A stretch of DNA of 64,000 bases from Butyribacter intestini. GTDB lineage: Bacteria > Bacillota > Clostridia > Lachnospirales > Lachnospiraceae. Positions 1-64,000 of the stretch are shown piece after piece. A program made the translations under genes and the position numbers. Every line of letters starts with the position of its first letter. Positions within the stretch are counted from its first letter, which is position 1. The stretch spans positions 1,121,699 through 1,185,698 of the forward strand of contig LLKB01000001.1 in the NCBI GenBank assembly GCA_001414325.1, in the 5' to 3' direction. The notes under the pieces were generated by a model. The model was not told where the DNA came from and made no database searches. It saw only the letters and a program-made list of their open reading frames with translations.

Positions 1-63
1 AAAGTACATATATATAAATATACCTAATGTAATAATGAGCATTATAATTATTATTTTTTCCAT
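1..63 (-). CDS. Start of a membrane protein, probably the sensor histidine kinase of the adjacent response regulator (partial)
   Basis: Only the first 21 codons lie in the window; the gene runs off the left edge. The peptide begins MEKIIIIMLIITLGIFIYMY, a basic residue followed by a hydrophobic stretch typical of a first transmembrane helix. The ATG (63-61) is preceded by a strong GGAGGGAGGAG ribosome binding site. The gene follows a response regulator, ABC ATPase and ABC permease on the same strand, an arrangement in which the last member is commonly the sensor kinase. That identity is inferred from context only; another membrane protein is possible. Confidence 0.5.
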   Translation of the reverse strand, partial: MEKIIIIMLIITLGIFIYMYF

Positions 64-188
64 TTATTTCCGGCTCCTCCCTCCATTAACACAATCAGAC
101 ATTTTCAAAACTCAGTCGTTCTTTAAATAAGTCAAGCAGATATTCGCAAACAAAAAAACATATACTGAGTTTCACAACCACCTGTATA

Positions 189-1034
189 TCATACCATATC
201 TCTCTTTTCCACGCTAATTATTCCCACAAATACGGAAACAATGAAATATACAGCCGCAAATACTATGATGTTCCTTATCTGTGCCATGTCCATATTTGGA
301 AGCATGTTGCCTATTTTTGTTGTAATGAGATATTTTTCCAAAGAAACCTCACGGTTTAAAAGCTTATATATTCCGGCGTCAATTCCCATACACGCCAGCT
401 TGCCCATTCCAAATGACATGCATACCGCTACCGTCATACTGAAAACCCTGCTTTTTGTTATTATTGCGATTGCCGTACAAACGGTTACAAATACATATTG
501 TAACAAAAACTGCGAAATAATAAAAGTAATATATTCGCTAAAGCTGCCTGCCCCAAAATTTCCTTTTGCAATAAACCATATTACTGACTGAACAACCAGC
601 AATATAAGGTCAAACATAAAAATATATATAAATATAGCTGTCAATTTGGAAACAAAAAGCTGCCAGCGGTGTCTGACCTGTCCTCCGATGTTTTTAATAT
701 ATCCGTTTTTATTTTCACTTAACGCAAATATCATTGTGAAAATAACACTAAAAAAGAGATAGAACCCTGATGACATAAAGCTGCTGTATATCGTTAAAAC
801 ATTCTGCTCAGTTCCAAGAAGCTGCGAATCATCAACATCTACCCCAAGTTTAACATTCTGATCTTTATCTTCATATACAGTAGTAGCATTGCTGCCCTTT
901 AAATCTGTTTTATCAGCATCAACAACCACAAACAACAGCATGATTGCAACAGATACCATTGCAATTATATTTACAACATAAAACGACCTCATTTTAAACA
1001 TTTTATATAAATCCATTTTTATTATATTAAACAT
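189..1034 (-). CDS. ABC-2 type permease, paired with the upstream ATPase
   Basis: This is the membrane subunit of an ABC transporter of the bacitracin/lantibiotic-resistance type. The protein of about 281 residues starts MFNIIKMDLYKMFKMRSFYV. It has one N-terminal hydrophobic helix, a polar extracellular stretch of about 60 residues, then about five more helices, the usual ABC-2 layout for this size. I chose the ATG at 1034 because the upstream in-frame ATG (1046) forms part of the GGAG ribosome binding site. The gene lies 157 bases after the ATPase stop, and the gap carries a repeated hairpin (1114-1140). The substrate cannot be read from the sequence. Confidence 0.8.
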   Translation of the reverse strand: MFNIIKMDLYKMFKMRSFYVVNIIAMVSVAIMLLFVVVDADKTDLKGSNATTVYEDKDQNVKLGVDVDDSQLLGTEQNVLTIYSSFMSSGFYLFFSVIFTMIFALSENKNGYIKNIGGQVRHRWQLFVSKLTAIFIYIFMFDLILLVVQSVIWFIAKGNFGAGSFSEYITFIISQFLLQYVFVTVCTAIAIITKSRVFSMTVAVCMSFGMGKLACMGIDAGIYKLLNREVSLEKYLITTKIGNMLPNMDMAQIRNIIVFAAVYFIVSVFVGIISVEKRDMV

Positions 1035-1046
1035 AATAATCTCCAT

Positions 1047-1090
1047 TTCTGCACAAATTTTGTGTTACACATATTTTGTGTTACACATAT
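1047..1090. repeat. Short direct repeats in the permease leader
   Basis: On the minus strand the block ATATGTGTAACACAAA occurs twice in tandem, followed by a third degenerate copy ending TTTGTGCAG, directly before the permease ribosome binding site. The last block resembles the TGTGTGCAGAAATGAGG segment that follows the 27-bp hairpin repeat elsewhere in the window, so it is probably part of the same repeat unit expanded by duplication. Confidence 0.5.
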
Positions 1091-1113
1091 TTTTATCTTT
1101 TATGCTATATAAC

Positions 1114-1140
1114 TTTGCGTCAGGTATGCACAGACACAAA
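1114..1140 (-). repeat. 27-bp hairpin repeat, copy 1
   Basis: The arms are TTTGTGTC and GACGCAAA (minus strand) with an 11-base centre. The other copies are at 13498-13524 and 39653-39679, where the arms are TTTGTGTC/GACACAAA. The copy sits between an ABC ATPase stop and the following permease start. Two positions differ from the other copies, and one of them leaves a mismatch in the stem. Confidence 0.75.
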
Positions 1141-1191
1141 GCCTGTATAGTAACACTTTTACTTCCCACACCACTGTTTATCAACGGCTTT

Positions 1192-2097
1192 CTAATCCGC
1201 CGTCATATTCAAAAAATAACTTTCAAGTTCTTCCTGATTTACTTTTATCTCCCTCGGACACACTCCTGAATTTACAAGTCTTTCATTTATATAAGCACTC
1301 TCCTCAAGTCTTTCATAAATGTAAATATGTGACTTATCAATGACTTCATAATCGTGAACTCCTATTTCATCAAGTGTGACAACTGCCTTTTTAGGCTCAT
1401 CAAGTACTAGTTCAATACGCTTACTGCACTGCTGCATAAGCTGTTCCTGCGAAAGCTCCTGTAAAAGATTTCCTTTGTGTATTATGCCAAAATCCGTACA
1501 TACTTTTGAAAGTTCCTCTAATATATGGCTTGATATAAGAATGGTAATGTTCCTTTCCTTAGCAAGTCCTGCAAGCATATCCCTGACTTCCACAATTCCC
1601 TGCGGATCAAGTCCGTTTATCGGCTCATCAAGTACCAGAAAATCAGGATTTCCAACCATGGCAAGAGCTATGCCAAGACGCTGTTTCATACCAAGAGAAA
1701 AATTCTTTGTTTTTTTCTTTCCTACATCTGCCAAGCCTACCATATCAAGAAGCTCAGAAACATATTTTTTATCACTTATCCCAAAAAGCTTTGCCTTTAT
1801 CATAAGATTGTCATATGCTGACATATTTATATAAAGACCCGGTTCTTCGATAAGACAGCCAACCCTTGACCTAACCTTTGATAAATCCTTTCCCGAATAA
1901 CCAAACAGCGAATAATCACCGGAAGACGGATTAGCAAGACCGCTTATCATTTTTAGAAAAGTTGTCTTTCCTGCACCATTTCTTCCAATAAAACCATAGA
2001 TACCTCCCCGTTTTATATGCATATTGATTTCATCAACTGCCTTATGTTTCCGAAACTGTTTCGTTAATGCGTGTGTTTCTAATAAAATATCACTCAT
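1192..2097 (-). CDS. ABC transporter ATP-binding protein, BcrA-type
   Basis: This cytoplasmic ATPase energises the neighbouring permease. It has 301 residues with Walker A GRNGAGKTT near residue 38, the signature SLGMKQRLGIA near 135, Walker B FLVLDEP followed by INGLDP, and the H-loop in ISSHILEE. The C-terminal extension of about 80 residues is usual for BcrA/drug-efflux ATPases. The family exports or detoxifies peptides and antibiotics. With the adjacent OmpR-type regulator and the putative kinase it forms a likely stress- or antimicrobial-responsive module; the ligand is unknown. Confidence 0.9.
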   Translation of the reverse strand: MSDILLETHALTKQFRKHKAVDEINMHIKRGGIYGFIGRNGAGKTTFLKMISGLANPSSGDYSLFGYSGKDLSKVRSRVGCLIEEPGLYINMSAYDNLMIKAKLFGISDKKYVSELLDMVGLADVGKKKTKNFSLGMKQRLGIALAMVGNPDFLVLDEPINGLDPQGIVEVRDMLAGLAKERNITILISSHILEELSKVCTDFGIIHKGNLLQELSQEQLMQQCSKRIELVLDEPKKAVVTLDEIGVHDYEVIDKSHIYIYERLEESAYINERLVNSGVCPREIKVNQEELESYFLNMTAD

Positions 2098-2171
2098 AAT
2101 AGTTTTTCCTTTCTATTTTTATTTTACAACATTTATTTTAAGAGCCATTTCATAATAAAACGCTAAGAAAA

Positions 2172-2200
2172 AGTAAAGAAAAAGTAAAGAATTTATATTT
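2172..2200 (-). promoter_or_regulatory. Direct repeats, candidate response-regulator binding site
   Basis: On the minus strand CTTTACTTTTT is repeated with an 11-base period (two full units and a partial CTTAG). OmpR/PhoP-type regulators typically bind direct repeats spaced one helical turn apart. The site lies between the terminator of the regulator gene and the start of the ABC ATPase gene, as expected if the regulator controls this transporter. The assignment is inferred. Confidence 0.5.
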
Positions 2201-2204
2201 TCCC

Positions 2205-2259
2205 ATAAAACAGTAAAATCAAAGCAATAAGCCGTAAATCTGCCGGCTAATGCTTTGAT
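2205..2259 (-). terminator. Intrinsic terminator after the response regulator gene
   Basis: The stem arms are at 2244-2259 and 2218-2234 (GATCAAAGCATTAGCCG against CGGCTTATTGCTTTGAT, with one mismatch), followed on the minus strand by TTTACTGTTTT. It would separate transcription of the regulator from the ABC genes. Confidence 0.7.
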
Positions 2260-2281
2260 CTGTTTGTTTCTACACATATAT

Positions 2282-2962
2282 TTAGTCCGCAAAGCGGTAT
2301 CCGATACCCCATACCGTCCGGATAAACTCTTTGTCAGTTATCTTTTTTATCTTTTTTCGTATATTGCTTATATGCACATCGAGTGTTTTTGTTTCGCCCA
2401 TATATTCCTCCTGCCATGCATATGTAAAAATTGCCTCTTTGCTAAATACTCTTTTGGGATTTTGTGCAAGCAGCCTTAAAATTTCAAACTCCTGCCTGGT
2501 GAGCTTTTTAAGTTCCTCTCCCTCTATCCATATCTGATGTGTTTTTATATCCAGTTCAAATCCATCAATTTTTATTTTCTCATCCTCTTTTTCATGTCCT
2601 GCATGGCGAAGCTGTATCTTTACCCTCGCAGCTACCTCGTCTATATTAAAAGGCTTTGTAATATAATCGTCTGCTCCGTTTTGCAGAAGATTAAGTTTTT
2701 CGTCCATCCCGTCTTTTGCAGTAAGCACGATAACCGGTATATCGCTGTTTTCTCTTATTTTTGCAAGCACCTGTTCTCCCGTCATACCCGGTAGCATAAG
2801 GTCTAACAGTATGACCGACGGTTCTTCCCTCTCAAGAAGCAATATGGCTTCAGTCCCCGAAAATGCCTGTCTGCACACATACCCCTCACGCTCAAGAGCC
2901 TCTTTCAGCAGATTGTTTATATTTACATCATCCTCCGCTATCAATATATTTTTGCTTTTCAA
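2282..2962 (-). CDS. OmpR/VanR-family response regulator
   Basis: This DNA-binding regulator of a two-component system has 226 residues. The receiver domain spans about 1-120, with acidic pocket D11-D12, phospho-acceptor D54 (ILLDLMLPG), Thr in VIVLTAKDG and Lys in DYITKPFN. The winged-helix Trans_reg_C domain spans about 130-226 (LTRQEFEILRLL, VDVHISNIRKKI-like, VWGIGYRFAD). The start codon is TTG, with AAGGGATG upstream; no better ATG lies in frame. Its cognate kinase is probably the gene cut off at the left edge. It is followed by a terminator and then the ABC genes. Confidence 0.92.
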   Translation of the reverse strand: MKSKNILIAEDDVNINNLLKEALEREGYVCRQAFSGTEAILLLEREEPSVILLDLMLPGMTGEQVLAKIRENSDIPVIVLTAKDGMDEKLNLLQNGADDYITKPFNIDEVAARVKIQLRHAGHEKEDEKIKIDGFELDIKTHQIWIEGEELKKLTRQEFEILRLLAQNPKRVFSKEAIFTYAWQEEYMGETKTLDVHISNIRKKIKKITDKEFIRTVWGIGYRFAD

Positions 2963-3082
2963 TCTAACAACATCCCTTCCATATATAAATAGTAAATATA
3001 ACTTGGATTACTATAACTAAAATAAGACCACACAGAAACACGGACAACTCCGCATTTCCATATAGCCTTATTCTAAAACAAC

Positions 3083-4570
3083 TTAAAACAATCCGTCAAC
3101 CATCTCTTTAGTGACAGTAACGCTCTCCACCTTATCGACCTCTATCTGATAAAGTGTATTTGCTGCAATGTGCTCTGCTGCCTGCTCAAGGTCGCGTATT
3201 CCTGTTGTATTTGAGAATTTTTCGACTACTGCTGCCACCGCCTCAGGTGTAACGATACATTCCTCATTTCTCATGCCCATTCTCTTAAGTACCTTTGGCA
3301 TACAGAAATTCTTGAAGATAACCTGTTTTTCCTCTGCCGTATAATCAGGTATATCTATTACTGCAAATCTCGACATCAAAGGAGCACTTATCTTTGATTT
3401 GTCATTTGCCGTGGCTATCGGATAGACACCGACTGTAGGAACCATACATTCTATGTAGTTGTCAGTAAATCCGATATTGTCAAGGAGCGTGAGAAGTACA
3501 TCCGCCGGATTTCCATGACCTTTGTTTGATGTTGCCTTGTCAAGCTCGTTTATGATAAATACAAGATTTGACTCTCCTGCCATCTCAAACGCATCTATAA
3601 TGATACCTGATTTTGCATTTGAATATATTCTTGAACTTCCCGTAAGCTGTTCCGGGTCACTTATCGAACTCATATCAAGTGTTGTCCATGGAAGTTTGAG
3701 TATTCTTGCAACCGCATATGCAATCTGTGATTTACCTGTTCCTGCAGGTCCTACAAGCAATATTCCATATGCCGGAAGTGTATGCGTACGGTTTATCTGT
3801 ACTATCGTTTCTATGATACGCTGTTTTACTCTCTCCATTCCATAGAGTTCTTCATCGAGTATCTTTCTTGCCTCGACAATATCTATCGTTTCAAAGTAAT
3901 TGCTTTTCCACTTTATGTTCATCATGATAGATAATGCTCTCTGTGCGTGCCGTCTTTCCTCCGGAGATACTTCGTGCGATTTTGCTACCGCAAGGTTTCT
4001 TCTCGCCCACAGTCTGATATTATCAGGAAGTGTTGCCCCCGCACAGTTGATAAAATCGGTAACACTCTGAAGGCTTGTCAGCTTCATTCCATCTCCGCTC
4101 TCGTCTTCCTCCTCGTCATTTACGACCTTTGAAGGAGCATCACTCGCAAAAAGTCTTTCTATCATATATTGAAGGAAACCGTCCTCCGCAGATAACTTTG
4201 AAGTATTTCCGTGTGCAACTTCACTTATCTTATAAACAGCATATCCCTCAGCCGTATTTTCGCCTGAAAGCCTTACATTGATATGGCTCTCTCCAAGCCA
4301 TTTGAGCAGACTTACAAATCTTGCATCAACCTTTAATATATCTGAAACTTCAACTCCCGCATCTTCATTAAATTCAAATGTTGTGCGTTTTATGGGATTG
4401 GTAAACATTCCATATGAATGATGCTTCCATTGTTTGTTTTTATTATCTATCACCAGTATAGGCTTTTGAGGTGATGCACTCTCCTCGCTTGACATAAATA
4501 TCTCGTATGTGCATACCGCATTTTTCTTTTCTTCATCAGGTACACTGTTAAAATCAAATACAGGCATCAT
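3083..4570 (-). CDS. Lon-like AAA+ ATPase lacking a protease domain
   Basis: The C-terminal half (about residues 225-495) resembles the ATPase module of Lon: ILDEELYGMERVKQRIIE before Walker A GPAGTGKS (274-281), sensor 1 IATAND (N389), arginine finger R401, and sensor 2 in TGIRDLEQAAEHIAANTL (R459). The protein stops at residue 495, where Lon would continue into its Ser-Lys peptidase, so no peptidase is present. The Walker B core reads FIINELDK, with Asn341 in place of the usual Asp; Glu342 is kept. The N-terminal 220 residues match nothing I recognise and include an acidic patch near 152-160. It lies 14 bases after rfbD and is probably cotranscribed. A role in remodelling or bacteriophage/stress functions cannot be assigned. 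Confidence 0.75.
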   Translation of the reverse strand: MMPVFDFNSVPDEEKKNAVCTYEIFMSSEESASPQKPILVIDNKNKQWKHHSYGMFTNPIKRTTFEFNEDAGVEVSDILKVDARFVSLLKWLGESHINVRLSGENTAEGYAVYKISEVAHGNTSKLSAEDGFLQYMIERLFASDAPSKVVNDEEEDESGDGMKLTSLQSVTDFINCAGATLPDNIRLWARRNLAVAKSHEVSPEERRHAQRALSIMMNIKWKSNYFETIDIVEARKILDEELYGMERVKQRIIETIVQINRTHTLPAYGILLVGPAGTGKSQIAYAVARILKLPWTTLDMSSISDPEQLTGSSRIYSNAKSGIIIDAFEMAGESNLVFIINELDKATSNKGHGNPADVLLTLLDNIGFTDNYIECMVPTVGVYPIATANDKSKISAPLMSRFAVIDIPDYTAEEKQVIFKNFCMPKVLKRMGMRNEECIVTPEAVAAVVEKFSNTTGIRDLEQAAEHIAANTLYQIEVDKVESVTVTKEMVDGLF

Positions 4571-4584
4571 TTTCTCCTCTCGTA

Positions 4585-5505
4585 TTAAAATTCGATTTCC
4601 TTTAAATAACGCTCAACTGCATCCTGCCATGTCGGAAGCGGCTTAAATCCATTCTTAACAAGTTTGCTCTTGTCAAGTCTGCTGTTAAATGGTCTTGCGG
4701 CTTTTGATACACCGTACTCTGCCGTTGTAACAGGACTTACCTGAACTTTTTCTTCGCTGTACTCAGTTCTGCCAAGTTTTACTGCCTGTCTGAATATCTC
4801 CTTTGTAAAATCATACCAGCTTATATAACCGCCCTCATTTGTAGCATGATAATAACCATACTTGTCAGTTTCTATCATATCGACAAGAAGCCTTGCAAGG
4901 TCAAATGTATAAGTTGGTGTACCTATCTGGTCATTCACAACAGTAAGTTTGTCATGTGTCTTTGCGACATTGAGCATTGTCTTTATAAAGTTTGAACCGT
5001 TTTTTCCAAATACCCATGCTATTCTTACTATAAAATATTTATCTAATATGCCTGATACGGCAAGTTCACCCTTAAGTTTTGAACTTCCGTAAACATTTAA
5101 AGGCTTATAATCCTTGCAGTCAGGCTCCCACGGTTTTTCTCCCTGACCGTCAAACACATAATCAGTGCTTATATACATCATAGGAACATCAATCTCTTTA
5201 CATACTTTTGCTATATTTTCTGTTCCTGTTGAATTGATTGCAAAAACTTTTTCCTGCTTGTCCTCATCTTCTGCCGCATCAACCGCTGTCCATGCCGCAC
5301 AATGGATAACCGCATCGGGTTTGATTTCTTTGATATTTTTTGAAACTGCATCACCATCTGTTATATCCATCTGCACATAAGGTGCATCAATAGATGTAAC
5401 CTCAGCTAAAATATCACTTCCAATGCCTTCATGACCACGCTTTGCAAGTTCGTTCATCACATCAAAGCCGAGCTGTCCGCCGACACCTGTAACTAAAATT
5501 TTCAT
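4585..5505 (-). CDS. rfbD: dTDP-4-dehydrorhamnose reductase
   Basis: It catalyses the last step of dTDP-L-rhamnose synthesis, NAD(P)H reduction of the 4-keto sugar, in the cytoplasm. The 306 residues form an extended short-chain dehydrogenase: nucleotide motif GVGGQLG at 7-13, HCAAWTAVD, the ISTDYVFDG segment, and catalytic Tyr-Lys in VYGSSKLKGE. The length is normal. The start has GAGGGAAC upstream. It follows rfbA and rfbB on the same strand but is separated from rfbB by about 400 bases of repeats and hairpins, so it may have its own promoter. Confidence 0.95.
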   Translation of the reverse strand: MKILVTGVGGQLGFDVMNELAKRGHEGIGSDILAEVTSIDAPYVQMDITDGDAVSKNIKEIKPDAVIHCAAWTAVDAAEDEDKQEKVFAINSTGTENIAKVCKEIDVPMMYISTDYVFDGQGEKPWEPDCKDYKPLNVYGSSKLKGELAVSGILDKYFIVRIAWVFGKNGSNFIKTMLNVAKTHDKLTVVNDQIGTPTYTFDLARLLVDMIETDKYGYYHATNEGGYISWYDFTKEIFRQAVKLGRTEYSEEKVQVSPVTTAEYGVSKAARPFNSRLDKSKLVKNGFKPLPTWQDAVERYLKEIEF

Positions 5506-5689
5506 GTCTGTTCCCTCACTTTATAATATTACATTTTCATTTTTTATAATGTTTACCCAGACTCAACCGGTCCTTAAAATTGCTGCATTATTATGCAATC
5601 ATCACTGTTTTTCCAATAGATGACAATTTATATGTAAAAATACATTTCTATCTGTTTCCTAACATACTGCATCACTTTATATTTATTTA

Positions 5690-5721
5690 CAGGGATGTAT
5701 GCTTAATATCACACATCCCTG
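5690..5721. terminator. Hairpin between rfbB and rfbD
   Basis: ACAGGGATGT (5690-5699) pairs with ACATCCCTGT (5712-5721) across a 12-base loop. On the plus strand it is followed by CTTATTTTTT; on the minus strand the downstream side is TAAATAAATAT. It could be a bidirectional or weak terminator inside the rhamnose gene set. Confidence 0.5.
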
Positions 5722-5766
5722 TCTTATTTTTTATCAAGCTCTTTGTAAATTCTCATCCTCTTGAAT

Positions 5767-5900
5767 TTCAGCCAAGAAACATTTTACTCTTTCAGCCTTT
5801 GATTATTTTCCTGACACTATTTCAAAAAGCTACCTTTATTTTCAGCTTTTGATTATTTTCTTAACCTTAATCCAAAAAGTATCCTTCACTTTCAGCTTTT
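5767..5900. repeat. 50-bp tandem repeats after rfbB
   Basis: TTCAGCYTTTGATTATTTTC begins at 5791 and 5841, and TTCAGCTTTT again at 5891, giving an exact 50-base period; a degenerate earlier unit starts near 5767. On the minus strand each unit contains an AAAAGCT...AGCTTTT-like hairpin, so the array resembles serial weak terminators directly after the rfbB stop. It occupies most of an intergenic stretch of about 400 bases before rfbD. Confidence 0.65.
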
Positions 5901-5901
5901 T

Positions 5902-6924
5902 TTACTGTCTGTTTCCGTACATCTTCTCGTAGTAATTCTGATATTCGCCTGAAATGATAGTCTCCCACCACTCTTTGTTATCAAGATACCACTTTATAGT
6001 CTTCTTTATTCCATCTGCAAACTTTGTCTCCGGAAGCCAGCCGAGTTCATTATGGATTTTTGTAGGATCGATGGCATAACGCATATCGTGTCCCTTGCGG
6101 TCTGCAACATATGTGATAAGGCTCTCAGGCTTTCCAAGTTCTTTACAGATTATCTTAACAATATCAATATTTGTCATCTCATTATGACCACCAACATTGT
6201 AAACCTCTCCTACTCTGCCATTGTGAATGATAAGGTCGATGGCACGGCAGTGATCCTCAACATAGAGCCAGTCACGCACATTTTCACCTTTTCCGTAAAC
6301 AGGAAGTGGCTTATCATTGAGTGCATTTGCAATCATAAGAGGTATAAGTTTCTCAGGGAAATGATATGGTCCGTAGTTGTTTGAACAACGGCTTATCGTT
6401 ACAGGAAGTCCGTATGTTCTATGATATGCAAGCACTAAAAGGTCTGCTGAAGCCTTAGATGAACTGTAAGGACTGCTTGTATGTATCGGTGTCTCCTCTG
6501 TAAAGAAAAGATCTGGTCTGTCCAACGGAAGATCTCCGTAAACTTCATCTGTTGATACCTGATGGTATCTCTTGATACCGTATTTACGGCACGCATCCAT
6601 GAGAACTGCCGTACCCATGATATTTGTGCGAAGGAATACCTCCGGATCCTCGATTGAACGGTCAACATGGCTCTCAGCCGCAAAATTTACTACCATGTCA
6701 GGCTTTTCTTCCTCAAATAATTTATAAACTGCCTCACGGTTGGTTATATCCTCTTTTACAAATCTGAAATTAGGATTGTCCATAACCGGTGCAAGTGTTG
6801 ATAAATTACCTGCATATGTAAGACAATCAAGACAGATTATACGATAATCCGGATATTTATTTAACATATGAAAAACAAAGTTACTTCCAATAAATCCTGC
6901 TCCACCTGTTACTATAATAGTCAT
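5902..6924 (-). CDS. rfbB: dTDP-glucose 4,6-dehydratase
   Basis: Second enzyme of the dTDP-L-rhamnose pathway; it converts dTDP-glucose to the 4-keto-6-deoxy sugar with bound NAD. The 340 residues begin MTIIVTGGAGFIGSNFV (glycine-rich NAD motif), with VSTDEVYGDL (catalytic Thr-Asp-Glu) and YSSSKASADLL (Tyr-xxx-Lys). An in-frame ATG further upstream lies inside rfbA and is not used; the chosen start has AAAGGAG about 8 bases upstream and lies 16 bases after the rfbA stop. Confidence 0.96.
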   Translation of the reverse strand: MTIIVTGGAGFIGSNFVFHMLNKYPDYRIICLDCLTYAGNLSTLAPVMDNPNFRFVKEDITNREAVYKLFEEEKPDMVVNFAAESHVDRSIEDPEVFLRTNIMGTAVLMDACRKYGIKRYHQVSTDEVYGDLPLDRPDLFFTEETPIHTSSPYSSSKASADLLVLAYHRTYGLPVTISRCSNNYGPYHFPEKLIPLMIANALNDKPLPVYGKGENVRDWLYVEDHCRAIDLIIHNGRVGEVYNVGGHNEMTNIDIVKIICKELGKPESLITYVADRKGHDMRYAIDPTKIHNELGWLPETKFADGIKKTIKWYLDNKEWWETIISGEYQNYYEKMYGNRQ

Positions 6925-6940
6925 TTTAGTTCTCCTTTTA

Positions 6941-7837
6941 TCAATATAAATTTTCCTGGTATTTTCCATCAAGTACATCTTTAAGGTACTGTCCGTACTG
7001 GTTTTTCTTTAAAAGTTCATATACTTTTAAGACTTCCTCTTTTGAAATCCATTCGTTAAGATATGCGATTTCCTCAAGGCAGGCAATCTTTCTGTGCTGG
7101 TGCTGTTCAACCGTCTTTACAAAGTTTGTTGCTTCCACAAGACTCTCATGTGTACCTGTATCAAGCCATGTAAATCCCTGTCCTAAAAGTTCAACATTTA
7201 AGCTGCCTTTTTCAAGATATATACGGTTGAGGTCTGTTATCTCAAGCTCACCTCTCGCCGACGGTTTGAGGTTCTTTGCATACTCTACTACCTTATTGTC
7301 ATAGAAATAAAGACCTGTCACGCAGTAATTACTCTTAGGTTTCTCAGGTTTTTCTTCAATGGAAACAGCCTTTCCATTTTTGTCAAACTCAACGATACCA
7401 AATCTCTCAGGGTCGTCAACATAATACCCGAATACTGTCGCACCCTTTCCGCTCTCAGCATTTTTAACTGCCTCGTTAAGACGCTTTTTAAGACCGTGTC
7501 CCGCAAAGATATTGTCTCCGAGTACCATAGCAACATTGTCATCACCGATAAATTTCTCACCGATTATAAATGCCTGTGCGAGTCCGTCAGGACTTGGCTG
7601 TACCTCATATGAAAGATTTACGCCAAACTGATGACCATCGCCTAAAAGTTCTTCAAATCTAGGTGTGTCCTGAGGTGTTGAGATAATAAGAATATCTCTT
7701 ATTCCTGCATTCATAAGCACTGACATAGGATAATAAATCATCGGTTTGTCATATATAGGTAAAAGCTGTTTACTTGTTACTCTTGTAAGCGGATAAAGTC
7801 TTGTACCTGAACCGCCTGCTAAAATAATTCCTTTCAT
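6941..7837 (-). CDS. rfbA: Glucose-1-phosphate thymidylyltransferase
   Basis: First committed enzyme of dTDP-L-rhamnose synthesis: glucose-1-phosphate plus dTTP gives dTDP-glucose. The protein has 298 residues with the nucleotidyltransferase signature [11 protein letters not shown] near residue 8, [16 protein letters not shown] and VEKP-like EEKPEKPKS; the length matches RmlA. The start has AGGAGGA 5 bases upstream. A TATAAT -10 sequence lies at 7860-7865 (minus) but without a convincing -35. No rfbC (3,5-epimerase) lies in this cluster. Confidence 0.96.
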
Positions 7838-8098
7838 AATGTTCCTCCTAAATTAGTAAATTATACGAATGTTTTAATTGTGATTACATTATAAAAGGTG
7901 CCCTAAGGGCATATGCAAGTCTTTTTTTATTTTTTATATAATTTTTATATTTTATATGCTAAATTTTCTATATTTATATGTATTTTTATCATATATTATC
8001 TAATTTTTTCAGCTTCTCGACAGTTTATTCCTTATATTATCATTTATTTTTTCTTTCTTCTTGCCTTTTTCAAAAACATCTCTTACTTTAAGCCAGAT
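7838..8098. other. Very AT-rich spacer between rfbA and the MerR-methyltransferase gene
   Basis: It holds the rfb promoter region and the short palindrome TGCCCTAAGGGCA (7899-7911). From 7913 to about 8090 it is nearly all A and T, and no gene or strong terminator is visible. Confidence 0.5.
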
Positions 8099-9283
8099 TT
8101 ATTTTTTCACGGCACGAAAAACCCCCGCCTCTTTCGTTACATCAAAACCGTACTTTGTCTTTTTCTTTACAAAAGACACAAAATCATTGTATCTGTCAAC
8201 TATAAATCTATTCTGGTTTCCATGGCACGAAAGAACATACGAGATAAGAGACTCCGGTTTTGTCACCTCAAGATAATCCTCATATTCAGACCATGAAACA
8301 TCTGAAAAAAACTTTTCAAGTATCTTGCCGCCGTTTTGTTTACCAAATTTTTCATAAAGTCTGTCAGCAGACAAAACTATCCTGCTGTCGAAGTCACTTA
8401 CAAGCATACTTATCTCTTTCATGTGAGCATTTCCGTAAGTGCTGCCAACAAATCTTCCGCCCGGTTTTAAAACACGCTTTATCTCACTGCACACCTTTTC
8501 TAAATCCTCACAGTAAAAAAGTACATGGTTTGCAATAACTATGTCAAAACTCTCATCTGGTGCATTTATATGATGTGCATCCATGACTTCAAACGAAAAA
8601 TCATTTTCAATATCTTTCATTGAACGCCTTACATCTCTTATCATACCGTCAGAAATATCTGATAAAATAACATTTATCTTTTCAGGTATCTTTTCCCTGT
8701 TCATCCTCCACAGCGAGGCATCTCCGCAACCAAGTTCAAGCACATTTTCACCTGATTTAAGCTCACACTGCTCAAAAAGCCACGGAAACCAACCCTGCTT
8801 ATTTTTTGAAAATTCCTCATGAAGATTTATCCTTGCCGAGATATTTGATGAGTTCTGATACTGGACTTTAAGCTTGTGTTCCATTTCATTTACATTTACA
8901 AGCTGCATCATCTTGCTCCAGTCAACATTTTTTTCCTGCTTAACTGCCTTTGACGCATCAACTAATGCCGTCTTTATAAGCTGCATCTGTTCTATTTTTT
9001 CCTCGATAAGACCAAGCTGCATATGAAGTGACTCTGAGAAAAAATGCTTATCTGAATTTCTGACTGTCATTTCCTTTATATCAGCAAGAGAAAAACCAAG
9101 ATATTTAAGAAATAATATCTGTTGTAGTCGTGCAAAATCTTCATCCGAATAAAATCTTGCTCCACTATCACTTACAAAAGACGGTTTAAGGATATTGTGT
9201 TCGTCATAATATCTTATCGTCTTTTTGGTGACATGAGCTTTTTTTGCAAATTCACCCGATGAATAAAATCCCTCTTTTTTCAT
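8099..9283 (-). CDS. MerR-type regulator fused to a class I SAM-dependent methyltransferase
   Basis: The protein has 394 residues. Residues 1-75 form a MerR winged helix (YSSGEFAKKAHVTKKTIRYY, then ARFYSDEDFARLQQI and LGFSLADIKEM). Residues 80-125 are helical, as in MerR dimerisation arms. Residues 165-290 form a Rossmann methyltransferase: motif I VLELGCGDA (181-189), acidic motif II region VILSDIS, motif IV FDIVIANHVL and LKPGGRFVGSTYG. Such fusions could be self-contained sensors or a methyltransferase tethered to DNA. It stands alone, with a good GGAG start site. The substrate is unknown. Confidence 0.85.
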   Translation of the reverse strand: MKKEGFYSSGEFAKKAHVTKKTIRYYDEHNILKPSFVSDSGARFYSDEDFARLQQILFLKYLGFSLADIKEMTVRNSDKHFFSESLHMQLGLIEEKIEQMQLIKTALVDASKAVKQEKNVDWSKMMQLVNVNEMEHKLKVQYQNSSNISARINLHEEFSKNKQGWFPWLFEQCELKSGENVLELGCGDASLWRMNREKIPEKINVILSDISDGMIRDVRRSMKDIENDFSFEVMDAHHINAPDESFDIVIANHVLFYCEDLEKVCSEIKRVLKPGGRFVGSTYGNAHMKEISMLVSDFDSRIVLSADRLYEKFGKQNGGKILEKFFSDVSWSEYEDYLEVTKPESLISYVLSCHGNQNRFIVDRYNDFVSFVKKKTKYGFDVTKEAGVFRAVKK

Positions 9284-9373
9284 ATTGCTCCTTATTTTGT
9301 ATTAAAAATAGTATAATACTTTACACCTTACTTTGCAATAATGAAAATTTCCAGCTCCGTTTCCATACACAAC

Positions 9374-9431
9374 AACCCCCTTATACCGCTAAAACGCACT
9401 TGAAATGCCCTTCACACAGTATAAGGGGGTT
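9374..9431. terminator. Long GC-rich stem after pfp
   Basis: AACCCCCTTATAC (9374-9386) is perfectly complementary to GTATAAGGGGGTT (9419-9431), with a small nested hairpin in the loop. It lies 18 bases beyond the pfp stop on the minus strand. No T-tract follows, so it may be an mRNA 3' stabiliser or a Rho-type boundary rather than a classic terminator. Confidence 0.5.
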
Positions 9432-9449
9432 ATTATAATTATTTTTCAG

Positions 9450-10751
9450 TTAATCCATATATTTCGTATCCTGCCACAGATAATCAGGCAGTCCGTTTTT
9501 GTAAGGGAGCAGTATCTCACCCTTTATAAGCGGCTTAACATACTCAAGCATATTGTCCGTCACATTATTATGAGCTTTATTTATCCACTCTAAAGGTACT
9601 TTCTTTTCTACATTCGCAATGCTTTTTAGGTCTGCATATTCAATAACCGACCTGTATGGTGCATCGGATATTCTTTTCAAAACAGGGATAAAACCTGTAT
9701 TGCCCTCTATCGCATATTTTGCTCCGGCAATTCCAAGCTCATAGGCTTCTCTGATATCCGTCCCTGCTGCCATATGTGCTGCACATCGTTGCATGATATT
9801 GATTTCCACACTCCTGCATTTTATATGAAGCTTTTCTTTCACCAGAAGCTCAAGAGTTTTTGCCGCACCACCAAGCTGATCATGACCAAAAGTGTCTGAA
9901 GTGCCTGCATTGATATAGTTTCCGTCACTGTCATGTATCCCTTCTGATACTGCAACCATAACGCAATTTGATTTTTTCAGCTCATTTTTTACATCTTCTA
10001 TAAATTCATCCTTATCAAAATCCACTTCGGGGAGATATATAAGCTGCGGCAGCTCGTTGTATTCATTTCTCGCAAGTGCCGCAGCACCCGTAAGCCATCC
10101 TGCATTTCTTCCCATCAGCTCTATGATAGTCACACACGGAATGTCATATATTTTTACATCATGTGCCATCTCCGCTATTGATGCCGCTATATATTTTGCA
10201 GCAGAACCATATCCCGGAGTATGGTCAGTGTGCGGAAGATCATTGTCAATAGACTTAGGAATACCTGCAAATCTTATATCAGAGCTTATGCTTTTTGCAT
10301 ATGCTGACAGCTTATTTACGGTATCCATGGAATCATTTCCGCCAATATAGAAAAACATACCGATATCATTCTTGTCCAATATAGCAAAAATCTTCTCATA
10401 AAGCTGTGAATCTTCTTCATAAAATGGAAGTTTAAAACGGCATGAACCAAGATACATCGACGGAGTGACTGCAAGCCTGTCTAGCTGAGATTTTGGACAC
10501 CACGCTTTTTGAACATCATCATTGCCTGATGTCACAATATCACTGATACTGTCATTGCCTGCTTTTACATCATTTTCAAATATCGAGAGGTCTGTAAACC
10601 GTTCATTTAATACACCCAAAATCCCATTGGCTGCTCCAATTATCCTCTCATATTCACCAGACCTCACAACACCTGCAATAACTCCTGCAAGCGATGCATT
10701 GATTGCCACTGTCGGACCTCCTGACTGTGCAACTAAAACTCTTTTTCTCAT
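9450..10751 (-). CDS. pfp: Pyrophosphate-dependent 6-phosphofructokinase
   Basis: It phosphorylates fructose-6-phosphate with PPi in glycolysis, reversibly. The protein has 433 residues. The two residues that separate donors in this family both point to PPi: GGNDSMDT has Asp where ATP enzymes have Gly, and IPKSIDNDL has Lys where ATP enzymes have Gly. Also present are VAQSGGPT at the N-terminus and MGRNAGWLTGA for sugar-phosphate binding. It is monocistronic, bounded by a long hairpin downstream and a perfect inverted repeat upstream (10781-10833). Confidence 0.92.
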   Translation of the reverse strand: MRKRVLVAQSGGPTVAINASLAGVIAGVVRSGEYERIIGAANGILGVLNERFTDLSIFENDVKAGNDSISDIVTSGNDDVQKAWCPKSQLDRLAVTPSMYLGSCRFKLPFYEEDSQLYEKIFAILDKNDIGMFFYIGGNDSMDTVNKLSAYAKSISSDIRFAGIPKSIDNDLPHTDHTPGYGSAAKYIAASIAEMAHDVKIYDIPCVTIIELMGRNAGWLTGAAALARNEYNELPQLIYLPEVDFDKDEFIEDVKNELKKSNCVMVAVSEGIHDSDGNYINAGTSDTFGHDQLGGAAKTLELLVKEKLHIKCRSVEINIMQRCAAHMAAGTDIREAYELGIAGAKYAIEGNTGFIPVLKRISDAPYRSVIEYADLKSIANVEKKVPLEWINKAHNNVTDNMLEYVKPLIKGEILLPYKNGLPDYLWQDTKYMD

Positions 10752-10780
10752 AATGCTATTTGTTCCCTTCTGATTTTTTA

Positions 10781-10833
10781 TACAATATGCAGAAACAACT
10801 TACAAACAATAAAGTCATTATCCGCATATTGTA
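10781..10833. promoter_or_regulatory. Inverted repeat upstream of pfp
   Basis: TACAATATGC (10781-10790) and GCATATTGTA (10824-10833) are perfect 10-base arms separated by 33 bases, 30-80 bases upstream of the pfp start. They could be paired operator half-sites or an mRNA leader hairpin. Confidence 0.4.
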
Positions 10834-10939
10834 AAATTTTATCCCGAAAGCATTATACTCCTTTATTTTCATTTGAGAAATCTAATTTTCATGGTAACAA
10901 ATAACTGTTTTTTAATGTATTTTTGTCAGACAGCTCCTT

Positions 10940-11190
10940 TACCGACTTTTATTTAGCTTTTAATACATTAACGCTGACTTTTTTCTTTATGCCATTATGT
11001 GTAATACAATAAATCACGCACTTCCCTTTTTTCTTTCCGGTCACCTTTCCTGCCCCTGTTACAGTTGCAACATTAACATTCGATGAAATAAATGTTATTT
11101 TCTTTCCTTCAAATACAGGTGTTTCGTCTGCTTTGTCACCTTGAAGTGTCTGTCCCCACTTTGCATCATCCATCACCAGTACCGACTTTT
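10940..11190. repeat. Direct repeat TACCGACTTTT flanking the Big_2 fragment
   Basis: The 11-base sequence TACCGACTTTT occurs at 10940-10950 and 11180-11190, exactly 240 bases apart, bracketing the small Big_2 open reading frame. This may mark a recombination or insertion event, or be chance. Confidence 0.4.
10949..11176 (-). CDS. Orphan Big_2 (bacterial Ig-like) domain fragment
   Basis: The 75 codons encode little more than one Big_2 domain: ITFISSNVNVATVTGAGKV then TGKKKGKCVIYCITHNGIKK, the usual S-S-N...V-A-T-V...G-K-V-T...K-G pattern. Big_2 domains are normally repeated units of large secreted adhesins or glycosidases. Here there is no signal peptide, anchor or partner domain, and the ribosome binding site is poor. 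It lies 23 bases after the FtsX-like gene. It is probably the tail remnant of a lost surface-protein gene, although a short expressed peptide cannot be excluded. Confidence 0.5.
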   Translation of the reverse strand: MMDDAKWGQTLQGDKADETPVFEGKKITFISSNVNVATVTGAGKVTGKKKGKCVIYCITHNGIKKKVSVNVLKAK

Positions 11191-11199
11191 GAATTTATC

Positions 11200-13458
11200 T
11201 TATTCTACATTTTTAAGTGCATCACTCTTTGGTATCTTCTTTATTTTTATCATCTGAATGACACATACCGCAAGATAGCTGATAACACCCATAACAAACA
11301 TTTTAACATAACAACTGTCTGATATGATATAAGGAATATAACCTGTCATCTGGGTATAAAGATACGAAGAAAACATCCAACGCATAATGACATTTACTAT
11401 AGGTATCGACAAAAGCAGTGATATAACCACCACCGCAAAAGTGGTAATGATATAAAGACCTCCTATCTCCATGTCCGAATATCCGAGTATCTTTGTGAGT
11501 GCTATTGAATTGCTATTTTTCTCTATTATCTGTTTTGATAACAGGTACATCAAAAGTATAAACATTATAACACCAAAATACTTTATCAAATCCATAAAAT
11601 CACCCATCGACACTTTCATCTGTGTTGACACTTTTCTTAAATCCTTTACTGTAATTATTCCCGCAACATAATCATCGTCTATATCCTTTAATTTTTTATT
11701 GCTGAAATACCCACTATAGTAATCATCATCCTTATCAAATTTTTTTATAAAAGTATTTCTGTTCATAAACACCGATATAACGGCATCATATTTATATGAG
11801 CCTGCAACTTCAAACTTATATTTCTTGTTGCTGTAAGGGTCTTTAAGTTCTATTTTATCTCCTTTTTCTATACCGAATTTATCCATATAACCATTTGACA
11901 CATAAACCTTTCCGTCAGGTATATCAGCTTTAACATATTTGCTGTTATCTGATATTCCATAAATCGTTATCTCATCTTCCATATATTTTCCCGGAAGTGT
12001 CTTTAAACTCTCCACACAATATTTTTCAGCTCCTGATACCTTAGTTTCTGCAGGTGCTTTAAGGACATATTGATAATCAGCTATTATACTCTTTCCAACA
12101 AGTTTTGAATAATCATCAATAAGCGGACCAAACATAAGACTGAATATAACTATGACCGACGCAAATAAGATACCTGCAAGCAATGTTATGTAGTTTGATA
12201 TATTTTGAAAAACAACCCTCAATCTGAACCGGTGCATAAACGGTATCTTCGTGTTTAATCTCACTGCTTTTCTTCTCGTCCTTTTAGAAAGTTCCCTGCG
12301 TAAAAATTTAAGCGGTGAAATCCTTAATTTTGATGCTAATACAAAATAATTTATGATAAACATTAGTATCACCGGAATAACAGTCGTATCTATAAATGCT
12401 TCTGCATTCCATAAAGTATTGTATGTTGGCAGACTGTAACTGTTATAATACATTGATGCCATATATTTTACCATAACAGTATATCCCACGACATTTCCTA
12501 TTATAGCAGATATAAGTGTAACTGTTACAGGATTTATCATATAATGTCTTACGATTTCTCCTCTGGTATATCCTGATGCCCTTAAAGTGCCTATAACACC
12601 TGCCTCTTTTATTATCGTGTTGGATGTCGTTATGGCAAAGACAAATGCAAGTATCGCTATTACGATATAGTCAAATAAAATAAACATTGCCTTATCTCCG
12701 CCCATATCATCTCCGGTAAAGTTTATTGCTTTATTTTCACAGCGAGGTATATAGGAAGTGACTGCAGCTTTTTTCGCCAGACTTTTGAGAAAATCATCAG
12801 ACATATTTTTCTGTTCCTTGTCACTTTTTGGCTTCTTGTTATATCTCATGGCATAACAGTAATTTAACTTACTCTTTTTAAGCTTTTTAAGACCTGAATC
12901 CGTCATCGAAGCCACACCGAAATTTACTGAATCAAACATCATATCAGCGTTATCTTCAAACAGACAACTATAATCAGGCATTGCCACAAAACCTGTTATC
13001 TTATAATCTTTATCTCCTATTTTTATATTGTCACCAACTTTATAATCATTGTTTTTTGCAAAAACTCTGTCAAGTGTAATCTCGTCATCAGCTTTTGCAA
13101 GCCTGCCTGACATTATACAAAGCTTATTTACTTCTTTCCTCTCACCATATACTCTTATGGTCGCATTTCTCTTTGACTCCTTTAATTTATAATACCTCTG
13201 GTCATAAATCCTGACTTTATTATCGTTTTCAAGCTCTTTTATCGTTTCGTCAGACATTTCGTCTGCCGTCACGAAATCTGCATATTCCACATTGTATTTT
13301 TCAAATCCCTTTTCATATGCATCATATACGCTATTGTCAGCCACCAAAAAACCAGACACAAGACTGATAAGCATAGTCATAAACAAAAAGATAACAAGAT
13401 ACTTGCCTATATCTCCTTTTAACTCTCTCGGAAGTCTTTTTATAAGTGGATTTCTCAT
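11200..13458 (-). CDS. FtsX/MacB-like ABC permease
   Basis: This large membrane subunit of about 752 residues has an N-terminal helix (about 20-40), a first extracytoplasmic domain (about 45-260), three helices ending near 400, a second extracytoplasmic domain and a final group of helices with an FtsX fold. Walker motifs are absent, consistent with a separate ATPase, which lies immediately upstream (13544-14242). The family includes lipoprotein or antimicrobial-peptide transport systems. I chose ATG 13458 with AGAGG upstream; the longer frame would start inside the hairpin repeat 13498-13524. Confidence 0.85.
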   Translation of the reverse strand: MRNPLIKRLPRELKGDIGKYLVIFLFMTMLISLVSGFLVADNSVYDAYEKGFEKYNVEYADFVTADEMSDETIKELENDNKVRIYDQRYYKLKESKRNATIRVYGERKEVNKLCIMSGRLAKADDEITLDRVFAKNNDYKVGDNIKIGDKDYKITGFVAMPDYSCLFEDNADMMFDSVNFGVASMTDSGLKKLKKSKLNYCYAMRYNKKPKSDKEQKNMSDDFLKSLAKKAAVTSYIPRCENKAINFTGDDMGGDKAMFILFDYIVIAILAFVFAITTSNTIIKEAGVIGTLRASGYTRGEIVRHYMINPVTVTLISAIIGNVVGYTVMVKYMASMYYNSYSLPTYNTLWNAEAFIDTTVIPVILMFIINYFVLASKLRISPLKFLRRELSKRTRRKAVRLNTKIPFMHRFRLRVVFQNISNYITLLAGILFASVIVIFSLMFGPLIDDYSKLVGKSIIADYQYVLKAPAETKVSGAEKYCVESLKTLPGKYMEDEITIYGISDNSKYVKADIPDGKVYVSNGYMDKFGIEKGDKIELKDPYSNKKYKFEVAGSYKYDAVISVFMNRNTFIKKFDKDDDYYSGYFSNKKLKDIDDDYVAGIITVKDLRKVSTQMKVSMGDFMDLIKYFGVIMFILLMYLLSKQIIEKNSNSIALTKILGYSDMEIGGLYIITTFAVVVISLLLSIPIVNVIMRWMFSSYLYTQMTGYIPYIISDSCYVKMFVMGVISYLAVCVIQMIKIKKIPKSDALKNVE

Positions 13459-13497
13459 ATTAAGCCTCTTTTCTACACACTTTTTGTGCATATTAAG

Positions 13498-13524
13498 TTT
13501 GTGTCAAGTGTGCACAGACACAAA
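13498..13524 (-). repeat. 27-bp hairpin repeat, copy 2
   Basis: The arms TTTGTGTC/GACACAAA surround an 11-base centre containing the palindrome TGTGCACA. It lies between the ABC ATPase stop (13544) and the FtsX permease start (13458). The 40 bases after it, up to the ribosome binding site, resemble those after copy 3. Confidence 0.85.
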
Positions 13525-13543
13525 TATTGTGCGTGCTGCCCCT

Positions 13544-14242
13544 TTACCATTCAAGTTCCTTAGCTGAAATCTTATTTACATTTTTATAGTTTTTTCTTAT
13601 CTCTCCGTCTCTCAATGTGATAACCCTATCAGCCATATTTTTAATTGCATCATTATGAGTTACGATTATTATGGTATTTCCATATTTCTGATTTATACTC
13701 TCTATCAGCTTAAGGATTTCCTTAGATGTATTGTAATCAAGTGCTCCAGTTGGTTCATCACAGAGCAGAAGATCAGGATTTTTTATTATCGCCCTGCCTA
13801 TAGATGTCCTCTGCTGCTGTCCGCCTGAAAGTTGATTTGGAAGCTTATGTCTATGCTCGTAAAGCCCAAGACCTTTTAATATCTCATCTGTATTCATAGG
13901 ATTGTCGCTAAGATAGGCACCTGTCTCGACATTTTCCTTTATGTTAAGGTTTGGTATAAGATTATACATCTGAAAAACATATCCGAGATGCTTTCTCCTG
14001 TATCTTGTAAGCTGCTTCTCATTCATATCCTCAATCTTATCACCGTTTATGGCTATATAACCATCATCGGCATAATCTATCCCTCCGATGATATTAAGAA
14101 GCGTAGACTTTCCCGAACCTGACGGACCAAGCAGAACACATATCTCACCCTTTTCAATCTCTATGTCAATTCCTTTTAAAACCTCAACCCTGCTTTCTCC
14201 CTCTCCATAATGTTTTCTGATATTTTTAATTTCAAGAAACAT
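13544..14242 (-). CDS. ABC transporter ATP-binding protein, LolD/MacB class
   Basis: The cytoplasmic ATPase partner of the FtsX-like permease has 232 residues. Walker A is GPSGSGKST near 37, the signature LSGGQQQRTSIGRAI near 140, Walker B DLLLCDEPTGALD, and the H-loop IVTHN; the length is normal. It is the first gene of a two-gene operon with a consensus promoter, twin palindromic operator and an inverted-repeat leader upstream (14273-14454). Confidence 0.92.
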   Translation of the reverse strand: MFLEIKNIRKHYGEGESRVEVLKGIDIEIEKGEICVLLGPSGSGKSTLLNIIGGIDYADDGYIAINGDKIEDMNEKQLTRYRRKHLGYVFQMYNLIPNLNIKENVETGAYLSDNPMNTDEILKGLGLYEHRHKLPNQLSGGQQQRTSIGRAIIKNPDLLLCDEPTGALDYNTSKEILKLIESINQKYGNTIIIVTHNDAIKNMADRVITLRDGEIRKNYKNVNKISAKELEW

Positions 14243-14272
14243 AATATCACTCCTTCCAATGCGGATACTCTC

Positions 14273-14350
14273 CTAGGTGATTGCGAAACTAATTATGTAT
14301 TGTGTTAATTGCACAATTTAATCAAGGTTTATGATAGTTTCGCAAATACC
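14273..14350 (-). promoter_or_regulatory. Leader inverted repeat upstream of the ABC/FtsX operon
   Basis: TTGCGAAACTA (minus strand, about 14336-14346) is matched by TAGTTTCGCAA about 45 bases closer to the gene. The interval holds a nested ATTGTG...CACAAT pair. The element lies downstream of the 14426-14454 promoter, so it would be in the 5' untranslated RNA or act as a DNA operator. Confidence 0.5.
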
Positions 14351-14397
14351 TACAGAATACTCTCCGTATATTTTTCATTTTTGATTTTGGCAACCAT

Positions 14398-14423
14398 TTC
14401 ATATGAATGATTGTTCATATGAA
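14398..14423. promoter_or_regulatory. Twin palindromic operator TTCATATGAA
   Basis: Two identical 10-base palindromes (14398-14407, 14414-14423) lie 16 bases apart, directly downstream of the -10 box of the ABC/FtsX promoter. That position fits a repressor blocking transcription start. No regulator gene adjoins the operon. Confidence 0.6.
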
Positions 14424-14425
14424 TA

Positions 14426-14454
14426 TATGTATCACATTTTCATGCATATGTCAA
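14426..14454 (-). promoter_or_regulatory. Sigma-70-type promoter of the ABC/FtsX operon
   Basis: The -35 TTGACA (14454-14449) and -10 TACATA (14431-14426) are separated by 17 bases. The twin TTCATATGAA operator lies immediately downstream. Confidence 0.65.
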
Positions 14455-14463
14455 TGGATTCCA

Positions 14464-14509
14464 ATAAAAAAGTTAGCATACACTAACACTTTTATTAGTA
14501 TATGCTAAC
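14464..14509 (-). terminator. Intrinsic terminator after deoB
   Basis: The arms GTTAGCATATACTAA and TTAGTGTATGCTAAC (minus strand) flank a short loop and are followed by TTTTTTATT. The position just after the deoB stop ends the nucleoside salvage operon. Confidence 0.85.
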
Positions 14510-14543
14510 TTTAATTAGTTATCAATATTTGATTTTAATTTTT

Positions 14544-15737
14544 TTACTTTAATTTATTAAACACCGATGTCCCGATAGTGCCCTCCGGCATTTCCACACC
14601 AAAGTTCTCTGCAACTGTTGCTCCGATAACGGCAAATGTGTCTGTCTCAGGCAGCCCGCCACTTCCCTTAAATGATGGAGAATATGCCACAAACGGCACT
14701 TTTTCTCTCGTGTGGTCTGTCCCCTTATATGTCGGGTCATTTCCATGGTCTGCCGTTATTATGAGAAGATCATCTTCCTTGAGTTCATCAAGCAATATGC
14801 CAAGATTTTTGTCAAACTTTTCTATCTCTTTTGCATAGCCGACCGGATTTCTCCTATGACCCCAAAGTGCATCAAAATCAACAAGATTTACAAAACAAAG
14901 ACCTGTAAAATCTCTTTTTGCTATCTCTATGGTCTGCTCCATACCGTGAACACTTGATTTTGAACGATTGCTCTCAGTGATGCCCTCTCCTGCAAATATG
15001 TCATTTATCTTACCCACTGATATAACATCAAGTCCTGCATCCTTAAGTGAGTTAAGAACAGTGCGTCCTGTCGGCTTTAAAGCATAATCATGTCTATTGC
15101 TCGTTCGCACAAACTCACCTTTTTTACTGCCTGTATATGGTCTTGCAATAACTCTTCCGACACGCCACTCGTCTCTCATAGTAAGTTCTCGTGCTATCTC
15201 ACAATATCTGTAGAGATTATCAAGCCCCATCGTTTCTTCATTGCCGCATATCTGCATAACCGAATCAGCAGAAGTGTAGACTATCAAAGCTCCTGTCTTT
15301 ATCTCCTCCTCACCAAGTTCATCCAATATAACAGTGCCGCTTGCGGCTTTATTTCCTATTATCTTTCTGCCTGTTCTTTTTTCAAGCTCTGCGATAAGTT
15401 CCTTTGGAAATCCTGTTTCGGTAAATGTGATAAACGGTTTTGTGGTGTTTATTCCCATCATTTCCCAGTGTCCTGTCATGGTATCCTTGCCATTGCTTCT
15501 TTCATTCATCGCAAAATAATATCCGAGTGGCTCTTTTACCGGTGCGACCTGTTTTAAAGGCTTAAGATTGGCAAGCCCCAGTTTTCTGAAATTAGGTATT
15601 TCAAATGTTTCAACGGACTGCGAAATATGTCCAAGTGTATCTGCTCCTGCATCATCAAAATTTGCCGCATCTGCCATTTCACCAATACCCATTGAATCAA
15701 TAACTATCGTAAAAATCCTCTTATATTTAAAGCTCAT
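14544..15737 (-). CDS. deoB: Phosphopentomutase
   Basis: It interconverts (deoxy)ribose-1-phosphate and the 5-phosphate, feeding nucleoside sugars into central metabolism. The 397 residues belong to the alkaline phosphatase superfamily: metal site [10 protein letters not shown] near the N-terminus, GHWEMMG, and the C-terminal metal ligands [19 protein letters not shown]. The ATG at 15737 with GAGGG upstream is preferred over an upstream in-frame ATG. It is the last gene of the udp-cdd-deoB set; uridine phosphorylase supplies the ribose-1-phosphate it uses. Confidence 0.95.
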
Positions 15738-15879
15738 ACTATCCCTCATTTCTGAACAACTTACCACGAAGTTGTATAAAACCTATTTGTTGTTTGGACA
15801 GCAGTTAATCATGTTTTAATAATGCCATTATATTAAATCTGCTCTGCGTTACCCGCCTGAAAGCCAGTGACATGATGCA

Positions 15880-16293
15880 CTACTCAAGATTTTCCGGTCC
15901 AAATCCCTCCGGAAGTATATCTTTTAATTTGATAACTTTTATGTCTCCGGCTGAATTCCCAAGAACTATCTCAAACTCCTCAGGGTCACAAAACTCCATC
16001 ATAACCTGTCTGCATACACCGCATGGCGAGCAAAAATCATAATCTTTTTCACCCTCTTTTCCACCGACAATAGCGATAGCCCTGAAATTTCTCTCTCCAT
16101 CACTTACAGCCTTAAAAAATGCTGTTCTCTCCGCACAGTTTGACGGTGTGTATGCTGCATTTTCAATATTGCATCCTGTGTATATTTTTCCTCTCTCAGT
16201 TAAAAGTGCTGCTCCTACCTTAAAATGCGAATATGGTGCATATGCTGAATGTCTTGTCACCGATGCCATTACTAAAAGTCCTTCTGCGTTCAT
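15880..16293 (-). CDS. cdd: Cytidine deaminase
   Basis: It deaminates cytidine and deoxycytidine to uridine and deoxyuridine. The 137 residues match the homotetrameric short form. The zinc site is complete: CAERTAFFKA (Cys plus catalytic Glu) and PCGVCRQVMMEF (two Cys). The N-terminal substrate segment is YAPYSHFKVGAAL. A GGAGG lies 10 bases before the ATG. It is the middle gene of udp-cdd-deoB. Confidence 0.96.
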   Translation of the reverse strand: MNAEGLLVMASVTRHSAYAPYSHFKVGAALLTERGKIYTGCNIENAAYTPSNCAERTAFFKAVSDGERNFRAIAIVGGKEGEKDYDFCSPCGVCRQVMMEFCDPEEFEIVLGNSAGDIKVIKLKDILPEGFGPENLE

Positions 16294-16354
16294 AATTATA
16301 AGTCCTCCATTTTTTCATACTTTCTTTTTTATTTTATACCTGTTTTAATGGTAT

Positions 16355-17149
16355 TTATCTGTTTATTGTTTTTTTAATATTATCCTTTTTAATAAGTTCT
16401 CTTACTGCTCCAACTGCTGTTTCTATTGCTGTCTTTGTGTCGTGCACCTGCACATTTGAAAGTCCTTTTTTAGCTCTCTCCTGATTGGCAAGCACTAAAA
16501 AACACGCACCGACTCTCACTCTGAGATAACTTCCTGCAATGAGAAGTGCCGCTGTTTCCATCTCCGATGCAAGACACCCCATCTTTATCCATGCATCCCA
16601 TTTGTTCTGAAGTTCATATCCTACAGGCATAAGCTCCGGCTCATGCTGACCGAAAAAAGAATCCTTACTCTGAACTACTCCGACATGATATTTTAATTTT
16701 AATTTTTCTGCCGAAGTCATCATGGCGTTTATCACATTTATATCTGCCACCGCCGGATATTCTATAGGTGCATATTCTTTTGAAGTGCCCTCCATTCTTA
16801 CGGCTCCGTTTGCGATAACTATATCACCACCGAGTACATCATCCTGCATACCTCCGCAGGTACCGACTCTCAAAAAAGTGTCTGCTCCACAGGCTGTAAG
16901 CTCCTGAAGTGCTATTGCGGCAGATGGTCCGCCTATCCCGGTCGAAGTGACACTAACCTTAATGCCATCGAGTTTTCCGGTATATGTAACATACTCTCGG
17001 TTGTCTGCAACAAATTTTGGCTCATCAAGAAAAGCAGCTATCTTTTCACATCTTTTGGGATCTCCCGGCATTATAACATATCTTCCAACATCGCCCCTTC
17101 CAACGCCCGTATGGTACTGTTTTCCTGAGCCCTCGCTATAGTCTACCAT
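16355..17149 (-). CDS. udp: Uridine phosphorylase
   Basis: It cleaves uridine with phosphate to uracil and ribose-1-phosphate. The protein of about 264 residues has the PNP/UDP fold: [11 protein letters not shown] (phosphate loop), [25 protein letters not shown], and SEMETAALL (ribose-binding Glu). I placed the start at 17149, 7 bases from GGAGG; an ATG two codons earlier touches the Shine-Dalgarno sequence. First gene of the salvage operon, expressed from the promoter at 17235-17263 through a leader hairpin. Confidence 0.92.
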
Positions 17150-17174
17150 GTCCATTCCTCCTCCTTGTCTTTTT

Positions 17175-17214
17175 GTACCCTTGGAATTTTCTGAATGAAT
17201 AATTTCAAGGGTAC
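17175..17214 (-). promoter_or_regulatory. Leader hairpin or operator of the udp operon
   Basis: GTACCCTTG and CAAGGGTAC are perfect outer arms that extend inward as AATT/AATT with one mismatch around an 11-base loop. The element lies between the predicted transcription start and the udp ribosome binding site, so it could be an RNA attenuation hairpin or a palindromic operator. No T-tract follows. Confidence 0.55.
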
Positions 17215-17234
17215 ATAATATTATCACTAACTAT

Positions 17235-17263
17235 ATTTTACTAATATATGACGATATGGTCAA
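17235..17263 (-). promoter_or_regulatory. Promoter of the udp-cdd-deoB operon
   Basis: -35 TTGACC (17263-17258) and -10 TAAAAT (17240-17235) with a 17-base spacer. The -35/spacer region contains TGAC-N6-GTCA, a possible small operator. Confidence 0.6.
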
Positions 17264-17296
17264 TTATTTTTCAATAAGAATTGATTTACCATTATT

Positions 17297-18289
17297 TCAA
17301 ATGCCGCAAATATCATCTATCAGTTTTAACTCCTCATCAGAAAAATCTGCCGCCTGCATAACTTTTAAGTTTTCAAGTATCTGCTGCGGTTTTGACGCAC
17401 CTATCAGAACACTTGTAACATCACTGTCCTTTACAACCCACTTAAGTGCCATCTGTGCAAGTGTTTCACCTCTTTTTGATGCTAAATCGTTTAACTTTCT
17501 GATAACGCTTATCCTGTCCTCTCCCAGTTGTTCTTTATGCAGAAATCTTCCATCTGTCACAACACGGCTGTCTGTCGGAATACCATTTAAATATCTGTCC
17601 GTCAGCATACCCTGTGCAAGCGGGCTAAATGAAATAATTCCCTTTCCGCTTTCCCTTGCCGCCTTTTTAAGTCCGTTATTTTCTATTGTGCGGTTAAAAA
17701 TATTATATGAATTCTGATTTATGATAAACGGACATCTAAGGTTATTTAATATCTCACAAGCCTTTTTCATCGTCTCTCCGTCATAGTTTGAAAGACCTGC
17801 ATATAAAGCCTTTCCGCTTTTTACTATCTGGTCGAGTGCACCCATTGTCTCCTCAAGAGGAGTATCCGGATCCATTCTGTGATGATAAAAAATATCCACA
17901 TAGTCAAGCCCCATACGCTTTAAACTCTGGTCAAGACTTGCTATCAGATATTTACGGCTTCCCCAGTCACCATATGGACCCTCCCACATATCAAAACCTG
18001 CTTTTGTGCTGATTATCAGCTCATCACGGTATGGTGCAAAATGCTCTTTTAATATCATACCAAAATGCTTTTCAGCACTTCCTGGTTCCGGTCCATAATT
18101 ATTTGCAAGGTCAAAATGTGTTATGCCATTATCAAATGCCGTAAAACACATCTGTTTCATATTGTCATAAGATGATATATCACCAAAATTATGCCATAGA
18201 CCAAGTGATACTATCGGCAACTTTAAACCACTTTTGCCACATCTGTTATACTGCATACTATCATATCTTTTTTTATCTGCTTTATACAT
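17297..18289 (-). CDS. Aldo/keto reductase, YghZ/MgrA-like
   Basis: This is a cytoplasmic NADPH-dependent carbonyl reductase of about 330 residues with a TIM-barrel fold. It shows LPIVSLGLWHNFGD, FDLANNYGPEPGSAEK (catalytic Asp/Tyr), IISTKAGF (Lys), YVDIFYHHRMDPDTPLEET (His) and the cofactor motif SVLIGASKPQQI. Members of the YghZ subgroup reduce L-glyceraldehyde-3-phosphate or methylglyoxal; the true substrate is not shown by sequence. The start at 18289 follows GGAGGT; the longer frame begins inside that Shine-Dalgarno sequence. Confidence 0.88.
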   Translation of the reverse strand: MYKADKKRYDSMQYNRCGKSGLKLPIVSLGLWHNFGDISSYDNMKQMCFTAFDNGITHFDLANNYGPEPGSAEKHFGMILKEHFAPYRDELIISTKAGFDMWEGPYGDWGSRKYLIASLDQSLKRMGLDYVDIFYHHRMDPDTPLEETMGALDQIVKSGKALYAGLSNYDGETMKKACEILNNLRCPFIINQNSYNIFNRTIENNGLKKAARESGKGIISFSPLAQGMLTDRYLNGIPTDSRVVTDGRFLHKEQLGEDRISVIRKLNDLASKRGETLAQMALKWVVKDSDVTSVLIGASKPQQILENLKVMQAADFSDEELKLIDDICGI

Positions 18290-18307
18290 ATACACTGTTA
18301 CCTCCAT

Positions 18308-18731
18308 TTTTTTATGTTGACTCTTTTACTTCTACTCAATAAAAGTCCATTGCTTTCGGCTTAATCTATTTTTATTTATTGGCTCATTTTAAATTATCAT
18401 TTTCTCCACTTTCAGTCAAGAAATATTCTTCGATTTTAACTTTTAGCTAGATCAGCTATTATTTTCAAACTCTTGCCAATCTTTATTTTACTAAAACACT
18501 TTCTTTAGCTTTATAAATATTTATCTACTCATACCAAGTTATCACATTTATAATTTCCAATCAATATTTTAGTTATAAACGGCTTCATATATTACATTTT
18601 AATTTTATATCACAGACTATACACAATAAAAAATACTTTACATATGCCTGCATATGTCAAAAAATTCCGGACAGATTTATTAAAATATATAAATCCATCC
18701 GGCATGTTTTTTCCTTTTTTAATTGTATTTT
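18308..18731. other. AT-rich intergenic region between the exporter and the aldo/keto reductase
   Basis: No gene is visible. It contains the exporter terminator (18659-18702), a perfect inverted repeat ACATATGC-CT-GCATATGT (18640-18657), and a segment near 18410 (TTTCAGTCAAGAAATATT) that resembles the start of the 50-bp repeat array at 5767. Confidence 0.5.
18659..18702 (-). terminator. Intrinsic terminator of the ABC exporter operon
   Basis: CCGGA/TCCGG outer pairs and GATTTAT/ATAAATC inner pairs form a stem of about 12 pairs, followed on the minus strand by AATTTTTTG. It lies about 30 bases beyond the 18732 stop. Confidence 0.75.
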
Positions 18732-20465
18732 CTAGCAGTATTTCCAACTCTGCGTTTCAAGCTGCATATCAAACATATGCTTATAAATGCCGTTCTGCTC
18801 TTTTAATTCTTCAGGTGTTCCCTGCTCTGCAACTACGCCGTCTTTAAGCACAACTATCTTATCTGCACCGTCGACCGTCCTCATTCTGTGTGCGATTATA
18901 AGAACAGTTTTATCTTTGATAAGTTTTGAAATAGACTCCTGTATGACAGATTCGTTATCAACATCAAGAGAAGCTGTCGCTTCATCCATAAGTATTATAG
19001 GTGCATCCTTTAAAAATGCTCTCGCAACTGATATTCTCTGTCTCTCTCCTCCTGAAAGTTCCGAGCCGTTTTCACCTATCATAGTATTCCACCTATCAGG
19101 AAGTTTTTCAATAAACTGCGTACAGTTTGCAAGTTTTGCTGCTGCCATGACTTCTTCGTCTGTCGCATCTTTTTTACCAACCCTTATATTTTCCATTATC
19201 GTGTTGTTAAAAAGTGTTACATCCTGAAATACTATTGAATAAAGCGACAATAGACTTTCAGGCTCTATCTCTGATACATCCATTCCACCAACAGAAATCT
19301 TTCCTCTATTACAATCCCAAAATCTTGCGGCAAGTCTTGATACGGTAGTTTTTCCACCTCCTGACGGTCCGATAAGTGCTGTCACTTCGCCCTGTTTTGC
19401 GACGAAATCAACATCTGACAAAATGACCTTTCCGTCCTCATAAGAAAATCCCACATTTTCAAAAGTTATGTCATAACCGTTGTTTATAAGTTTCTCTTTT
19501 CCTGTCTGCTCATCATGTGACAATATTTCGTCCATTCTCTCACAGGTAGTGTCAAGGCTTATCAATGCAGACAGATTTTGTAATGCTATCTGTAAAGGCT
19601 CATACATTCTCGTAACCACCAGCAGGAAAACAAATAATGTAAGCACATCTATCTCTCCTTTAATAAGAAGTGTACTTCCCACAAGTGCAACCGTTCCTAT
19701 TCCAAATTTTAATATCATCTGTGCCGAGCAGACAAAGGCTGCATTTGAAAATTCAAGAACAATGGAATGTTTCTCTATATCTCTTATCTTTGACTCAAGA
19801 CCGTCCATATAATTGTCCGTCATGTTGTTAGCTCTCAAATCTCTTATCGTCTCAAGTCCCTCCTGAATACCATCCTGACACGCAAGTTTATATTTCATTG
19901 TCTTTTTATGTGTATTTCTTAATGCCTTTCTTGAATTGAGAACTATAATAAAAGCTATAGGCATCACCCACACTGCTGCAAGTGCCATCTTCCAGTTAAA
20001 GAAAAATAATCCTATCACTATAAGCATTGTTGAAATCATTGCACCGATAAGCTCAGGTATCCAGTGCGAACTTGCCGTTTCGATAAGTGCACAGTCAGAC
20101 ATTATCGCATTTGTAAGGTCCGACAAATCCTTCTTTCCAAAAAATGATAACGGAAGTCTTCTTAATTTCTCAGCAAGTGCCCTTCGTCTGACACCGCTCT
20201 CAACATAAGTTGATAAAAATGTTGCCCTGTACTGAAATACTGTTGTAAGTGCGATAAGAACAAGCACAACTACTATTCCGCCAATGAAAAATCCTTTCTG
20301 CTCTGTCGGTACTTTTCCCTCAAACAGATATGATGCCAGTTCATACAAAAGACCTACCGGAAGCATAAGCACGAGGTTTGCAAGCGTAACTGCCACAAAA
20401 GCCTTTACCATATCTTTTGCACCTTTTTCTGACAGTGCATATTTATGTTTTAATCTATCTATCAT
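18732..20465 (-). CDS. ABC exporter half-transporter (membrane plus ATPase), second subunit
   Basis: The 577-residue fused protein has an N-terminal six-helix exporter domain (about 1-310) and a C-terminal ATPase with Walker A GPSGGGKTT, the canonical signature LSGGERQRIS, Walker B IILMDEATASLD and H-loop AHRM. It starts in a 4-base ATGA overlap with the stop of the upstream half-transporter, so the two are translationally coupled and presumably form a heterodimer. TetR control is indicated by the gene upstream. The substrate is unknown; the family covers drug, peptide and siderophore transporters. Confidence 0.9.
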   Translation of the reverse strand: MIDRLKHKYALSEKGAKDMVKAFVAVTLANLVLMLPVGLLYELASYLFEGKVPTEQKGFFIGGIVVVLVLIALTTVFQYRATFLSTYVESGVRRRALAEKLRRLPLSFFGKKDLSDLTNAIMSDCALIETASSHWIPELIGAMISTMLIVIGLFFFNWKMALAAVWVMPIAFIIVLNSRKALRNTHKKTMKYKLACQDGIQEGLETIRDLRANNMTDNYMDGLESKIRDIEKHSIVLEFSNAAFVCSAQMILKFGIGTVALVGSTLLIKGEIDVLTLFVFLLVVTRMYEPLQIALQNLSALISLDTTCERMDEILSHDEQTGKEKLINNGYDITFENVGFSYEDGKVILSDVDFVAKQGEVTALIGPSGGGKTTVSRLAARFWDCNRGKISVGGMDVSEIEPESLLSLYSIVFQDVTLFNNTIMENIRVGKKDATDEEVMAAAKLANCTQFIEKLPDRWNTMIGENGSELSGGERQRISVARAFLKDAPIILMDEATASLDVDNESVIQESISKLIKDKTVLIIAHRMRTVDGADKIVVLKDGVVAEQGTPEELKEQNGIYKHMFDMQLETQSWKYC

Positions 20466-22252
20466 ATAGCTTTACCTGCCTTTCCAACCTGCCAGTTTAC
20501 AGATTTATTGTATTCATTCCACATATGAGTATAAACACCGCCAGCATCGACAAGTGTCTCATGTGTGCCCGACTCAGCTATCTTTCCATCTTTAAGGACA
20601 TAAATACGGTCGGCATTTGTCACCGTTGATAATCTGTGTGCTATCATTATTACAGTCTTGTCTTTTGAAAGATTTTCAAATGCAAGCTGTACTTTTCTCT
20701 CGTTGTCAGGATCAGCAAATGCCGTTGCCTCGTCAAGTATAAGTATAGGTGCATTCTTCAGGAAAGCTCTCGCAATGGAAAGACGCTGCATCTCGCCGCC
20801 TGATACATATGTACCTTTTGAGCCGATAACAGTATTTACTCCCTGCGGAAGTTTGGCAATAATATCACTGCATTGTGCTTTTTTCAGTGCATCGAGAACC
20901 TCTGCGTCAGAAGCATCAGGTCTTCCCATTCTTATATTTTCAAGAATCGAAGTCTTTAAAAGTTTACTGTCCTGAAAAACATAAGAGATAGTATCCATAA
21001 GTTTATCAGATTCAATATTTTTTACATCAACACCGCCTATTGATATGCTTCCGCTATTTACATCCCAAAATCTTGCAATAAGTGATGCAAGTGTTGTCTT
21101 TCCGCCGCCTGACGGTCCGACAAATGCAATATGTTCACCTGCTTTTATATCAAGTGAAATACCATCAACGGCATTAGTCTTTGCATCGTCATATGAGAAT
21201 TTAACATTCTTAAGCGAAACAGATGCATCTTTAATCTTATTGTCAGAAGTTCCATTCGGAAGTTCTTTTACATCAAGTATCTCATCCATTCTGTTTAGTG
21301 CATCCTCAACTATCATCTGCGACTCACCTGCATATGCAACTTTCATAAGCGTTGTGGTGAGTGTAGCCGTTATAAGAATATAAAATATAAGATTTAACAA
21401 AAATGTATCTGTAATAGTGTTGCCACAGAGTACATATGCAGCTATTATAAGTGCCGCAAATATGGCATTTGAAAATACGGTAAAGCCTATCATCGGAAGC
21501 ATCATTGCCTTTGTATAATCGATAGTCCATTTTTCATAGTCATCTATCGCAGCCTTAAATCTCTTAAATGAGAACACCGTCTGACCAAAAGTCTTTAAAA
21601 CCGGCACACCTCTTACATACTCGACTGCTTCAGCAGACATTGTTTCAAGTGAATTCTGATATTGTTTCATATCCTCCGCCATCTTTGGTCCCATCATCAT
21701 CGTTCCCATAATGACAAATGCAAGTACGGCAGGAATCAGACTTATAATCCCAAGCTGCCAGTCAAATACTGCCATCATAGCAAGAAGTCCTATAGGTGTC
21801 GCATAGGAAACTGCCTTATCCGGAAGATTGTGTGCAAGATATGTCTCAGTAGCCGCAGACGAATCCGTAACTATCTTTCTTATCTTACCTGTGCCCTTTG
21901 ACTCTACATAACCAAGTGGCAGCTTCATTATATGCTCCATCATATACACACGCATATTTGCCTGTACCCTGAATGCCGCTTTGTGCGAACACATAAGTGA
22001 TGCGATATAAAATGCCATCGCAAGCAGTGCAAATCCTACCGCCTGCCAGCCGTATGAGGTAATATGTACTGCCTTTGAAAAATCAGGTCTAACCTCAAGA
22101 ACCTCCTTTATGATGCACCATACATCATAAAACGGTATCAATGCAACCCATGCACTGATAACTGCCAAAACACATGAAATATAGGAAAAATATTTATGAT
22201 TTCCGGCAAATTCCATAAGTTTTGAAAATGCAGATTTCTTTTTTGTCTCCAT
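20462..22252 (-). CDS. ABC exporter half-transporter, first subunit (IrtB/YbtQ-like D-loop)
   Basis: The 596-residue protein has six predicted helices and a C-terminal ATPase: Walker A GPSGGGKTT, signature VSGGEMQRLSIA, Walker B ILILDEATAFADPDNE, H-loop AHRLS. The DEATAFADPDNE segment resembles siderophore-associated ABC half-transporters of the YbtPQ/IrtAB group more than multidrug pumps; that is a weak family hint. The leader carries an AGGTTAG-N6-CTAA palindrome (22284-22305) like iron-regulator boxes. It follows a tetR gene and partners the next gene. Confidence 0.88.
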   Translation of the reverse strand: METKKKSAFSKLMEFAGNHKYFSYISCVLAVISAWVALIPFYDVWCIIKEVLEVRPDFSKAVHITSYGWQAVGFALLAMAFYIASLMCSHKAAFRVQANMRVYMMEHIMKLPLGYVESKGTGKIRKIVTDSSAATETYLAHNLPDKAVSYATPIGLLAMMAVFDWQLGIISLIPAVLAFVIMGTMMMGPKMAEDMKQYQNSLETMSAEAVEYVRGVPVLKTFGQTVFSFKRFKAAIDDYEKWTIDYTKAMMLPMIGFTVFSNAIFAALIIAAYVLCGNTITDTFLLNLIFYILITATLTTTLMKVAYAGESQMIVEDALNRMDEILDVKELPNGTSDNKIKDASVSLKNVKFSYDDAKTNAVDGISLDIKAGEHIAFVGPSGGGKTTLASLIARFWDVNSGSISIGGVDVKNIESDKLMDTISYVFQDSKLLKTSILENIRMGRPDASDAEVLDALKKAQCSDIIAKLPQGVNTVIGSKGTYVSGGEMQRLSIARAFLKNAPILILDEATAFADPDNERKVQLAFENLSKDKTVIMIAHRLSTVTNADRIYVLKDGKIAESGTHETLVDAGGVYTHMWNEYNKSVNWQVGKAGKAI

Positions 22253-22283
22253 TTATGAGTCCTCCTTGTTTGTTTTATATTAC

Positions 22284-22305
22284 TATGATTAGTTTTTGCT
22301 AACCT
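22284..22305. promoter_or_regulatory. AGGTTAG-N6-CTAA palindrome upstream of the ABC exporter
   Basis: On the minus strand the site reads TTAGGTTAGC then AAAAACTAATC. It resembles the DtxR/IdeR iron box half-site TTAGGTTAG and matches the site upstream of the DUF2325 gene (39806-39826) at AGGTTAG and CTAA with the same 6-base gap. It lies 35-50 bases before the exporter start. Confidence 0.5.
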
Positions 22306-22319
22306 AAAGTTATTTTTTT

Positions 22320-22358
22320 AGGCAGTAACAATATTTAACTGATAATTATTGTACTGCC
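22320..22358. other. Hairpin between tetR and the exporter genes
   Basis: GGCAGT-ACAATA pairs with TATTGT-ACTGCC with one bulged base around a 13-base loop. On the plus strand a T-rich tract follows after 9 bases. On the transcribed minus strand only TAAAAAAATAAC follows, so it is a poor terminator for tetR and may be regulatory. Confidence 0.45.
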
Positions 22359-22409
22359 GTTATTAACTTTTTTTATTTTATAAAATTTATACAACTTATA
22401 AAAAACTTT

Positions 22410-23024
22410 TTATTTAGACTCCTCTGTAATTCCAAGAACGGCTTTCCAGCCGGCATAATTAAATGTCCTTACATTATCCATATACTCTTTCGCCTCCTCA
22501 TAACTCTTATCATGGGACACGATCTCATAAACATACTGCCATCCCGTTGTGCAATATACATGTATGAAAAAATCATCTACACTATGCTTTCCGTCTGAAA
22601 ATTGTTTTGCAAACTGTCTATAATAATTTTCTTCAATAGCCGCAAGTTTATCAAAATAATTTTCATATTCAGTTCCCACAGAACAACAGAATATCAGTTT
22701 AAATTCATCCTTGTACTTATAAATATACTTTAATACAATGTCCGTACCCTCGCCGCCAATCTGCATTGCCTGTTTAACATCAAAAGTTTCCTTTGCTTCA
22801 CTGATACTATTCAGATAAATTTCCATAAGTCCGTCTGCCGCTTCTTTCACAACAGCACCAAAAAGTCCGGTCTTATCGTGAAATCTGGTGTATATGGAAT
22901 TTGTACTGACGCCACTTTTTGCTGCAACCCTTCTAAGGCTCGCATCGTGAAAACCATATTCTAAAAATTCATTCTTTGCACTGTCAAGCAGAATTTCTGT
23001 CACTCCTGCCGCTTCATGTCGCAT
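22410..23024 (-). CDS. TetR-family repressor
   Basis: 204 residues. The N-terminal helix-turn-helix is typical: ILLDSAKNEFLEYGFHDASL, RRVAAKSGVSTNSIYTRFHD, then KTGLFGAVV. The ligand-binding C-terminal domain is variable. It is oriented toward the two exporter genes downstream and probably controls them and itself: its promoter overlaps two copies of TAACANTGTTA (23048-23072). The ligand is unknown. Confidence 0.9.
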   Translation of the reverse strand: MRHEAAGVTEILLDSAKNEFLEYGFHDASLRRVAAKSGVSTNSIYTRFHDKTGLFGAVVKEAADGLMEIYLNSISEAKETFDVKQAMQIGGEGTDIVLKYIYKYKDEFKLIFCCSVGTEYENYFDKLAAIEENYYRQFAKQFSDGKHSVDDFFIHVYCTTGWQYVYEIVSHDKSYEEAKEYMDNVRTFNYAGWKAVLGITEESK

Positions 23025-23047
23025 ATTTTTTGTCCTTTCTCTTTGTG

Positions 23048-23072
23048 TAACAATGTTATTGTAACACTGTTA
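23048..23072. promoter_or_regulatory. Twin operator TAACANTGTTA of the tetR promoter
   Basis: TAACAATGTTA (23048-23058) and TAACACTGTTA (23062-23072) are near-palindromes 14 bases apart that overlap and follow the -10 box, as expected for TetR autoregulation. Confidence 0.6.
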
Positions 23073-23085
23073 TTTTATTTGTCAA
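23058..23085 (-). promoter_or_regulatory. Promoter of tetR
   Basis: -35 TTGACA (23085-23080) and -10 TACAAT (23063-23058) with a 16-base spacer. The -35 box lies inside the decayed 3' end of the neighbouring AAA-ATPase-like pseudogene. Confidence 0.6.
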
Positions 23086-24293
23086 GTGGGTATTTTTCAA
23101 TAACACATTCATGCTTCTTTGTTTTTTTATCATAACTTATTCCAACGAGTAATATATCCCCGTTGTATTGCTTTACTGTATCTGAATAATTCTTCTCTTA
23201 TCTCCTCATTTGGTACAAATGCCATTTCTTTTTTTTGATCATATGCAAGATAGCCAAGATGTATAAGATATGTCAAAATATCATCTTTATCTTCAAAATT
23301 GACTGTATCATTTTGAAATGAAGTTACATCTGTTTCTACTGAACCGCCAGCCAACATCTCTATTATCGCACTCTTTAACCCGTCAAAATCCATATTTATT
23401 AACGGAACTATTATCCTGTATGAATCTGTTTCCGACCAATAACTCCTAAACTCCCCCTCCATCATAAGACTTACTACCGCATTAGGATTATAAATATGAT
23501 ATTTGCCGAGCTGATAGCCATCATACCACTTTTTTACTTTGTGAAAATCCCGTTCATACCTGTCACATAATTTTTTTACTTCCTCCTCTGTAAAACCGAT
23601 ATATTCTGCCAATGGTCCAGGATTTAACATTGTATATTGTTTAAAATTATTAAGTGCCGACTGTGTTTTCAACTTCTTTATCGGTAAAATCCCCGTAAGA
23701 TAAGCAAGCCCTATATATTTTGTCGGTTCAACCCCCTTAAACATTGCTCTTAAAAAATTGATATATTCTTCCTGAACTTTTTTATTATTTGCCTTATCAC
23801 GAATTATAATATCCCATTCATCTATTATAATAATAAATTTCGTTCCATTCATCGAATTTATTACAGATAACGCTTCGGGAAGTGATTTTATTTTTTCAGA
23901 CAATTCATTGGGATAATACTCTCTCAATTCACATATCGTTTTTTCTGTTATATATGACACTACATTTTCTGAACCACCTGCCGGTTCGATGCACCATTGA
24001 ATGTCAATATGTATAACATCATATTTATTTATATTTTTTTCAAATCCTATACTCTCACTTATTTTTAATGTTGAAAACATTTCTCTCGAATCACAGCCTT
24101 TACTGTAATATGCTGCAAGCATATTTGCCGTGACAGACTTTCCAAACCTTCTTGGACGGCTGTTACATATATACCCCTGCAATGTATTTATGACTTTATT
24201 TGTATATTCTAACATCCCCGTTTTATCCACATAGATTTCTGAATTTAATGCCACCTGAAAAGCACTATTGTCAGGATTAACAAACATTCCCAT
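23075..24293 (-). pseudogene. AAA-ATPase-like/PD-(D/E)XK protein gene with an internal deletion and frameshift
   Basis: The first 370 or so codons match the AAA-ATPase-like family: SRPRRFGKSV (P-loop-like), FIIIIDEWD (Walker B), YLTGILPIKK and WYDGY. The relative at 62943-64000 continues for about 125 residues carrying the nuclease core; here the reading frame passes from VPNEEIREEL directly into sequence that, in another frame, encodes the C-terminal tail (YNGDILLVGISYDKKTKKHE and VIEKY, matching TGNILMVGLNYD and CIIEKY). The open frame therefore ends early at 23130 with an unrelated tail, and the catalytic nuclease is lost. A truncated ATPase could still be made. The tail fragment ends at 23075, inside the tetR promoter. 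Confidence 0.8.
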
Positions 24294-24415
24294 ACCTTTA
24301 CACCTCTTTCTCCTATATATTGTTTATTATTTTAACATACTTTATTATCATTTACCATAACAACGCCTATCTGTTAATGTTGCACATAGTCATGAAACAG
24401 CAAAACTTCTTTAAA

Positions 24416-24429
24416 GTAACGGTTCAGCC
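24416..24429. repeat. Solo end of the GTAACAGTTCAGCC element
   Basis: GTAACGGTTCAGCC differs at one base from the termini of the 182-bp element at 39123 and 61000. It lies in the spacer between the pseudogene and the deacetylase gene; the rest of an element is not recognisable. Confidence 0.5.
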
Positions 24430-24566
24430 TTTAAAAGACACAATAATGTAATAAATTTGTAACTCATTTTTGCCTGACATGATATATAATAATATTACTA
24501 AGTACTGCTGTTCAACCTATTATGCAGACAGCAGCCTTAATTTCAACTAATAAGGAGGGATTTCAA

Positions 24567-25370
24567 ATGAAAAAGATTAAAAAAATTATATGCCTTATCT
24601 TAACTTGCTCACTTTTATGTTCAGGTACACAAAATACAACGGCAGCAAAAAAACATTACCTGGCAAAATCTGTTGACTGGGGATTAGGTCTTAATAAAAA
24701 TCATGCAACACCCGGTGGAACTTTACCCTATAACGGATTTTCATTAAAAAAGTACAACACCATATTCACTGGCAACACTAAAAAGAAATACATATACCTC
24801 ACTTTTGACTGCGGATATGAAAACGGACATACAAAAAAAATACTCAATATTTTAAAAGAGAAAAACATCAAGGCAATTTTCTTTGTCACAAAACCATATA
24901 TCGAGGGCAACGCAAAACTTGTTAAACGCATGAAAAAAGAGGGACATTTAGTTGGTAATCACACCTCAACGCATCCAAGGCTTGGTGAATGTAATACTGA
25001 TAAAATCCGTTCTGAATTAAAAAGTGTTGAAAAATGTATGAAAAAGAAAACAGGCTACAAGCTCGACAAATTTGTCCGCCCGCCGGAGGGTAATTACAGT
25101 GAGCTTGCATTAAAAACAATGCAGGACATGGGATATACCACTGTCCTCTGGAGCCTTGCCTGGTATGACTACAATCCTGCTGACCAGCCTACCACAGATT
25201 ATGTTGTAGGAAGATTTAAAAGCTATTACCACAAAGGAATGATTCCTCTGCTGCATGCTATATCAAAAGCAGATACAAATGCACTTCCAAAGATTATTAA
25301 ATATATGAAATCAAAGAAGTATGAATTTAAAACACTTGATACAATAAAAATTAAAAATAAAGTTTCCTGA
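24567..25370 (+). CDS. PdaA-like polysaccharide deacetylase (NodB domain), secreted
   Basis: It is likely to remove N-acetyl groups from peptidoglycan muramic acid; in spore formers PdaA starts delta-lactam synthesis in the cortex. The protein of 267 residues begins with a signal peptide (MKKIKKIICLILTCSLLCSG). NodB motifs are complete: YLTFDCGYENGHT, metal His pair GNHTSTHP, RPPEGNYS and TVLWSLAWYDY. The ATG at 24567 with AAGGAGGG is chosen over an upstream ATG. It is one of only two plus-strand genes here. The cortex role is inferred from the family and the presence of spoIVA in the window. Confidence 0.85.
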   Translation: MKKIKKIICLILTCSLLCSGTQNTTAAKKHYLAKSVDWGLGLNKNHATPGGTLPYNGFSLKKYNTIFTGNTKKKYIYLTFDCGYENGHTKKILNILKEKNIKAIFFVTKPYIEGNAKLVKRMKKEGHLVGNHTSTHPRLGECNTDKIRSELKSVEKCMKKKTGYKLDKFVRPPEGNYSELALKTMQDMGYTTVLWSLAWYDYNPADQPTTDYVVGRFKSYYHKGMIPLLHAISKADTNALPKIIKYMKSKKYEFKTLDTIKIKNKVS

Positions 25371-25411
25371 TAAATTAAAGACTGAACTATTGTGAAACTA
25401 TAATAAAATCA

Positions 25412-25463
25412 GATAAATTGCAAGGATATAACAAATAAATTTATTATATCCTTGCAATTTATC
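25412..25463. terminator. Bidirectional terminator between convergent genes
   Basis: GATAAATTGCAAGGATATA (25412-25430) is perfectly complementary to the sequence at 25445-25463. It serves the deacetylase (plus) and the amino acid permease operon (minus), which converge here. Confidence 0.85.
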
Positions 25464-25482
25464 ATTATTTATCAATCTGTTG

Positions 25483-26886
25483 TTACTTCCATATTCCTTT
25501 CTGCTTTCTGACTACATAGTAAAGATCGTTTTCCATAGCCATTACTTTTTCAAGTGGAACATATTTAAAAATAGGCATTTTCATCTTAACTTTTATCCAA
25601 ATGGCTGAGTAGATACCAAGAACTAAAAACGAAACTCCGGTCAACAGCCATATCATCATTCTTTCATGTGGGTCTGTAGATATGTTAAGAATCATATACG
25701 CCGTTCCCAAAATTCCTATTACCGGCAATGTCCATCCGCCCGGAACTTTAAAGTTTCTCGGTGCTTTTGGCAGTCTCTTTCTAAATACAAGTACATCAAT
25801 ATGTGCAAGAATATACGAAACCATCCATATTACTGAGCCGGCAAGTATAAGAAAATCTATCATATCTGCCGAATTGTTGCTGACATAAGCAAATAAAAAT
25901 ATTGCCGCACTTACAAATACCTGGCCAAACCATGGAACCTTATATTTATTTGTCTTTGCAAATATCTTTGGCATCATGTTCATTTTTGCCATGCCCTGAC
26001 ATATAACGGCAAGTGAATTTACTGTAGAATTCTGCGTGCTTATTACTGCAAGTGCTCCAACCAACATCATCCATATCTTACCGAATTTTCCAAGGATGGC
26101 ATATCCATAAAGAAGATGTGGTGCTGCTGAATCAGCAAGTTTTCCCCATTCAACATAATTGTGAAATCCAAGTACCATAACCGACTGCATTATGAAGATA
26201 AGGAAAAGTCCTATCATCATTCCAAGAGGTACATTTCTCTTTGCATTTTTTACTTCTTTAGAAATCGGAATAGCATACTCTGCTCCGATAAAAAGCCAAA
26301 ATGCAACTGCCGTCATAGATGCTATACCTTTAAAATCAGCTTCAAGTACAAACGGCTGGTCTAATTTCGCTCCCATGCCTGCACCTATCATTCCGATAAA
26401 TCCCATTACGACAAGCGAACCTACAAGCAAAAATGCAACAATATCCTGAATTTTTGCAAACATATCAACTCCACGCAGGTTTGCAAGAAGAATTATAAAT
26501 GTCATTATAAAAGTGTAAACTATGCTGGGTATATTTCCACCTATCGTATCCGCAAGTGAAAATGAAAAAATCGAAGCCTCAACACCGCATGACATTGTAT
26601 TGCATATTATGTAACCGCCCACCATCGATACAAGCGTAGGCAGTGGTCCTATCGCCGCAAGTGTATATTGTGCAAGTCCTCCTGTAGTATTTGGCATCAG
26701 TGCATTTAACTCTGATAATGATGCAACTGTTGTCATATTTAACAGCATTGCTATCGCCATTGCGAGAATAAATGTAACTCCAAGTGTTCCCGAGCCCTCA
26801 CCTAATGATACAAGGCAGCTTGTAGCAACAACAAGACCGACAGAAATGGAAACTACATTTGCAAGTCCTAATTTCTTTTTATTCAT
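25483..26886 (-). CDS. APC-superfamily amino acid permease
   Basis: 467 residues, about twelve transmembrane helices, starting MNKKKLGLANVVSISVGLVV; the first helix carries the SVG(L)V..SC motif and the region MPNTTGGLAQYTLAAIGPLP is typical of APC amino acid/polyamine transporters. It probably imports an amino acid or imino acid used by the enzymes encoded upstream. It starts 16 bases after the PII gene and is last in the operon OCD-AraC-PII-permease. The ATG at 26886 with AAAGGAC is preferred over an upstream ATG inside the PII gene. Confidence 0.87.
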   Translation of the reverse strand: MNKKKLGLANVVSISVGLVVATSCLVSLGEGSGTLGVTFILAMAIAMLLNMTTVASLSELNALMPNTTGGLAQYTLAAIGPLPTLVSMVGGYIICNTMSCGVEASIFSFSLADTIGGNIPSIVYTFIMTFIILLANLRGVDMFAKIQDIVAFLLVGSLVVMGFIGMIGAGMGAKLDQPFVLEADFKGIASMTAVAFWLFIGAEYAIPISKEVKNAKRNVPLGMMIGLFLIFIMQSVMVLGFHNYVEWGKLADSAAPHLLYGYAILGKFGKIWMMLVGALAVISTQNSTVNSLAVICQGMAKMNMMPKIFAKTNKYKVPWFGQVFVSAAIFLFAYVSNNSADMIDFLILAGSVIWMVSYILAHIDVLVFRKRLPKAPRNFKVPGGWTLPVIGILGTAYMILNISTDPHERMMIWLLTGVSFLVLGIYSAIWIKVKMKMPIFKYVPLEKVMAMENDLYYVVRKQKGIWK

Positions 26887-26902
26887 AAGCAAGTCCTTTC
26901 TA

Positions 26903-27247
26903 TTATAGAGCCTCCACACCCTCGTCTCCGGTACGCACTCTTATTACATTATCGATTCCATAGACAAAGATTTTTCCATCACCGATATGACCTGTATAGA
27001 GTTCTTTTTTGACAAGGTCGAGTATCTTATCTATCTTATCATCCTCAACTACAATATTTATCTGCTGTTTTGGCAAAAGTTCCATGACTTCATTTAATTC
27101 AACTTCATACTCTTTTGTTCCAAGCTCAATGCCGCAGCCAAGCACCTGCATGACAGTCACGCCACGCACACCTACTTTGCTCAACTCGCTAATAAGATTT
27201 GTAAGTTTCGACATTCCCGTTATTACTTCTATTTTAGATATTCCCAT
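26903..27247 (-). CDS. PII-family signal protein linked to an amino acid permease
   Basis: 114 residues with PII features: N-terminal strand, VRGVTVMQVLGCG, the B-loop TGHIGDGKIFVYGIDN and C-loop RVRTGDEGVEAL. Classical GlnB/GlnK carry a T-loop with a modifiable Tyr; here the segment ELGTKEYEVELNEVMELLPK is altered, so its regulation may differ. PII proteins sense ATP/ADP and 2-oxoglutarate and often gate transporters. The next gene is an APC permease rather than amtB, suggesting that this PII regulates that permease. The start has AAGGAGAG. Confidence 0.88.
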   Translation of the reverse strand: MGISKIEVITGMSKLTNLISELSKVGVRGVTVMQVLGCGIELGTKEYEVELNEVMELLPKQQINIVVEDDKIDKILDLVKKELYTGHIGDGKIFVYGIDNVIRVRTGDEGVEAL

Positions 27248-27277
27248 AGTCTTACTCTCCTTTACAACTTATAAATT

Positions 27278-28090
27278 TTAATTTTTCACTCTTTTGTTAG
27301 TATTTATCATTTTTCTGTATTGCTCTAAAGTAACACCTGAATATTTTTTAAATTCTTTCATCATATGCGGTTCATCGTAATACCCACAATCAAGTGCCAC
27401 CTGTTCATACCTGACACCCTCTTTGTCTGCCTGCATCAGGAGATTTTGAAACCTGATATACTGAGCAAACTGCTTTGGTGAAATCCCGTGAAAACTCTTA
27501 AATATTCTTCTCAGATAACAGGCTGAATAGTTAGTCTCATCCTCAAGCTGCCGCATTGTTATCATGCCTTTTGTCCTGCTTATTCTATTTACGAGATATT
27601 CATTTATCTTTTCCTTATCCGAAAGAGAATTTCTTCCTAAAACCATATCTTCATATGCCTTTTTGAATATTTCTATTCTCTCACTCATGGTCTTTGCCAA
27701 TGCAATTTTCTCCGTAAGATTTTTCCCAAAAATATCTCCATCTATTTCAATGTCATCATTAACTATCATTTCCATTGTAATATCTTTTGGAAGTATTCCC
27801 TGTCCCGGCTGAAACCTCACACCAAAACAATCGTCCTGAGTACCCAGTTCCCACTTCTTTACACCGAACACCGTCCCGCTGATATATGTAGAAACTTTGT
27901 TTTCGCCTATATTGAAAAGCAAATCTATACTCGCATCAGGAACGGCTTTAATACAATGTTTTTTCTCATCATGAATCGTAAATTCATAAAAGTGTGAAAT
28001 TCCGTAATCAGTTCTGTTAATCTGGCTGTAACCATCCATCTCCAAAGTCATGTACGGTTGAAAAGGATTTATAATATCTGTCTGCTTCAT
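27278..28090 (-). CDS. AraC-family transcriptional regulator
   Basis: About 270 residues. The C-terminal DNA-binding domain has two helix-turn-helix units (ITMRQLEDETNYSACYLRRI, then YEQVALDCGYYDEPHMMKEF and SGVTLEQYRKM). The N-terminal part, with DASIDLLFNIGEN and GVRFQPGQG, is a cupin-like sensor common in AraC regulators. The start at 28090 is used because the upstream ATG overlaps GGAG. It lies 32 bases after the OCD-family gene and before the PII gene, so it probably controls this amino/imino-acid operon. Confidence 0.87.
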   Translation of the reverse strand: MKQTDIINPFQPYMTLEMDGYSQINRTDYGISHFYEFTIHDEKKHCIKAVPDASIDLLFNIGENKVSTYISGTVFGVKKWELGTQDDCFGVRFQPGQGILPKDITMEMIVNDDIEIDGDIFGKNLTEKIALAKTMSERIEIFKKAYEDMVLGRNSLSDKEKINEYLVNRISRTKGMITMRQLEDETNYSACYLRRIFKSFHGISPKQFAQYIRFQNLLMQADKEGVRYEQVALDCGYYDEPHMMKEFKKYSGVTLEQYRKMINTNKRVKN

Positions 28091-28122
28091 AGTAATCTCC
28101 ATTCCTGCAGACATTCTCACAA

Positions 28123-29256
28123 TCAATGAAGTTCAGGTTCATCCCACAAATGAAGTTTCACTCCTATTCCAAGCTTTAAGGCATTTTTATAAACAGTCTC
28201 GCCCCATGCTATGTCCTCAACCGGCATACCACCTACTGAATAGATTATCCTCTGCTTATCATTATCCCTTCCCGAAACCTTCTTTGTGATAACATCTGCT
28301 ATATCTATAATTTCTTCTCTTGTTATCTTTTTGTCATGCAGCAGATCCATAAATTTTGCTCCGACCACCTGTACCGGGTCATAACTAGGATATGGATATT
28401 CATCCGCCCATGCCTCATAAAGTTTATAATTGTCAACCACCAGCTTTGTGTTTTCGTCAAGATAAAATTCTTCATCAAATCTTGCTGCTGACGGCATACA
28501 GATAAGTGCACCCTCTTTTATCCATTTCTCATCTATGTATGGGAAAAGACTTTCCTTATCACCTACGGATGTTGCTGTGTTTATTATATCACTGTCCCTG
28601 ATAGCTTCTTCCATAGTCTCGCATACTTTTATCGTTGTTACCTGTGGAAATTCTTTCTTTACATATTCAACAAATGAGTCTATCGAATTTTTTCCACGAC
28701 CTTTAATCTTTACCGTATCAATCTTAGGACATACACTCATAAATGCTGCAAGTGCTGTTTTTCCCATAACACCCGGTCCGACTATTGCAACTGTTGTTGA
28801 ATCTTTTCTCGCAAGGTATTTTGCTCCGACTCCCGGAATGGCACCTGTTCTGTATGCACTTAACAGATTAGCGGACATAAGTGCAAGTGGAGCACCTGTA
28901 TCCTTATCATTAAGCATCATCATAAGAATGGAACGCGGCAGTCCTTTCTTTTTATTCTCGATATTTGAACCATACCATTTCATTCCTGCCATCTGAAAGC
29001 TGCCGCCAAGATATGCAGGCATTGCCATAAATCTTCTGTCCTCACCATTCTTTGGCATCCCTTCAAACTCCGGATTATCAGGGAAAGTCACCATACATCC
29101 GTGTGAGTTATGATTTTCACCTCCCATGACATAATCCCCTTTGTTCAAAGTAACCATCATGTCCTCCATAACTTCCACGCATTTTCCCATATCTTTTACA
29201 CCGGCTTTTATCATGTCCGATTCACTTAAATAAATAAAATCAATTTTTGCACTCAT
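28123..29256 (-). CDS. Ornithine cyclodeaminase/mu-crystallin family protein
   Basis: 377 residues. It has the family's substrate-loop region (GMKWYGSNIENKKKGLPRS, MSANLLSAYRTGAIPGVGA) and Rossmann NAD(P) motif VAIVGPGVMGKTALAAF. Family members include ornithine cyclodeaminase, alanine dehydrogenase and pyrroline-2-carboxylate or imine reductases; one related group is annotated as a subunit of tyramine oxidase. The exact reaction cannot be set. First gene of the operon with AraC, PII and APC permease; start with CGGAGGG. Its leader resembles that of the flavin dehydrogenase operon (30510-34102), pointing to a joint pathway for an imino acid or opine. Confidence 0.82.
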   Translation of the reverse strand: MSAKIDFIYLSESDMIKAGVKDMGKCVEVMEDMMVTLNKGDYVMGGENHNSHGCMVTFPDNPEFEGMPKNGEDRRFMAMPAYLGGSFQMAGMKWYGSNIENKKKGLPRSILMMMLNDKDTGAPLALMSANLLSAYRTGAIPGVGAKYLARKDSTTVAIVGPGVMGKTALAAFMSVCPKIDTVKIKGRGKNSIDSFVEYVKKEFPQVTTIKVCETMEEAIRDSDIINTATSVGDKESLFPYIDEKWIKEGALICMPSAARFDEEFYLDENTKLVVDNYKLYEAWADEYPYPSYDPVQVVGAKFMDLLHDKKITREEIIDIADVITKKVSGRDNDKQRIIYSVGGMPVEDIAWGETVYKNALKLGIGVKLHLWDEPELH

Positions 29257-29401
29257 GTTTTATCCCTCCGCTTCCATTACTGTTCATAACTGTAGTATAA
29301 ACACTATCCAACTTTCACAATACATGGCAAAGGAATAAATTTAGTTTATATTATATATGCATTACCGCTGTTTTCAGTAATTATGCCATAATAAAACAAA
29401 A

Positions 29402-29436
29402 AAGTGCCAACGGAATTTAACCGTTGACACCTTTGT
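29402..29436 (-). terminator. Terminator-type hairpin at the 5' end of the OCD operon transcript
   Basis: CAACGG/CCGTTG with flanking GTG/CAC forms the stem, followed on the minus strand by TTTTTTGTTTT. It lies only a few bases after the predicted start site of the 29446-29474 promoter, so it may attenuate this operon. It shares the sequence GACAAAGG-Y-GTC with the hairpin at 34230-34264. Confidence 0.65.
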
Positions 29437-29445
29437 CATGTATTG

Positions 29446-29474
29446 ATAATACCATAATTGTAAAATTTTTACAA
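29446..29474 (-). promoter_or_regulatory. Promoter of the OCD-AraC-PII-permease operon
   Basis: -35 TTGTAA (29474-29469), 17-base spacer, extended -10 TGGTATTAT (TATTAT at 29451-29446). Located about 190 bases before the OCD start. Confidence 0.55.
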
Positions 29475-29503
29475 GTATTGTTAGTCTTACTTTTTGTTTA
29501 CAA

Positions 29504-29540
29504 GTAACAGTTCAGCCTTGCATTTCTTACATTTACAATA
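29504..29540. repeat. Fragment of the GTAACAGTTCAGCC element
   Basis: GTAACAGTTCAGCC (29504-29517) and the next 15-20 bases (TTGCATTTCTTACATT) follow the right end of the 182-bp element read in reverse. The remainder of the element is absent. It lies between the OCD operon promoter and the decayed defence genes. Confidence 0.6.
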
Positions 29541-29565
29541 AACATATTATTCTTTTTTATATTGT

Positions 29566-29588
29566 TTGTATTGTAAAAAGCGATACAA
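29566..29588. promoter_or_regulatory. 23-bp conserved site, copy A
   Basis: The arms TTGTAT and ATACAA flank an 11-base centre. The site matches 34308-34330 at 21 of 23 positions; that copy is upstream of the flavin dehydrogenase operon. It lies about 310 bases before the OCD start. Candidate operator of a shared regulator. Confidence 0.5.
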
Positions 29589-29638
29589 GGATTATGTTTT
29601 TTATACTCTGCCAAAATCATCCATAAATGCAATATCAA

Positions 29639-29995
29639 TCATAAACTCATACTGCTGTAAAATATTCTTCTCATCACTAGCATCTGCCAATACAAGATAA
29701 TACTTACCCAGAATTTATCAGTCAATCCATTATCAGCCAATGCCTTAAAGTATTTTCCACTGTCACCTAGCATCATCTGTTTAACGACCTCCTCAAAATT
29801 CGGAGTTTTCACATCTGTAAGCACGGCAATCAAACCAATATCAATCGTCTGTGCATTGTAATAGTCAATTCCAAGTTCCTTAAACTTCTCAATACGATGC
29901 TTATTTTTCCAGAAATTGCCATACTGCGACAAATGCTCCTTAAAACGATTATCAATACCAATCTCCTGAGACATCTGTGACACTCTGTCTGTATA
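29639..29995 (-). pseudogene. pglZ: Remnant of a BREX PglZ (type A) phosphatase gene
   Basis: The translated fragment of about 115 residues (YTDRVSQMSQEIGIDNRFKE, then FWKNKHRIEKFKELG, IDIGLIAVLTDVKTPNFEEV, ALADNGLTDKFW) looks like the N-terminal third of PglZ: the ADR..LL..LG segment, the FF.NKER motif and the ..KFgL..FW segment. The alkaline phosphatase-like catalytic domain is missing, and the frame ends in an unrelated 20-residue tail. It joins the AlbA_2 fragment out of frame. I read it as the product of deletions in a lost BREX island. No other BREX gene is present nearby. Confidence 0.6.
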
Positions 29996-30335
29996 ATAAT
30001 GTATTGAGTAATTCATCATTTTCAAGGGCATTCCACGGATGTCCACTGTGAAGCTGTTCAAAAATAATTCTATAGCCTTTTATTGTATCCTGATTCAACA
30101 CATCTAACCCAAACTCATCCAACACCTCTACATCACCAGATATATCTCTCTGGTCTGCAAACATTGCCCGGACAGCCTCCTCTGTACAAAGGAAATCACC
30201 TTCATAATCTCTTTTATAAGTGCCTTTCATTGGATCTGTTCCAATATAAACCGGCTTATCGTGCCTGTCTGCCGCAGGAACATCAATTCTTAGTATTTTC
30301 TTTTTCCCTACTATCACTGGTCTGTATTCTATCAT
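29952..30335 (-). pseudogene. Remnant of an AlbA_2 (Schlafen-like) ATP-binding protein gene
   Basis: The segment KKKILRIDVPAADRHDKPVY followed by GTDPMKGTYKRDYEGDFLC, TEEAVRAMFADQ and HPWNALENDELL is characteristic of the AlbA_2 domain found in Schlafen/RecG-like proteins of defence and mobile islands. Such proteins are usually 450-600 residues. Here the first 100 or so and everything after about residue 117 are missing, and the frame runs into PglZ-derived sequence. The ATG at 30335 is probably internal to the original gene. Confidence 0.65.
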
Positions 30336-30444
30336 TAATTTTATGAATGTAATAATCCTTATAAAACAAAATCAGTCAAGATAAAGTCCACACAACCACT
30401 TATTATGTAAGACTTTCTTAATAGTGTTAAATGATTTTAAAAAT

Positions 30445-30485
30445 AAAAAGTAACCCACAAGTCTTTAACTCGTAAGTTACTTTTT
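30445..30485 (-). terminator. Terminator of the flavin dehydrogenase operon
   Basis: AAAAAGTAAC and GTTACTTTTT are the outer arms with an inner CGAGT/ACTTG pair; TATTTTTAAAATC follows on the minus strand. Located 25 bases after the 30510 stop. Confidence 0.75.
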
Positions 30486-30509
30486 ACAATAATCATATTT
30501 TTATCAAAA

Positions 30510-31670
30510 TTATCTCACCGGCTTAAACCTGTTATAATTAAGTGCACTTATATCAACCACTGTTTTCTCGCCGACTACCATCTGTGCAAGCATTAGTCCG
30601 ACTGCCGGTGCAGTTCCAAATCCATGTCCCGTAAATCCGCACGCAAGTATCAGTCCCGGTGCTTCTTCTACCGGACTTAAAAAAGGTACTCCGTCAAATG
30701 CTTCGTCAAGCCATCCGCACCAGCTTCTTACTATTTTTGCGTCCCTGAGTGCAGGTATATAACTCTGAATCGCCCTGCTGCTTGCCGATAATGTCATTGA
30801 ATTTGTTATAAGTTTTGACGGGTCTGCCGTGTTTGTTGACGGGTCTACCATCTCGTCTACTACCTCCCATCCGGAGTCTGAACCAAATACAAATGAACCA
30901 TGATGTGTCTGATGTCCGTAAAAATCCGCTGTAGCACAGCCAAACATTACATCTATCATATGCGGCTGCATTTCTGTCACAAGACATTCATCTATAAGTC
31001 TTGTCATTGGTATATCTATGCCTATGGTTCTTGCTATCTCCCTGCTTTCATAGCCTGCCACAAGAATTACTGTTTCGCCCTCAAATACAGTGCCGTCATT
31101 TAAGATTACTTTTCTTACTTTTCCCTTGACTTTCTGCAATGCTTTTACCGGTGCATCAGTATAAAATCTTACTCCCATCTCAAGTGCTCTCTTATAATAT
31201 CCGAGTGTTGTTGTGAGAGGATTTGCATGACCGTCCGTAGGACACCAGCTTGCTCCTATAACTTCATCTGAAAGATAAGGACATATCTCTTTGACTTCTT
31301 TTTCATCTATCATTCTCACATCAAGACCTACTGATTTTGCACTGTCTGCAAGTGTCCGGAGCTTTTTAAGATGTTCTTCTGTCTTACCCATTCGCAAATT
31401 TCCTTTCTGGGTATATTCAGTATCTACACCAAGCTCCTCTGACAATGTAGGCCACATATTTTTAATACCATACATTGCATATGGCAGTTCTCTTACATCA
31501 CGGCCTGACTGACGGACACCGCCGCCGTTTCTCGATGAACCTCCATGTCCTATACTGTTTGTCGCCTCAAGTACAACTACATCCTTAACACCTTTTTTTG
31601 CAAGATAATAAGCAGCTGCACATCCGTTTACTCCACCACCTATGATAACTACCTCTGCTGTTTTATTCAT
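30510..31670 (-). CDS. FAD-dependent oxidoreductase (DAO family), catalytic subunit of a flavin dehydrogenase complex
   Basis: 386 residues. FAD-binding VVIIGGGVNGCAAAYYLAKK at the N-terminus, SSRNGGGVRQSG near residue 45, and the C-terminal ACGFTGHGFGTAPAVG typical of sarcosine oxidase beta/D-amino acid oxidase. With the three upstream genes it forms a heteromeric complex like bacterial hydroxyproline dehydrogenase, opine (nopaline/octopine) oxidase or HcnABC: this subunit oxidises the secondary amine. It overlaps the (2Fe-2S) gene by 8 bases. Substrate unknown; an imino acid or opine is the likeliest. Confidence 0.88.
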   Translation of the reverse strand: MNKTAEVVIIGGGVNGCAAAYYLAKKGVKDVVVLEATNSIGHGGSSRNGGGVRQSGRDVRELPYAMYGIKNMWPTLSEELGVDTEYTQKGNLRMGKTEEHLKKLRTLADSAKSVGLDVRMIDEKEVKEICPYLSDEVIGASWCPTDGHANPLTTTLGYYKRALEMGVRFYTDAPVKALQKVKGKVRKVILNDGTVFEGETVILVAGYESREIARTIGIDIPMTRLIDECLVTEMQPHMIDVMFGCATADFYGHQTHHGSFVFGSDSGWEVVDEMVDPSTNTADPSKLITNSMTLSASSRAIQSYIPALRDAKIVRSWCGWLDEAFDGVPFLSPVEEAPGLILACGFTGHGFGTAPAVGLMLAQMVVGEKTVVDISALNYNRFKPVR

Positions 31671-31995
31671 GGCTTACACCTCCATCCTCTGCTAATATAC
31701 ACATCTCAATCGGTCTCATTGGTGCTCTTGAACTTGCAGGTACAACCTCTGACGGAGATACTTTAAGTTCAGATGCAATAATTGATTTTACCATTTTCCC
31801 ACAAGTCTGCCCCTGACAAAGTCCCATTCCCGATCTCAAATATCTTCTCATTTCTTCCAATGTAAATATTCCCTCATGGACAGCTTTTCTTATCTGTCCC
31901 TTAGTCACTTCTTCACAACGGCATACCAGAAGGTTGTCGTCAGCACCCTCAACAAATGGTCCTATTTCTTTTAATTTTGCCTGAATGTCTGTCAT
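31663..31995 (-). CDS. BFD-like (2Fe-2S) protein, small subunit of the flavin dehydrogenase
   Basis: 110 residues with the bacterioferritin-associated-ferredoxin cysteine pattern: LLVCRCEEVTKGQIRKAV and MGLCQGQTCGKMV, providing four Cys for one [2Fe-2S] cluster. In opine and hydroxyproline dehydrogenases the same domain is a small separate subunit or is fused to the alpha subunit, and it shuttles electrons between flavins. It starts 13 bases after the FAD/NAD subunit gene with AAGGAGGG and overlaps the DAO gene. Confidence 0.9.
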   Translation of the reverse strand: MTDIQAKLKEIGPFVEGADDNLLVCRCEEVTKGQIRKAVHEGIFTLEEMRRYLRSGMGLCQGQTCGKMVKSIIASELKVSPSEVVPASSRAPMRPIEMCILAEDGGVSHE

Positions 31996-32008
31996 AGTTA
32001 AACCCTCC

Positions 32009-33589
32009 TTATGCTTCTTTCTTATAAAATCTTGCTTTCATTACCATATCGTTAGGAACTTTTATTGTAAGCAGATTCGTGTGGTCAAATACAGGTGCAC
32101 ATCTCACTTTTGTGACTTCCGCCTTACATACTTCTTTTCCGTCCCTGCCAAGTGCAATACCCTTATCGCCAACCTCAGGAACAGGTAAAAATTCATATGG
32201 CATTGTGACTTCTCCAAATCCCGGTTCAACATCTTCCTCAACTAAGAAAATTGACTGACCTGAACATGATGCCACGCACATTCCGCAACCGATACATTTT
32301 TTCTCCTCATCAATAGCAGGAAGTGATGTAATATTTTTTCCTATACGGATGCAGCCCATCTTACAGGCATCCTGACACGGATTACAAGGAATGTTCTGCG
32401 TACACTCGATGACCGGATGGATTCCTTTCTGGTGTGTGACTCCCGGAAATCTTTCTATCTCATCATCAGCCACAAAACCTTTATTTAAAAGATTCATAGA
32501 AACATCAATTCCCTCATCTGTCTTTTCGACAAGTTTACCTCTGTTCTTTGGAGCAAACATACCCTGTCTTAATGTTTCAAGCTGATTTTCAAGTTCCTCT
32601 ATTCTGGCATCTCTTTCTTCTTCCGTCATATATCCGAGATAGCACGTAATAGAAGCTCCTGACATTCTTCCCTCTATCATTGCTGAACTTGCTTCCTCAA
32701 TGCCTGAAACATCACCTGCCGCATATATTCCCGGAACACTTGTTGCACCGTACCTGTCAATCTCAGGAACATGACCGCCTTTAGTATCATTCATCTTTAC
32801 TTCAGCCTGCTTTAAAAGCTGTGACATCGGCGACAAACCGACAGCAAGGCAGACCGTGTCAACATCAAAATGTTTTTCAGTGCCGGGTATTATCTTCCAG
32901 TCAGCTCCTACCTGACCTATAACTACTCCCGTGACGGCATCTTCACCCTCAACTCTTACAATAGTATGTGAAAGATAGAACGGCACGCCACATCTTGCAA
33001 TTTTAGCTGCATGAACTCCGTATCCTCCGACTCTCGGAGCTGCATCTGCAAGTGCTACGACCTCGCATCCCGCCTGCAAAAGCTGATAACTTACAACAAG
33101 ACCGACATTTCCCGAACCGAGCATCAAAATCCTGTTTCCCGGTTTAATGTGATGAAGATTCATCATTGTCTGTGCAGCTCCCGCACCGATAACCCCCGGC
33201 TTAGTCCATCCTTCAAAATTGACCATATTTTCACTTGCTCCGGTTGCGACTAAAACTGCATCTCCTTTATAATGCCTGACGCTCCCGCCAACTTTTACCG
33301 TAACTTCCTTTTCAGGATAAAGACCTACGACTGTTGCATCTAAGATAACCTCAACACCGTATTTCTCAGCTTCATCAAGAAGCTCCTCACCAATCTTAAA
33401 TCCTCTCACTTTAGCTTTGTGTTCCTTTGAACCAAAAAACTTATGTATCTGTTTAAAAAGCTGTCCGCCCGGCTTTGCATTTTCATCAAACACAATAGGT
33501 TTTAAACCTTTCTTTGCCGCCTCTATCGCTGCCGATAAACCAGCCGGACCTGCACCGATAACTATCATGTCATATCGTTCTATCTTCAT
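32009..33589 (-). CDS. FAD/NAD(P)-binding oxidoreductase subunit with C-terminal 4Fe-4S domain
   Basis: 526 residues. N-terminal FAD motif MIVIGAGPAGLSAAIEA, second dinucleotide motif ILMLGSGNVGLVVSYQL, and PGIYAAGDVSGIEEASSA near 300, as in the alpha subunit of opine/hydroxyproline dehydrogenases. Residues about 395-460 add a ferredoxin-like region: CTQNIPCNPCQDACKMGC then CIGCGMCVASCSG. This suggests electron transfer to ferredoxin or an anaerobic acceptor instead of oxygen. Good GAGGT start site. Confidence 0.87.
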   Translation of the reverse strand: MKIERYDMIVIGAGPAGLSAAIEAAKKGLKPIVFDENAKPGGQLFKQIHKFFGSKEHKAKVRGFKIGEELLDEAEKYGVEVILDATVVGLYPEKEVTVKVGGSVRHYKGDAVLVATGASENMVNFEGWTKPGVIGAGAAQTMMNLHHIKPGNRILMLGSGNVGLVVSYQLLQAGCEVVALADAAPRVGGYGVHAAKIARCGVPFYLSHTIVRVEGEDAVTGVVIGQVGADWKIIPGTEKHFDVDTVCLAVGLSPMSQLLKQAEVKMNDTKGGHVPEIDRYGATSVPGIYAAGDVSGIEEASSAMIEGRMSGASITCYLGYMTEEERDARIEELENQLETLRQGMFAPKNRGKLVEKTDEGIDVSMNLLNKGFVADDEIERFPGVTHQKGIHPVIECTQNIPCNPCQDACKMGCIRIGKNITSLPAIDEEKKCIGCGMCVASCSGQSIFLVEEDVEPGFGEVTMPYEFLPVPEVGDKGIALGRDGKEVCKAEVTKVRCAPVFDHTNLLTIKVPNDMVMKARFYKKEA

Positions 33590-33784
33590 AACTCTACCTC
33601 TTTTCTTGCGATCTCTTATCCAATACCAAACTCAAAAGCTCAATTTTATCTGTGCCAAAACACCACTTACTTTTCTTCAAAAATAACTATCAACTGTTAT
33701 TTAAATATTCTTGCCGTTTATTCTATCTTTATCAATATCTTTTATATCCGCCAACAGCTTTATTCCTGCTAATATCCAGATAAT

Positions 33785-34102
33785 TTATGCATCGGGTTTT
33801 GCCGAAACACCATACTGTGTCTGCACAACCATTCCTGCTTCAAGAGGTGTAATGCAAGTCCTGATATTTGGTTTACCGTCAACTATCATTACACAATCCG
33901 TGCACCTGCCTATTGCACAAAAAATTCCTCTCGGCTCATGTTTTTTCGCCGTATATCTGTGAGCCATAACACCCGCTGCCTTTAACGCTGCAGCAATCGG
34001 TTCACCCTCATATCCCTCAAGAAGTTTTCCGTCATAACTAAAAGTGACTTTCTTACGCTTAGGTGTCTCCCCTAAGATTGGATGATTTTCTATTCTTTCC
34101 AT
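33785..34102 (-). CDS. (2Fe-2S)-binding protein, HcnA-like subunit
   Basis: 105 residues with a plant-type ferredoxin-like fold: VTFSYDGKLLEGYEGEPIAA then the cluster motif CAIGRCTDCVMIVDGKPNIR with a further Cys in RTCITPLE. It is the gamma subunit of sarcosine/opine-type dehydrogenases and the first gene of the four-gene operon. The start has AAGGAGG. A 195-base spacer without an evident gene separates it from the next subunit. Confidence 0.9.
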   Translation of the reverse strand: MERIENHPILGETPKRKKVTFSYDGKLLEGYEGEPIAAALKAAGVMAHRYTAKKHEPRGIFCAIGRCTDCVMIVDGKPNIRTCITPLEAGMVVQTQYGVSAKPDA

Positions 34103-34229
34103 ATATATCAGACCTCCTTAATCTCATTAATACACTTTTCTGCCCCTGAAAAAAATCCAGAAATAAAAATCCTGTGTCAAAACTTTTTCTTATACAAAGA
34201 ACACATATATGCCATTTATATAAGAAAAA

Positions 34230-34264
34230 CAAAAGACGCCTGTTATCTCTAACAGACGCCTTTG
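34230..34264 (-). terminator. Terminator-type hairpin upstream of the flavin dehydrogenase operon
   Basis: A 15-pair stem with a GAGA tetraloop (CGTCTGTTA/TAACAGGCG core) is followed on the minus strand by TTTTGTTTTTC. It lies about 100 bases beyond dtd and 130 before the operon start, so it may terminate dtd or attenuate the operon. It shares GACAAAGG-Y-GTC with the hairpin at 29402-29436. Confidence 0.75.
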
Positions 34265-34307
34265 TCTTAATCATTTGTTGATTAGACTTTATCACTAAAA
34301 TATTCAG

Positions 34308-34330
34308 TTGTATTGTAAAAAACGATATAA
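34308..34330. promoter_or_regulatory. 23-bp conserved site, copy B
   Basis: The same site as 29566-29588 (arms TTGTAT and ATATAA on the plus strand), 200 bases before the first gene of the flavin dehydrogenase operon. It directly follows a copy of the six-leader motif (34333-34362). Confidence 0.5.
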
Positions 34331-34332
34331 AG

Positions 34333-34362
34333 TCAGGGGATATTCACAATATTCTCCTATTT
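34333..34362 (-). repeat. Leader motif, degenerate copy upstream of the flavin dehydrogenase operon
   Basis: On the minus strand GAATATTGTGAATATCCCC then TGACTTTA matches the hairpin part of the motif seen in the alaS, arcC, comFB and GH43 leaders, in the same orientation relative to the downstream gene. Confidence 0.45.
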
Positions 34363-34365
34363 ACT

Positions 34366-34812
34366 CTACAGTTCATCACTATCCAGCAGCACGGTAAAAG
34401 GACCGTCATTTAAAAGTTCAACTTTCATATCTGCACCAAACTCTCCCTGCTCTACTATCTCAATCTCCTCTTTGCATTTTGATATTATATATTCATACAA
34501 TTCTTTTGCCATATCAGGTGCTCCCGCTTTGACAAATGATGGTCTGTTTCCTCTCTTGCAGTCAGCATACAATGTAAACTGCGATATAAGCAGCAGGCTG
34601 CCACCCACATCCTTTAAACCTAAGTTTGTCTTACCATTCTCATCCTCAAAAATACGCAGATTTATCATTTTATGTATCATCTTATCTGCAATTTCTTTCG
34701 TGTCACTCTCTCCCACACCTATAAGCACCATAAAACCTTTTCCTATCTGACCTCTTATCTCATTATCAATTGTCACTTTTGAATTTGATACTCTTTGAAT
34801 TATAAAACGCAT
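34366..34812 (-). CDS. dtd: D-aminoacyl-tRNA deacylase
   Basis: It hydrolyses D-aminoacyl-tRNA, preventing D-residues entering translation. 148 residues, normal length. Signature motifs are present: [17 protein letters not shown] (Ser-Gln-Phe-Thr) and the Gly-cisPro active-site loop [10 protein letters not shown]. The start follows GAGGG. It lies upstream of the dehydrogenase operon and downstream of the beta-helix gene. Confidence 0.96.
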
Positions 34813-34841
34813 TTTCCCTCATTTCCGCATATGCTAACTAA

Positions 34842-36077
34842 TCATTTAAAAACAATGTTTTTTATTTTATTCCTGCTTATCCCGTCATCATATTTAACAT
34901 TTTCAGGGCACTTTGAATTATTTTTAAACCTGTTATCCTTAAACAGGATACCGTCACATTTCGCCAGTATTATTTCATCTTTTTTATTACCTTTTGAAAA
35001 ATCATTATTTATAACTTTGCAGTCATAAACCGTACCGGTAGTTTTATCATTACTCCACCCTCCAATACGAAGCCCGCAATACAAATTATTATACATGATA
35101 TTTTCACTGATTTTTATATCTCTTACATAATTTTCTTTTGTATAATAACTTTTCCACTCTTCAGATCCTACTTCTATTCCATAGTGATTTTTAAATGTCT
35201 TATTTCCTTTTACCAAAATATCTTTAGCACCATCTATATAGATTCCGGCATTTTCTGCAAATGAGCTTTTGCAATTATAAACCGTATTGTCAATACATTT
35301 ACAATTTCTTGGCTGGTCCATTGTTAAATCATCACAATATCCTGCATTTCCGTAAAAATCTATTCCAATATTCGTATTATTGTAAACCTTATTGTTTTGA
35401 ACATATATATTTGTACAATTACCTGCCACGGATATATTTTCAGACCATCCGTTTATATTATCATGCACTTTATTTCCCAAAATATAAACATGATGAATAC
35501 TCTTTTTCTTCTCTCCAAGTAATAGTACAGCATTTGCTTCACCACCAGGCTTTTCAATACTTCCAGGTCTTGTAGTAATTATATTTCTGAACTCACATTT
35601 TTCTATCACAATACTGCTTTCACTGTTTTTCATCAATATACCGCATACATTTTCAGCTTTAATATTTCCAATATGAAGTTTTTGTATTTTGATATAACTC
35701 TGTCCTCCCATATCAAATACTGCCGCACTTATATTATCTTTATTTGATATGTTCACTTTTTCATTTTTATATGCAGCTATTGTAATATATCCTCTTTTTT
35801 TATTCCCTGATTTGTGAAATATAAACGGTCCTTTATAATTTCCCTCTCTTATATAAATTACTGTTCCCGCATCAGCTTTATCTATGGCTTTTTGCAGAGA
35901 AACGAACGGATATTTTTTACTGCCCGTTGATTTTTTATTTCTTTTCTGAGATACATAAATGATTTTTTTGTTATTCACTTGTTTTGCATTGATGGATTTT
36001 CCAAAAATAATGCCAAATATGCATAATAACATTATAAAACTCAATAAAAATATTATTTTTTTATTAACATTTTTCAT
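34842..36077 (-). CDS. Secreted right-handed parallel beta-helix protein
   Basis: About 411 residues. The N-terminus is a signal sequence or membrane anchor (KIIFLLSFIMLLCIFGIIFG). After SKKYPFVSLQKAIDKADAGT, the DUF1565-like entry to beta-helix proteins, come 8-10 coils of the N-x-(I/V)-x-x-N type (YVQNNKVYNNTNIGID, ILVKGNKTFKNHYGIEVG). Such proteins are polysaccharide lyases, epimerases or adhesins; no lyase active site is evident. A TTG codon at 36098 is an alternative start with an internal Shine-Dalgarno sequence; I prefer ATG 36077. Confidence 0.75.
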   Translation of the reverse strand: MKNVNKKIIFLLSFIMLLCIFGIIFGKSINAKQVNNKKIIYVSQKRNKKSTGSKKYPFVSLQKAIDKADAGTVIYIREGNYKGPFIFHKSGNKKRGYITIAAYKNEKVNISNKDNISAAVFDMGGQSYIKIQKLHIGNIKAENVCGILMKNSESSIVIEKCEFRNIITTRPGSIEKPGGEANAVLLLGEKKKSIHHVYILGNKVHDNINGWSENISVAGNCTNIYVQNNKVYNNTNIGIDFYGNAGYCDDLTMDQPRNCKCIDNTVYNCKSSFAENAGIYIDGAKDILVKGNKTFKNHYGIEVGSEEWKSYYTKENYVRDIKISENIMYNNLYCGLRIGGWSNDKTTGTVYDCKVINNDFSKGNKKDEIILAKCDGILFKDNRFKNNSKCPENVKYDDGISRNKIKNIVFK

Positions 36078-36098
36078 TCTTAAATATTTTTTCTCCAA

Positions 36099-36430
36099 TC
36101 CGATATATTTTGCTTACTTACAAATTAATATATGTTGACCTGCTTTGCCATTTTGTCAACAAGACCAGATTTGACTGCATGATTGCAAAAATTACATTAC
36201 AATATATCAATCCATGACATCAAATCCAGACAAAAAACTTTTCAACTTAAACATTTTGAAAGCCTGCATATGTAAATCAAAAAAAACAGAGATGACATAA
36301 TCTTAAACATATGTACATCTCTGTTAAATCCAGTGTCTGATGTCAGCATATACTTCAATAAAATAATCATTTACCTTATACCAAACCAGACATTTTTCTA
36401 AATCAAAACCATTATAAATTCTCAAATTGA
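36099..36430. other. Intergenic region between rpmF and the beta-helix gene
   Basis: It holds the rpmF terminator (36285-36325) and otherwise only AT-rich sequence; no gene is seen. Confidence 0.5.
36285..36325 (-). terminator. Intrinsic terminator of the ackA-rpmF operon
   Basis: AACAGAGATG and CATCTCTGTT are perfect arms; TTTTTTTTGATTT follows on the minus strand. Located about 105 bases beyond rpmF. Confidence 0.85.
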
Positions 36431-36616
36431 TTATTCAGCTGCTTCTGCAAGTATCTCTTTCTTATTGTAAGAACCGCAAGACTTGCATACTCTATGAGAC
36501 ATCATCAAAGCTCCACATTTGCTGCATTTTACCAAATTTGGTGCTGACATCTTCCAATTTGCTCTTCTTTTATCTCTTCTTGATTTTGAAGATTTATTCT
36601 TTGGACAAATAGACAT
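36431..36616 (-). CDS. rpmF: 50S ribosomal protein L32
   Basis: 61 residues. The N-terminus MSICPKNKSSKSRRDKRRAN and the zinc ribbon CSKCGALMMSHRVCKSCGSY (four Cys) identify L32 of the zinc-binding type. The start follows AGGAGGTGG. It lies 158 bases after ackA; the DUF177 (yceD) gene often found between them is absent. Confidence 0.96.
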   Translation of the reverse strand: MSICPKNKSSKSRRDKRRANWKMSAPNLVKCSKCGALMMSHRVCKSCGSYNKKEILAEAAE

Positions 36617-36774
36617 TACATTCCACCTCCTAGCCTTTTCCTTTACAACACTTCTCCGATTATACCTAACTTTCGGAGATTTGTCAATATATTTTCAAAC
36701 TTTTTTTATTGTATTAGTAAAATGCTCGTAAAGCAGTGTAACACCAGGAGCAAAACGCTGGTTTTGCTTTTTTA

Positions 36775-37962
36775 TTATTTCACGAGTCTTGCTGTCTCTC
36801 TTGCAATAGCAAGTTCTTCGTTTGTAGGAACTATCCATACAGGTACTTTACTGTCTTTTGTTGAAAGAAGTATTTCTTCTCCGCGTGTCTGATTTGCTTT
36901 CTCATCAATCTTTACACCAAGTGCACTGATTCCCTCCATGATCATCTCACGAACTTCTTTGTTGTTTTCTCCTGCTCCTGCCGTAAGTGCTATAGCATCT
37001 ACTCCACCAAGTGCCATATAGTAAGCACCAATATACTTTACAATGCGGTAAACAAGTACATCAAGGGCATTTGCTGCATCTTTATTTCCGCTTTCTCTTG
37101 CGTCTACAAGATCTCTGAAGTCATTTGATACACCTGAAAGACCAAGCACACCTGACTTTTTATTCAAGATAGTTGTCATCTCACTTACTGAAATGTTTTC
37201 TTTCTGACATATGAACTCTATGATAGCAGGGTCAATATCTCCTGAACGCGTCCCCATTACAAGTCCTTCAAGCGGTGTCATTCCCATGCTTGTATCGATT
37301 GATTTGCCGTCTTTGATAGCTGAGATACTTGCTCCACTTCCGATATGGCAGACAATCATCTTTGAATTGTTATAATCAAGTCCTGCAAGTTCTGCAAGTC
37401 TCTTTGATACAAAACTGTGGCTTGTTCCGTGGAAACCATAACGGCGAACTCCGTATTTCTCATAATACTCTTTTGGAAGACCATATAAATATGCTTTTGC
37501 CGGCATTGTCTGATGAAATGCTGTATCAAATACTGCAACATGCTTCACACCCGGCATTGCTTCCTGACATGCACGCACACCTAATATATTTGCAGGATTA
37601 TGAAGTGGTGCAAGATCATTACAGCTCTCAATATCCTTGATAACATCTTCAGTTATGACAACTGATGACGAAAATTTCTCGCCACCATGTACCATACGAT
37701 GTCCCACTGCATGAATCTCATCAAGTGAATTTATAACACCTCTCTCTTTATCTACAAGAAGTTCAAGCACCTTCTTAATCGCAATACCATGCTCCGGAAG
37801 ATCTGTCTCCGTAACAAACTTATCTCCATGAGCCTTATATGTAATCTTTCCGTCAAGACCGATTCTCTCACAATTTCCTGATGCACTTACCTGCTCTGTC
37901 TCTGAATCGATAAGCTGAAATTTAAGTGATGAACTTCCACAATTTACTACTAAAATATTCAT
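36775..37962 (-). CDS. ackA: Acetate kinase
   Basis: It makes acetate and ATP from acetyl phosphate, a main energy step in fermentation. 395 residues, with the signatures ILVVNCGSSSLKFQLI, MVHGGEKFS, FDTAFHQTMP, RRYGFHGTSHSFVSKR (catalytic region), CHIGSGAS and ALTAGAGENN. The start follows GGAGGAAAC. It is 24 bases downstream of the degV gene. No pta lies adjacent. Confidence 0.97.
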   Translation of the reverse strand: MNILVVNCGSSSLKFQLIDSETEQVSASGNCERIGLDGKITYKAHGDKFVTETDLPEHGIAIKKVLELLVDKERGVINSLDEIHAVGHRMVHGGEKFSSSVVITEDVIKDIESCNDLAPLHNPANILGVRACQEAMPGVKHVAVFDTAFHQTMPAKAYLYGLPKEYYEKYGVRRYGFHGTSHSFVSKRLAELAGLDYNNSKMIVCHIGSGASISAIKDGKSIDTSMGMTPLEGLVMGTRSGDIDPAIIEFICQKENISVSEMTTILNKKSGVLGLSGVSNDFRDLVDARESGNKDAANALDVLVYRIVKYIGAYYMALGGVDAIALTAGAGENNKEVREMIMEGISALGVKIDEKANQTRGEEILLSTKDSKVPVWIVPTNEELAIARETARLVK

Positions 37963-37986
37963 TTTCTGTTTCCTCCGTATAATAAT

Positions 37987-38862
37987 TTACTTGTGCTCTC
38001 CATAAAAGAATAATGCCACCGTACCGGGTCCTGAATGTGATGCTATAACCGGATCTAACATCCTGATCACAACTTCTCCGATATTGAAATTTTCTCTGAC
38101 TTTCTTTGCAACATACTCTGCATCTTCAATGCAGTCTCCATGACTTATATATACCGACTGACCGTCAGGTACTATAATACTGCTTTTCATATGCTTCACA
38201 AGTGCATCAAGAGATTTTTTTCTGCCTCTGGCATTTTCCATAGGAATCAGATGTCCATTATCATCAACATGCAAAACCGGCTTTATACTTAATGCTGTAC
38301 CTACAACGGCGGTCGTGGCAGATATCCTGCCACCCCGCTTCAGGAAAAATAAATCATCAACAGTAAACCAATGGCATATATTGTTTCTGTGTGCTATTAT
38401 CCAGTCTGCATTTTCAGAAATCGACATACCCTTTTCTTTATTGTCAATAACATATTTTACCAGAAGCCCTTCGCCGAGTGCCGCCGCCAGTGAATCGACT
38501 GCATAAAGCTTTCTATCAGGATATTTCTGCGATAATGAGTTTGTGACAAGTGATACTGCCTGAAAAGTTCCGCTAAGTCCCGAAGAAAATCCCACATAAA
38601 GATAATCCTTTCCCTGCTTTACTATTTCCTCAAGCATATCCATGGCATCACCGACCGTAACCAAAGATGTGGTTATTTCTTTTTTCTGACGCATCATGCT
38701 GTAAAAATGTGCCAAATCAGTCTTTTGACCTTTAATGTATCCTTTGTATTCCTCTCCGTCTACATAATAATTTAACGACAGAATCTCAAGTCCATACTTT
38801 TCAATCATATCTTCCGGCAGATTTGCGGTCGAATCCGTAACTATCACATAGTCATTTGACAT
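37987..38862 (-). CDS. DegV family fatty-acid-binding protein
   Basis: 291 residues. DegV (FakB-like) features: N-terminal YVIVTDSTANLPEDMIEKY, TSLVTVGDA, FSSGLSGTFQAV (fatty-acid carboxylate contact), RGGRISATTAVVGTALSIKP and the C-terminal HSGPGTVALFFYG. Such proteins present fatty acids to FakA for phosphorylation and lipid synthesis. The ATG at 38862 with GGAGGT is chosen over one 7 codons upstream. It is probably cotranscribed with ackA. Confidence 0.9.
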   Translation of the reverse strand: MSNDYVIVTDSTANLPEDMIEKYGLEILSLNYYVDGEEYKGYIKGQKTDLAHFYSMMRQKKEITTSLVTVGDAMDMLEEIVKQGKDYLYVGFSSGLSGTFQAVSLVTNSLSQKYPDRKLYAVDSLAAALGEGLLVKYVIDNKEKGMSISENADWIIAHRNNICHWFTVDDLFFLKRGGRISATTAVVGTALSIKPVLHVDDNGHLIPMENARGRKKSLDALVKHMKSSIIVPDGQSVYISHGDCIEDAEYVAKKVRENFNIGEVVIRMLDPVIASHSGPGTVALFFYGEHK

Positions 38863-39013
38863 TTCACTACCTCCATATCCCACTGCTATATATATTATAC
38901 TGCATATATATGTTACATACGCAAATCACTTAATATATAAAGCATAATTTTTTGTTTACCGTTCACACTTGCAGTGCTATCAGTTCCCCTTTTGTTACTA
39001 TGTCAATGAAATA

Positions 39014-39047
39014 AAATTACTGTCCATAAATCTACAGACAGTAATTT
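39014..39047 (-). terminator. Intrinsic terminator downstream of the DUF2325 gene
   Basis: AAATTACTGTC and GACAGTAATTT are perfect arms with TTTTATTTC after them on the minus strand. The 182-bp element lies between the gene and this terminator. Confidence 0.75.
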
Positions 39048-39122
39048 ATAAACAACTATGTTAAGTATAATGTAATTTCACCTGATTGGCAAGTATATGT
39101 TTTTATAAAATATTATATTCAG

Positions 39123-39304
39123 GTAACAGTTCAGCCATAAAAAGTAATTGACAATACTTGAGCTTGCTCATTGTATTGTTAATTATCTTTTTATGGTAGA
39201 ATAGCCTTTCATTTATTATATGAGGTAAACATAAGCTGCTTAGCAGCGACTGACAGTTTGCTGGCAGGTTTATGAATGTAATAAATGGAAGGCTGAACTG
39301 TTAC
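39123..39304. mobile_element. 182-bp MITE-like element, copy 1
   Basis: Terminal inverted repeats GTAACAGTTCAGCC / GGCTGAACTGTTAC. The flanks ATATTCAG and ATATTTAG look like an 8-base target duplication with one change. The left half is one long imperfect hairpin (CCATAAAAA ... TTTTTATGG with the core TTGAGC-TT-GCTCA); the right half has AGCCTTTCATT pairing with AATGGAAGGCT and small hairpins GCTGCTTAGCAGC and CTGACAG...CTGGCAG. The second copy at 61000-61181 has the same length and about 85% identity. GTAA ends and 8-base duplications are typical of IS66-family elements, so it may be a non-autonomous derivative. Confidence 0.75.
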
Positions 39305-39327
39305 ATATTTAGTAACACTCCATTCTC

Positions 39328-39612
39328 TTACGCATTGCACGCATTTGTAAGTATCTCATTTAATGCCGTTCCACTGCTTGTATGACATCTTACTATATCT
39401 GCATTGCATTTTTCGGCTTCAGTTATCGCACACTTCACCATCTTGTGAGATACCGTATTTGTGAACAATATGAGAAGATCAGGACTTCCTATCTGCTCAC
39501 TGAGTCTTGCCGACATCTGGGTAAAAACTTTTGCCTTGCAATTATGCTCCTTACATATCTTCTTGTATCTACAGACCATGCGGTCATGTCCTCCTACTAT
39601 AACTACACTCAT
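39328..39612 (-). CDS. DUF2325 domain protein
   Basis: 94 residues beginning MSVVIVGGHDRMVCRYKKIC, with the dinucleotide-like VGGHDRM motif and a C-terminal AEKCNADIVRCHTSSGTALNE. DUF2325 proteins are small, of unknown function, and often linked to iron transport or redox genes. An upstream AGGTTAG-N6-CTAA site resembles an iron box. I placed the start at 39612 with GAGG; the longer frame reads through the 27-bp hairpin repeat. Confidence 0.85.
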   Translation of the reverse strand: MSVVIVGGHDRMVCRYKKICKEHNCKAKVFTQMSARLSEQIGSPDLLILFTNTVSHKMVKCAITEAEKCNADIVRCHTSSGTALNEILTNACNA

Positions 39613-39652
39613 GTTAATCCTCATTTCTGCACACATTTTTTTGCATACCAGG

Positions 39653-39679
39653 TTTGTGTCAAGTGTGCACAGACACAAA
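39653..39679 (-). repeat. 27-bp hairpin repeat, copy 3
   Basis: Arms TTTGTGTC/GACACAAA with an 11-base centre, identical to copy 2. An outer CACACA/TGTGTG pair brackets it here, and the sequence continues to GTGCAGAAATGAGG, which supplies the DUF2325 ribosome binding site. Confidence 0.85.
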
Positions 39680-39805
39680 TCTTGTGTGTGAAAAATCAGA
39701 TTTTCCACACTAAAATCCTGCATATATGGATTTTTTACACTGTTATCATGCTTCTATGTTTTTGTCATATGATGCAATATCATTTCATTTTTTGCACCCC
39801 TCATT

Positions 39806-39826
39806 CAGGTTAGTTCACTCTAACTG
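39806..39826. promoter_or_regulatory. AGGTTAG-N6-CTAA operator of the DUF2325 gene
   Basis: The plus strand reads CAGGTTAGTTCACTCTAACTG, containing the perfect palindrome GTTAG-N6-CTAAC. It lies just downstream of the -10 box of the 39833-39861 promoter. It matches the site at 22284-22305. Confidence 0.55.
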
Positions 39827-39832
39827 TTTTAC

Positions 39833-39861
39833 ATCATATAGGACAAAAATATAAAAGTCAA
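39833..39861 (-). promoter_or_regulatory. Promoter of the DUF2325 gene
   Basis: -35 TTGACT (39861-39856) and -10 TATGAT (39838-39833) with a 17-base spacer, followed at once by the iron-box-like palindrome. Confidence 0.6.
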
Positions 39862-39870
39862 CAAAGAAAA

Positions 39871-39913
39871 TGACAGTATTTATCAATAATATTGTTATTG
39901 ATAAATACTGTCA
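39871..39913 (-). terminator. Intrinsic terminator of proS
   Basis: TGACAGTATTTATCAATA and its exact complement flank a 7-base loop; TTTTCTTTG follows on the minus strand. Located 28 bases beyond the proS stop. Confidence 0.85.
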
Positions 39914-39940
39914 TTAATTTCATCTGTTTATCGTCTTTAA

Positions 39941-41683
39941 TTATTTATATGGCTCAACTTTAGCATTTATATCTGCAAACATCTTTTCTTTAAGTCCCTT
40001 TATATACTCAAATGCTTCATCAACCGGAATCATTTCTTTAACTGACTTATCTCTCGTTGTTACCTCTACACATGACTCCTTGAGATTTCTAGGACTTACT
40101 ACAACTCTTATCGGTGCACCGAGAAGATCTGCATCTGAGAACATTGCACCCGGACGAACATCCCTGTCATCATAAAGTGTCTCAACTGAGGCTGACTGTA
40201 AATCCTTATAAAGCTTGTCTGCAACTTCTTTTGTCTGATCGTCATCAACACGAAGGCAGCATACTTCAACTTCCCACGGTGCAATAGATATAGGCCAAAT
40301 AGGACCATATTCATCATGCTTTGCCTCACATACTGATGCGGCAAGTCTTCCAACTCCGATACCGTAGCATCCCATGATAGGATTTTTTGTCTCACCATTC
40401 TCATCGGTGTATGTCATATTCATTGATTTTGTATATTTTGTGCCAAGCTGGAAGATGTTTCCTACCTCAATACCACGCTTTATGCTTATTGAGTGTTTTT
40501 TACAACATGGACATATTCCACCCTCTTTTATCTTGGCAATATCAACATACTCAACCTTTCCAAGATCTCTTTCGAGATTAAGTCCTTTATAATGGCATCC
40601 CTCTTTATTTGCTCCGGCAACCATGCCCTCAACACCTTTAAGCGAAGAATCAATATATACCGTAACATCTTTTGATATATTATAAGGTCCAATATATCCT
40701 GCAACAAGCGGATCATCTGCCGTTATCAGTGCAACATGGATTGGTTCTCCGACAATGTTGCGGAGTTTTGTCTCATTAACTTCATAATCACCACGGACAA
40801 ACGCTACAACAAATGTATCATCCGAATTTCTCTGATATACAACTGCCTTACATGAAGTCTCCACTGAACTGTGAAGATACTTGCAAACATCCTCGATAGT
40901 CTTGCAGTCAGGTGTCTCAATGCACTCTAACTCTGAAACTTCTCCAATCTTTTCATCCGGCATTATATTCTCTGCTGCTTCCATGTTGGCTCTGTAATCG
41001 CACTCAGTACAAGTAACGATTGAGTCCTCTCCTACCGGAGTAAGGAGCATATACTCATGTGACACATTTCCTCCCATCATACCTGAATCAGATGCAACAG
41101 TCACAACTTCAGGAACACCAACTCTCTGGAATATTCTGTTGTATGCCTGATAACATACATCATAATACTTTTCAAGGTCTTCCTGTGATGTATGGAACGA
41201 ATAGGCATCTTTCATTGTAAATTCACGAACACGAATCATTCCCGCTCTCGGTCTTGCCTCATCCCTGAACTTACGCTGGAACTGATATATCATAAAAGGA
41301 TAATTGTTGTATGACTGTCCATACTCACGGACAAGCTGAACTGATGCTTCCTCATGTGTCATACCAAGAACAAGTTTAGAGCCGTTTCTATCCTTAAGTC
41401 TTACAAGCTCATTTCCTACGCTTTCATACCTTCCTGACTCCTCCCAGAGTTCAGCAGGCATAACAACCGGAAACAAAACTTCCTGACCGTCTATCATGTT
41501 CATTTCTTCACGAATGATATTTTCAATCTTTGCAGTCACTCTCCTAAGAGTAGGGAACTCAGAATAAATTCCGTTTCCTACATATTTCATGTAGCCGCCC
41601 CTTACCATAAGTGCGTGACTGTCAATGACACAATCAGCAGGTTTTTCTTTAAATCTCAATCCAACTAATTTTGATACTTTCAT
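39941..41683 (-). CDS. proS: Prolyl-tRNA synthetase (bacterial type)
   Basis: It charges tRNA-Pro. About 580 residues, starting MKVSKLVGLRFKEKP. Class II motifs: motif 2 RFRDEARPRAGMIRVREFTMKD, motif 3 GCYGIGVGRLAA. The insertion domain that edits Ala-tRNA-Pro occupies about 225-395, and the C-terminal anticodon-binding domain follows VCCLRVDDDQ. I chose ATG 41683: the ATG at 41698 overlaps GGAGGG. It lies downstream of the tRNA-Glu array on the same strand, separated by a terminator and a GTAAC-AGC-GTTAC palindrome (41726-41738). Confidence 0.96.
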   Translation of the reverse strand: MKVSKLVGLRFKEKPADCVIDSHALMVRGGYMKYVGNGIYSEFPTLRRVTAKIENIIREEMNMIDGQEVLFPVVMPAELWEESGRYESVGNELVRLKDRNGSKLVLGMTHEEASVQLVREYGQSYNNYPFMIYQFQRKFRDEARPRAGMIRVREFTMKDAYSFHTSQEDLEKYYDVCYQAYNRIFQRVGVPEVVTVASDSGMMGGNVSHEYMLLTPVGEDSIVTCTECDYRANMEAAENIMPDEKIGEVSELECIETPDCKTIEDVCKYLHSSVETSCKAVVYQRNSDDTFVVAFVRGDYEVNETKLRNIVGEPIHVALITADDPLVAGYIGPYNISKDVTVYIDSSLKGVEGMVAGANKEGCHYKGLNLERDLGKVEYVDIAKIKEGGICPCCKKHSISIKRGIEVGNIFQLGTKYTKSMNMTYTDENGETKNPIMGCYGIGVGRLAASVCEAKHDEYGPIWPISIAPWEVEVCCLRVDDDQTKEVADKLYKDLQSASVETLYDDRDVRPGAMFSDADLLGAPIRVVVSPRNLKESCVEVTTRDKSVKEMIPVDEAFEYIKGLKEKMFADINAKVEPYK

Positions 41684-41725
41684 TTGTTTTCCCTCCATTT
41701 AATATCATTACCATATAGGAAAGCC

Positions 41726-41738
41726 GTAACAGCGTTAC
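41726..41738. promoter_or_regulatory. Palindrome upstream of proS
   Basis: GTAAC-AGC-GTTAC, a perfect 5-3-5 inverted repeat, lies 43 bases before the proS start. No regulator is identified. Confidence 0.35.
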
Positions 41739-41829
41739 TATTTACACTTAAAGAATAATCAGCTATACAACAGATTATAATAATTTCATAGCAGCAATAA
41801 TGCAGTTCTTTCCTGTTTTATAAACAAAA

Positions 41830-41859
41830 AACCTGTAAGCCATAAATGACCTACAAGTT
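41830..41859 (-). terminator. Intrinsic terminator of the tRNA-Glu array
   Basis: AACTTGTAGGTCAT and ATGGCTTACAGGTT pair with wobble positions and are followed by TTTTTGTTT on the minus strand, 30 bases after the last tRNA. Confidence 0.8.
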
Positions 41860-41888
41860 CTTTCGGGTTGGGCTGATTTTCATCAGAG

Positions 41889-41960
41889 CAGTCTGTAGGG
41901 GAATCGAACCCCTGTTTTCGCCGTGAGAGGGCGACGTCTTAGCCGCTTGACCAACAGACC
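41889..41960 (-). tRNA. tRNA-Glu(CTC), third of three in transcript order
   Basis: 72 bases, beginning GGTCTGTTGGTCAAGCGGCT; acceptor stem GGTCTGT/ACAGACT (G-U first pair), D-loop, anticodon stem TCGCC/GGCGA with loop CTCTCAC (anticodon CTC), T-arm GGGGTTCGATTCCCC, discriminator G. CCA is not encoded. Last of three tandem copies. Confidence 0.93.
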
Positions 41961-42036
41961 ATATATTTACTTTTATCAAACATTAACATAAATCAAACCG
42001 TCATTTGATACTTTACAGCCGGCATATACACCGAAG

Positions 42037-42108
42037 CAGTCTGTAGGGGAATCGAACCCCTGTTTTCGCCGTGAGAGGGCGACGTCTTAGCCGCTTGACC
42101 AACAGACC
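42037..42108 (-). tRNA. tRNA-Glu(CTC), second of three
   Basis: Identical to the copy at 41889-41960. The spacers share TTTACTTTTATCA and CAAACCGTCATTTGATACTTTA, so the array arose by duplication of a unit of about 147 bases. Confidence 0.93.
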
Positions 42109-42181
42109 ATATATTTACTTTTATCAGATATTAACATATCAAACCGTCATTTGATACTTTATGACCGACATTACATCGGAA

Positions 42182-42253
42182 CAGTCTGTAGGGGAATCGA
42201 ACCCCTGTTTTCGCCGTGAGAGGGCGACGTCTTAGCCGCTTGACCAACAGACC
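42182..42253 (-). tRNA. tRNA-Glu(CTC), first of three
   Basis: Identical to the two downstream copies; it is promoter-proximal on the minus strand. The 260-base region upstream (42254-42514) shows no gene and should hold the promoter. Confidence 0.93.
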
Positions 42254-42514
42254 ATATTTACTTTTATCATTTACTGGCGATGACCTTTTAATCTTCCCCG
42301 TCGTGCCGACAAGCAATACTATACATCATTTAATTACAAAATGCAAGCATTTTTTTCAATTTTTTCTGTTTTTTTTCAAGACCCTCATTAATTATATATT
42401 TTTATTACCGCCAACAACATATATTTTCACCATGATAACACAGGACAGGACTACAGTCTGCCCTGTAATACTACCAGTGACACAACCATACTCTGTCCTG
42501 AAATATTTATAATA

Positions 42515-42805
42515 TTATCTAGTATATATAGACTCTTCTCTAGGATGATTTGGATTTTTCTCCACTTTTTTTACAGCTTGATAAACACAGGATGTTATCT
42601 CTGCATCTGATTGTGTCGTAGATGCATTAAACCTGTGAATAAGTTTTCCCTGAAGTGAGTGAACATATCTTGGTGGAAGTCTGTTAAGTGCATATGCTGC
42701 TATATCTAATTTACATTTTTGACATTTGCATCCGTCTGTTGTTTCCCATAACTTATCAATCTTCTTTAATACAGTTTCCTCCATCATGTTGACTAAACCT
42801 TCCAT
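42515..42805 (-). CDS. ComFB-family protein
   Basis: About 96 residues. The core CKCQKCKLDIAAYALNRLPP followed by RYV is the ComFB signature, with a Cys pair that may bind metal. ComFB is encoded with competence genes in Bacillus, and relatives bind cyclic di-nucleotides in some bacteria; the role here is unknown. The ATG at 42805 with GGAGG is preferred over one 13 codons upstream. A copy of the leader motif (42852-42897) lies 47 bases before the start. Confidence 0.87.
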   Translation of the reverse strand: MEGLVNMMEETVLKKIDKLWETTDGCKCQKCKLDIAAYALNRLPPRYVHSLQGKLIHRFNASTTQSDAEITSCVYQAVKKVEKNPNHPREESIYTR

Positions 42806-42851
42806 ATTTCTCCTCCATTCATACCAACACCTTAAATAATTCATACGATTA

Positions 42852-42897
42852 TAGTCAGGCGGTTATTCACAATCCGCTCTGCTGCTTACTTATAACA
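42852..42897 (-). repeat. Leader motif, copy upstream of comFB-like gene
   Basis: Minus strand: GTGTTATAAGTAAGCAGCAG then the hairpin GCGGATTGTGAATAACCGC and TGACT. Same orientation as the downstream gene. Other copies: 34333, 52975, 53320, 57170 and a weak one near 140. Confidence 0.75.
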
Positions 42898-42908
42898 CTA
42901 ATATTGTA

Positions 42909-43640
42909 TTATTTAAAGTATGCGTCGATTCCATCTGCAATCCCTTTTGCCATCTTTGTCTGAAAGTTTGACTTCTGCATCTTTCTGTCCTCTGACGGAT
43001 TACTCAAAAATCCCATTTCAATAAGAGAAACCGGTATCTTGCTCCAGTTTGTTCCTGTAAGGTCATCTCTTGCAACCAAACCTCTGTTGCGTATCTTTGT
43101 TTTTTTACAATAAGACTTGAGCAGACATGAAGATAATTTTTTGGATTTTGCACTAAGCTTTGAAACATATCTGTTTGCTTTTGACGGATATAACCCACTC
43201 GCACCAGTAACAGCTCTTGAGTTTGAACTATCTGCATGTATTCTTATGTAAATATCTGCACCACTCTTATTTGCAAGCTGTGCACGCTTTTTATTACTGA
43301 TATTTACATTATTCTTTGTTCTAATCATATAAACCTTGTAACCTCTGGCTTTAAGCTCTTTCTGAAGCTTTTTTGAAACGGCAAGCGTCAGTTTATACTC
43401 AGGAACATGTGATGCAACTCCCGTTGCTCCTCCTGCCACTTTTGCTTTTCTTGTACTTGAACCCGGTCCTACCGGCTCCGTTGCGAAGTTGCCTCTTGCC
43501 TGATGTCCTGCATCAATGGCAATCTTAATATCCTTTTTTTCTTTTGCTGTGACATTTTTAGTTGTGTTTAAAGTTTTCTGCCCTAATATCATTGATGTAA
43601 TGAGTGCAAGACATACTATCTTTTTCAACTGTCTTTTCAT
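42909..43640 (-). CDS. N-acetylmuramoyl-L-alanine amidase (Amidase_3), secreted
   Basis: It cleaves the amide between muramic acid and L-alanine in peptidoglycan outside the cell. 243 residues with a signal peptide (KKIVCLALITSMILG). Zinc ligands are visible: IAIDAGHQ (His), VPEYKLTL (Glu), IRIHADSS (His); the catalytic Glu is in SLIEMGFLSN. No cell-wall-binding repeats are present. The start follows AAGGGGG. Related enzymes act in cell separation, sporulation or germination. Confidence 0.93.
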   Translation of the reverse strand: MKRQLKKIVCLALITSMILGQKTLNTTKNVTAKEKKDIKIAIDAGHQARGNFATEPVGPGSSTRKAKVAGGATGVASHVPEYKLTLAVSKKLQKELKARGYKVYMIRTKNNVNISNKKRAQLANKSGADIYIRIHADSSNSRAVTGASGLYPSKANRYVSKLSAKSKKLSSCLLKSYCKKTKIRNRGLVARDDLTGTNWSKIPVSLIEMGFLSNPSEDRKMQKSNFQTKMAKGIADGIDAYFK

Positions 43641-43718
43641 GTTATTTTATCCCCCTTTTATATTTTATGTTCTCTCGGTATCTTCTGAACGAAGAATTTT
43701 GAAAGTACATTATTTGCA

Positions 43719-43750
43719 AAACAAGGACAGATAAATATCTGCCCTTGTTT
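43719..43750 (-). terminator. Intrinsic terminator after lepB
   Basis: AAACAAGGGCAGATA and TATCTGTCCTTGTTT form the stem (one wobble), with TTTTGC after it on the minus strand, 28 bases beyond the lepB stop. Confidence 0.75.
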
Positions 43751-43777
43751 AAATCTAATACTTTATCTTTTATTGCA

Positions 43778-44461
43778 TTACTTAAATGTACCAAACTCAG
43801 ACAATGGCGAAATTCTCAAAATTGCTCTTCCGGCAATATTCTTTTTCTTGACCGGTCCAACATCTGGATATCTGCTGTCATCGCTTATCTCTCTGTTGTC
43901 TCCAAGCACAAAAAATTCATCTTTTGCCAGTTTTAACGGTTCTTCTGCAATCCCTGATTCTGTCATCGGATCCTTGCCATAATTTTCTTTAATGGCCTTT
44001 CCGTTTATATAAATGGTATTACCTTTTATCTGTATAGTTTCTCCCGGAAGACCTATGACCCTCTTGATGTAATAATCATTACTCTCTCGTCCATGAGGAT
44101 AGAACACTATTACATCAAATCTCTTTGGTTCAGAAAAACGGTATGTAACCTTTTCTACCAAAAGATTATCGCCATCCTTAAGTGTATTCATCATTGATGT
44201 TCCATCAACTATCGTTCTTTGAAGAACATACTTTGGAACAACACATACACACATCACAATTATAGCCGCATATAAAAGAAGTTCAATAACTGCATTGCTG
44301 ACTTTCTTTTTCTTTGGCACTTCATCACTTTCCGGATTTTCTATGGGTTCACCATATGAATCAACATTTCTTTCTTCTGTTGCTGTTTCTTCTCCAGCCT
44401 TTTGTTCATCAGAAGATTTTAGCGATTCTTTCCTGTCTTCGTTTTTGTATTCATTATCCAT
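43778..44461 (-). CDS. lepB: Signal peptidase I
   Basis: It removes signal peptides of exported proteins at the membrane. About 227 residues. An acidic/basic N-terminal tail of about 65 residues precedes a single transmembrane helix (VIELLLYAAIIVMCVCVVP). The catalytic Ser is in VDGTSMMNTL, the general-base Lys in YYIKRVIGLPGE, and the conserved GDNREISDDSRYPDVGPV is present. The start at 44461 follows AGAGG; the longer frame overlaps rpoZ. It is downstream of rpoZ in the same operon. Confidence 0.95.
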   Translation of the reverse strand: MDNEYKNEDRKESLKSSDEQKAGEETATEERNVDSYGEPIENPESDEVPKKKKVSNAVIELLLYAAIIVMCVCVVPKYVLQRTIVDGTSMMNTLKDGDNLLVEKVTYRFSEPKRFDVIVFYPHGRESNDYYIKRVIGLPGETIQIKGNTIYINGKAIKENYGKDPMTESGIAEEPLKLAKDEFFVLGDNREISDDSRYPDVGPVKKKNIAGRAILRISPLSEFGTFK

Positions 44462-44474
44462 TTTAAAACCTCTG

Positions 44475-44810
44475 CTACTCTTCTTCTTCCTCTTCCTCTT
44501 CTTCAAATGAGAATGTCATCTCATTCATAGCTTTTTTTTCTTCTTCCTCAGCAAGCTTTTTTGCCTCTGCCTCTGCTGCTTCTTCTTCACTTAAAATTCT
44601 AATTTTTGAATTGTATAATTCGTCTACCGCAATTGAGAGCGGTTTTGGACACCTTATGCCAATAAGTGGATCTGCTCCCGCAATAAGCTGACGTGCCCTC
44701 TTTGCACTTGCAAGAACGATTGAATAACGGCTGTTTACTACCGGAGCTTCACCTGTTTCTACCTCACTATTTATAACTTTCATAAGATCTGTATAAGATG
44801 GATGTAACAT
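44475..44810 (-). CDS. rpoZ: RNA polymerase omega subunit
   Basis: 111 residues. MLHPSYTDLMKVINS then SRYSIVLASAKRARQLIAG is the omega core that chaperones beta-prime. A C-terminal extension of about 45 residues is rich in Glu/Lys and ends with nine Glu. The start follows GGAAGGAA. It lies 31 bases after gmk in the conserved order yicC-remA-gmk-rpoZ. Confidence 0.95.
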   Translation of the reverse strand: MLHPSYTDLMKVINSEVETGEAPVVNSRYSIVLASAKRARQLIAGADPLIGIRCPKPLSIAVDELYNSKIRILSEEEAAEAEAKKLAEEEEKKAMNEMTFSFEEEEEEEEE

Positions 44811-44841
44811 AACTATTCCTTCCTTTCATATTTATTTGAAT

Positions 44842-45462
44842 TTATTTATATTTCTTTAAATCCTCAGTTATCATATTGATGAGTTCCTGCTGATTTTCTT
44901 TTGCATTATGTATAGACTGAAGCAGTCTGTGTATCTCGTCAACACATTCATCAAGATCATCATTCACAATGATATAGTCATACTGATTCATATATGGACA
45001 CTCATCAACTGCTCTTGACATTCGCTTTTCTATCTGCTCTGCTGTTTCTGTCCCTCTGCCGACAAGTCTTTTCTTCAACTCATCTGCTGATGGCGGTGTG
45101 ATAAATATCAACGCTGTCTCAGGAAATTTTTCTTTAACTTTTAATGCTCCTTGCATTTCAATTTCAAGTATCACATCAAAGCCCTCATCAAGCTTCTTAA
45201 AAACATAATCCTTAGGTGTTCCATAATAATTGCCTACATACTCAGCATACTCTATAAGCTGTTCATTTGCAATCATCTTTTCAAATTCATCTTTTGTCCT
45301 GAAAAAATAATTTTGTCCGTCAACTTCACCTGTTCTTGGCTTACGTGTCGTTGCTGAAATCGAAACAGCATAACTTTCTTTTTCTAACAGTCTGTTTACT
45401 ACAGTTCCTTTGCCTGCCCCGGAAAATCCCGAAATTATTGCAAGAATGCCTTTTTTACTCAT
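44842..45462 (-). CDS. gmk: Guanylate kinase
   Basis: It phosphorylates GMP to GDP. 206 residues; P-loop ISGFSGAGKGT, GMP-binding SATTRKPRTGEVDGQNYFF, and VILEIEMQGALKVK. I chose ATG 45462, which overlaps the remA stop by 4 bases and follows GAGGAG; the longer frame reads back through remA. Confidence 0.96.
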   Translation of the reverse strand: MSKKGILAIISGFSGAGKGTVVNRLLEKESYAVSISATTRKPRTGEVDGQNYFFRTKDEFEKMIANEQLIEYAEYVGNYYGTPKDYVFKKLDEGFDVILEIEMQGALKVKEKFPETALIFITPPSADELKKRLVGRGTETAEQIEKRMSRAVDECPYMNQYDYIIVNDDLDECVDEIHRLLQSIHNAKENQQELINMITEDLKKYK

Positions 45463-45716
45463 TGGCTCTGCTCCTCTCTGTTCTGATTTTCGTTCACACG
45501 GTTTTCTATTGTATCCGGCAGAAGTGCAGACAGAACAATATGCCCACTGTCCATTATAAGAATACATTTGGTTTTGCGGCCACAAGTGGCATCTATAGCC
45601 ATATTGCTGTCTTTTGCTACCTGTATCATCCTTTTTATCGGTGCTGCTTCTGTCCTTACAATACTGACAACCTTATCCATGTTTACGATATTACCATATC
45701 CTACATTTATAAGCAT
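45459..45716 (-). CDS. remA: RemA/DUF370 family regulator
   Basis: 85 residues, starting MLINVGYGNIVNMDKVVSIV; RTEAAPIKRMIQVAKDSNMA and IDATCGRKTKCILIMDSGHI are family hallmarks. RemA is a DNA-binding activator of biofilm matrix genes in Bacillus. It overlaps gmk by 4 bases and follows yicC by 15, the usual order in Firmicutes. The last residues are a polar tail. Confidence 0.93.
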   Translation of the reverse strand: MLINVGYGNIVNMDKVVSIVRTEAAPIKRMIQVAKDSNMAIDATCGRKTKCILIMDSGHIVLSALLPDTIENRVNENQNREEQSQ

Positions 45717-45731
45717 GAAACCACCTCATAT

Positions 45732-46628
45732 CTATTCAATATTCTGTATCTGCTCACGTATTTTTTCTATTTCTGTCTTTAAATCTATAGCATCCGCAGA
45801 AAGTTTCATATCATTTGCTTTTGAAAGTATAGTATTTGCTTCCCTGTTCATCTCCTGTGCAAGAAAGTCAAGCTTTCTTCCTATCGACTCATCTTTTGAT
45901 AAAGTATCTCTCATATTTTTTATATGACTATGAAGTCTTACCGTTTCCTCATCCACACATACCTTATCAGCAAAAACAGTAAGTTCTGTGGCAAGGATTG
46001 TATCATCTATCTGTTTATCTCCAAGCAGTTCTTCTACTTTTGTCATAATCTTCTGCCTGTACTCAGCAAGAATTTCAGGAGATCTTTCCTCTATCTTTTT
46101 GACAAGTTTCAAAATATAATCAAGCTTTGAAAGAATGTCCATTTTTAAATGTTCCCCTTCTCTCTCCCTTGACTCCCTAAACATTTTGCAAGCTTCCTCA
46201 AAAGTTTCCTTTAAATCATTTTGAAGTGATTCATCCTCAACCTCTTTAGTCTCTAAAGAAATAACTTCAGGAAGTTTCAAAAAATCCGTTGCTGCAGGAT
46301 ATTTAAGTGAAGCACCGGGAAATTTTGTACTGTACAGCTTTTCCGCTTTTTCAATCGCTTCCATATATCCGCCCGCAATATTATCGTGATACCTCACCTC
46401 AACATTTTTTTCTGAGTAATCCTCATATGAAATATATGCATCTATCTTTCCTCTTGCCGCATATCCTTTAAGAATACCTCTAAGTTCATTCTCGTAAGCA
46501 TTAAACTTTTTAGGTAATTTAATATTCAAATCACAATATCTGTGATTTACCGATTTTATTTCTATCAAAATCTTATAATCATCAGTAACCGTTTCATGTC
46601 TGCCATATCCGGTCATACTTTTTATCAT
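45732..46628 (-). CDS. yicC: YicC/YloC family endoribonuclease
   Basis: 298 residues. N-terminal MIKSMTGYGRHETVTDDYKI, EIKSVNHRYCDLNIKLP, GKIDAYISYED, and the C-terminal DUF1732 with REANTILSKANDMKLSADAI are characteristic. YicC proteins degrade small RNAs in E. coli. First gene of the yicC-remA-gmk-rpoZ-lepB operon, driven by the promoter at 46720-46748. Confidence 0.95.
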   Translation of the reverse strand: MIKSMTGYGRHETVTDDYKILIEIKSVNHRYCDLNIKLPKKFNAYENELRGILKGYAARGKIDAYISYEDYSEKNVEVRYHDNIAGGYMEAIEKAEKLYSTKFPGASLKYPAATDFLKLPEVISLETKEVEDESLQNDLKETFEEACKMFRESREREGEHLKMDILSKLDYILKLVKKIEERSPEILAEYRQKIMTKVEELLGDKQIDDTILATELTVFADKVCVDEETVRLHSHIKNMRDTLSKDESIGRKLDFLAQEMNREANTILSKANDMKLSADAIDLKTEIEKIREQIQNIE

Positions 46629-46719
46629 AATATTCCCCGTTCCTATTTAATAGTTTCTGAAACATCTTCTATTTCTGTTTTAGCATATAAACCATGCCAA
46701 ATTATAATACAACTAAATA

Positions 46720-46748
46720 ATTGTATATTAAAATCTGCATTTCGTCAA
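46720..46748 (-). promoter_or_regulatory. Promoter of the yicC-remA-gmk operon
   Basis: -35 TTGACG (46748-46743) and -10 TACAAT (46725-46720) with a 17-base spacer, about 90 bases before yicC. Confidence 0.6.
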
Positions 46749-46778
46749 GTTCGATATAAACAACACTTCTATTATTTC

Positions 46779-46792
46779 GTAACAGTTCAGCC
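46779..46792. repeat. Solo end of the GTAACAGTTCAGCC element
   Basis: A perfect copy of the 14-base terminus, followed by TTACATTATTTTAC, like the right end of the full element read in reverse. It lies between the stop of the AI-2E-family gene and the yicC promoter. Confidence 0.6.
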
Positions 46793-46802
46793 TTACATTA
46801 TT

Positions 46803-48236
46803 TTACATTTTTTTCTTTTTATTGTCTGATTGTATATCTGTGGTCTTTTTTGCCATTTTCCTGATTATGTCCGACAATATTTTTTGTTTGTTTTTACTAT
46901 CTTCTTTGTTTTTATTCTTTTTCTTTCCCATAAGCTCTGATGGAGAATATGTTATATATTCATAACCATCTTTTCTGTCCTCGATACTTTTAAGGTCTAT
47001 ATATGTCTGCGTATCAGTTGACAGCTTTCTCCTCTTAAGGCAGTAATTAACAAAATCCTTGATAATCGTATATATAACAGCAAACAACGGACAACCAATG
47101 AGCATTCCGGCTATGCCCCAGAACCCTCCGAAGAACAGTATCGAAAAAAGCACCCAGAATGCTGACAGACCTGTTGAATCACCGAGTATCGCTGGTCCGA
47201 TGATATTTCCGTCAACCTGCTGAAGTATTGCGACAAGTATAATAAAATATAATGCCTGCACCGGGCTTACAAGAAGTATCAGCATAGCACTAGGTATAGC
47301 TCCAATATATGGTCCGAACACCGGTATGATATTGGTAACACCGACTATCACACTTACAAGCAGAGCATATGGCAGACTAAAAATCGTCATAAGGACAAAA
47401 CATATAATACCAATAATAGCGGAATCAACTATTTTTCCTAAGATAAAACCGCTGAACATATCATTTGATATGCGGACATAATGAATAAGTGTATCTGCGG
47501 TCTTTTTTTTGCACACACCATATATTATCTTTTTAGCCTGTGCTATAAATACTCTCTTGCCATTTAATATATAAATAGCAACTATCATTCCTATAAAAAG
47601 ATTGTATAATACATTCAGAAAGCTTATAACACCGTTTGCAAACTGCTTTGCATATAAATTCAAATTTGGAAGAAGCACACTTTTAAGCCAAGGAAATAAA
47701 TCATGGTTCATGATGTTATCCATGTATTTTGTAAACTTTAAAGCCGTATCCTGCATCCTTGATGCAAGATATTTATTACTCTGTATCTTCTCTGTTAAAT
47801 AATTGTAGTAATCATTTGCCTGTGATGGAACTGTTTCAACAAGTGAAATAACAGTTGTGATAAGTTGTGGAATCACCAGCCAGCAGAGTATCGCAATTAT
47901 TAGTACCCCGGTAAGAAGTGCAAACAATATCGTAAAACTTTCAATAACACTGACTGTTTTTGCCGACGGCTTTTTTCCTTTCTTCTCATAACCCTTTATC
48001 AGAAGACGGTAATACATCTTTGTAAGTGGGTTTAACAGATATGCTATGATAGCACCATATATAACCGGCTTTACTATACCGAATATATATGTGATTCCCG
48101 AAAAAATATCATCAAGATTTATAATAAGCAGATAAACTACGGCTGCCGATATAAGCACCAGAAAAAGACCAAACCATTTTCCGAATGCTTCTTTTATTGT
48201 TATTCTTCCGTTTTCTTCATTATCATTCTGAGACAC
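46803..48236 (-). CDS. AI-2E family (PF01594) membrane transporter
   Basis: About 477 residues. Hydrophobic segments at about 20-45, 55-75, 100-130 and several from about 205 to 380, with the family stretch FGPYIGAIPSAMLILL and VDGNIIGPAILGDSTGLSAF. Members export quorum signals or ions; the substrate here is unknown. I start it at GTG 48236, which has a perfect AGGAGGAA 7 bases upstream, rather than the ATG at 48281, which has none. The C-terminal tail is basic. Confidence 0.85.
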   Translation of the reverse strand: MSQNDNEENGRITIKEAFGKWFGLFLVLISAAVVYLLIINLDDIFSGITYIFGIVKPVIYGAIIAYLLNPLTKMYYRLLIKGYEKKGKKPSAKTVSVIESFTILFALLTGVLIIAILCWLVIPQLITTVISLVETVPSQANDYYNYLTEKIQSNKYLASRMQDTALKFTKYMDNIMNHDLFPWLKSVLLPNLNLYAKQFANGVISFLNVLYNLFIGMIVAIYILNGKRVFIAQAKKIIYGVCKKKTADTLIHYVRISNDMFSGFILGKIVDSAIIGIICFVLMTIFSLPYALLVSVIVGVTNIIPVFGPYIGAIPSAMLILLVSPVQALYFIILVAILQQVDGNIIGPAILGDSTGLSAFWVLFSILFFGGFWGIAGMLIGCPLFAVIYTIIKDFVNYCLKRRKLSTDTQTYIDLKSIEDRKDGYEYITYSPSELMGKKKNKNKEDSKNKQKILSDIIRKMAKKTTDIQSDNKKKKM

Positions 48237-48393
48237 GATATTCCTCCTGATACTTTGATAAAACTGCCCAACTGACATCATAAGACAGTCGTTATCAATA
48301 TTTACATTTTCATAATTCGCTTAATTCATTTTATTTTAACACAATATCACGCCTTCATTCAAGTATTATTCACAACGGAAATCTTTTTACGGC

Positions 48394-48481
48394 GTAACAG
48401 TTCAGCAAAAAAAAGATAAGTCAATAATACACGAGCTTGCTCGATGTATTATTGGCTTGTTTTTTTGGGCGGAATAGCCTT
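48394..48481. mobile_element. Half copy of the 182-bp element
   Basis: GTAACAGTTCAGC at the left end, then a hairpin with core CACGAGC-TT-GCTCGATG flanked by AATAATA/TATTATT, and the ending GGAATAGCCTT. It corresponds to the first 88 bases of the full element. The hairpin arms differ from the full copies (TGAGC/GCTCA becomes CGAGC/GCTCG; ACAATAC/GTATTGT becomes AATAATA/TATTATT) in a paired way. Confidence 0.7.
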
Positions 48482-48531
48482 AATCTGTGAAAGAATAAAT
48501 CAAATGCCAAACTGCTATTATCATGACACAA

Positions 48532-48561
48532 AAGCGACCATCCTGTAAAGAATGGCCGCTT
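48532..48561 (-). terminator. Intrinsic terminator of glnN
   Basis: AAGCGGCCAT and ATGGTCGCTT pair with one G-T wobble, followed by TTGTG on the minus strand; about 60 bases after the stop. Confidence 0.7.
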
Positions 48562-48620
48562 AAGTCTTTAATATATATTGGGAAAATATTAATATGAAAG
48601 CAAAATTTAGTTGTTGCCTA

Positions 48621-50729
48621 TTATACTTCAAATAATAAATCACCATATGATGGTACAGGCCAAAAGTCCTGATCTACTATCATCTCTAACTCATCAATTG
48701 GTGCACGAAGCTCTTCCATTGCAACAAATACAGTATTCTTAAAGAATAATGCCTGCTCCTGTCCCTCTTCTTTTTCTGCTGCCTCAGCAGTAACTTTTTC
48801 AAGATTTGCAAGAGCTTTCTGTGCTTTAGCAAGAAGCGAAGAACACTTTGTAAGAAGTTCAGTCTGTACTGACACATCTGCTGCTGCACAAGCTGCTGTC
48901 ACCGTGTTTACTGAATCTGCAAGACTTGTTACATATGAGATAACAGCCGGGATAAACTGTTTTCCAGCCATATCTATCATTGTCTTTGCTTCGATGTTTA
49001 TTGTCTTTGAGTAATTCTCATAATTAATCTCAGCTCTTGATTCAAGCTCAGCTTTTGAAAGTACATTCTGTCTCTCAAAGAGTTCAACTGTCTTGTCTGT
49101 CACAAGATAAGGAACAGCTTCTACCATAGATTTAACATTTGGAAGTCCGCGTTTCTCGGCTTCTGCAACCCACTCATCAGAATATCCGTCACCGTTAAAG
49201 ATAACTCTCTGGTGCTCTGTAATATTTTTCTTGATAACCTCTTTTACTGCTTTATTGAAATCATCAGCCTTTTCAAGTTCATCTGCAAACTGCTGTAATG
49301 TATCAGCAACGATAGTGTTAAGTACAAAATTTGCACCTGCGATAGACATTGATGAACCTAACATTCTGAACTCAAATTTATTTCCTGTAAATGCGAATGG
49401 TGATGTACGGTTTCTGTCTGTTGCATCTTTCTTAAGTACAGGAAGTACATGAACACCTGTATCAAGCTTGCTGCCCTGGATTGATGATGAAACATCACCT
49501 CTTACGATCTGCTCAACAACATCTTCAAGCTGCTCGCCGAGGAAAATAGAAATAATTGCAGGAGGTGCCTCATTTGCACCGAGTCTGTGATCATTTCCTG
49601 GATTTGAAGCCGAAAGTCTGAGAAGTTCTGCATTCTCATCTACTGCCTTGATGATAGATGCAAGGAAGAGAAGGAATATCTTATTCTCATGTGGTTTCTT
49701 GCCAGGGTCAAGAAGATTTACTCCTGTATCTGTAACAATTGACCAGTTGTTATGTTTACCTGAACCGTTTACTCCCGCAAATGGTTTCTCATGGAGCAGA
49801 CACTCAAGGTTATGTCTCTTTGCAACTTTTTTCATAATCTCCATTACAAGCTGGTTATGGTCTGTTGAGATATTTGCCGTTGTGAAGATAGGTGCCATCT
49901 CGTGCTGAGCCGGAGCAACCTCGTTATGCTGTGTCTTAGAAAGGATTCCAAGTTTCCAAAGTTCTATGTTAAGGTCTTTCATAAATGAGGCGATACGCTC
50001 TTTGATAGCACCAAAGTAATGGTCATCAAGTTCCTGTCCCTTAGGAGCAGATGCACCGAATAATGTACGTCCTGTAAAAATAAGGTCTTTACGCTGTAAG
50101 TATTTGTCTCTGTCAACAAGGAAATACTCCTGCTCAGGTCCTACCGAGCATGAAACCTTTTTAACATCATCCATACCAAACAACTTTACGATACGAACTG
50201 CCTGTTTGCTGATAGCTTCCATTGAGCGAAGAAGCGGTGTCTTTTTATCAAGTGCCTCACCTGTGTACGAACAAAATGCTGTCGGAATACAAAGTGTTAC
50301 ACCTGCTGCATCCTCCTGAAGGAATGCAGGTGATGTACAATCCCAAGCTGTATATCCTCTTGCTTCAAATGTTGCACGAAGACCACCTGATGGGAATGAA
50401 GAAGCATCCGGCTCCCCTTTAATAAGCTCCTTTCCCGAAAATTCAAGAACAGGTTTGCTCTCTGATGCAGGACTGAGGAATGAGTCATGCTTCTCAGCGG
50501 TAACACCTGTCATAGGCTGGAACCAATGTGTATAATGTGTAGCACCATGCTCAAGTGCCCACTCTTTCATCGCATGAGCAACGACATTCGCAATCTCAAT
50601 ATCAAGATCTGCTCCGCTCTCAAGCGTTTTCTTCCAAGATTTATATACATCTTTTGGAAGTTTAGCCTGCATTACTTCATCATTAAATACATCTTTCCCA
50701 AAAACCTGTTCGATAACATTATTTTCCAT
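48621..50729 (-). CDS. glnN: Glutamine synthetase type III
   Basis: It makes glutamine from glutamate, ammonium and ATP. 702 residues, the length of the GSIII (GlnN) group. Features: [18 protein letters not shown] near residue 65, [31 protein letters not shown] (Glu ligands), [29 protein letters not shown] (ammonium/glutamate site) and [16 protein letters not shown]. The start has GAAAGGAAGG. A leader of about 260 bases with several hairpins precedes it, so expression is likely to be attenuated or otherwise RNA-controlled. Confidence 0.97.
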
Positions 50730-50806
50730 TTCGTTACCTTCCTTTCATATTAATATTTTAATATTCATATAACAGTCAAAAGGTTTTTCCTTAAAACTAT
50801 TTTTAT

Positions 50807-50846
50807 ATGATGTCCGGAACAAAAATCATTTTGACCCTTGCATCAT
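50807..50846. repeat. 40-bp hairpin element, copy 1
   Basis: ATGATG-N7-CAAAA-N4-TTTTG-N7-CATCAT. The copy at 54405-54444 has the same length and arrangement and shares TTTTG-N-CCCT-N-GCATCATT. Located in the glnN leader. Confidence 0.65.
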
Positions 50847-50943
50847 TATATAAAGTGTCCGGAATAATTATGTCATTCCTATGCTGTCACCCGGACACCA
50901 TATAAGTTGCGGTACAGCTTATGTCATTCATTCTAGTAAAAAA

Positions 50944-50974
50944 GGCGCACTCAATTATTTTAATTGAGAACGCC
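50944..50974 (-). terminator. Terminator or attenuator upstream of glnN
   Basis: ACTCAATTA/TAATTGAG inner pairs and GGCG/CGCC outer pairs (bulges between), followed by TTTTTTACT on the minus strand. It may end the GH43 transcript or attenuate glnN, whose start is 215 bases downstream. Confidence 0.7.
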
Positions 50975-51237
50975 CTTGTTCTGTACTTCTTTATCAACTG
51001 TTTTGAAGTATATCACACTAACTCTGATTTGAAAAGACTTTTATTGCATATTTTTACTTTTTTGACATATTGCATATTCCATTTCCAAAAACACAGTAAA
51101 CTTTTGTAATAATTCTACAATTTTTGACATTTATCTGCTAAACAGTAGCTCTCAGATATATTGTCACTCCTTATATCTACTGTACAGCAGGCATTGGCTT
51201 GTTTAGTTTAAAGTTTTCAAAGATAAATACCTAAATT

Positions 51238-52821
51238 CTATACACCTATATAATCAAACATATCAAACTGCACCGCATTCCTACAGTCTTTTCCATCACC
51301 GCTTGCATAAAGTGCAATATAATTTCCCGTAAACCTTCCTCCAACTTCCGTTGTGAGATAATCAGCTTCACCCTCTCCTGCTTCAAGCCACTCTCCATTC
51401 TCCTTATAGCTAAAGCAGTAAATATTTTCTCCGTTTTCACCCTTTAACGCTTCAAGTCTCATGTAAATACTGTCATCGGCGAGTCTTGATATTCTGTCCT
51501 CTCTGATAAGCGAACCTATCCTTCTTCTGAACATAAGCCATCTTTCTCCATCAAGTACAGATGTAAAAAGTTCATAGTGATGTTTGTTATTCATATATAT
51601 TGTAAAACCTGCTTCGCTGCCATCCTCCATATTGGCAAAATCAATATGTGTTTCTGCCATGAACTCGTGATGCTTTTGCCTGTAACCGACCCATGCAATT
51701 TCACCACTTGAGATTATCGGCTCTTTTGTTCCGTATAATAAAAGACCTTTTGTCTTATCCAATGCCGCATATTTAGATGTCGTGTTATAGATAAAATTCC
51801 AATCTTTTTTCAATGCATCACCATCAAATTCATCATGAAAATGTTTTCCCTCATCAGTCTGAGATTTCTGCATTACTCCTTCATGCAGTTTTCTGTCAGA
51901 TGATATTCTCTCATCAAGCAGACCATTTCTTCCTATAACAGGCCAATCCTTATCATCCCACTCTACAGGCACAAGAAATGTTTCTCTCCCAAGATTGTGT
52001 TTAAACGGATATGTGATAGGACGGTTTGCAAGACACACTCCCCACCAATCACCGTATTGGTCACAGACTATATCCATATGACCTGTTCCTTTTATTGGAA
52101 GTGATGTAGACCTATTACTAAAAACCGGATTTCTCGGACACGACTCATATTCTCCCCATATATTTCTGCTTCTTGCTACTGTTATCATATGGCAAAATTC
52201 CGTACCGCCCTCCGATATAAGCAAATAATACCAGCCATTTATCTTATAAAGATGCGGTCCTTCAGGGTCATTCCCGCCTGTACCATACCATATAAATTTT
52301 TTCTCGGAAACCGTTTTGCATGAAATATCAACAACTTTTCCATTTTCATCATACTTATATGAAAATTCAAGCTCGCTCATAAAAATCCCATTATCAAATG
52401 CTCCCGTATAATATACCTTTCCGTCATCGTCAAAGAAAAGTGAAGAGTCTATTCCCGGTAAATCGATAAAAACCGGGTCCGACCATTCACCGTACGAATC
52501 ATCAGTCCATACGATAAAATTTCCATCGTCCTTACTGCCATATGTAACATTTGTTGAGATAACATAAAAAATACCGTCATGGTATCTTATTGTCGGTGCA
52601 TATATGCCAACGCAGTTTTGCACTCCCTGTCTCAATGCAAGTTGTCCGGGTCTTGATATACAGTGACCTGTCTGCTCCCAGTTTATCAAATCTTTGCTGT
52701 GGAATACCGGAATCCCCGGAAAATACTCAAACGAACTGTTCACAAGATAGAAATCATCACCCACTCTGCATATACTTGGGTCAGGATAAAACCCTGAAAT
52801 TATCGGATTTACATACTCCAT
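51238..52821 (-). CDS. Glycoside hydrolase family 43 (beta-xylosidase/arabinofuranosidase-like)
   Basis: It probably releases xylose or arabinose from plant oligosaccharides. About 527 residues, no signal peptide, so intracellular. The N-terminal five-bladed propeller shows MEYVNPIISGFYPDPSICRV (catalytic base Asp), LPGIDSSLFFDDDGKVYYTG (pKa-modulating Asp) and GTGGNDPEGPHLYK (catalytic Glu). A C-terminal beta-sandwich (about 330-525) is the GH43_C2/DUF1349-type domain. The start at 52821 follows GAGG; a longer frame has no better site. A motif copy lies in its leader. Confidence 0.93.
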   Translation of the reverse strand: MEYVNPIISGFYPDPSICRVGDDFYLVNSSFEYFPGIPVFHSKDLINWEQTGHCISRPGQLALRQGVQNCVGIYAPTIRYHDGIFYVISTNVTYGSKDDGNFIVWTDDSYGEWSDPVFIDLPGIDSSLFFDDDGKVYYTGAFDNGIFMSELEFSYKYDENGKVVDISCKTVSEKKFIWYGTGGNDPEGPHLYKINGWYYLLISEGGTEFCHMITVARSRNIWGEYESCPRNPVFSNRSTSLPIKGTGHMDIVCDQYGDWWGVCLANRPITYPFKHNLGRETFLVPVEWDDKDWPVIGRNGLLDERISSDRKLHEGVMQKSQTDEGKHFHDEFDGDALKKDWNFIYNTTSKYAALDKTKGLLLYGTKEPIISSGEIAWVGYRQKHHEFMAETHIDFANMEDGSEAGFTIYMNNKHHYELFTSVLDGERWLMFRRRIGSLIREDRISRLADDSIYMRLEALKGENGENIYCFSYKENGEWLEAGEGEADYLTTEVGGRFTGNYIALYASGDGKDCRNAVQFDMFDYIGV

Positions 52822-52974
52822 ATCTTTTTCCTCACTTCCTTTAATATATACTCCCGGCACTTTCTCAAAACAAAAAATTCCGAGAGCACATTAAGTTTTT
52901 ATATTTATTTACAAATAAAGCAGCCATGATAAACTCCTGCAAACACCTATAATCCTACTGACGGTGCTTTATGT

Positions 52975-53019
52975 GTCAAGCGGATATTAGTAATCCTCTC
53001 TGCTGCCTGCTCATAGCAT
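52975..53019 (-). repeat. Leader motif, copy upstream of the GH43 gene
   Basis: Minus strand: ATGCTATGAGCAGGCAGCAG then GAGGATTACTAATATCCGC and TTGAC. Oriented with the GH43 gene, about 155 bases before its start. Confidence 0.7.
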
Positions 53020-53307
53020 AACAAAATAAATTTTCTCACATTTTTAATATTTATACAACACATACTTTCAGCCACATATTACATTATACTTTCAGCTATG
53101 TTCTTTGATATACTCCTCACTGTATATCAAAGCATTTTAGTTTCTCTGTATATTCAAATTGCACTTTCTATATATACTGTATCATACTTTTTACATGGCA
53201 CATTCTGCCTTATATGTTATCGTTCACATCTGTAATTCGACATCAGCGATTACTTGCTTGAATTTATTTTTCCGTCATGGTAAAATCATATAGTATAATA
53301 TTGATTT

Positions 53308-53356
53308 GTGTTATGATCAAATAGTAGAGCGGATTGTGAACATCCACTTGAATAAT
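53308..53356 (+). repeat. Leader motif, copy upstream of arcC
   Basis: Plus strand: GTGTTATGATCAAATAGTAG then GCGGATTGTGAACATCC and ACTTGA. It is inverted relative to the other copies but oriented with its own gene, arcC, 40 bases downstream. Confidence 0.7.
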
Positions 53357-53396
53357 AAAAAATATTAAAAATAAATACAAGATTGGAGACTTTATT

Positions 53397-54329
53397 ATGG
53401 GAAAAAAAATTGTTGTAGCACTCGGACACAGTGCACTTGGAAAAACATTTCCGGAACAGAAAGAAGCAGTTAAAAACGCTGCATCAGCTATAGCTGATCT
53501 TGTGGAAGCAAAATATGATATAGTCATTACTCACAGCAACGGTACCCAGGTCGGTATGATACATTCTGCAATGAGAGAGTACAGCCGTCTTGAGCCTACA
53601 AACACTGTCGCTCCTATGTCTATATGCAGTGCCATGAGTCAGGGGTACATAGGTTATGACCTCCAGAATGAAATAAGAACAGAACTTTTAAACAGAGGCA
53701 TCTACAAGCCGGTGTCTACAATTATCACACAGGTAAGAGTTGATCCTTTTGACACTGCTTTTTCATATCCTACTAAAGAAATCGGAAGATACATGACAGC
53801 AGAGGAGGCAAAAGCAGAGGAAGAAAAAGGAAACCATGTCGTAGAAATAGAAGGCAAAGGTTTCAGGCGAATCATTGCCGCTCCACGCCCAATGGAGATT
53901 TATGAGATAGATGCCATAAAAACACTTGTCGATGCCGGTCAGATAGTTATCGCAGCAGGCGGCGGCGGTATTCCTGTTTTACAGCAGGGAACAAGACTTA
54001 AAGGTGCAAGTGCCGTTATAGAAAAGGATGTTACAAGTGCTTGTCTCGCCGAAGAACTCGGTGCAGAAGTTCTTCTTCTTCTCACAGGAGTTGAAAAAGT
54101 TGCCCTCAACTTTGGTACAGACAAAGAACAGGCTCTCGACACAATGTCAGTAGATGATGCGACAAAATATATCGCTGACAAGCAGTTCAACGAGGGCGGA
54201 ATGCTTCCAAAAGTTGAAGCCGCTGTTTCATTTGCGTCTTCATCAAAAGAACACAAAGCAATCATCACAAGTATTGATACGGCTCTTGAGGGAATCTCAG
54301 GCAAGACAGGTACTGTTATCACCTGCTAA
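53397..54329 (+). CDS. arcC: Carbamate kinase
   Basis: It transfers phosphate between carbamoyl phosphate and ADP to give ATP, as in citrulline, agmatine or allantoin fermentation. 310 residues: IVVALGHSALGKTFPEQKEA, VITHSNGTQVGM, FSYPTKEIGRYM, RRIIAAPRPMEIYE, IAAGGGGIPVLQ and the C-terminal GMLPKVEAAVSFAS. The family usually has GGNA at the N-terminus; here the motif reads ALGHSALG, His replacing the Gly-Asn. It stands alone without arcA/arcB. The start has TTGGAGAC. Confidence 0.93.
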   Translation: MGKKIVVALGHSALGKTFPEQKEAVKNAASAIADLVEAKYDIVITHSNGTQVGMIHSAMREYSRLEPTNTVAPMSICSAMSQGYIGYDLQNEIRTELLNRGIYKPVSTIITQVRVDPFDTAFSYPTKEIGRYMTAEEAKAEEEKGNHVVEIEGKGFRRIIAAPRPMEIYEIDAIKTLVDAGQIVIAAGGGGIPVLQQGTRLKGASAVIEKDVTSACLAEELGAEVLLLLTGVEKVALNFGTDKEQALDTMSVDDATKYIADKQFNEGGMLPKVEAAVSFASSSKEHKAIITSIDTALEGISGKTGTVITC

Positions 54330-54353
54330 GGGTCACACAGCATATAAACAAAA

Positions 54354-54390
54354 ACACCATATATTCATTTTTCCTATGAATATATGGTGT
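54354..54390 (+). terminator. Intrinsic terminator of arcC
   Basis: ACACCATATATTCAT and ATGAATATATGGTGT are exact complements with a 7-base loop, followed by TTTATTTTTATTTT on the plus strand. Confidence 0.88.
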
Positions 54391-54404
54391 TTTATTTTTA
54401 TTTT

Positions 54405-54444
54405 ATGATGTTGGGGTCAAAAGGTATTTTGCCCCTGGCATCAT
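54405..54444. repeat. 40-bp hairpin element, copy 2
   Basis: ATGATG-N7-CAAAA-N4-TTTTG-N7-CATCAT with GGGG/CCCC pairing in addition. It ends one base before the alaS stop codon region. Same architecture as 50807-50846. Confidence 0.65.
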
Positions 54445-54445
54445 T

Positions 54446-57097
54446 TTATAACTGACTCTCTACAACCTCATATACTTTTTCGATTGCTGCCGATATTCCA
54501 TCAGGATTTTTTCCACCTGCCTGAGCCATGTTTGGACGACCGCCGCCGCCACCTCCGACGAGTGCTGCGATTCCCTTGATAAGATTTCCTGCGTGTGCAC
54601 CTTTCTTAATGGCATCATCTGTTGCCATAGCAAGGAGTGTGACTTTTCCGTCAACTGCCGATGCAAGGACTACCACACCGCTTCCAATCTTTTCTTTCAT
54701 CTGGTCACCGAGATTCCTAAGACCGTTCATGTCTACATCAGGTACAGCCATTGCAAGGACTTTAATGCCCTTTACTTCTTTTATCTGACTGTCAACATCA
54801 CCTACTGCATCATTTGCAAGCTTTGCTTTGAGTTTTTCATTCTCGCTCGAAAGTTCCTTTATCTCATCGTGCATTGCATTTATTTTATTCACGAGTTTTG
54901 ACGGCTCTGCCTTTGCTGCCTTTGCTGCCTCGTTAAGCTGTTTTTCAATTTCAGCATAATATTTCATAAGTCCGTCACCGGTAAGTGCTTCAATACGGCG
55001 TGTTCCTGCCGCAACACCACTCTCAGACACAATCTTAAAGTATCCGATAACTCCTGTATTTGAAACATGAGTACCACCACAAAGCTCTGTGCTGAAATCA
55101 CCCATCTTTACAACACGGACTTTCTCACCGTATTTCTCTCCAAAGAGTGCCATCGCACCTGTCTTTTTAGCTTCATCAAGCGACATAACTTCCGTAACTA
55201 CAGGAAGATTTGCTGCTACCTGCTCATTTACGATAGCTTCAACTTTCTCTATCTCCTCAGGAGTCATAGCTGAAAAATGCGTAAAGTCAAATCTGAGTCT
55301 GTTTGCATCATTATATGAACCTGCCTGCTCTACATGAGAACCTAAAACCTTACGAAGTGCTTCCTGTAAAAGATGTGTAGCACTGTGGTTTTTGCAGGTT
55401 GCCGCACGATTTACGGCATCAACTTTAAGTGTAACGGTATCTCCATCTTTAAACATTCCCTTAACTACTTCACCTATATGGGCTACTTTTCCACCAAGAA
55501 GTTTAACTGTATCTTTTACCTTAAATTCACTGTCAGCACATACGATAGTTCCTATATCAGCCTGCTGACCACCCATTGTTGCATAAAATGGTGTCTTGTC
55601 AACAATGATAGTTCCTTTCTGACCGTCTGTTAAAGCTGCGACTACATCGCTATCCGTTGTAAGTGCAATAACTTTTGCGTCAGCTTCAAGTCTGTCATAT
55701 CCAATAAACTCTGTTGTAAGTGCCGGATCAAGCTGCTGGTAAACAGTTTCCTCTGCTCCCATATAGTTTGTTGTCTTTCTTGCACTGCGGGCTTTCTGCT
55801 TCTGTTCTTCCATAGCAGCCTCAAACCCTTTTTCATCAACCGTATATCCTTTTTCTTCGAGAATTTCAGTTGTGAGATCTACAGGGAATCCGTAAGTGTC
55901 ATACAATTTAAATGCATCTTCGCCTGCAAGCTCTTTCTTTCCTGACTTTGCCAGTTCCTCCTGCATCTGATTAAGAATATTTAATCCCTGGTCTATAGTC
56001 TTATCAAATTTGTTTTCTTCCTGCGAAAGAACATTTAATATAAATTCTTTCTTTTCCTCAAGTTCAGGATAACCGTCTTTCGACTCATTTATAACAGTCT
56101 TTGCAAGCTCTGCCATGAACTGCTTATTTATACCGAGCATACGACCGTGGCGAACCGCTCTTCTTATAAGACGACGGAGGACATAACCTCGTCCCTCATT
56201 TGACGGCATGATTCCATCTGAAACCATAAATGTCGATGAACGGATATGGTCTGTAATAAGTCTTATTGAAACATCTTGTGCTTCATCTTTCTGGTATGTC
56301 GTTCCTGCCATCTCACATATTTTATCTCTGATAGCTTTCATAGTATCTACATCAAATACAGAATCAACATCCTGTACTACAACAGCAAGACGCTCAAGTC
56401 CCATACCTGTATCTATGTTCTTATTTTCAAGTTCTTCATATCCACCATGTCCGTCACCATTAAACTGTGTAAATACATTGTTCCATACTTCCATGAAACG
56501 GTCACAGTCACAACCTACCTTACAATCAGGTTTTCCACAGCCATATTTCTCTCCTCTGTCATAATAAATCTCTGAACATGGACCACAAGGACCTGCACCA
56601 TGCTCCCAGAAGTTGTCACACTCGCCGTTTTCATCACGGTAAAAGCGTGTAATCCTATCCCCCGGAACACCTATCTCTTTTGTCCAGATAGCATATGCCT
56701 CATCGTCCTCGCCATAGATTGACGGATAAAGTCTGTCAGGCTCCATCCCAATAACTTTTGTCAAAAACTCCCATGACCATGCGATAGCTTCATGCTTGAA
56801 GTAATCACCGAAAGAGAAATTTCCGAGCATTTCAAAAAATGTAAGGTGGCGTGCCGTCTTTCCTACATTTTCAATATCACCCGTGCGGACACATTTCTGG
56901 CAAGTTGTAACTCGTCTTCTCGGCGGTATCTCCTGACCTGTGAAATATGGCTTAAGTGGTGCCATACCTGCATTTATAAGTAATAAACTGTTATCATTGT
57001 GTGGAACGAGAGAAAAGCTTTTCATTGCAAGATGACCTTTGCTCTCGAAGAACTCTAAGTACATTCTACGAAGTTCATTAACACCGTATTTTTTCAT
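54446..57097 (-). CDS. alaS: Alanyl-tRNA synthetase
   Basis: It charges and edits tRNA-Ala. 883 residues, full length. Starts MKKYGVNELRRMYLEFFESK; motif 2 region VRTGDIENVGKTARHLTFFE; editing-domain zinc motif HSATHLLQEAL and CGGTHVSNTG; C-terminal DHHA1 domain with VGGGGGGRPNMAQAGGKNP. GGAGGAA lies upstream. It is transcribed from a consensus promoter (57310-57338) with a leader of about 205 bases that includes a motif copy. Confidence 0.97.
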   Translation of the reverse strand: MKKYGVNELRRMYLEFFESKGHLAMKSFSLVPHNDNSLLLINAGMAPLKPYFTGQEIPPRRRVTTCQKCVRTGDIENVGKTARHLTFFEMLGNFSFGDYFKHEAIAWSWEFLTKVIGMEPDRLYPSIYGEDDEAYAIWTKEIGVPGDRITRFYRDENGECDNFWEHGAGPCGPCSEIYYDRGEKYGCGKPDCKVGCDCDRFMEVWNNVFTQFNGDGHGGYEELENKNIDTGMGLERLAVVVQDVDSVFDVDTMKAIRDKICEMAGTTYQKDEAQDVSIRLITDHIRSSTFMVSDGIMPSNEGRGYVLRRLIRRAVRHGRMLGINKQFMAELAKTVINESKDGYPELEEKKEFILNVLSQEENKFDKTIDQGLNILNQMQEELAKSGKKELAGEDAFKLYDTYGFPVDLTTEILEEKGYTVDEKGFEAAMEEQKQKARSARKTTNYMGAEETVYQQLDPALTTEFIGYDRLEADAKVIALTTDSDVVAALTDGQKGTIIVDKTPFYATMGGQQADIGTIVCADSEFKVKDTVKLLGGKVAHIGEVVKGMFKDGDTVTLKVDAVNRAATCKNHSATHLLQEALRKVLGSHVEQAGSYNDANRLRFDFTHFSAMTPEEIEKVEAIVNEQVAANLPVVTEVMSLDEAKKTGAMALFGEKYGEKVRVVKMGDFSTELCGGTHVSNTGVIGYFKIVSESGVAAGTRRIEALTGDGLMKYYAEIEKQLNEAAKAAKAEPSKLVNKINAMHDEIKELSSENEKLKAKLANDAVGDVDSQIKEVKGIKVLAMAVPDVDMNGLRNLGDQMKEKIGSGVVVLASAVDGKVTLLAMATDDAIKKGAHAGNLIKGIAALVGGGGGGRPNMAQAGGKNPDGISAAIEKVYEVVESQL

Positions 57098-57169
57098 GAT
57101 TATATTCCTCCAGCTAAAATTGGGACATTTACCATCCCTCTATTTCCATAACCTATGCCAGTCTGCATG

Positions 57170-57220
57170 AGTCACTAAGCGGATATTCTCAATCCACACC
57201 ACTGCCTGCTCATAACACTA
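57170..57220 (-). repeat. Leader motif, copy upstream of alaS
   Basis: Minus strand: GTGTTATGAGCAGGCAGTGG then GTGGATTGAGAATATCCGC and TTAGTGACT. It lies within the transcribed leader, 77 bases before alaS. Confidence 0.75.
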
Positions 57221-57309
57221 TTAGCTGCTATCGCATATAGCGTCAGAATCTTTTGCAAAACCCATATCTGTTTGCAGACCGACCATAAAAGGTTGAAGTC
57301 TAATAAATA

Positions 57310-57338
57310 ATTATAAGTTATGAAATTTAGTCTGTCAA
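57310..57338 (-). promoter_or_regulatory. Consensus sigma-70-type promoter of alaS
   Basis: -35 TTGACA (57338-57333), a 17-base spacer and -10 TATAAT (57315-57310), both hexamers perfect. It implies a leader of about 205 bases. Confidence 0.8.
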
Positions 57339-57422
57339 TAAATCATTGGTTTTATATTTTATATTTTTTACTGCCTGTTCTTTATAACTGCATTTAATCC
57401 AGACAATCATGCGGATTTTTTA

Positions 57423-59333
57423 TTATTCATAATATTGTTCTTTTGAGTCTAATAACTTAAGCTTGCCGTCATTCGTCAGTTCTTCTATTACTCTCCGTGT
57501 GTGTTTTGCTTTAAAACTTATATTTAACATCTTTTTTTCCGTAAATTGATTTTTATTATTTACATAAAAACTTTTTCTTTCATAAGCCCCCATTTTATAT
57601 TTGTCTGCCATCTTCTCATTTACATATGTCCTAAAGTTCAGCCTCTTGTCATCAGACTCCCCCTGATATGACAAATCTAATATATTTATATTTCCTTCTT
57701 CAATGTCTTTTAAGACGGCTTCATATATTTTCTCTCTTGCTTCTTCTGTTGAAGCATATGTTGTACTTTCAGAATTTCCATCACAATCCTGTACCTCTAC
57801 ATTTTGTAATTTATAGCCTCCATCTTTATACGCCTTTGAAAAAATCGCCTCATATTTTTGCTTGCTTCTGTTTGCACACTGGACTATCTTATCAGATATT
57901 GTCCCCTGACCTGTCGGAAGTTCATACGAAAATTCTCTCTTAGTTCCATTTTTTAATCTGTAGCAAAAGCTGACACCGCAGGTTGAATCTCCATCTGACT
58001 TTAATCGTTTTTCTTCTATCTCTTTATTCAATTTAACAAACTTACTTATATCATCTTTATCCGTATATAAAATATTATTTTCTGATGTAATTTCAAGTTC
58101 ACTGATATTATTTAATTTTGGAATTTTTATGCCAATAACACCTGTCACCTCCAAAACCAGAAACATTAACATTCCTCCGACAACAATCAGGAAATTTTTT
58201 TTGCTGAAACTTTTCCAGATAAAAAATGTCCTTTTTAACATCATCTCACTGACAAAATAACATATTATCACGCATATCATCATCAGCATGACAATATCCA
58301 TAAGTCTTTCAATATCATATGCACCCTCTCCGTTCATTGTATCCGCAACACCCTGCTGAAAATATATGGTCCAGCTTATAAGTGCAAAAAACATTCCTCC
58401 TGCTATCGCAAATACCGTCCTGTAAACCGGTTTTCCCCAACTAAATGCTATCATATCACCTACTGTTTCAGATTTGCGATATTTATATAACAAAAGAGCG
58501 ACAATAAAAATGATTATAGCTGCTGCAAATGCACATACAAACGGCAATATTTCTGACCATCTTATTATCTCCGATTTTAAAGAAGTGCTGTCTGACCATC
58601 TTTTCACACCAGTCCATTTAAAACCTGTTTTTCTATATAAAAAAACTATTGGACTAAGCCATGCATATCTTCCAGTCAGGATGTTTTCCATATCAACAGT
58701 TCTACCTGCATATGAAAACATCTGGTTTACCGACATGAACATCATATAAAATCCTATATAAAGTACATTTAATACACAATAAATAGAAATTGACATCATA
58801 CTATTTCCACTTACCATCACTACCATACAAGCAATGCCATAAAACAGCAGTATCATTGCAAACACTTCAAATGCCAAAAGCAGCATACTTATCGTAAGTC
58901 CGGCACAATACATCTTTCCAACTATAATATATCCGGCAAATCCTATCACATACGGTATCAGCAGCATAACAACACCTGCAATATAATGTGATATAAATAA
59001 TGTTTCCCTTTTGACCGGCAATGAATGTATCATATACATTTCTCTTGAATTGAAAGTATATTGAAATACTACTACTGCTACTACTATTGCCATTACAAAT
59101 ATAAATACCGGATTTGCCAATACTGCGGTAAATGATATCAGAGATTCTTTTATATCACTTCTTGCATTTAATGTATTGCCCGTATATTCCCGTATTATTC
59201 CATTTACACTGCTCATAAGAGGCATTATAAAGATTAGCAGAGATATAACTATCTCAACCGCCCACAATGACCAGAATTGTGTCATATCTTTTTTAAACAC
59301 AGCCTTATTAAAATAAGATATCTTTGACTTCAT
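57423..59333 (-). CDS. ABC transporter permease with a large C-terminal extracytoplasmic domain
   Basis: About 636 residues. Starts MKSKISYFNKAVFKKDMTQF; about eleven hydrophobic segments lie between about 20 and 415, followed by a soluble domain of about 220 residues (after VTGVIGIKIPKLNNISELEI). The layout matches large permeases encoded with YtrA-type GntR regulators. The ATG at 59333 with GGAGGAG overlaps the 3' end of the ATPase gene by 26 bases; the longer frame begins inside the ATPase. Substrate unknown, possibly a cell-wall or stress-related compound. Confidence 0.85.
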   Translation of the reverse strand: MKSKISYFNKAVFKKDMTQFWSLWAVEIVISLLIFIMPLMSSVNGIIREYTGNTLNARSDIKESLISFTAVLANPVFIFVMAIVVAVVVFQYTFNSREMYMIHSLPVKRETLFISHYIAGVVMLLIPYVIGFAGYIIVGKMYCAGLTISMLLLAFEVFAMILLFYGIACMVVMVSGNSMMSISIYCVLNVLYIGFYMMFMSVNQMFSYAGRTVDMENILTGRYAWLSPIVFLYRKTGFKWTGVKRWSDSTSLKSEIIRWSEILPFVCAFAAAIIIFIVALLLYKYRKSETVGDMIAFSWGKPVYRTVFAIAGGMFFALISWTIYFQQGVADTMNGEGAYDIERLMDIVMLMMICVIICYFVSEMMLKRTFFIWKSFSKKNFLIVVGGMLMFLVLEVTGVIGIKIPKLNNISELEITSENNILYTDKDDISKFVKLNKEIEEKRLKSDGDSTCGVSFCYRLKNGTKREFSYELPTGQGTISDKIVQCANRSKQKYEAIFSKAYKDGGYKLQNVEVQDCDGNSESTTYASTEEAREKIYEAVLKDIEEGNINILDLSYQGESDDKRLNFRTYVNEKMADKYKMGAYERKSFYVNNKNQFTEKKMLNISFKAKHTRRVIEELTNDGKLKLLDSKEQYYE

Positions 59334-60207
59334 AATTTTCTCCTCCCAACTCATAAATAAATATTTCCTCAAGCGTAAGCGGCAAAAGATCCATAAGTAT
59401 TGGATTTAAACCCATAAGCTTATCTTCCACTGTTTCGGAGTCTCCTTTTACAATAAGTGTATGAACCTTACCCATAACTGAATGATTTACTACATTTACA
59501 TATTTTCCAAAATCAGGAACTTCATCTGCAAACGCTATCTGAATCTTTGATACACTTCCCTGAAGTTCAGCGAGTGAACGCTCTATTATAACTTTTCCCT
59601 TATTCATAATCCCCACATAATCGCATACATCCTCAAGTTCCCTGAGGTTATGTGAAGACACAAGCACCGTCACTCCGTACTTAGTCACCTCATTTAAGAG
59701 AATGTTCCATATCTGTTTTCTCATAACCGGGTCAAGTCCGTCAACTGGCTCATCAAGCACAAGTATTTCCGGTCTCATGCTGACCGCAAGTAAAAATGCC
59801 GACTGTTTCTGCATACCTTTGGACATTCTCCTGACACGCATCTTTCTGTCAAGTGCCGGAAATCCTCCACAAAGTTTTTCATATAAATCCCTGTCAAAAT
59901 TTTTATAAATTCCCGCATAATATTTCATCATGTCATCAAGGCTCGCCTGTTTAAAATAAAATATATCATCAGGAATATATGCTATTTTCTCTTTTATAAC
60001 AGAATTTTCAAAAACATTTTCACCTGCCACATTTATACTTCCGCTGTCAGGTTCAAACACTCCCGTTATGTGTCTGATAAGTGTAGATTTTCCGGCACCG
60101 TTTGGTCCTACAAGCCCATATACCGAACCTTTTCTGACATGAAACGACGCATTATCCAGAGCTTTAAACCCCTCAAAACTTTTACATACATCTTTTCCAA
60201 CTATCAT
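59308..60207 (-). CDS. ABC transporter ATP-binding protein (YtrB-like)
   Basis: 299 residues. Walker A GPNGAGKSTLIRH near 36; signature RRMSKGMQKQSAFLLAVSM near 140, with SKGMQ replacing LSGGQ as is common in this subgroup; Walker B EILVLDEPVDGLDP; H-loop VSSHNLRE. The C-terminal 90 residues are an extension found in ABC-2 ATPases. It lies between the GntR gene and the permease gene. Start with ATGAGGT. Confidence 0.92.
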   Translation of the reverse strand: MIVGKDVCKSFEGFKALDNASFHVRKGSVYGLVGPNGAGKSTLIRHITGVFEPDSGSINVAGENVFENSVIKEKIAYIPDDIFYFKQASLDDMMKYYAGIYKNFDRDLYEKLCGGFPALDRKMRVRRMSKGMQKQSAFLLAVSMRPEILVLDEPVDGLDPVMRKQIWNILLNEVTKYGVTVLVSSHNLRELEDVCDYVGIMNKGKVIIERSLAELQGSVSKIQIAFADEVPDFGKYVNVVNHSVMGKVHTLIVKGDSETVEDKLMGLNPILMDLLPLTLEEIFIYELGGENYEVKDILF

Positions 60208-60414
60208 ATTTACCTCATTTCCGTGCTGTTTTTTGCACTACATATTATGCACACATTTCTGTTATGCAATTTTGCTGCCATACATCCCGCCTGTTGCATC
60301 TTAACTATCATCACCAAGTGACAAACAGAACTATCAGATCATTTTTTAATCCTGTTGCACTCTATCTGTTAATATTAACATCGCAAAATAACTTATAGAT
60401 AAATCTAATGATTT

Positions 60415-60777
60415 TTAAATCTTCCATGCTTTATCTATAACAGCAATCACTTCATCTTTTTGTATCCCCATAAATTTAAGCTCCTCCGAAGCATCTGCGA
60501 TTTCTTTTAAAAGCTCCTTTTTCCTCGCCGTGTTTTCTTCCGGAACACCCGCTACAAAGCAACCCTTTCCTTTCACTGTATATACATAACCTTCTGCTTC
60601 CAGCTCCCTATACGCTCTCTGTATCGTGTTTGGATTGATAGTAAGCGATGTTGCCAGTTCCCTGACTGATGGCAGCTTTTCATTATTCTGCATAATCCCT
60701 TGCACGATAAGTTTTCTTATCCCATCTTTAATCTGTTCATAAATTGGTCTTGAATCACGGTAATTTATCTGAATCAC
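60415..60777 (-). CDS. GntR-family regulator, YtrA type
   Basis: 120 residues: a winged helix at 10-75 (PIYEQIKDGIRKLIVQGIMQ, LPSVRELATSLTINPNTIQR, YRELEAEGYVYTVKGKGCFV) with only a short C-terminal helix pair, as in the YtrA subfamily, which controls ABC operons. The start codon is GTG with GGGAGGTGAG upstream. Its promoter (60942-60970) has a 31-base perfect palindrome just downstream of -10, a likely autoregulatory operator. The ABC genes follow. Confidence 0.92.
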   Translation of the reverse strand: MIQINYRDSRPIYEQIKDGIRKLIVQGIMQNNEKLPSVRELATSLTINPNTIQRAYRELEAEGYVYTVKGKGCFVAGVPEENTARKKELLKEIADASEELKFMGIQKDEVIAVIDKAWKI

Positions 60778-60909
60778 TTTCTCTCACCTCCCGTCATATA
60801 CGCTTCTAACGCTTATTTGCAGCCTATGTTCATCCCGCAAAACATTTGCCTGCAGCCATATCCCCAATCCTTCCTGATAACAAAGTCTCCCACAACCGTA
60901 TTATCATTA

Positions 60910-60940
60910 TTAACTGTATTAACATCCTTAATACAGTTAA
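60910..60940. promoter_or_regulatory. 31-bp perfect palindromic operator of the GntR/ABC operon
   Basis: TTAACTGTATTAA (60910-60922), 5 bases, then its exact complement TTAATACAGTTAA (60928-60940). It lies immediately downstream of the -10 box at 60942-60947, where binding would block transcription. Confidence 0.75.
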
Positions 60941-60941
60941 T

Positions 60942-60970
60942 ATATTAAAACAGGTTGGCACATTTGTCAA
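60942..60970 (-). promoter_or_regulatory. Promoter of the GntR/ABC operon
   Basis: -35 TTGACA (60970-60965) and -10 TAATAT (60947-60942) with a 17-base spacer. The -35 and spacer also form an AACAGGTTG/CAACCTGTT hairpin (60949-60976). Confidence 0.7.
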
Positions 60971-60999
60971 CCTGTTTTTGGAAAATTACATTTTTATAT

Positions 61000-61181
61000 G
61001 TAACAGTTCAGCCATAAAAAATAATTGACAATACTTGAGCTTGCTCATTGTATTGTTGATTATCTTTTTATGGTAGAATAGCCTTTCATTTCTGAAATGA
61101 AATAAACCAAAGCTGCTAAGCAGCGACTGACAGCTTGCTGGCAGGTTTATGAATTGAGGAAATAAAAGGCTGAACTGTTAC
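61000..61181. mobile_element. 182-bp MITE-like element, copy 2
   Basis: Same ends and length as 39123-39304. The flanks TTTTATAT and TTTTACAT suggest an 8-base target duplication with one change. The left half is nearly identical to copy 1; the right half differs at paired positions of the stem CATTTCTGAAATGAAATAAA while keeping GCTGCTAAGCAGC and CTGACAGCTTGCTGGCAG. It lies 30 bases upstream of the GntR promoter. Confidence 0.75.
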
Positions 61182-61185
61182 TTTT

Positions 61186-61316
61186 ACATAACAACGAATG
61201 CTCAGCTCGAAAACTTCGTTTTCTCGCTGGTCGTTTCACTCATATAATTTTCCAGAAAATCATTTTCCTGCAAGCAGGCACTGCTTTTCTTTGGAAAATT
61301 GCATTCGTTGTTATGT
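61186..61316. repeat. 131-bp structured element with 16-bp terminal inverted repeats
   Basis: ACATAACAACGAATGC (61186-61201) is the exact complement of 61301-61316. Inside are two further stems: GAAAAC-TTC-GTTTTC (about 61212-61226), and AATTTTCC/GGAAAATT, the latter enclosing CCTGC-AA-GCAGG. The whole folds as a three-way junction. It abuts the spoIVA stop (61316-61318) and lies 4 bases from the 182-bp element. It may be an RNA 3' structure of spoIVA or a small mobile element. Confidence 0.6.
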
Positions 61317-62803
61317 CATATGATAATGCATACAAGTCCGCCGTTGCTGTCATTTATTACTTTTTGTATCGTGTCCTGAAGTTTTACCTGACTTTCGTCA
61401 GTCAGCTTATTTACTTTCGATTCTATTCCCTCCTCAACAAGCTGTCGTACCGTCTTTCCAAATATGTTTGTGTCCCATATGCCCGACTGTCCATCCTCCG
61501 AAACTATATCCTCTCCGCCTGCGATATATCTGACAAGATCCTCTGCCTGCTCCTTTGTTCCGACTATCGGAGCTATCTCCGTTTCAATGTCAGCCTGTAT
61601 CAGGTGGATTGACGGACTTGTTGCTCTTAATTTTACACCAAATTTATTGCCATGATGTATAAGTTCCGGTTCATCTATCTTTATATCTTCTACTGATGGA
61701 GTTATTACTCCGTAGCCTTTCCTTTTTACCTCGGCAAGCGAATCGCTTATCTTTTCTATCTCCTGCCCTTTTTTGGCAAATTCTTTTAATATATGTATAA
61801 GTTCATACTCTCCCTTAATATCCATACCAACAAGTTCACTTAATATCTGATAATATTTTTCTTCATCAAATTTAACCGAGATGCTTACATTTCCGTTTGT
61901 CATATCAACACTGTTTATATCAAATTGTCTGATATATTCGCTGTCTGATAACATATTTTCCTTATTTATGTCACCTATGCAGCTTACTTTTGCAAGAATA
62001 TCCCTGACTTTTGATACAAGCTCTTGTTTAAGCCAATGACTTGTTTTAAGCATCTCAACCCATTTTGGCAGATAAAACGAAACCTGACTTACAGGAAATG
62101 AGTCAAGAATTTTTTTCATTATCCTGCTTACATCCTCACGGCTAAGCTGCATACAGTTAAGTGCTACAGGAGTTACTCCGGTTCTTTCTTTTATCTCATT
62201 TATCACATCTTTCGCCTTTTCGCCAAAAGGATTTGCCGAATTTACTATTACTATAAATGGTTTTCCTATGCTTTTTAATTCAGAAATAGTTTTATCTTCT
62301 GCGGCTTTATAGCTTTGTCTTGAAATATCTCCAAAACTACCATCGGTTGTTATAACTATTCCTATCGTTGAATGGTCATGTATCACTTTTTTCGTTCCAT
62401 ACTCAGCTGCCTTTGCAAAAGGCATCGGCTCCTCCGACCACGGAGTCATAACCATACGCTCACGCTCGCCCTCCATAAGTCCTCCTGCATCTTCCACGAT
62501 ATAGCCGACGCAGTCAACCATCCTGACTTTTATATCATTGCCATCAAAAAGGTTTATCTTTACCGCTTCTTTAGGAATAAATTTCGGCTCAGTAGTCATT
62601 ATGGTCTTTCCCTCCGCCGACTGAGGGAGTTCATCCATTGCACGCTTTCTGTCATTTTCATCCCTGATGCCCGGAAGTACAAACATTTCCATAAATTTCT
62701 TTATAAATGTTGACTTTCCTGTTCTGACCGGACCGCAGACTCCAAGATAAAACTCGCCGTTCGTACGCTTTGAAATATCATTATATACACTATATTCTTC
62801 CAT
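61316..62803 (-). CDS. spoIVA: Stage IV sporulation protein A
   Basis: This ATPase forms the basement layer of the spore coat. About 495 residues: MEEYSVYNDISKRTNGEFYL, Walker A VCGPVRTGKSTFIKKF, PKAVKINLFDG-like EAVKINLFDGNDIKVRMVDC with VGYIV, a middle domain, and the conserved C-terminal tail GGLVCIII. The length and sequence are typical, so the organism probably has a sporulation programme. The start at 62803 follows GGAG. It is expressed alone, after a terminator from the upstream gene. Confidence 0.96.
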   Translation of the reverse strand: MEEYSVYNDISKRTNGEFYLGVCGPVRTGKSTFIKKFMEMFVLPGIRDENDRKRAMDELPQSAEGKTIMTTEPKFIPKEAVKINLFDGNDIKVRMVDCVGYIVEDAGGLMEGERERMVMTPWSEEPMPFAKAAEYGTKKVIHDHSTIGIVITTDGSFGDISRQSYKAAEDKTISELKSIGKPFIVIVNSANPFGEKAKDVINEIKERTGVTPVALNCMQLSREDVSRIMKKILDSFPVSQVSFYLPKWVEMLKTSHWLKQELVSKVRDILAKVSCIGDINKENMLSDSEYIRQFDINSVDMTNGNVSISVKFDEEKYYQILSELVGMDIKGEYELIHILKEFAKKGQEIEKISDSLAEVKRKGYGVITPSVEDIKIDEPELIHHGNKFGVKLRATSPSIHLIQADIETEIAPIVGTKEQAEDLVRYIAGGEDIVSEDGQSGIWDTNIFGKTVRQLVEEGIESKVNKLTDESQVKLQDTIQKVINDSNGGLVCIII

Positions 62804-62904
62804 ACATACCGCTCCCATATATATTTTTTATGACTGTTATGCAGGTTTAACTATTACCCATAGTCACATTATCTAATTATATATATGAGCTGATGAATAA
62901 AAAA

Positions 62905-62930
62905 ATGAGCAAAAAATAAATTTTGCTCAT
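62905..62930 (-). terminator. Intrinsic terminator of the AAA-ATPase-like gene
   Basis: ATGAGCAAAA and TTTTGCTCAT are exact complements with a 6-base loop, followed by TTTTTTTATT on the minus strand. Confidence 0.85.
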
Positions 62931-62942
62931 CTTAATTTTTAA

Positions 62943-64000
62943 CTATTTGTTTTTACTGTACTTTTCGATAATGCACTCATGTTTTTTACCGGACCTATCA
63001 TAATTGAGACCAACCATTAAAATATTTCCCGTGTAGTCTGATAATGACTCTGTATATTTCTTATCCTTAATCTGCTGCATCGCAGTTTTGGCATTTTTAT
63101 TCCATTTAAGTTCAACAACAAGTGCAGGATATTCATCTGTATATTCGGGTTTTGGAAGATAAACAAAATCTGCAAACCCACGACCCGACGGCATTTCTCT
63201 TATCGGTTTATAATAATACTGCATCGAGCTTAAATAGGCAATCGTAAGCACACTGCTGAGAGAATTTTCATTATTATATTGAATAACAGATACATACTGT
63301 AAATGTATTTTTTCAATCTGTTCTGCCACTTTCCGGCTATCCATATCTATAGTCGCATCAAGCAGATTTTCAGATTCCTGTTGAAATGAATCGAATTCAT
63401 TCCATCTTTTACTCTCAACCGCATTTTTTAACTCTTGTCTTATCTCTTCATTTGGGATAAATGCGGATTTTTTCACCTCATCATAACCTATATAACCTAA
63501 ATGAATAAGATAAGTAAGTACATCATCTTTGCTTTTAAAATTCACAGTATCATTTCTGAATGTAGTTGTATTGACCTTTATAGTATCCCCTGAAAGCATT
63601 TCTATAATTGAAGTCTTAAGACCATCATAATTCATATTTATAAGAGGTACTATCGCATCGTACGATGCTGTTTCCGACCAATAACTCTTAAAACTGCCCT
63701 TGAGTAACACGCTGACAACCGCTTTTGGATTGTAAACCTGATATTCTTCCAAAATATATCCATCATACCATCTTTTTACTTTTTCAAAGTCTTTATTATA
63801 GTTTTTGCAAAGTGCTTTCACCTCATCATCTGTAAAACCTATATAAGATGCAAACGCACCTGCACTAAGCATGGTAAATTCATCGAAATTATTTAATGCT
63901 GACTGTGTCTTTTCTTTCTTAATCGGTAAAATTCCGGTAATATAAGCAAGCTGTATATATTTTGTCGGCTCAACACCTTTAAACATACCTCTTAAAAAAT
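62943..64000 (-). CDS. AAA-ATPase-like protein with C-terminal PD-(D/E)XK nuclease domain (partial, 5' end beyond the window)
   Basis: The visible 352 or so codons are in frame to the right edge (FLRGMFKGVEPTKYIQLAYI). They contain the AAA-ATPase_like part with AYITGILPIKKEKTQSALNN, WYDGYILEEYQVYNPKAV and LINMNYDGLKTSIIEML, and the PDDEXK_9 nuclease with GRGFADFVYLPKPEYTDE then PALVVELKWN (Asp, Glu-x-Lys) and CIIEKY at the end. The N-terminal P-loop is outside. The family is abundant in gut Bacteroidetes and Firmicutes and its function is unknown. It is the intact relative of the deletion derivative at 23075-24293. Confidence 0.88.
   Translation of the reverse strand, partial: FLRGMFKGVEPTKYIQLAYITGILPIKKEKTQSALNNFDEFTMLSAGAFASYIGFTDDEVKALCKNYNKDFEKVKRWYDGYILEEYQVYNPKAVVSVLLKGSFKSYWSETASYDAIVPLINMNYDGLKTSIIEMLSGDTIKVNTTTFRNDTVNFKSKDDVLTYLIHLGYIGYDEVKKSAFIPNEEIRQELKNAVESKRWNEFDSFQQESENLLDATIDMDSRKVAEQIEKIHLQYVSVIQYNNENSLSSVLTIAYLSSMQYYYKPIREMPSGRGFADFVYLPKPEYTDEYPALVVELKWNKNAKTAMQQIKDKKYTESLSDYTGNILMVGLNYDRSGKKHECIIEKYSKNK

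Follow-up and report, generated by a model that had tools for sequence, protein, structure and literature searches.

A 182-bp MITE of Butyribacter intestini and the conserved RNA-like core that it carries

The closest described systems and the element in the window

Insertion sequences of the IS66 family are described as having ends of 20 to 30 bp which start with GTAAGCG, together with 8-bp direct repeats (PMC11946415, in the portion available). Short elements which contain no ORF and possess IS-like terminal inverted repeats are represented by MITEPsy1 and MITEPsy2 (PMC3189936, in the portion available), and Clostridiales-1 is characterized, in the relevant excerpt of its description, as probably an RNA that is neither cis-regulatory nor a switch (PMC2864571). 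The locus considered here lies in a 64-kb stretch of the Butyribacter intestini genome, termed the window, which contains two copies of a 182-bp element, designated copies A and B (Table 1). Like members of the IS66 family, this element shows 8-bp target repeats, ends starting with GTAA and a partner transposase that scores over the PF03050 cut-off. Unlike them, its ends start with GTAACAG and are common over 14 bp, it contains no coding sequence and its partner was found only in congeners. The preliminary description of this DNA had related the GTAA ends and the 8-base duplications to IS66-family elements; both features hold, the continuation GTAAGCG is absent, and the partners with PF03050 have the GTAACAG form as well. 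The element also differs from MITEPsy1 and MITEPsy2, which are linked to other transposase families and of which MITEPsy1 generates a 4-nt duplication; the portion of their description available to us mentions no conserved RNA core (PMC3189936). None of the titles retrieved from the open-licence literature describes the 182-bp element, which does not imply its absence from print.

Both copies are exactly 182 bp long and share their termini, as had been stated in the preliminary description, and both exhibit perfect 14-bp ends (GTAACAGTTCAGCC/GGCTGAACTGTTAC). The 8-base flanking duplications with one change each, also proposed there, are found at either copy, with seven of eight positions matching. 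In the predicted fold of copy A, the two end repeats enclose hairpin 1 and, after a linker of 5 nt, hairpin 2 (about 39203-39294); 36 of 40 copies from the same genome retain the linker sequence TATGGTAGAATAGCC. The largely hairpin nature of the element and its lack of coding capacity were likewise confirmed: minimum free energies amount to -81.6 kcal/mol for copy A (z -11.5) and -73.5 kcal/mol for copy B (z -8.9), neither equalled by any of 200 shuffles, and no ORF of at least 20 aa lies wholly inside copy A, whose edges are overlapped by four short ORFs. The neighbouring genes encode DegV and DUF2325 at copy A, and GntR and SpoIVA at copy B. Since both copies are opposite in strand to both neighbouring genes, read-through would yield the other strand. 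In a promoter scan, promoter-like sites were not above shuffles and none was located at the linker.

Several further features were observed in the window. Four solo element ends, two exact and two with one mismatch, have no partner end within it. A 127-bp palindromic stretch at 61188-61314 adjoins copy B and exhibits perfect 14-bp inverted ends (ATAACAACGAATGC) with an inner CTGCAAGCAG; it is perhaps another MITE-like element, and its ends were not seen in the other loci compared. Three consecutive tRNA-Glu (ctc) genes with equal Rfam scores are located at 41888-42254 on the minus strand.

Table 1. Features of the 182-bp element and its solo ends in the window.
Feature	Positions	Strand	Basis
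MITE copy A, 182 bp	39123..39304	+	genome search, end inspection
Copy A, left 8-base target repeat ATATTCAG	39115..39122	no strand	flank comparison
Copy A, right 8-base target repeat ATATTTAG	39305..39312	no strand	flank comparison
Copy A, left terminal inverted repeat	39123..39136	+	end match
Copy A, right terminal inverted repeat	39291..39304	-	end match
Copy A, hairpin 1, GCTTGC at tip	39134..39197	+	predicted fold of copy A
Copy A, RNA-like core inside hairpin 2 (P0, 2x2 loop, P1, three-way junction with P2 and P3)	39213..39285	+	model R1, 88 bits
MITE copy B, 182 bp	61000..61181	+	genome search, end inspection
Copy B, left 8-base target repeat TTTTATAT	60992..60999	no strand	flank comparison
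Copy B, right 8-base target repeat TTTTACAT	61182..61189	no strand	flank comparison
Copy B, RNA-like core	61090..61162	+	model R1, 84.1 bits
Probable decayed copy: end with one mismatch, then a stretch resembling hairpin 1 and containing GAGCTTGCTC; no right end seen	48394..48407	+	
Solo exact 14-base end; about 30 bases resemble the element's right side	29504..29517	+	
Solo exact 14-base end	46779..46792	+	
Solo end, one mismatch	24416..24429	+	

Copies, target repeats and the probable transposase

The mobile nature suspected in the preliminary description is borne out by a search of the 182 bases against the B. intestini genome. At least 40 full or near-full copies were identified (all 40 of those scored, among 227 candidates), which are 88-92% identical to copy A and are accompanied by partial and self-complementary matches. 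The exact 14-mer end occurs 183 times in this genome (92 and 91 by strand), as opposed to no occurrence of a control pattern. Two recognisable ends are present in all of the 40 scored copies but L019, and the 8-base flanking repeats match at seven or eight positions in 31 of these 39 (16 exactly), compared to a mean of 0.8 and a maximum of 4 in 1000 shuffles of the flank pairing. At each other repeat length k from 4 to 12, k-1 matches were seen in at most 4 of the 39 copies. Taken together, the completeness of the scored copies, the recognition of their ends and the excess of 8-base repeats over shuffled flanks exclude chance. Copy lengths are mostly 182-184 bp, and forms of 253-255, 101 and 88 bp have the same ends; the 8-bp repeats are exact at L068 and L074 (253-255 bp), L072 (101 bp) as well as L071 and L077 (88 bp). 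The core model R1, described below, detects no core in the 88- and 101-bp forms, and yields at least 93 matches in the genome at E 0.001 (150 scored among 2447 candidates).

According to crude ORF calls, 38 of 39 copies are intergenic and none lies between convergent genes. We place no weight on this result, since the scoring of copy A involved an ORF overlapping the DUF2325 gene. An orientation-dependent cis role was considered and rejected, with 10 copies lying along and 15 against two same-strand neighbours and hence no clear preference. Searches of plasmid and phage collections gave no match at E 0.001. The element is short and non-coding, is bounded by terminal inverted repeats and occurs in many copies within target-site duplications of a fixed length of 8 bp; it is a non-autonomous transposon (MITE). 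No autonomous partner was found in the same genome, and an old MITE does not need one.

Three matches to PF03050 are present in the B. intestini genome, one of them with an intact 546-aa frame. The resident IS66 element carries GTAAGCGC at both ends and shows no clear target repeat; its different ends rule it out as the driver. A matching element was detected in a congener (G008), where a 1835-bp element (L130:2141-3975) starts with GTAACAGTTCAGTC and bears the exact 14-mer at the opposite end. It contains one ORF of 485 aa, which matches DDE_Tnp_IS66 (PF03050) with 73.8 bits at a cut-off of 23.1, and has no target repeat. Single-ORF members of the IS66 family presumably fall under the subgroup name ISBst12. 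In a second congener (G018), a related ORF lies between ends of the form GTAACAGTTCAGATACCC, the second of which is located at the contig end.

Relatives of the G008 transposase occur in 25 of 397 Lachnospiraceae genomes. An end of the form GT[AT][AG]C[ATG][AG]TTCA[GC] is present at 23 of 30 loci related to this transposase (a set which includes the two overlapping pairs L216/L233 and L225/L235) vs. one of nine other-IS66 loci. The end GTAACAGTTCAGCC itself is found at seven of the nine loci with at least 60% identity (L206, L209, L210, L213, L225, L231, and L235), the other two being L233 with GTAACTATTCAGCC and L227 with none. Two distant complete elements, L207 and L222, are flanked by exact 8-bp repeats (GCCGGAAT and GTATTAGA), and L212 and L215 show two ends and no repeat. 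The earlier proposal of an IS66-driven MITE depended on the existence, somewhere in the lineage, of IS66-family transposases with the same 14-base ends, and these are present in G008 and its relatives. With such same-ended elements, sister ends and 8-bp repeats, the proposal is right for the lineage, but a cognate transposase was not found in B. intestini itself, where no homolog of the G008 transposase was detected at 1e-10. The element would have been moved in trans, via its ends, by a DDE transposase of the single-ORF IS66 type, which was detected in congeners and not in this genome.

The conserved core and the molecule in which it folds

The core within hairpin 2 comprises 74 nt and consists of closing stems, a 2x2 internal loop and a three-way junction with two short hairpins, represented in model R1 by 74 positions, 24 pairs and 29 rows. 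Element positions 105-149, in the middle of hairpin 2, give a match of their own in G008, G010, G018, and G024, and in G008, G018, and G024 the core adjoins a different end, GTTACTATTCACGG or similar. Model R1 locates the core in 21 of 397 Lachnospiraceae genomes, each of a different genus and B. intestini included, and in 2 of 391 genomes of a class sample, both of them Lachnospiraceae. Both IS66-like ends, scored with up to 2 of 12 mismatches, surround the core at 14 of 27 foreign loci and at 9 of 11 loci from congeners as opposed to 6 of 190 control places, while a single such end near the core is uninformative (20 of 27 foreign vs. 63 of 190 control). A recognised pair of ends is missing at 13 of the 27 foreign core loci. 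Ends combined with an 8-bp repeat of at least seven matching positions were identified at 7 of 38 core loci (three from G008 as well as L168, L181, L182, and L184) and at none of 114 controls; with so few, many foreign copies are either decayed or of unclear limits. At L168, the ends found with the 8-bp repeat form a longer repeat outside the GTTGCGATTCACGG pair. Of 39 rows, 19 show GCTTGC, the hairpin 1 tip, upstream of the core and two show it downstream. Judged from these sequence comparisons, a conserved structured module is carried between the MITE ends and, in other genera, between other IS66-like ends. The occurrence of such a module, RNA-like in its predicted fold, in MITEs with different ends is the surprising aspect of this family.

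Core and transposase are rarely found together. No core was detected in 32 transposase loci, many of them partial (best E 0.55), and core and cognate transposase co-occur in 2 of 397 genomes (G072 and G117), where about 1.3 are expected by chance; a PF03050 match is present in 5 of 18 core-bearing genomes. Loss of repeated IS copies from draft assemblies may explain part of this scarcity.

In the model-fitted alignment, 91.4% of cells pair and two-sided changes occur in 21 of the 24 pairs. The two-sided cells number 137, compared to 41.6 (sd 4.8) after shuffling and no more than 44 in slid controls, and this covariation of a structured inner motif across genera lends support to the idea, raised in the preliminary description, of an RNA element. 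The 2x2 loop between P0 and P1 switches as a unit between GA/GA (18 of 39 rows) and AA/GC (15 rows), with one mixed and five other rows; when one row per genome is considered (26), the counts are 12, 10, one and three. Furthermore, an A.G mismatch inside P3 is kept in 14 of the 21 genomes with letters there. None of these three properties would be expected of an ordinary MITE, whose hairpins would represent palindromic filler from an ancestral element without function at the RNA level and whose likeness would be due to common descent and spread. This reading agrees with the close identity of the copies within B. intestini and with the presence of the coreless 88-bp form at L071 and L077, each of which is flanked by exact 8-bp repeats. 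It also agrees with RNAalifold, which on the first (MAFFT) alignment detects no helices other than P2 and P3 and a single two-sided pair; that alignment contains 34 two-sided cells vs. 15.9, mostly in the outer helix. We regard it as unlikely. Single cores were also folded: the three-way junction formed in five of six, the exception being L056 from B. intestini, and the L168 core folds no better than shuffles (z -0.85). In the minimum free energy folds of copy B and L056, P2 and P3 are not formed as modelled.

The strand was addressed by the ratio of G-U to A-C cells, which amounts to 31 to 13 in the 39 rows and to 18 to 6 in 26 genomes with one row each (p values of 0.01 and 0.02, which are rough owing to the relatedness of the rows). 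This excess suggests an RNA that corresponds to the strand on which hairpin 1 precedes the core. Within B. intestini, the ratio is 113 to 7 for hairpin 1, largely one inherited pattern, and 34 to 34 for hairpin 2. The latter, even count would suit a module kept as DNA, in which a hairpin or cruciform aids transposase excision or target capture. Transposition acts on DNA, palindromes are common in MITEs, and helices covary whichever molecule folds. A DNA cruciform does not, however, favour G-U over A-C, and the autonomous loci are without the module. The coreless 88-bp copies, moreover, look mobile, and their exact 8-bp repeats imply that the core is dispensable in cis, which together leave retention as DNA distinctly improbable. 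The explanation that best accommodates the observations, with a probability of roughly 0.75, is a MITE moved by an IS66-family transposase and carrying a conserved module that works as RNA. The functional strand would be the one on which hairpin 1 comes first, and the module may be kept because it helps the element persist. Against this explanation stand the chance-level co-occurrence of core and cognate transposase, the few core-bearing genomes with a PF03050 match, the missing target repeat of the G008 element, the small number of core loci with ends plus an 8-bp repeat, the foreign loci that lack a recognised pair of ends, the even count in hairpin 2, the deviating folds of copy B and L056 and the negative promoter scan at the linker. 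Our preferred guess as to its nature, put forward tentatively and with less than even odds, is a transcribed RNA with a host factor as its binding partner.

Relation to Clostridiales-1 RNA and meaning of the module

At the Rfam gathering thresholds, the window contains three tRNAs only. The 20 foreign loci gave nothing at the core, their one match being Clostridiales-1 in L182, about 960 bases off. Clostridiales-1 RNA (RF01699) is present in 112 of 200 Lachnospiraceae genomes. The Clostridiales-1 loci L136-L165 mostly possess short inverted ends (TGATACC, TGATGCC, and similar) and a capped first hairpin, as if this RNA were itself a mobile repeat. Membership of the 182-bp element in RF01699 was rejected, as copy A scores 28.3 bits, below the gathering threshold of 48, and was not reported in a search of eight loci that included it. 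That the element is nevertheless a divergent member of this family is very improbable: copy A does align over the whole length, and by eye both have end repeats and a GCUUGC-capped first hairpin, yet only the ends and hairpin 1 align while the remainder is gapped, the ends differ, a search of 30 Clostridiales-1 loci with R1 gave no match up to E 10, and B. intestini has seven RF01699 matches of its own. We read the two as separate families of similar build, alike also in being multicopy in Lachnospiraceae and unlike in their cores.

MITEs are usually viewed as two ends plus filler. If the module does work as RNA, its covariation across genera and through changes of ends would imply that MITE cargo is under selection, and RNA biologists would be provided with a defined motif that has at least 93 matches in a single genome. 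It is conceivable, although we would not call it probable, that one three-way-junction RNA module underlies a class of MITEs widespread in Lachnospiraceae, with the ends of the families in this class matched to different IS66-type transposases. The RNA would act on host factors or at the RNA level and keep the elements tolerated or active, and Clostridiales-1 would constitute a second, parallel RNA spread as a MITE. One may then ask whether orphan RNA families in gut bacteria are in some cases spread as mobile DNA.

Variants of the core were also observed. In several copies from the congener G015 (L039, L042, L045, L051, and L091), the loop of the last core hairpin is about 30 nt longer. At the foreign loci L181 and L184, both with exact 8-bp repeats, the core is reduced and exhibits one short hairpin instead of two.
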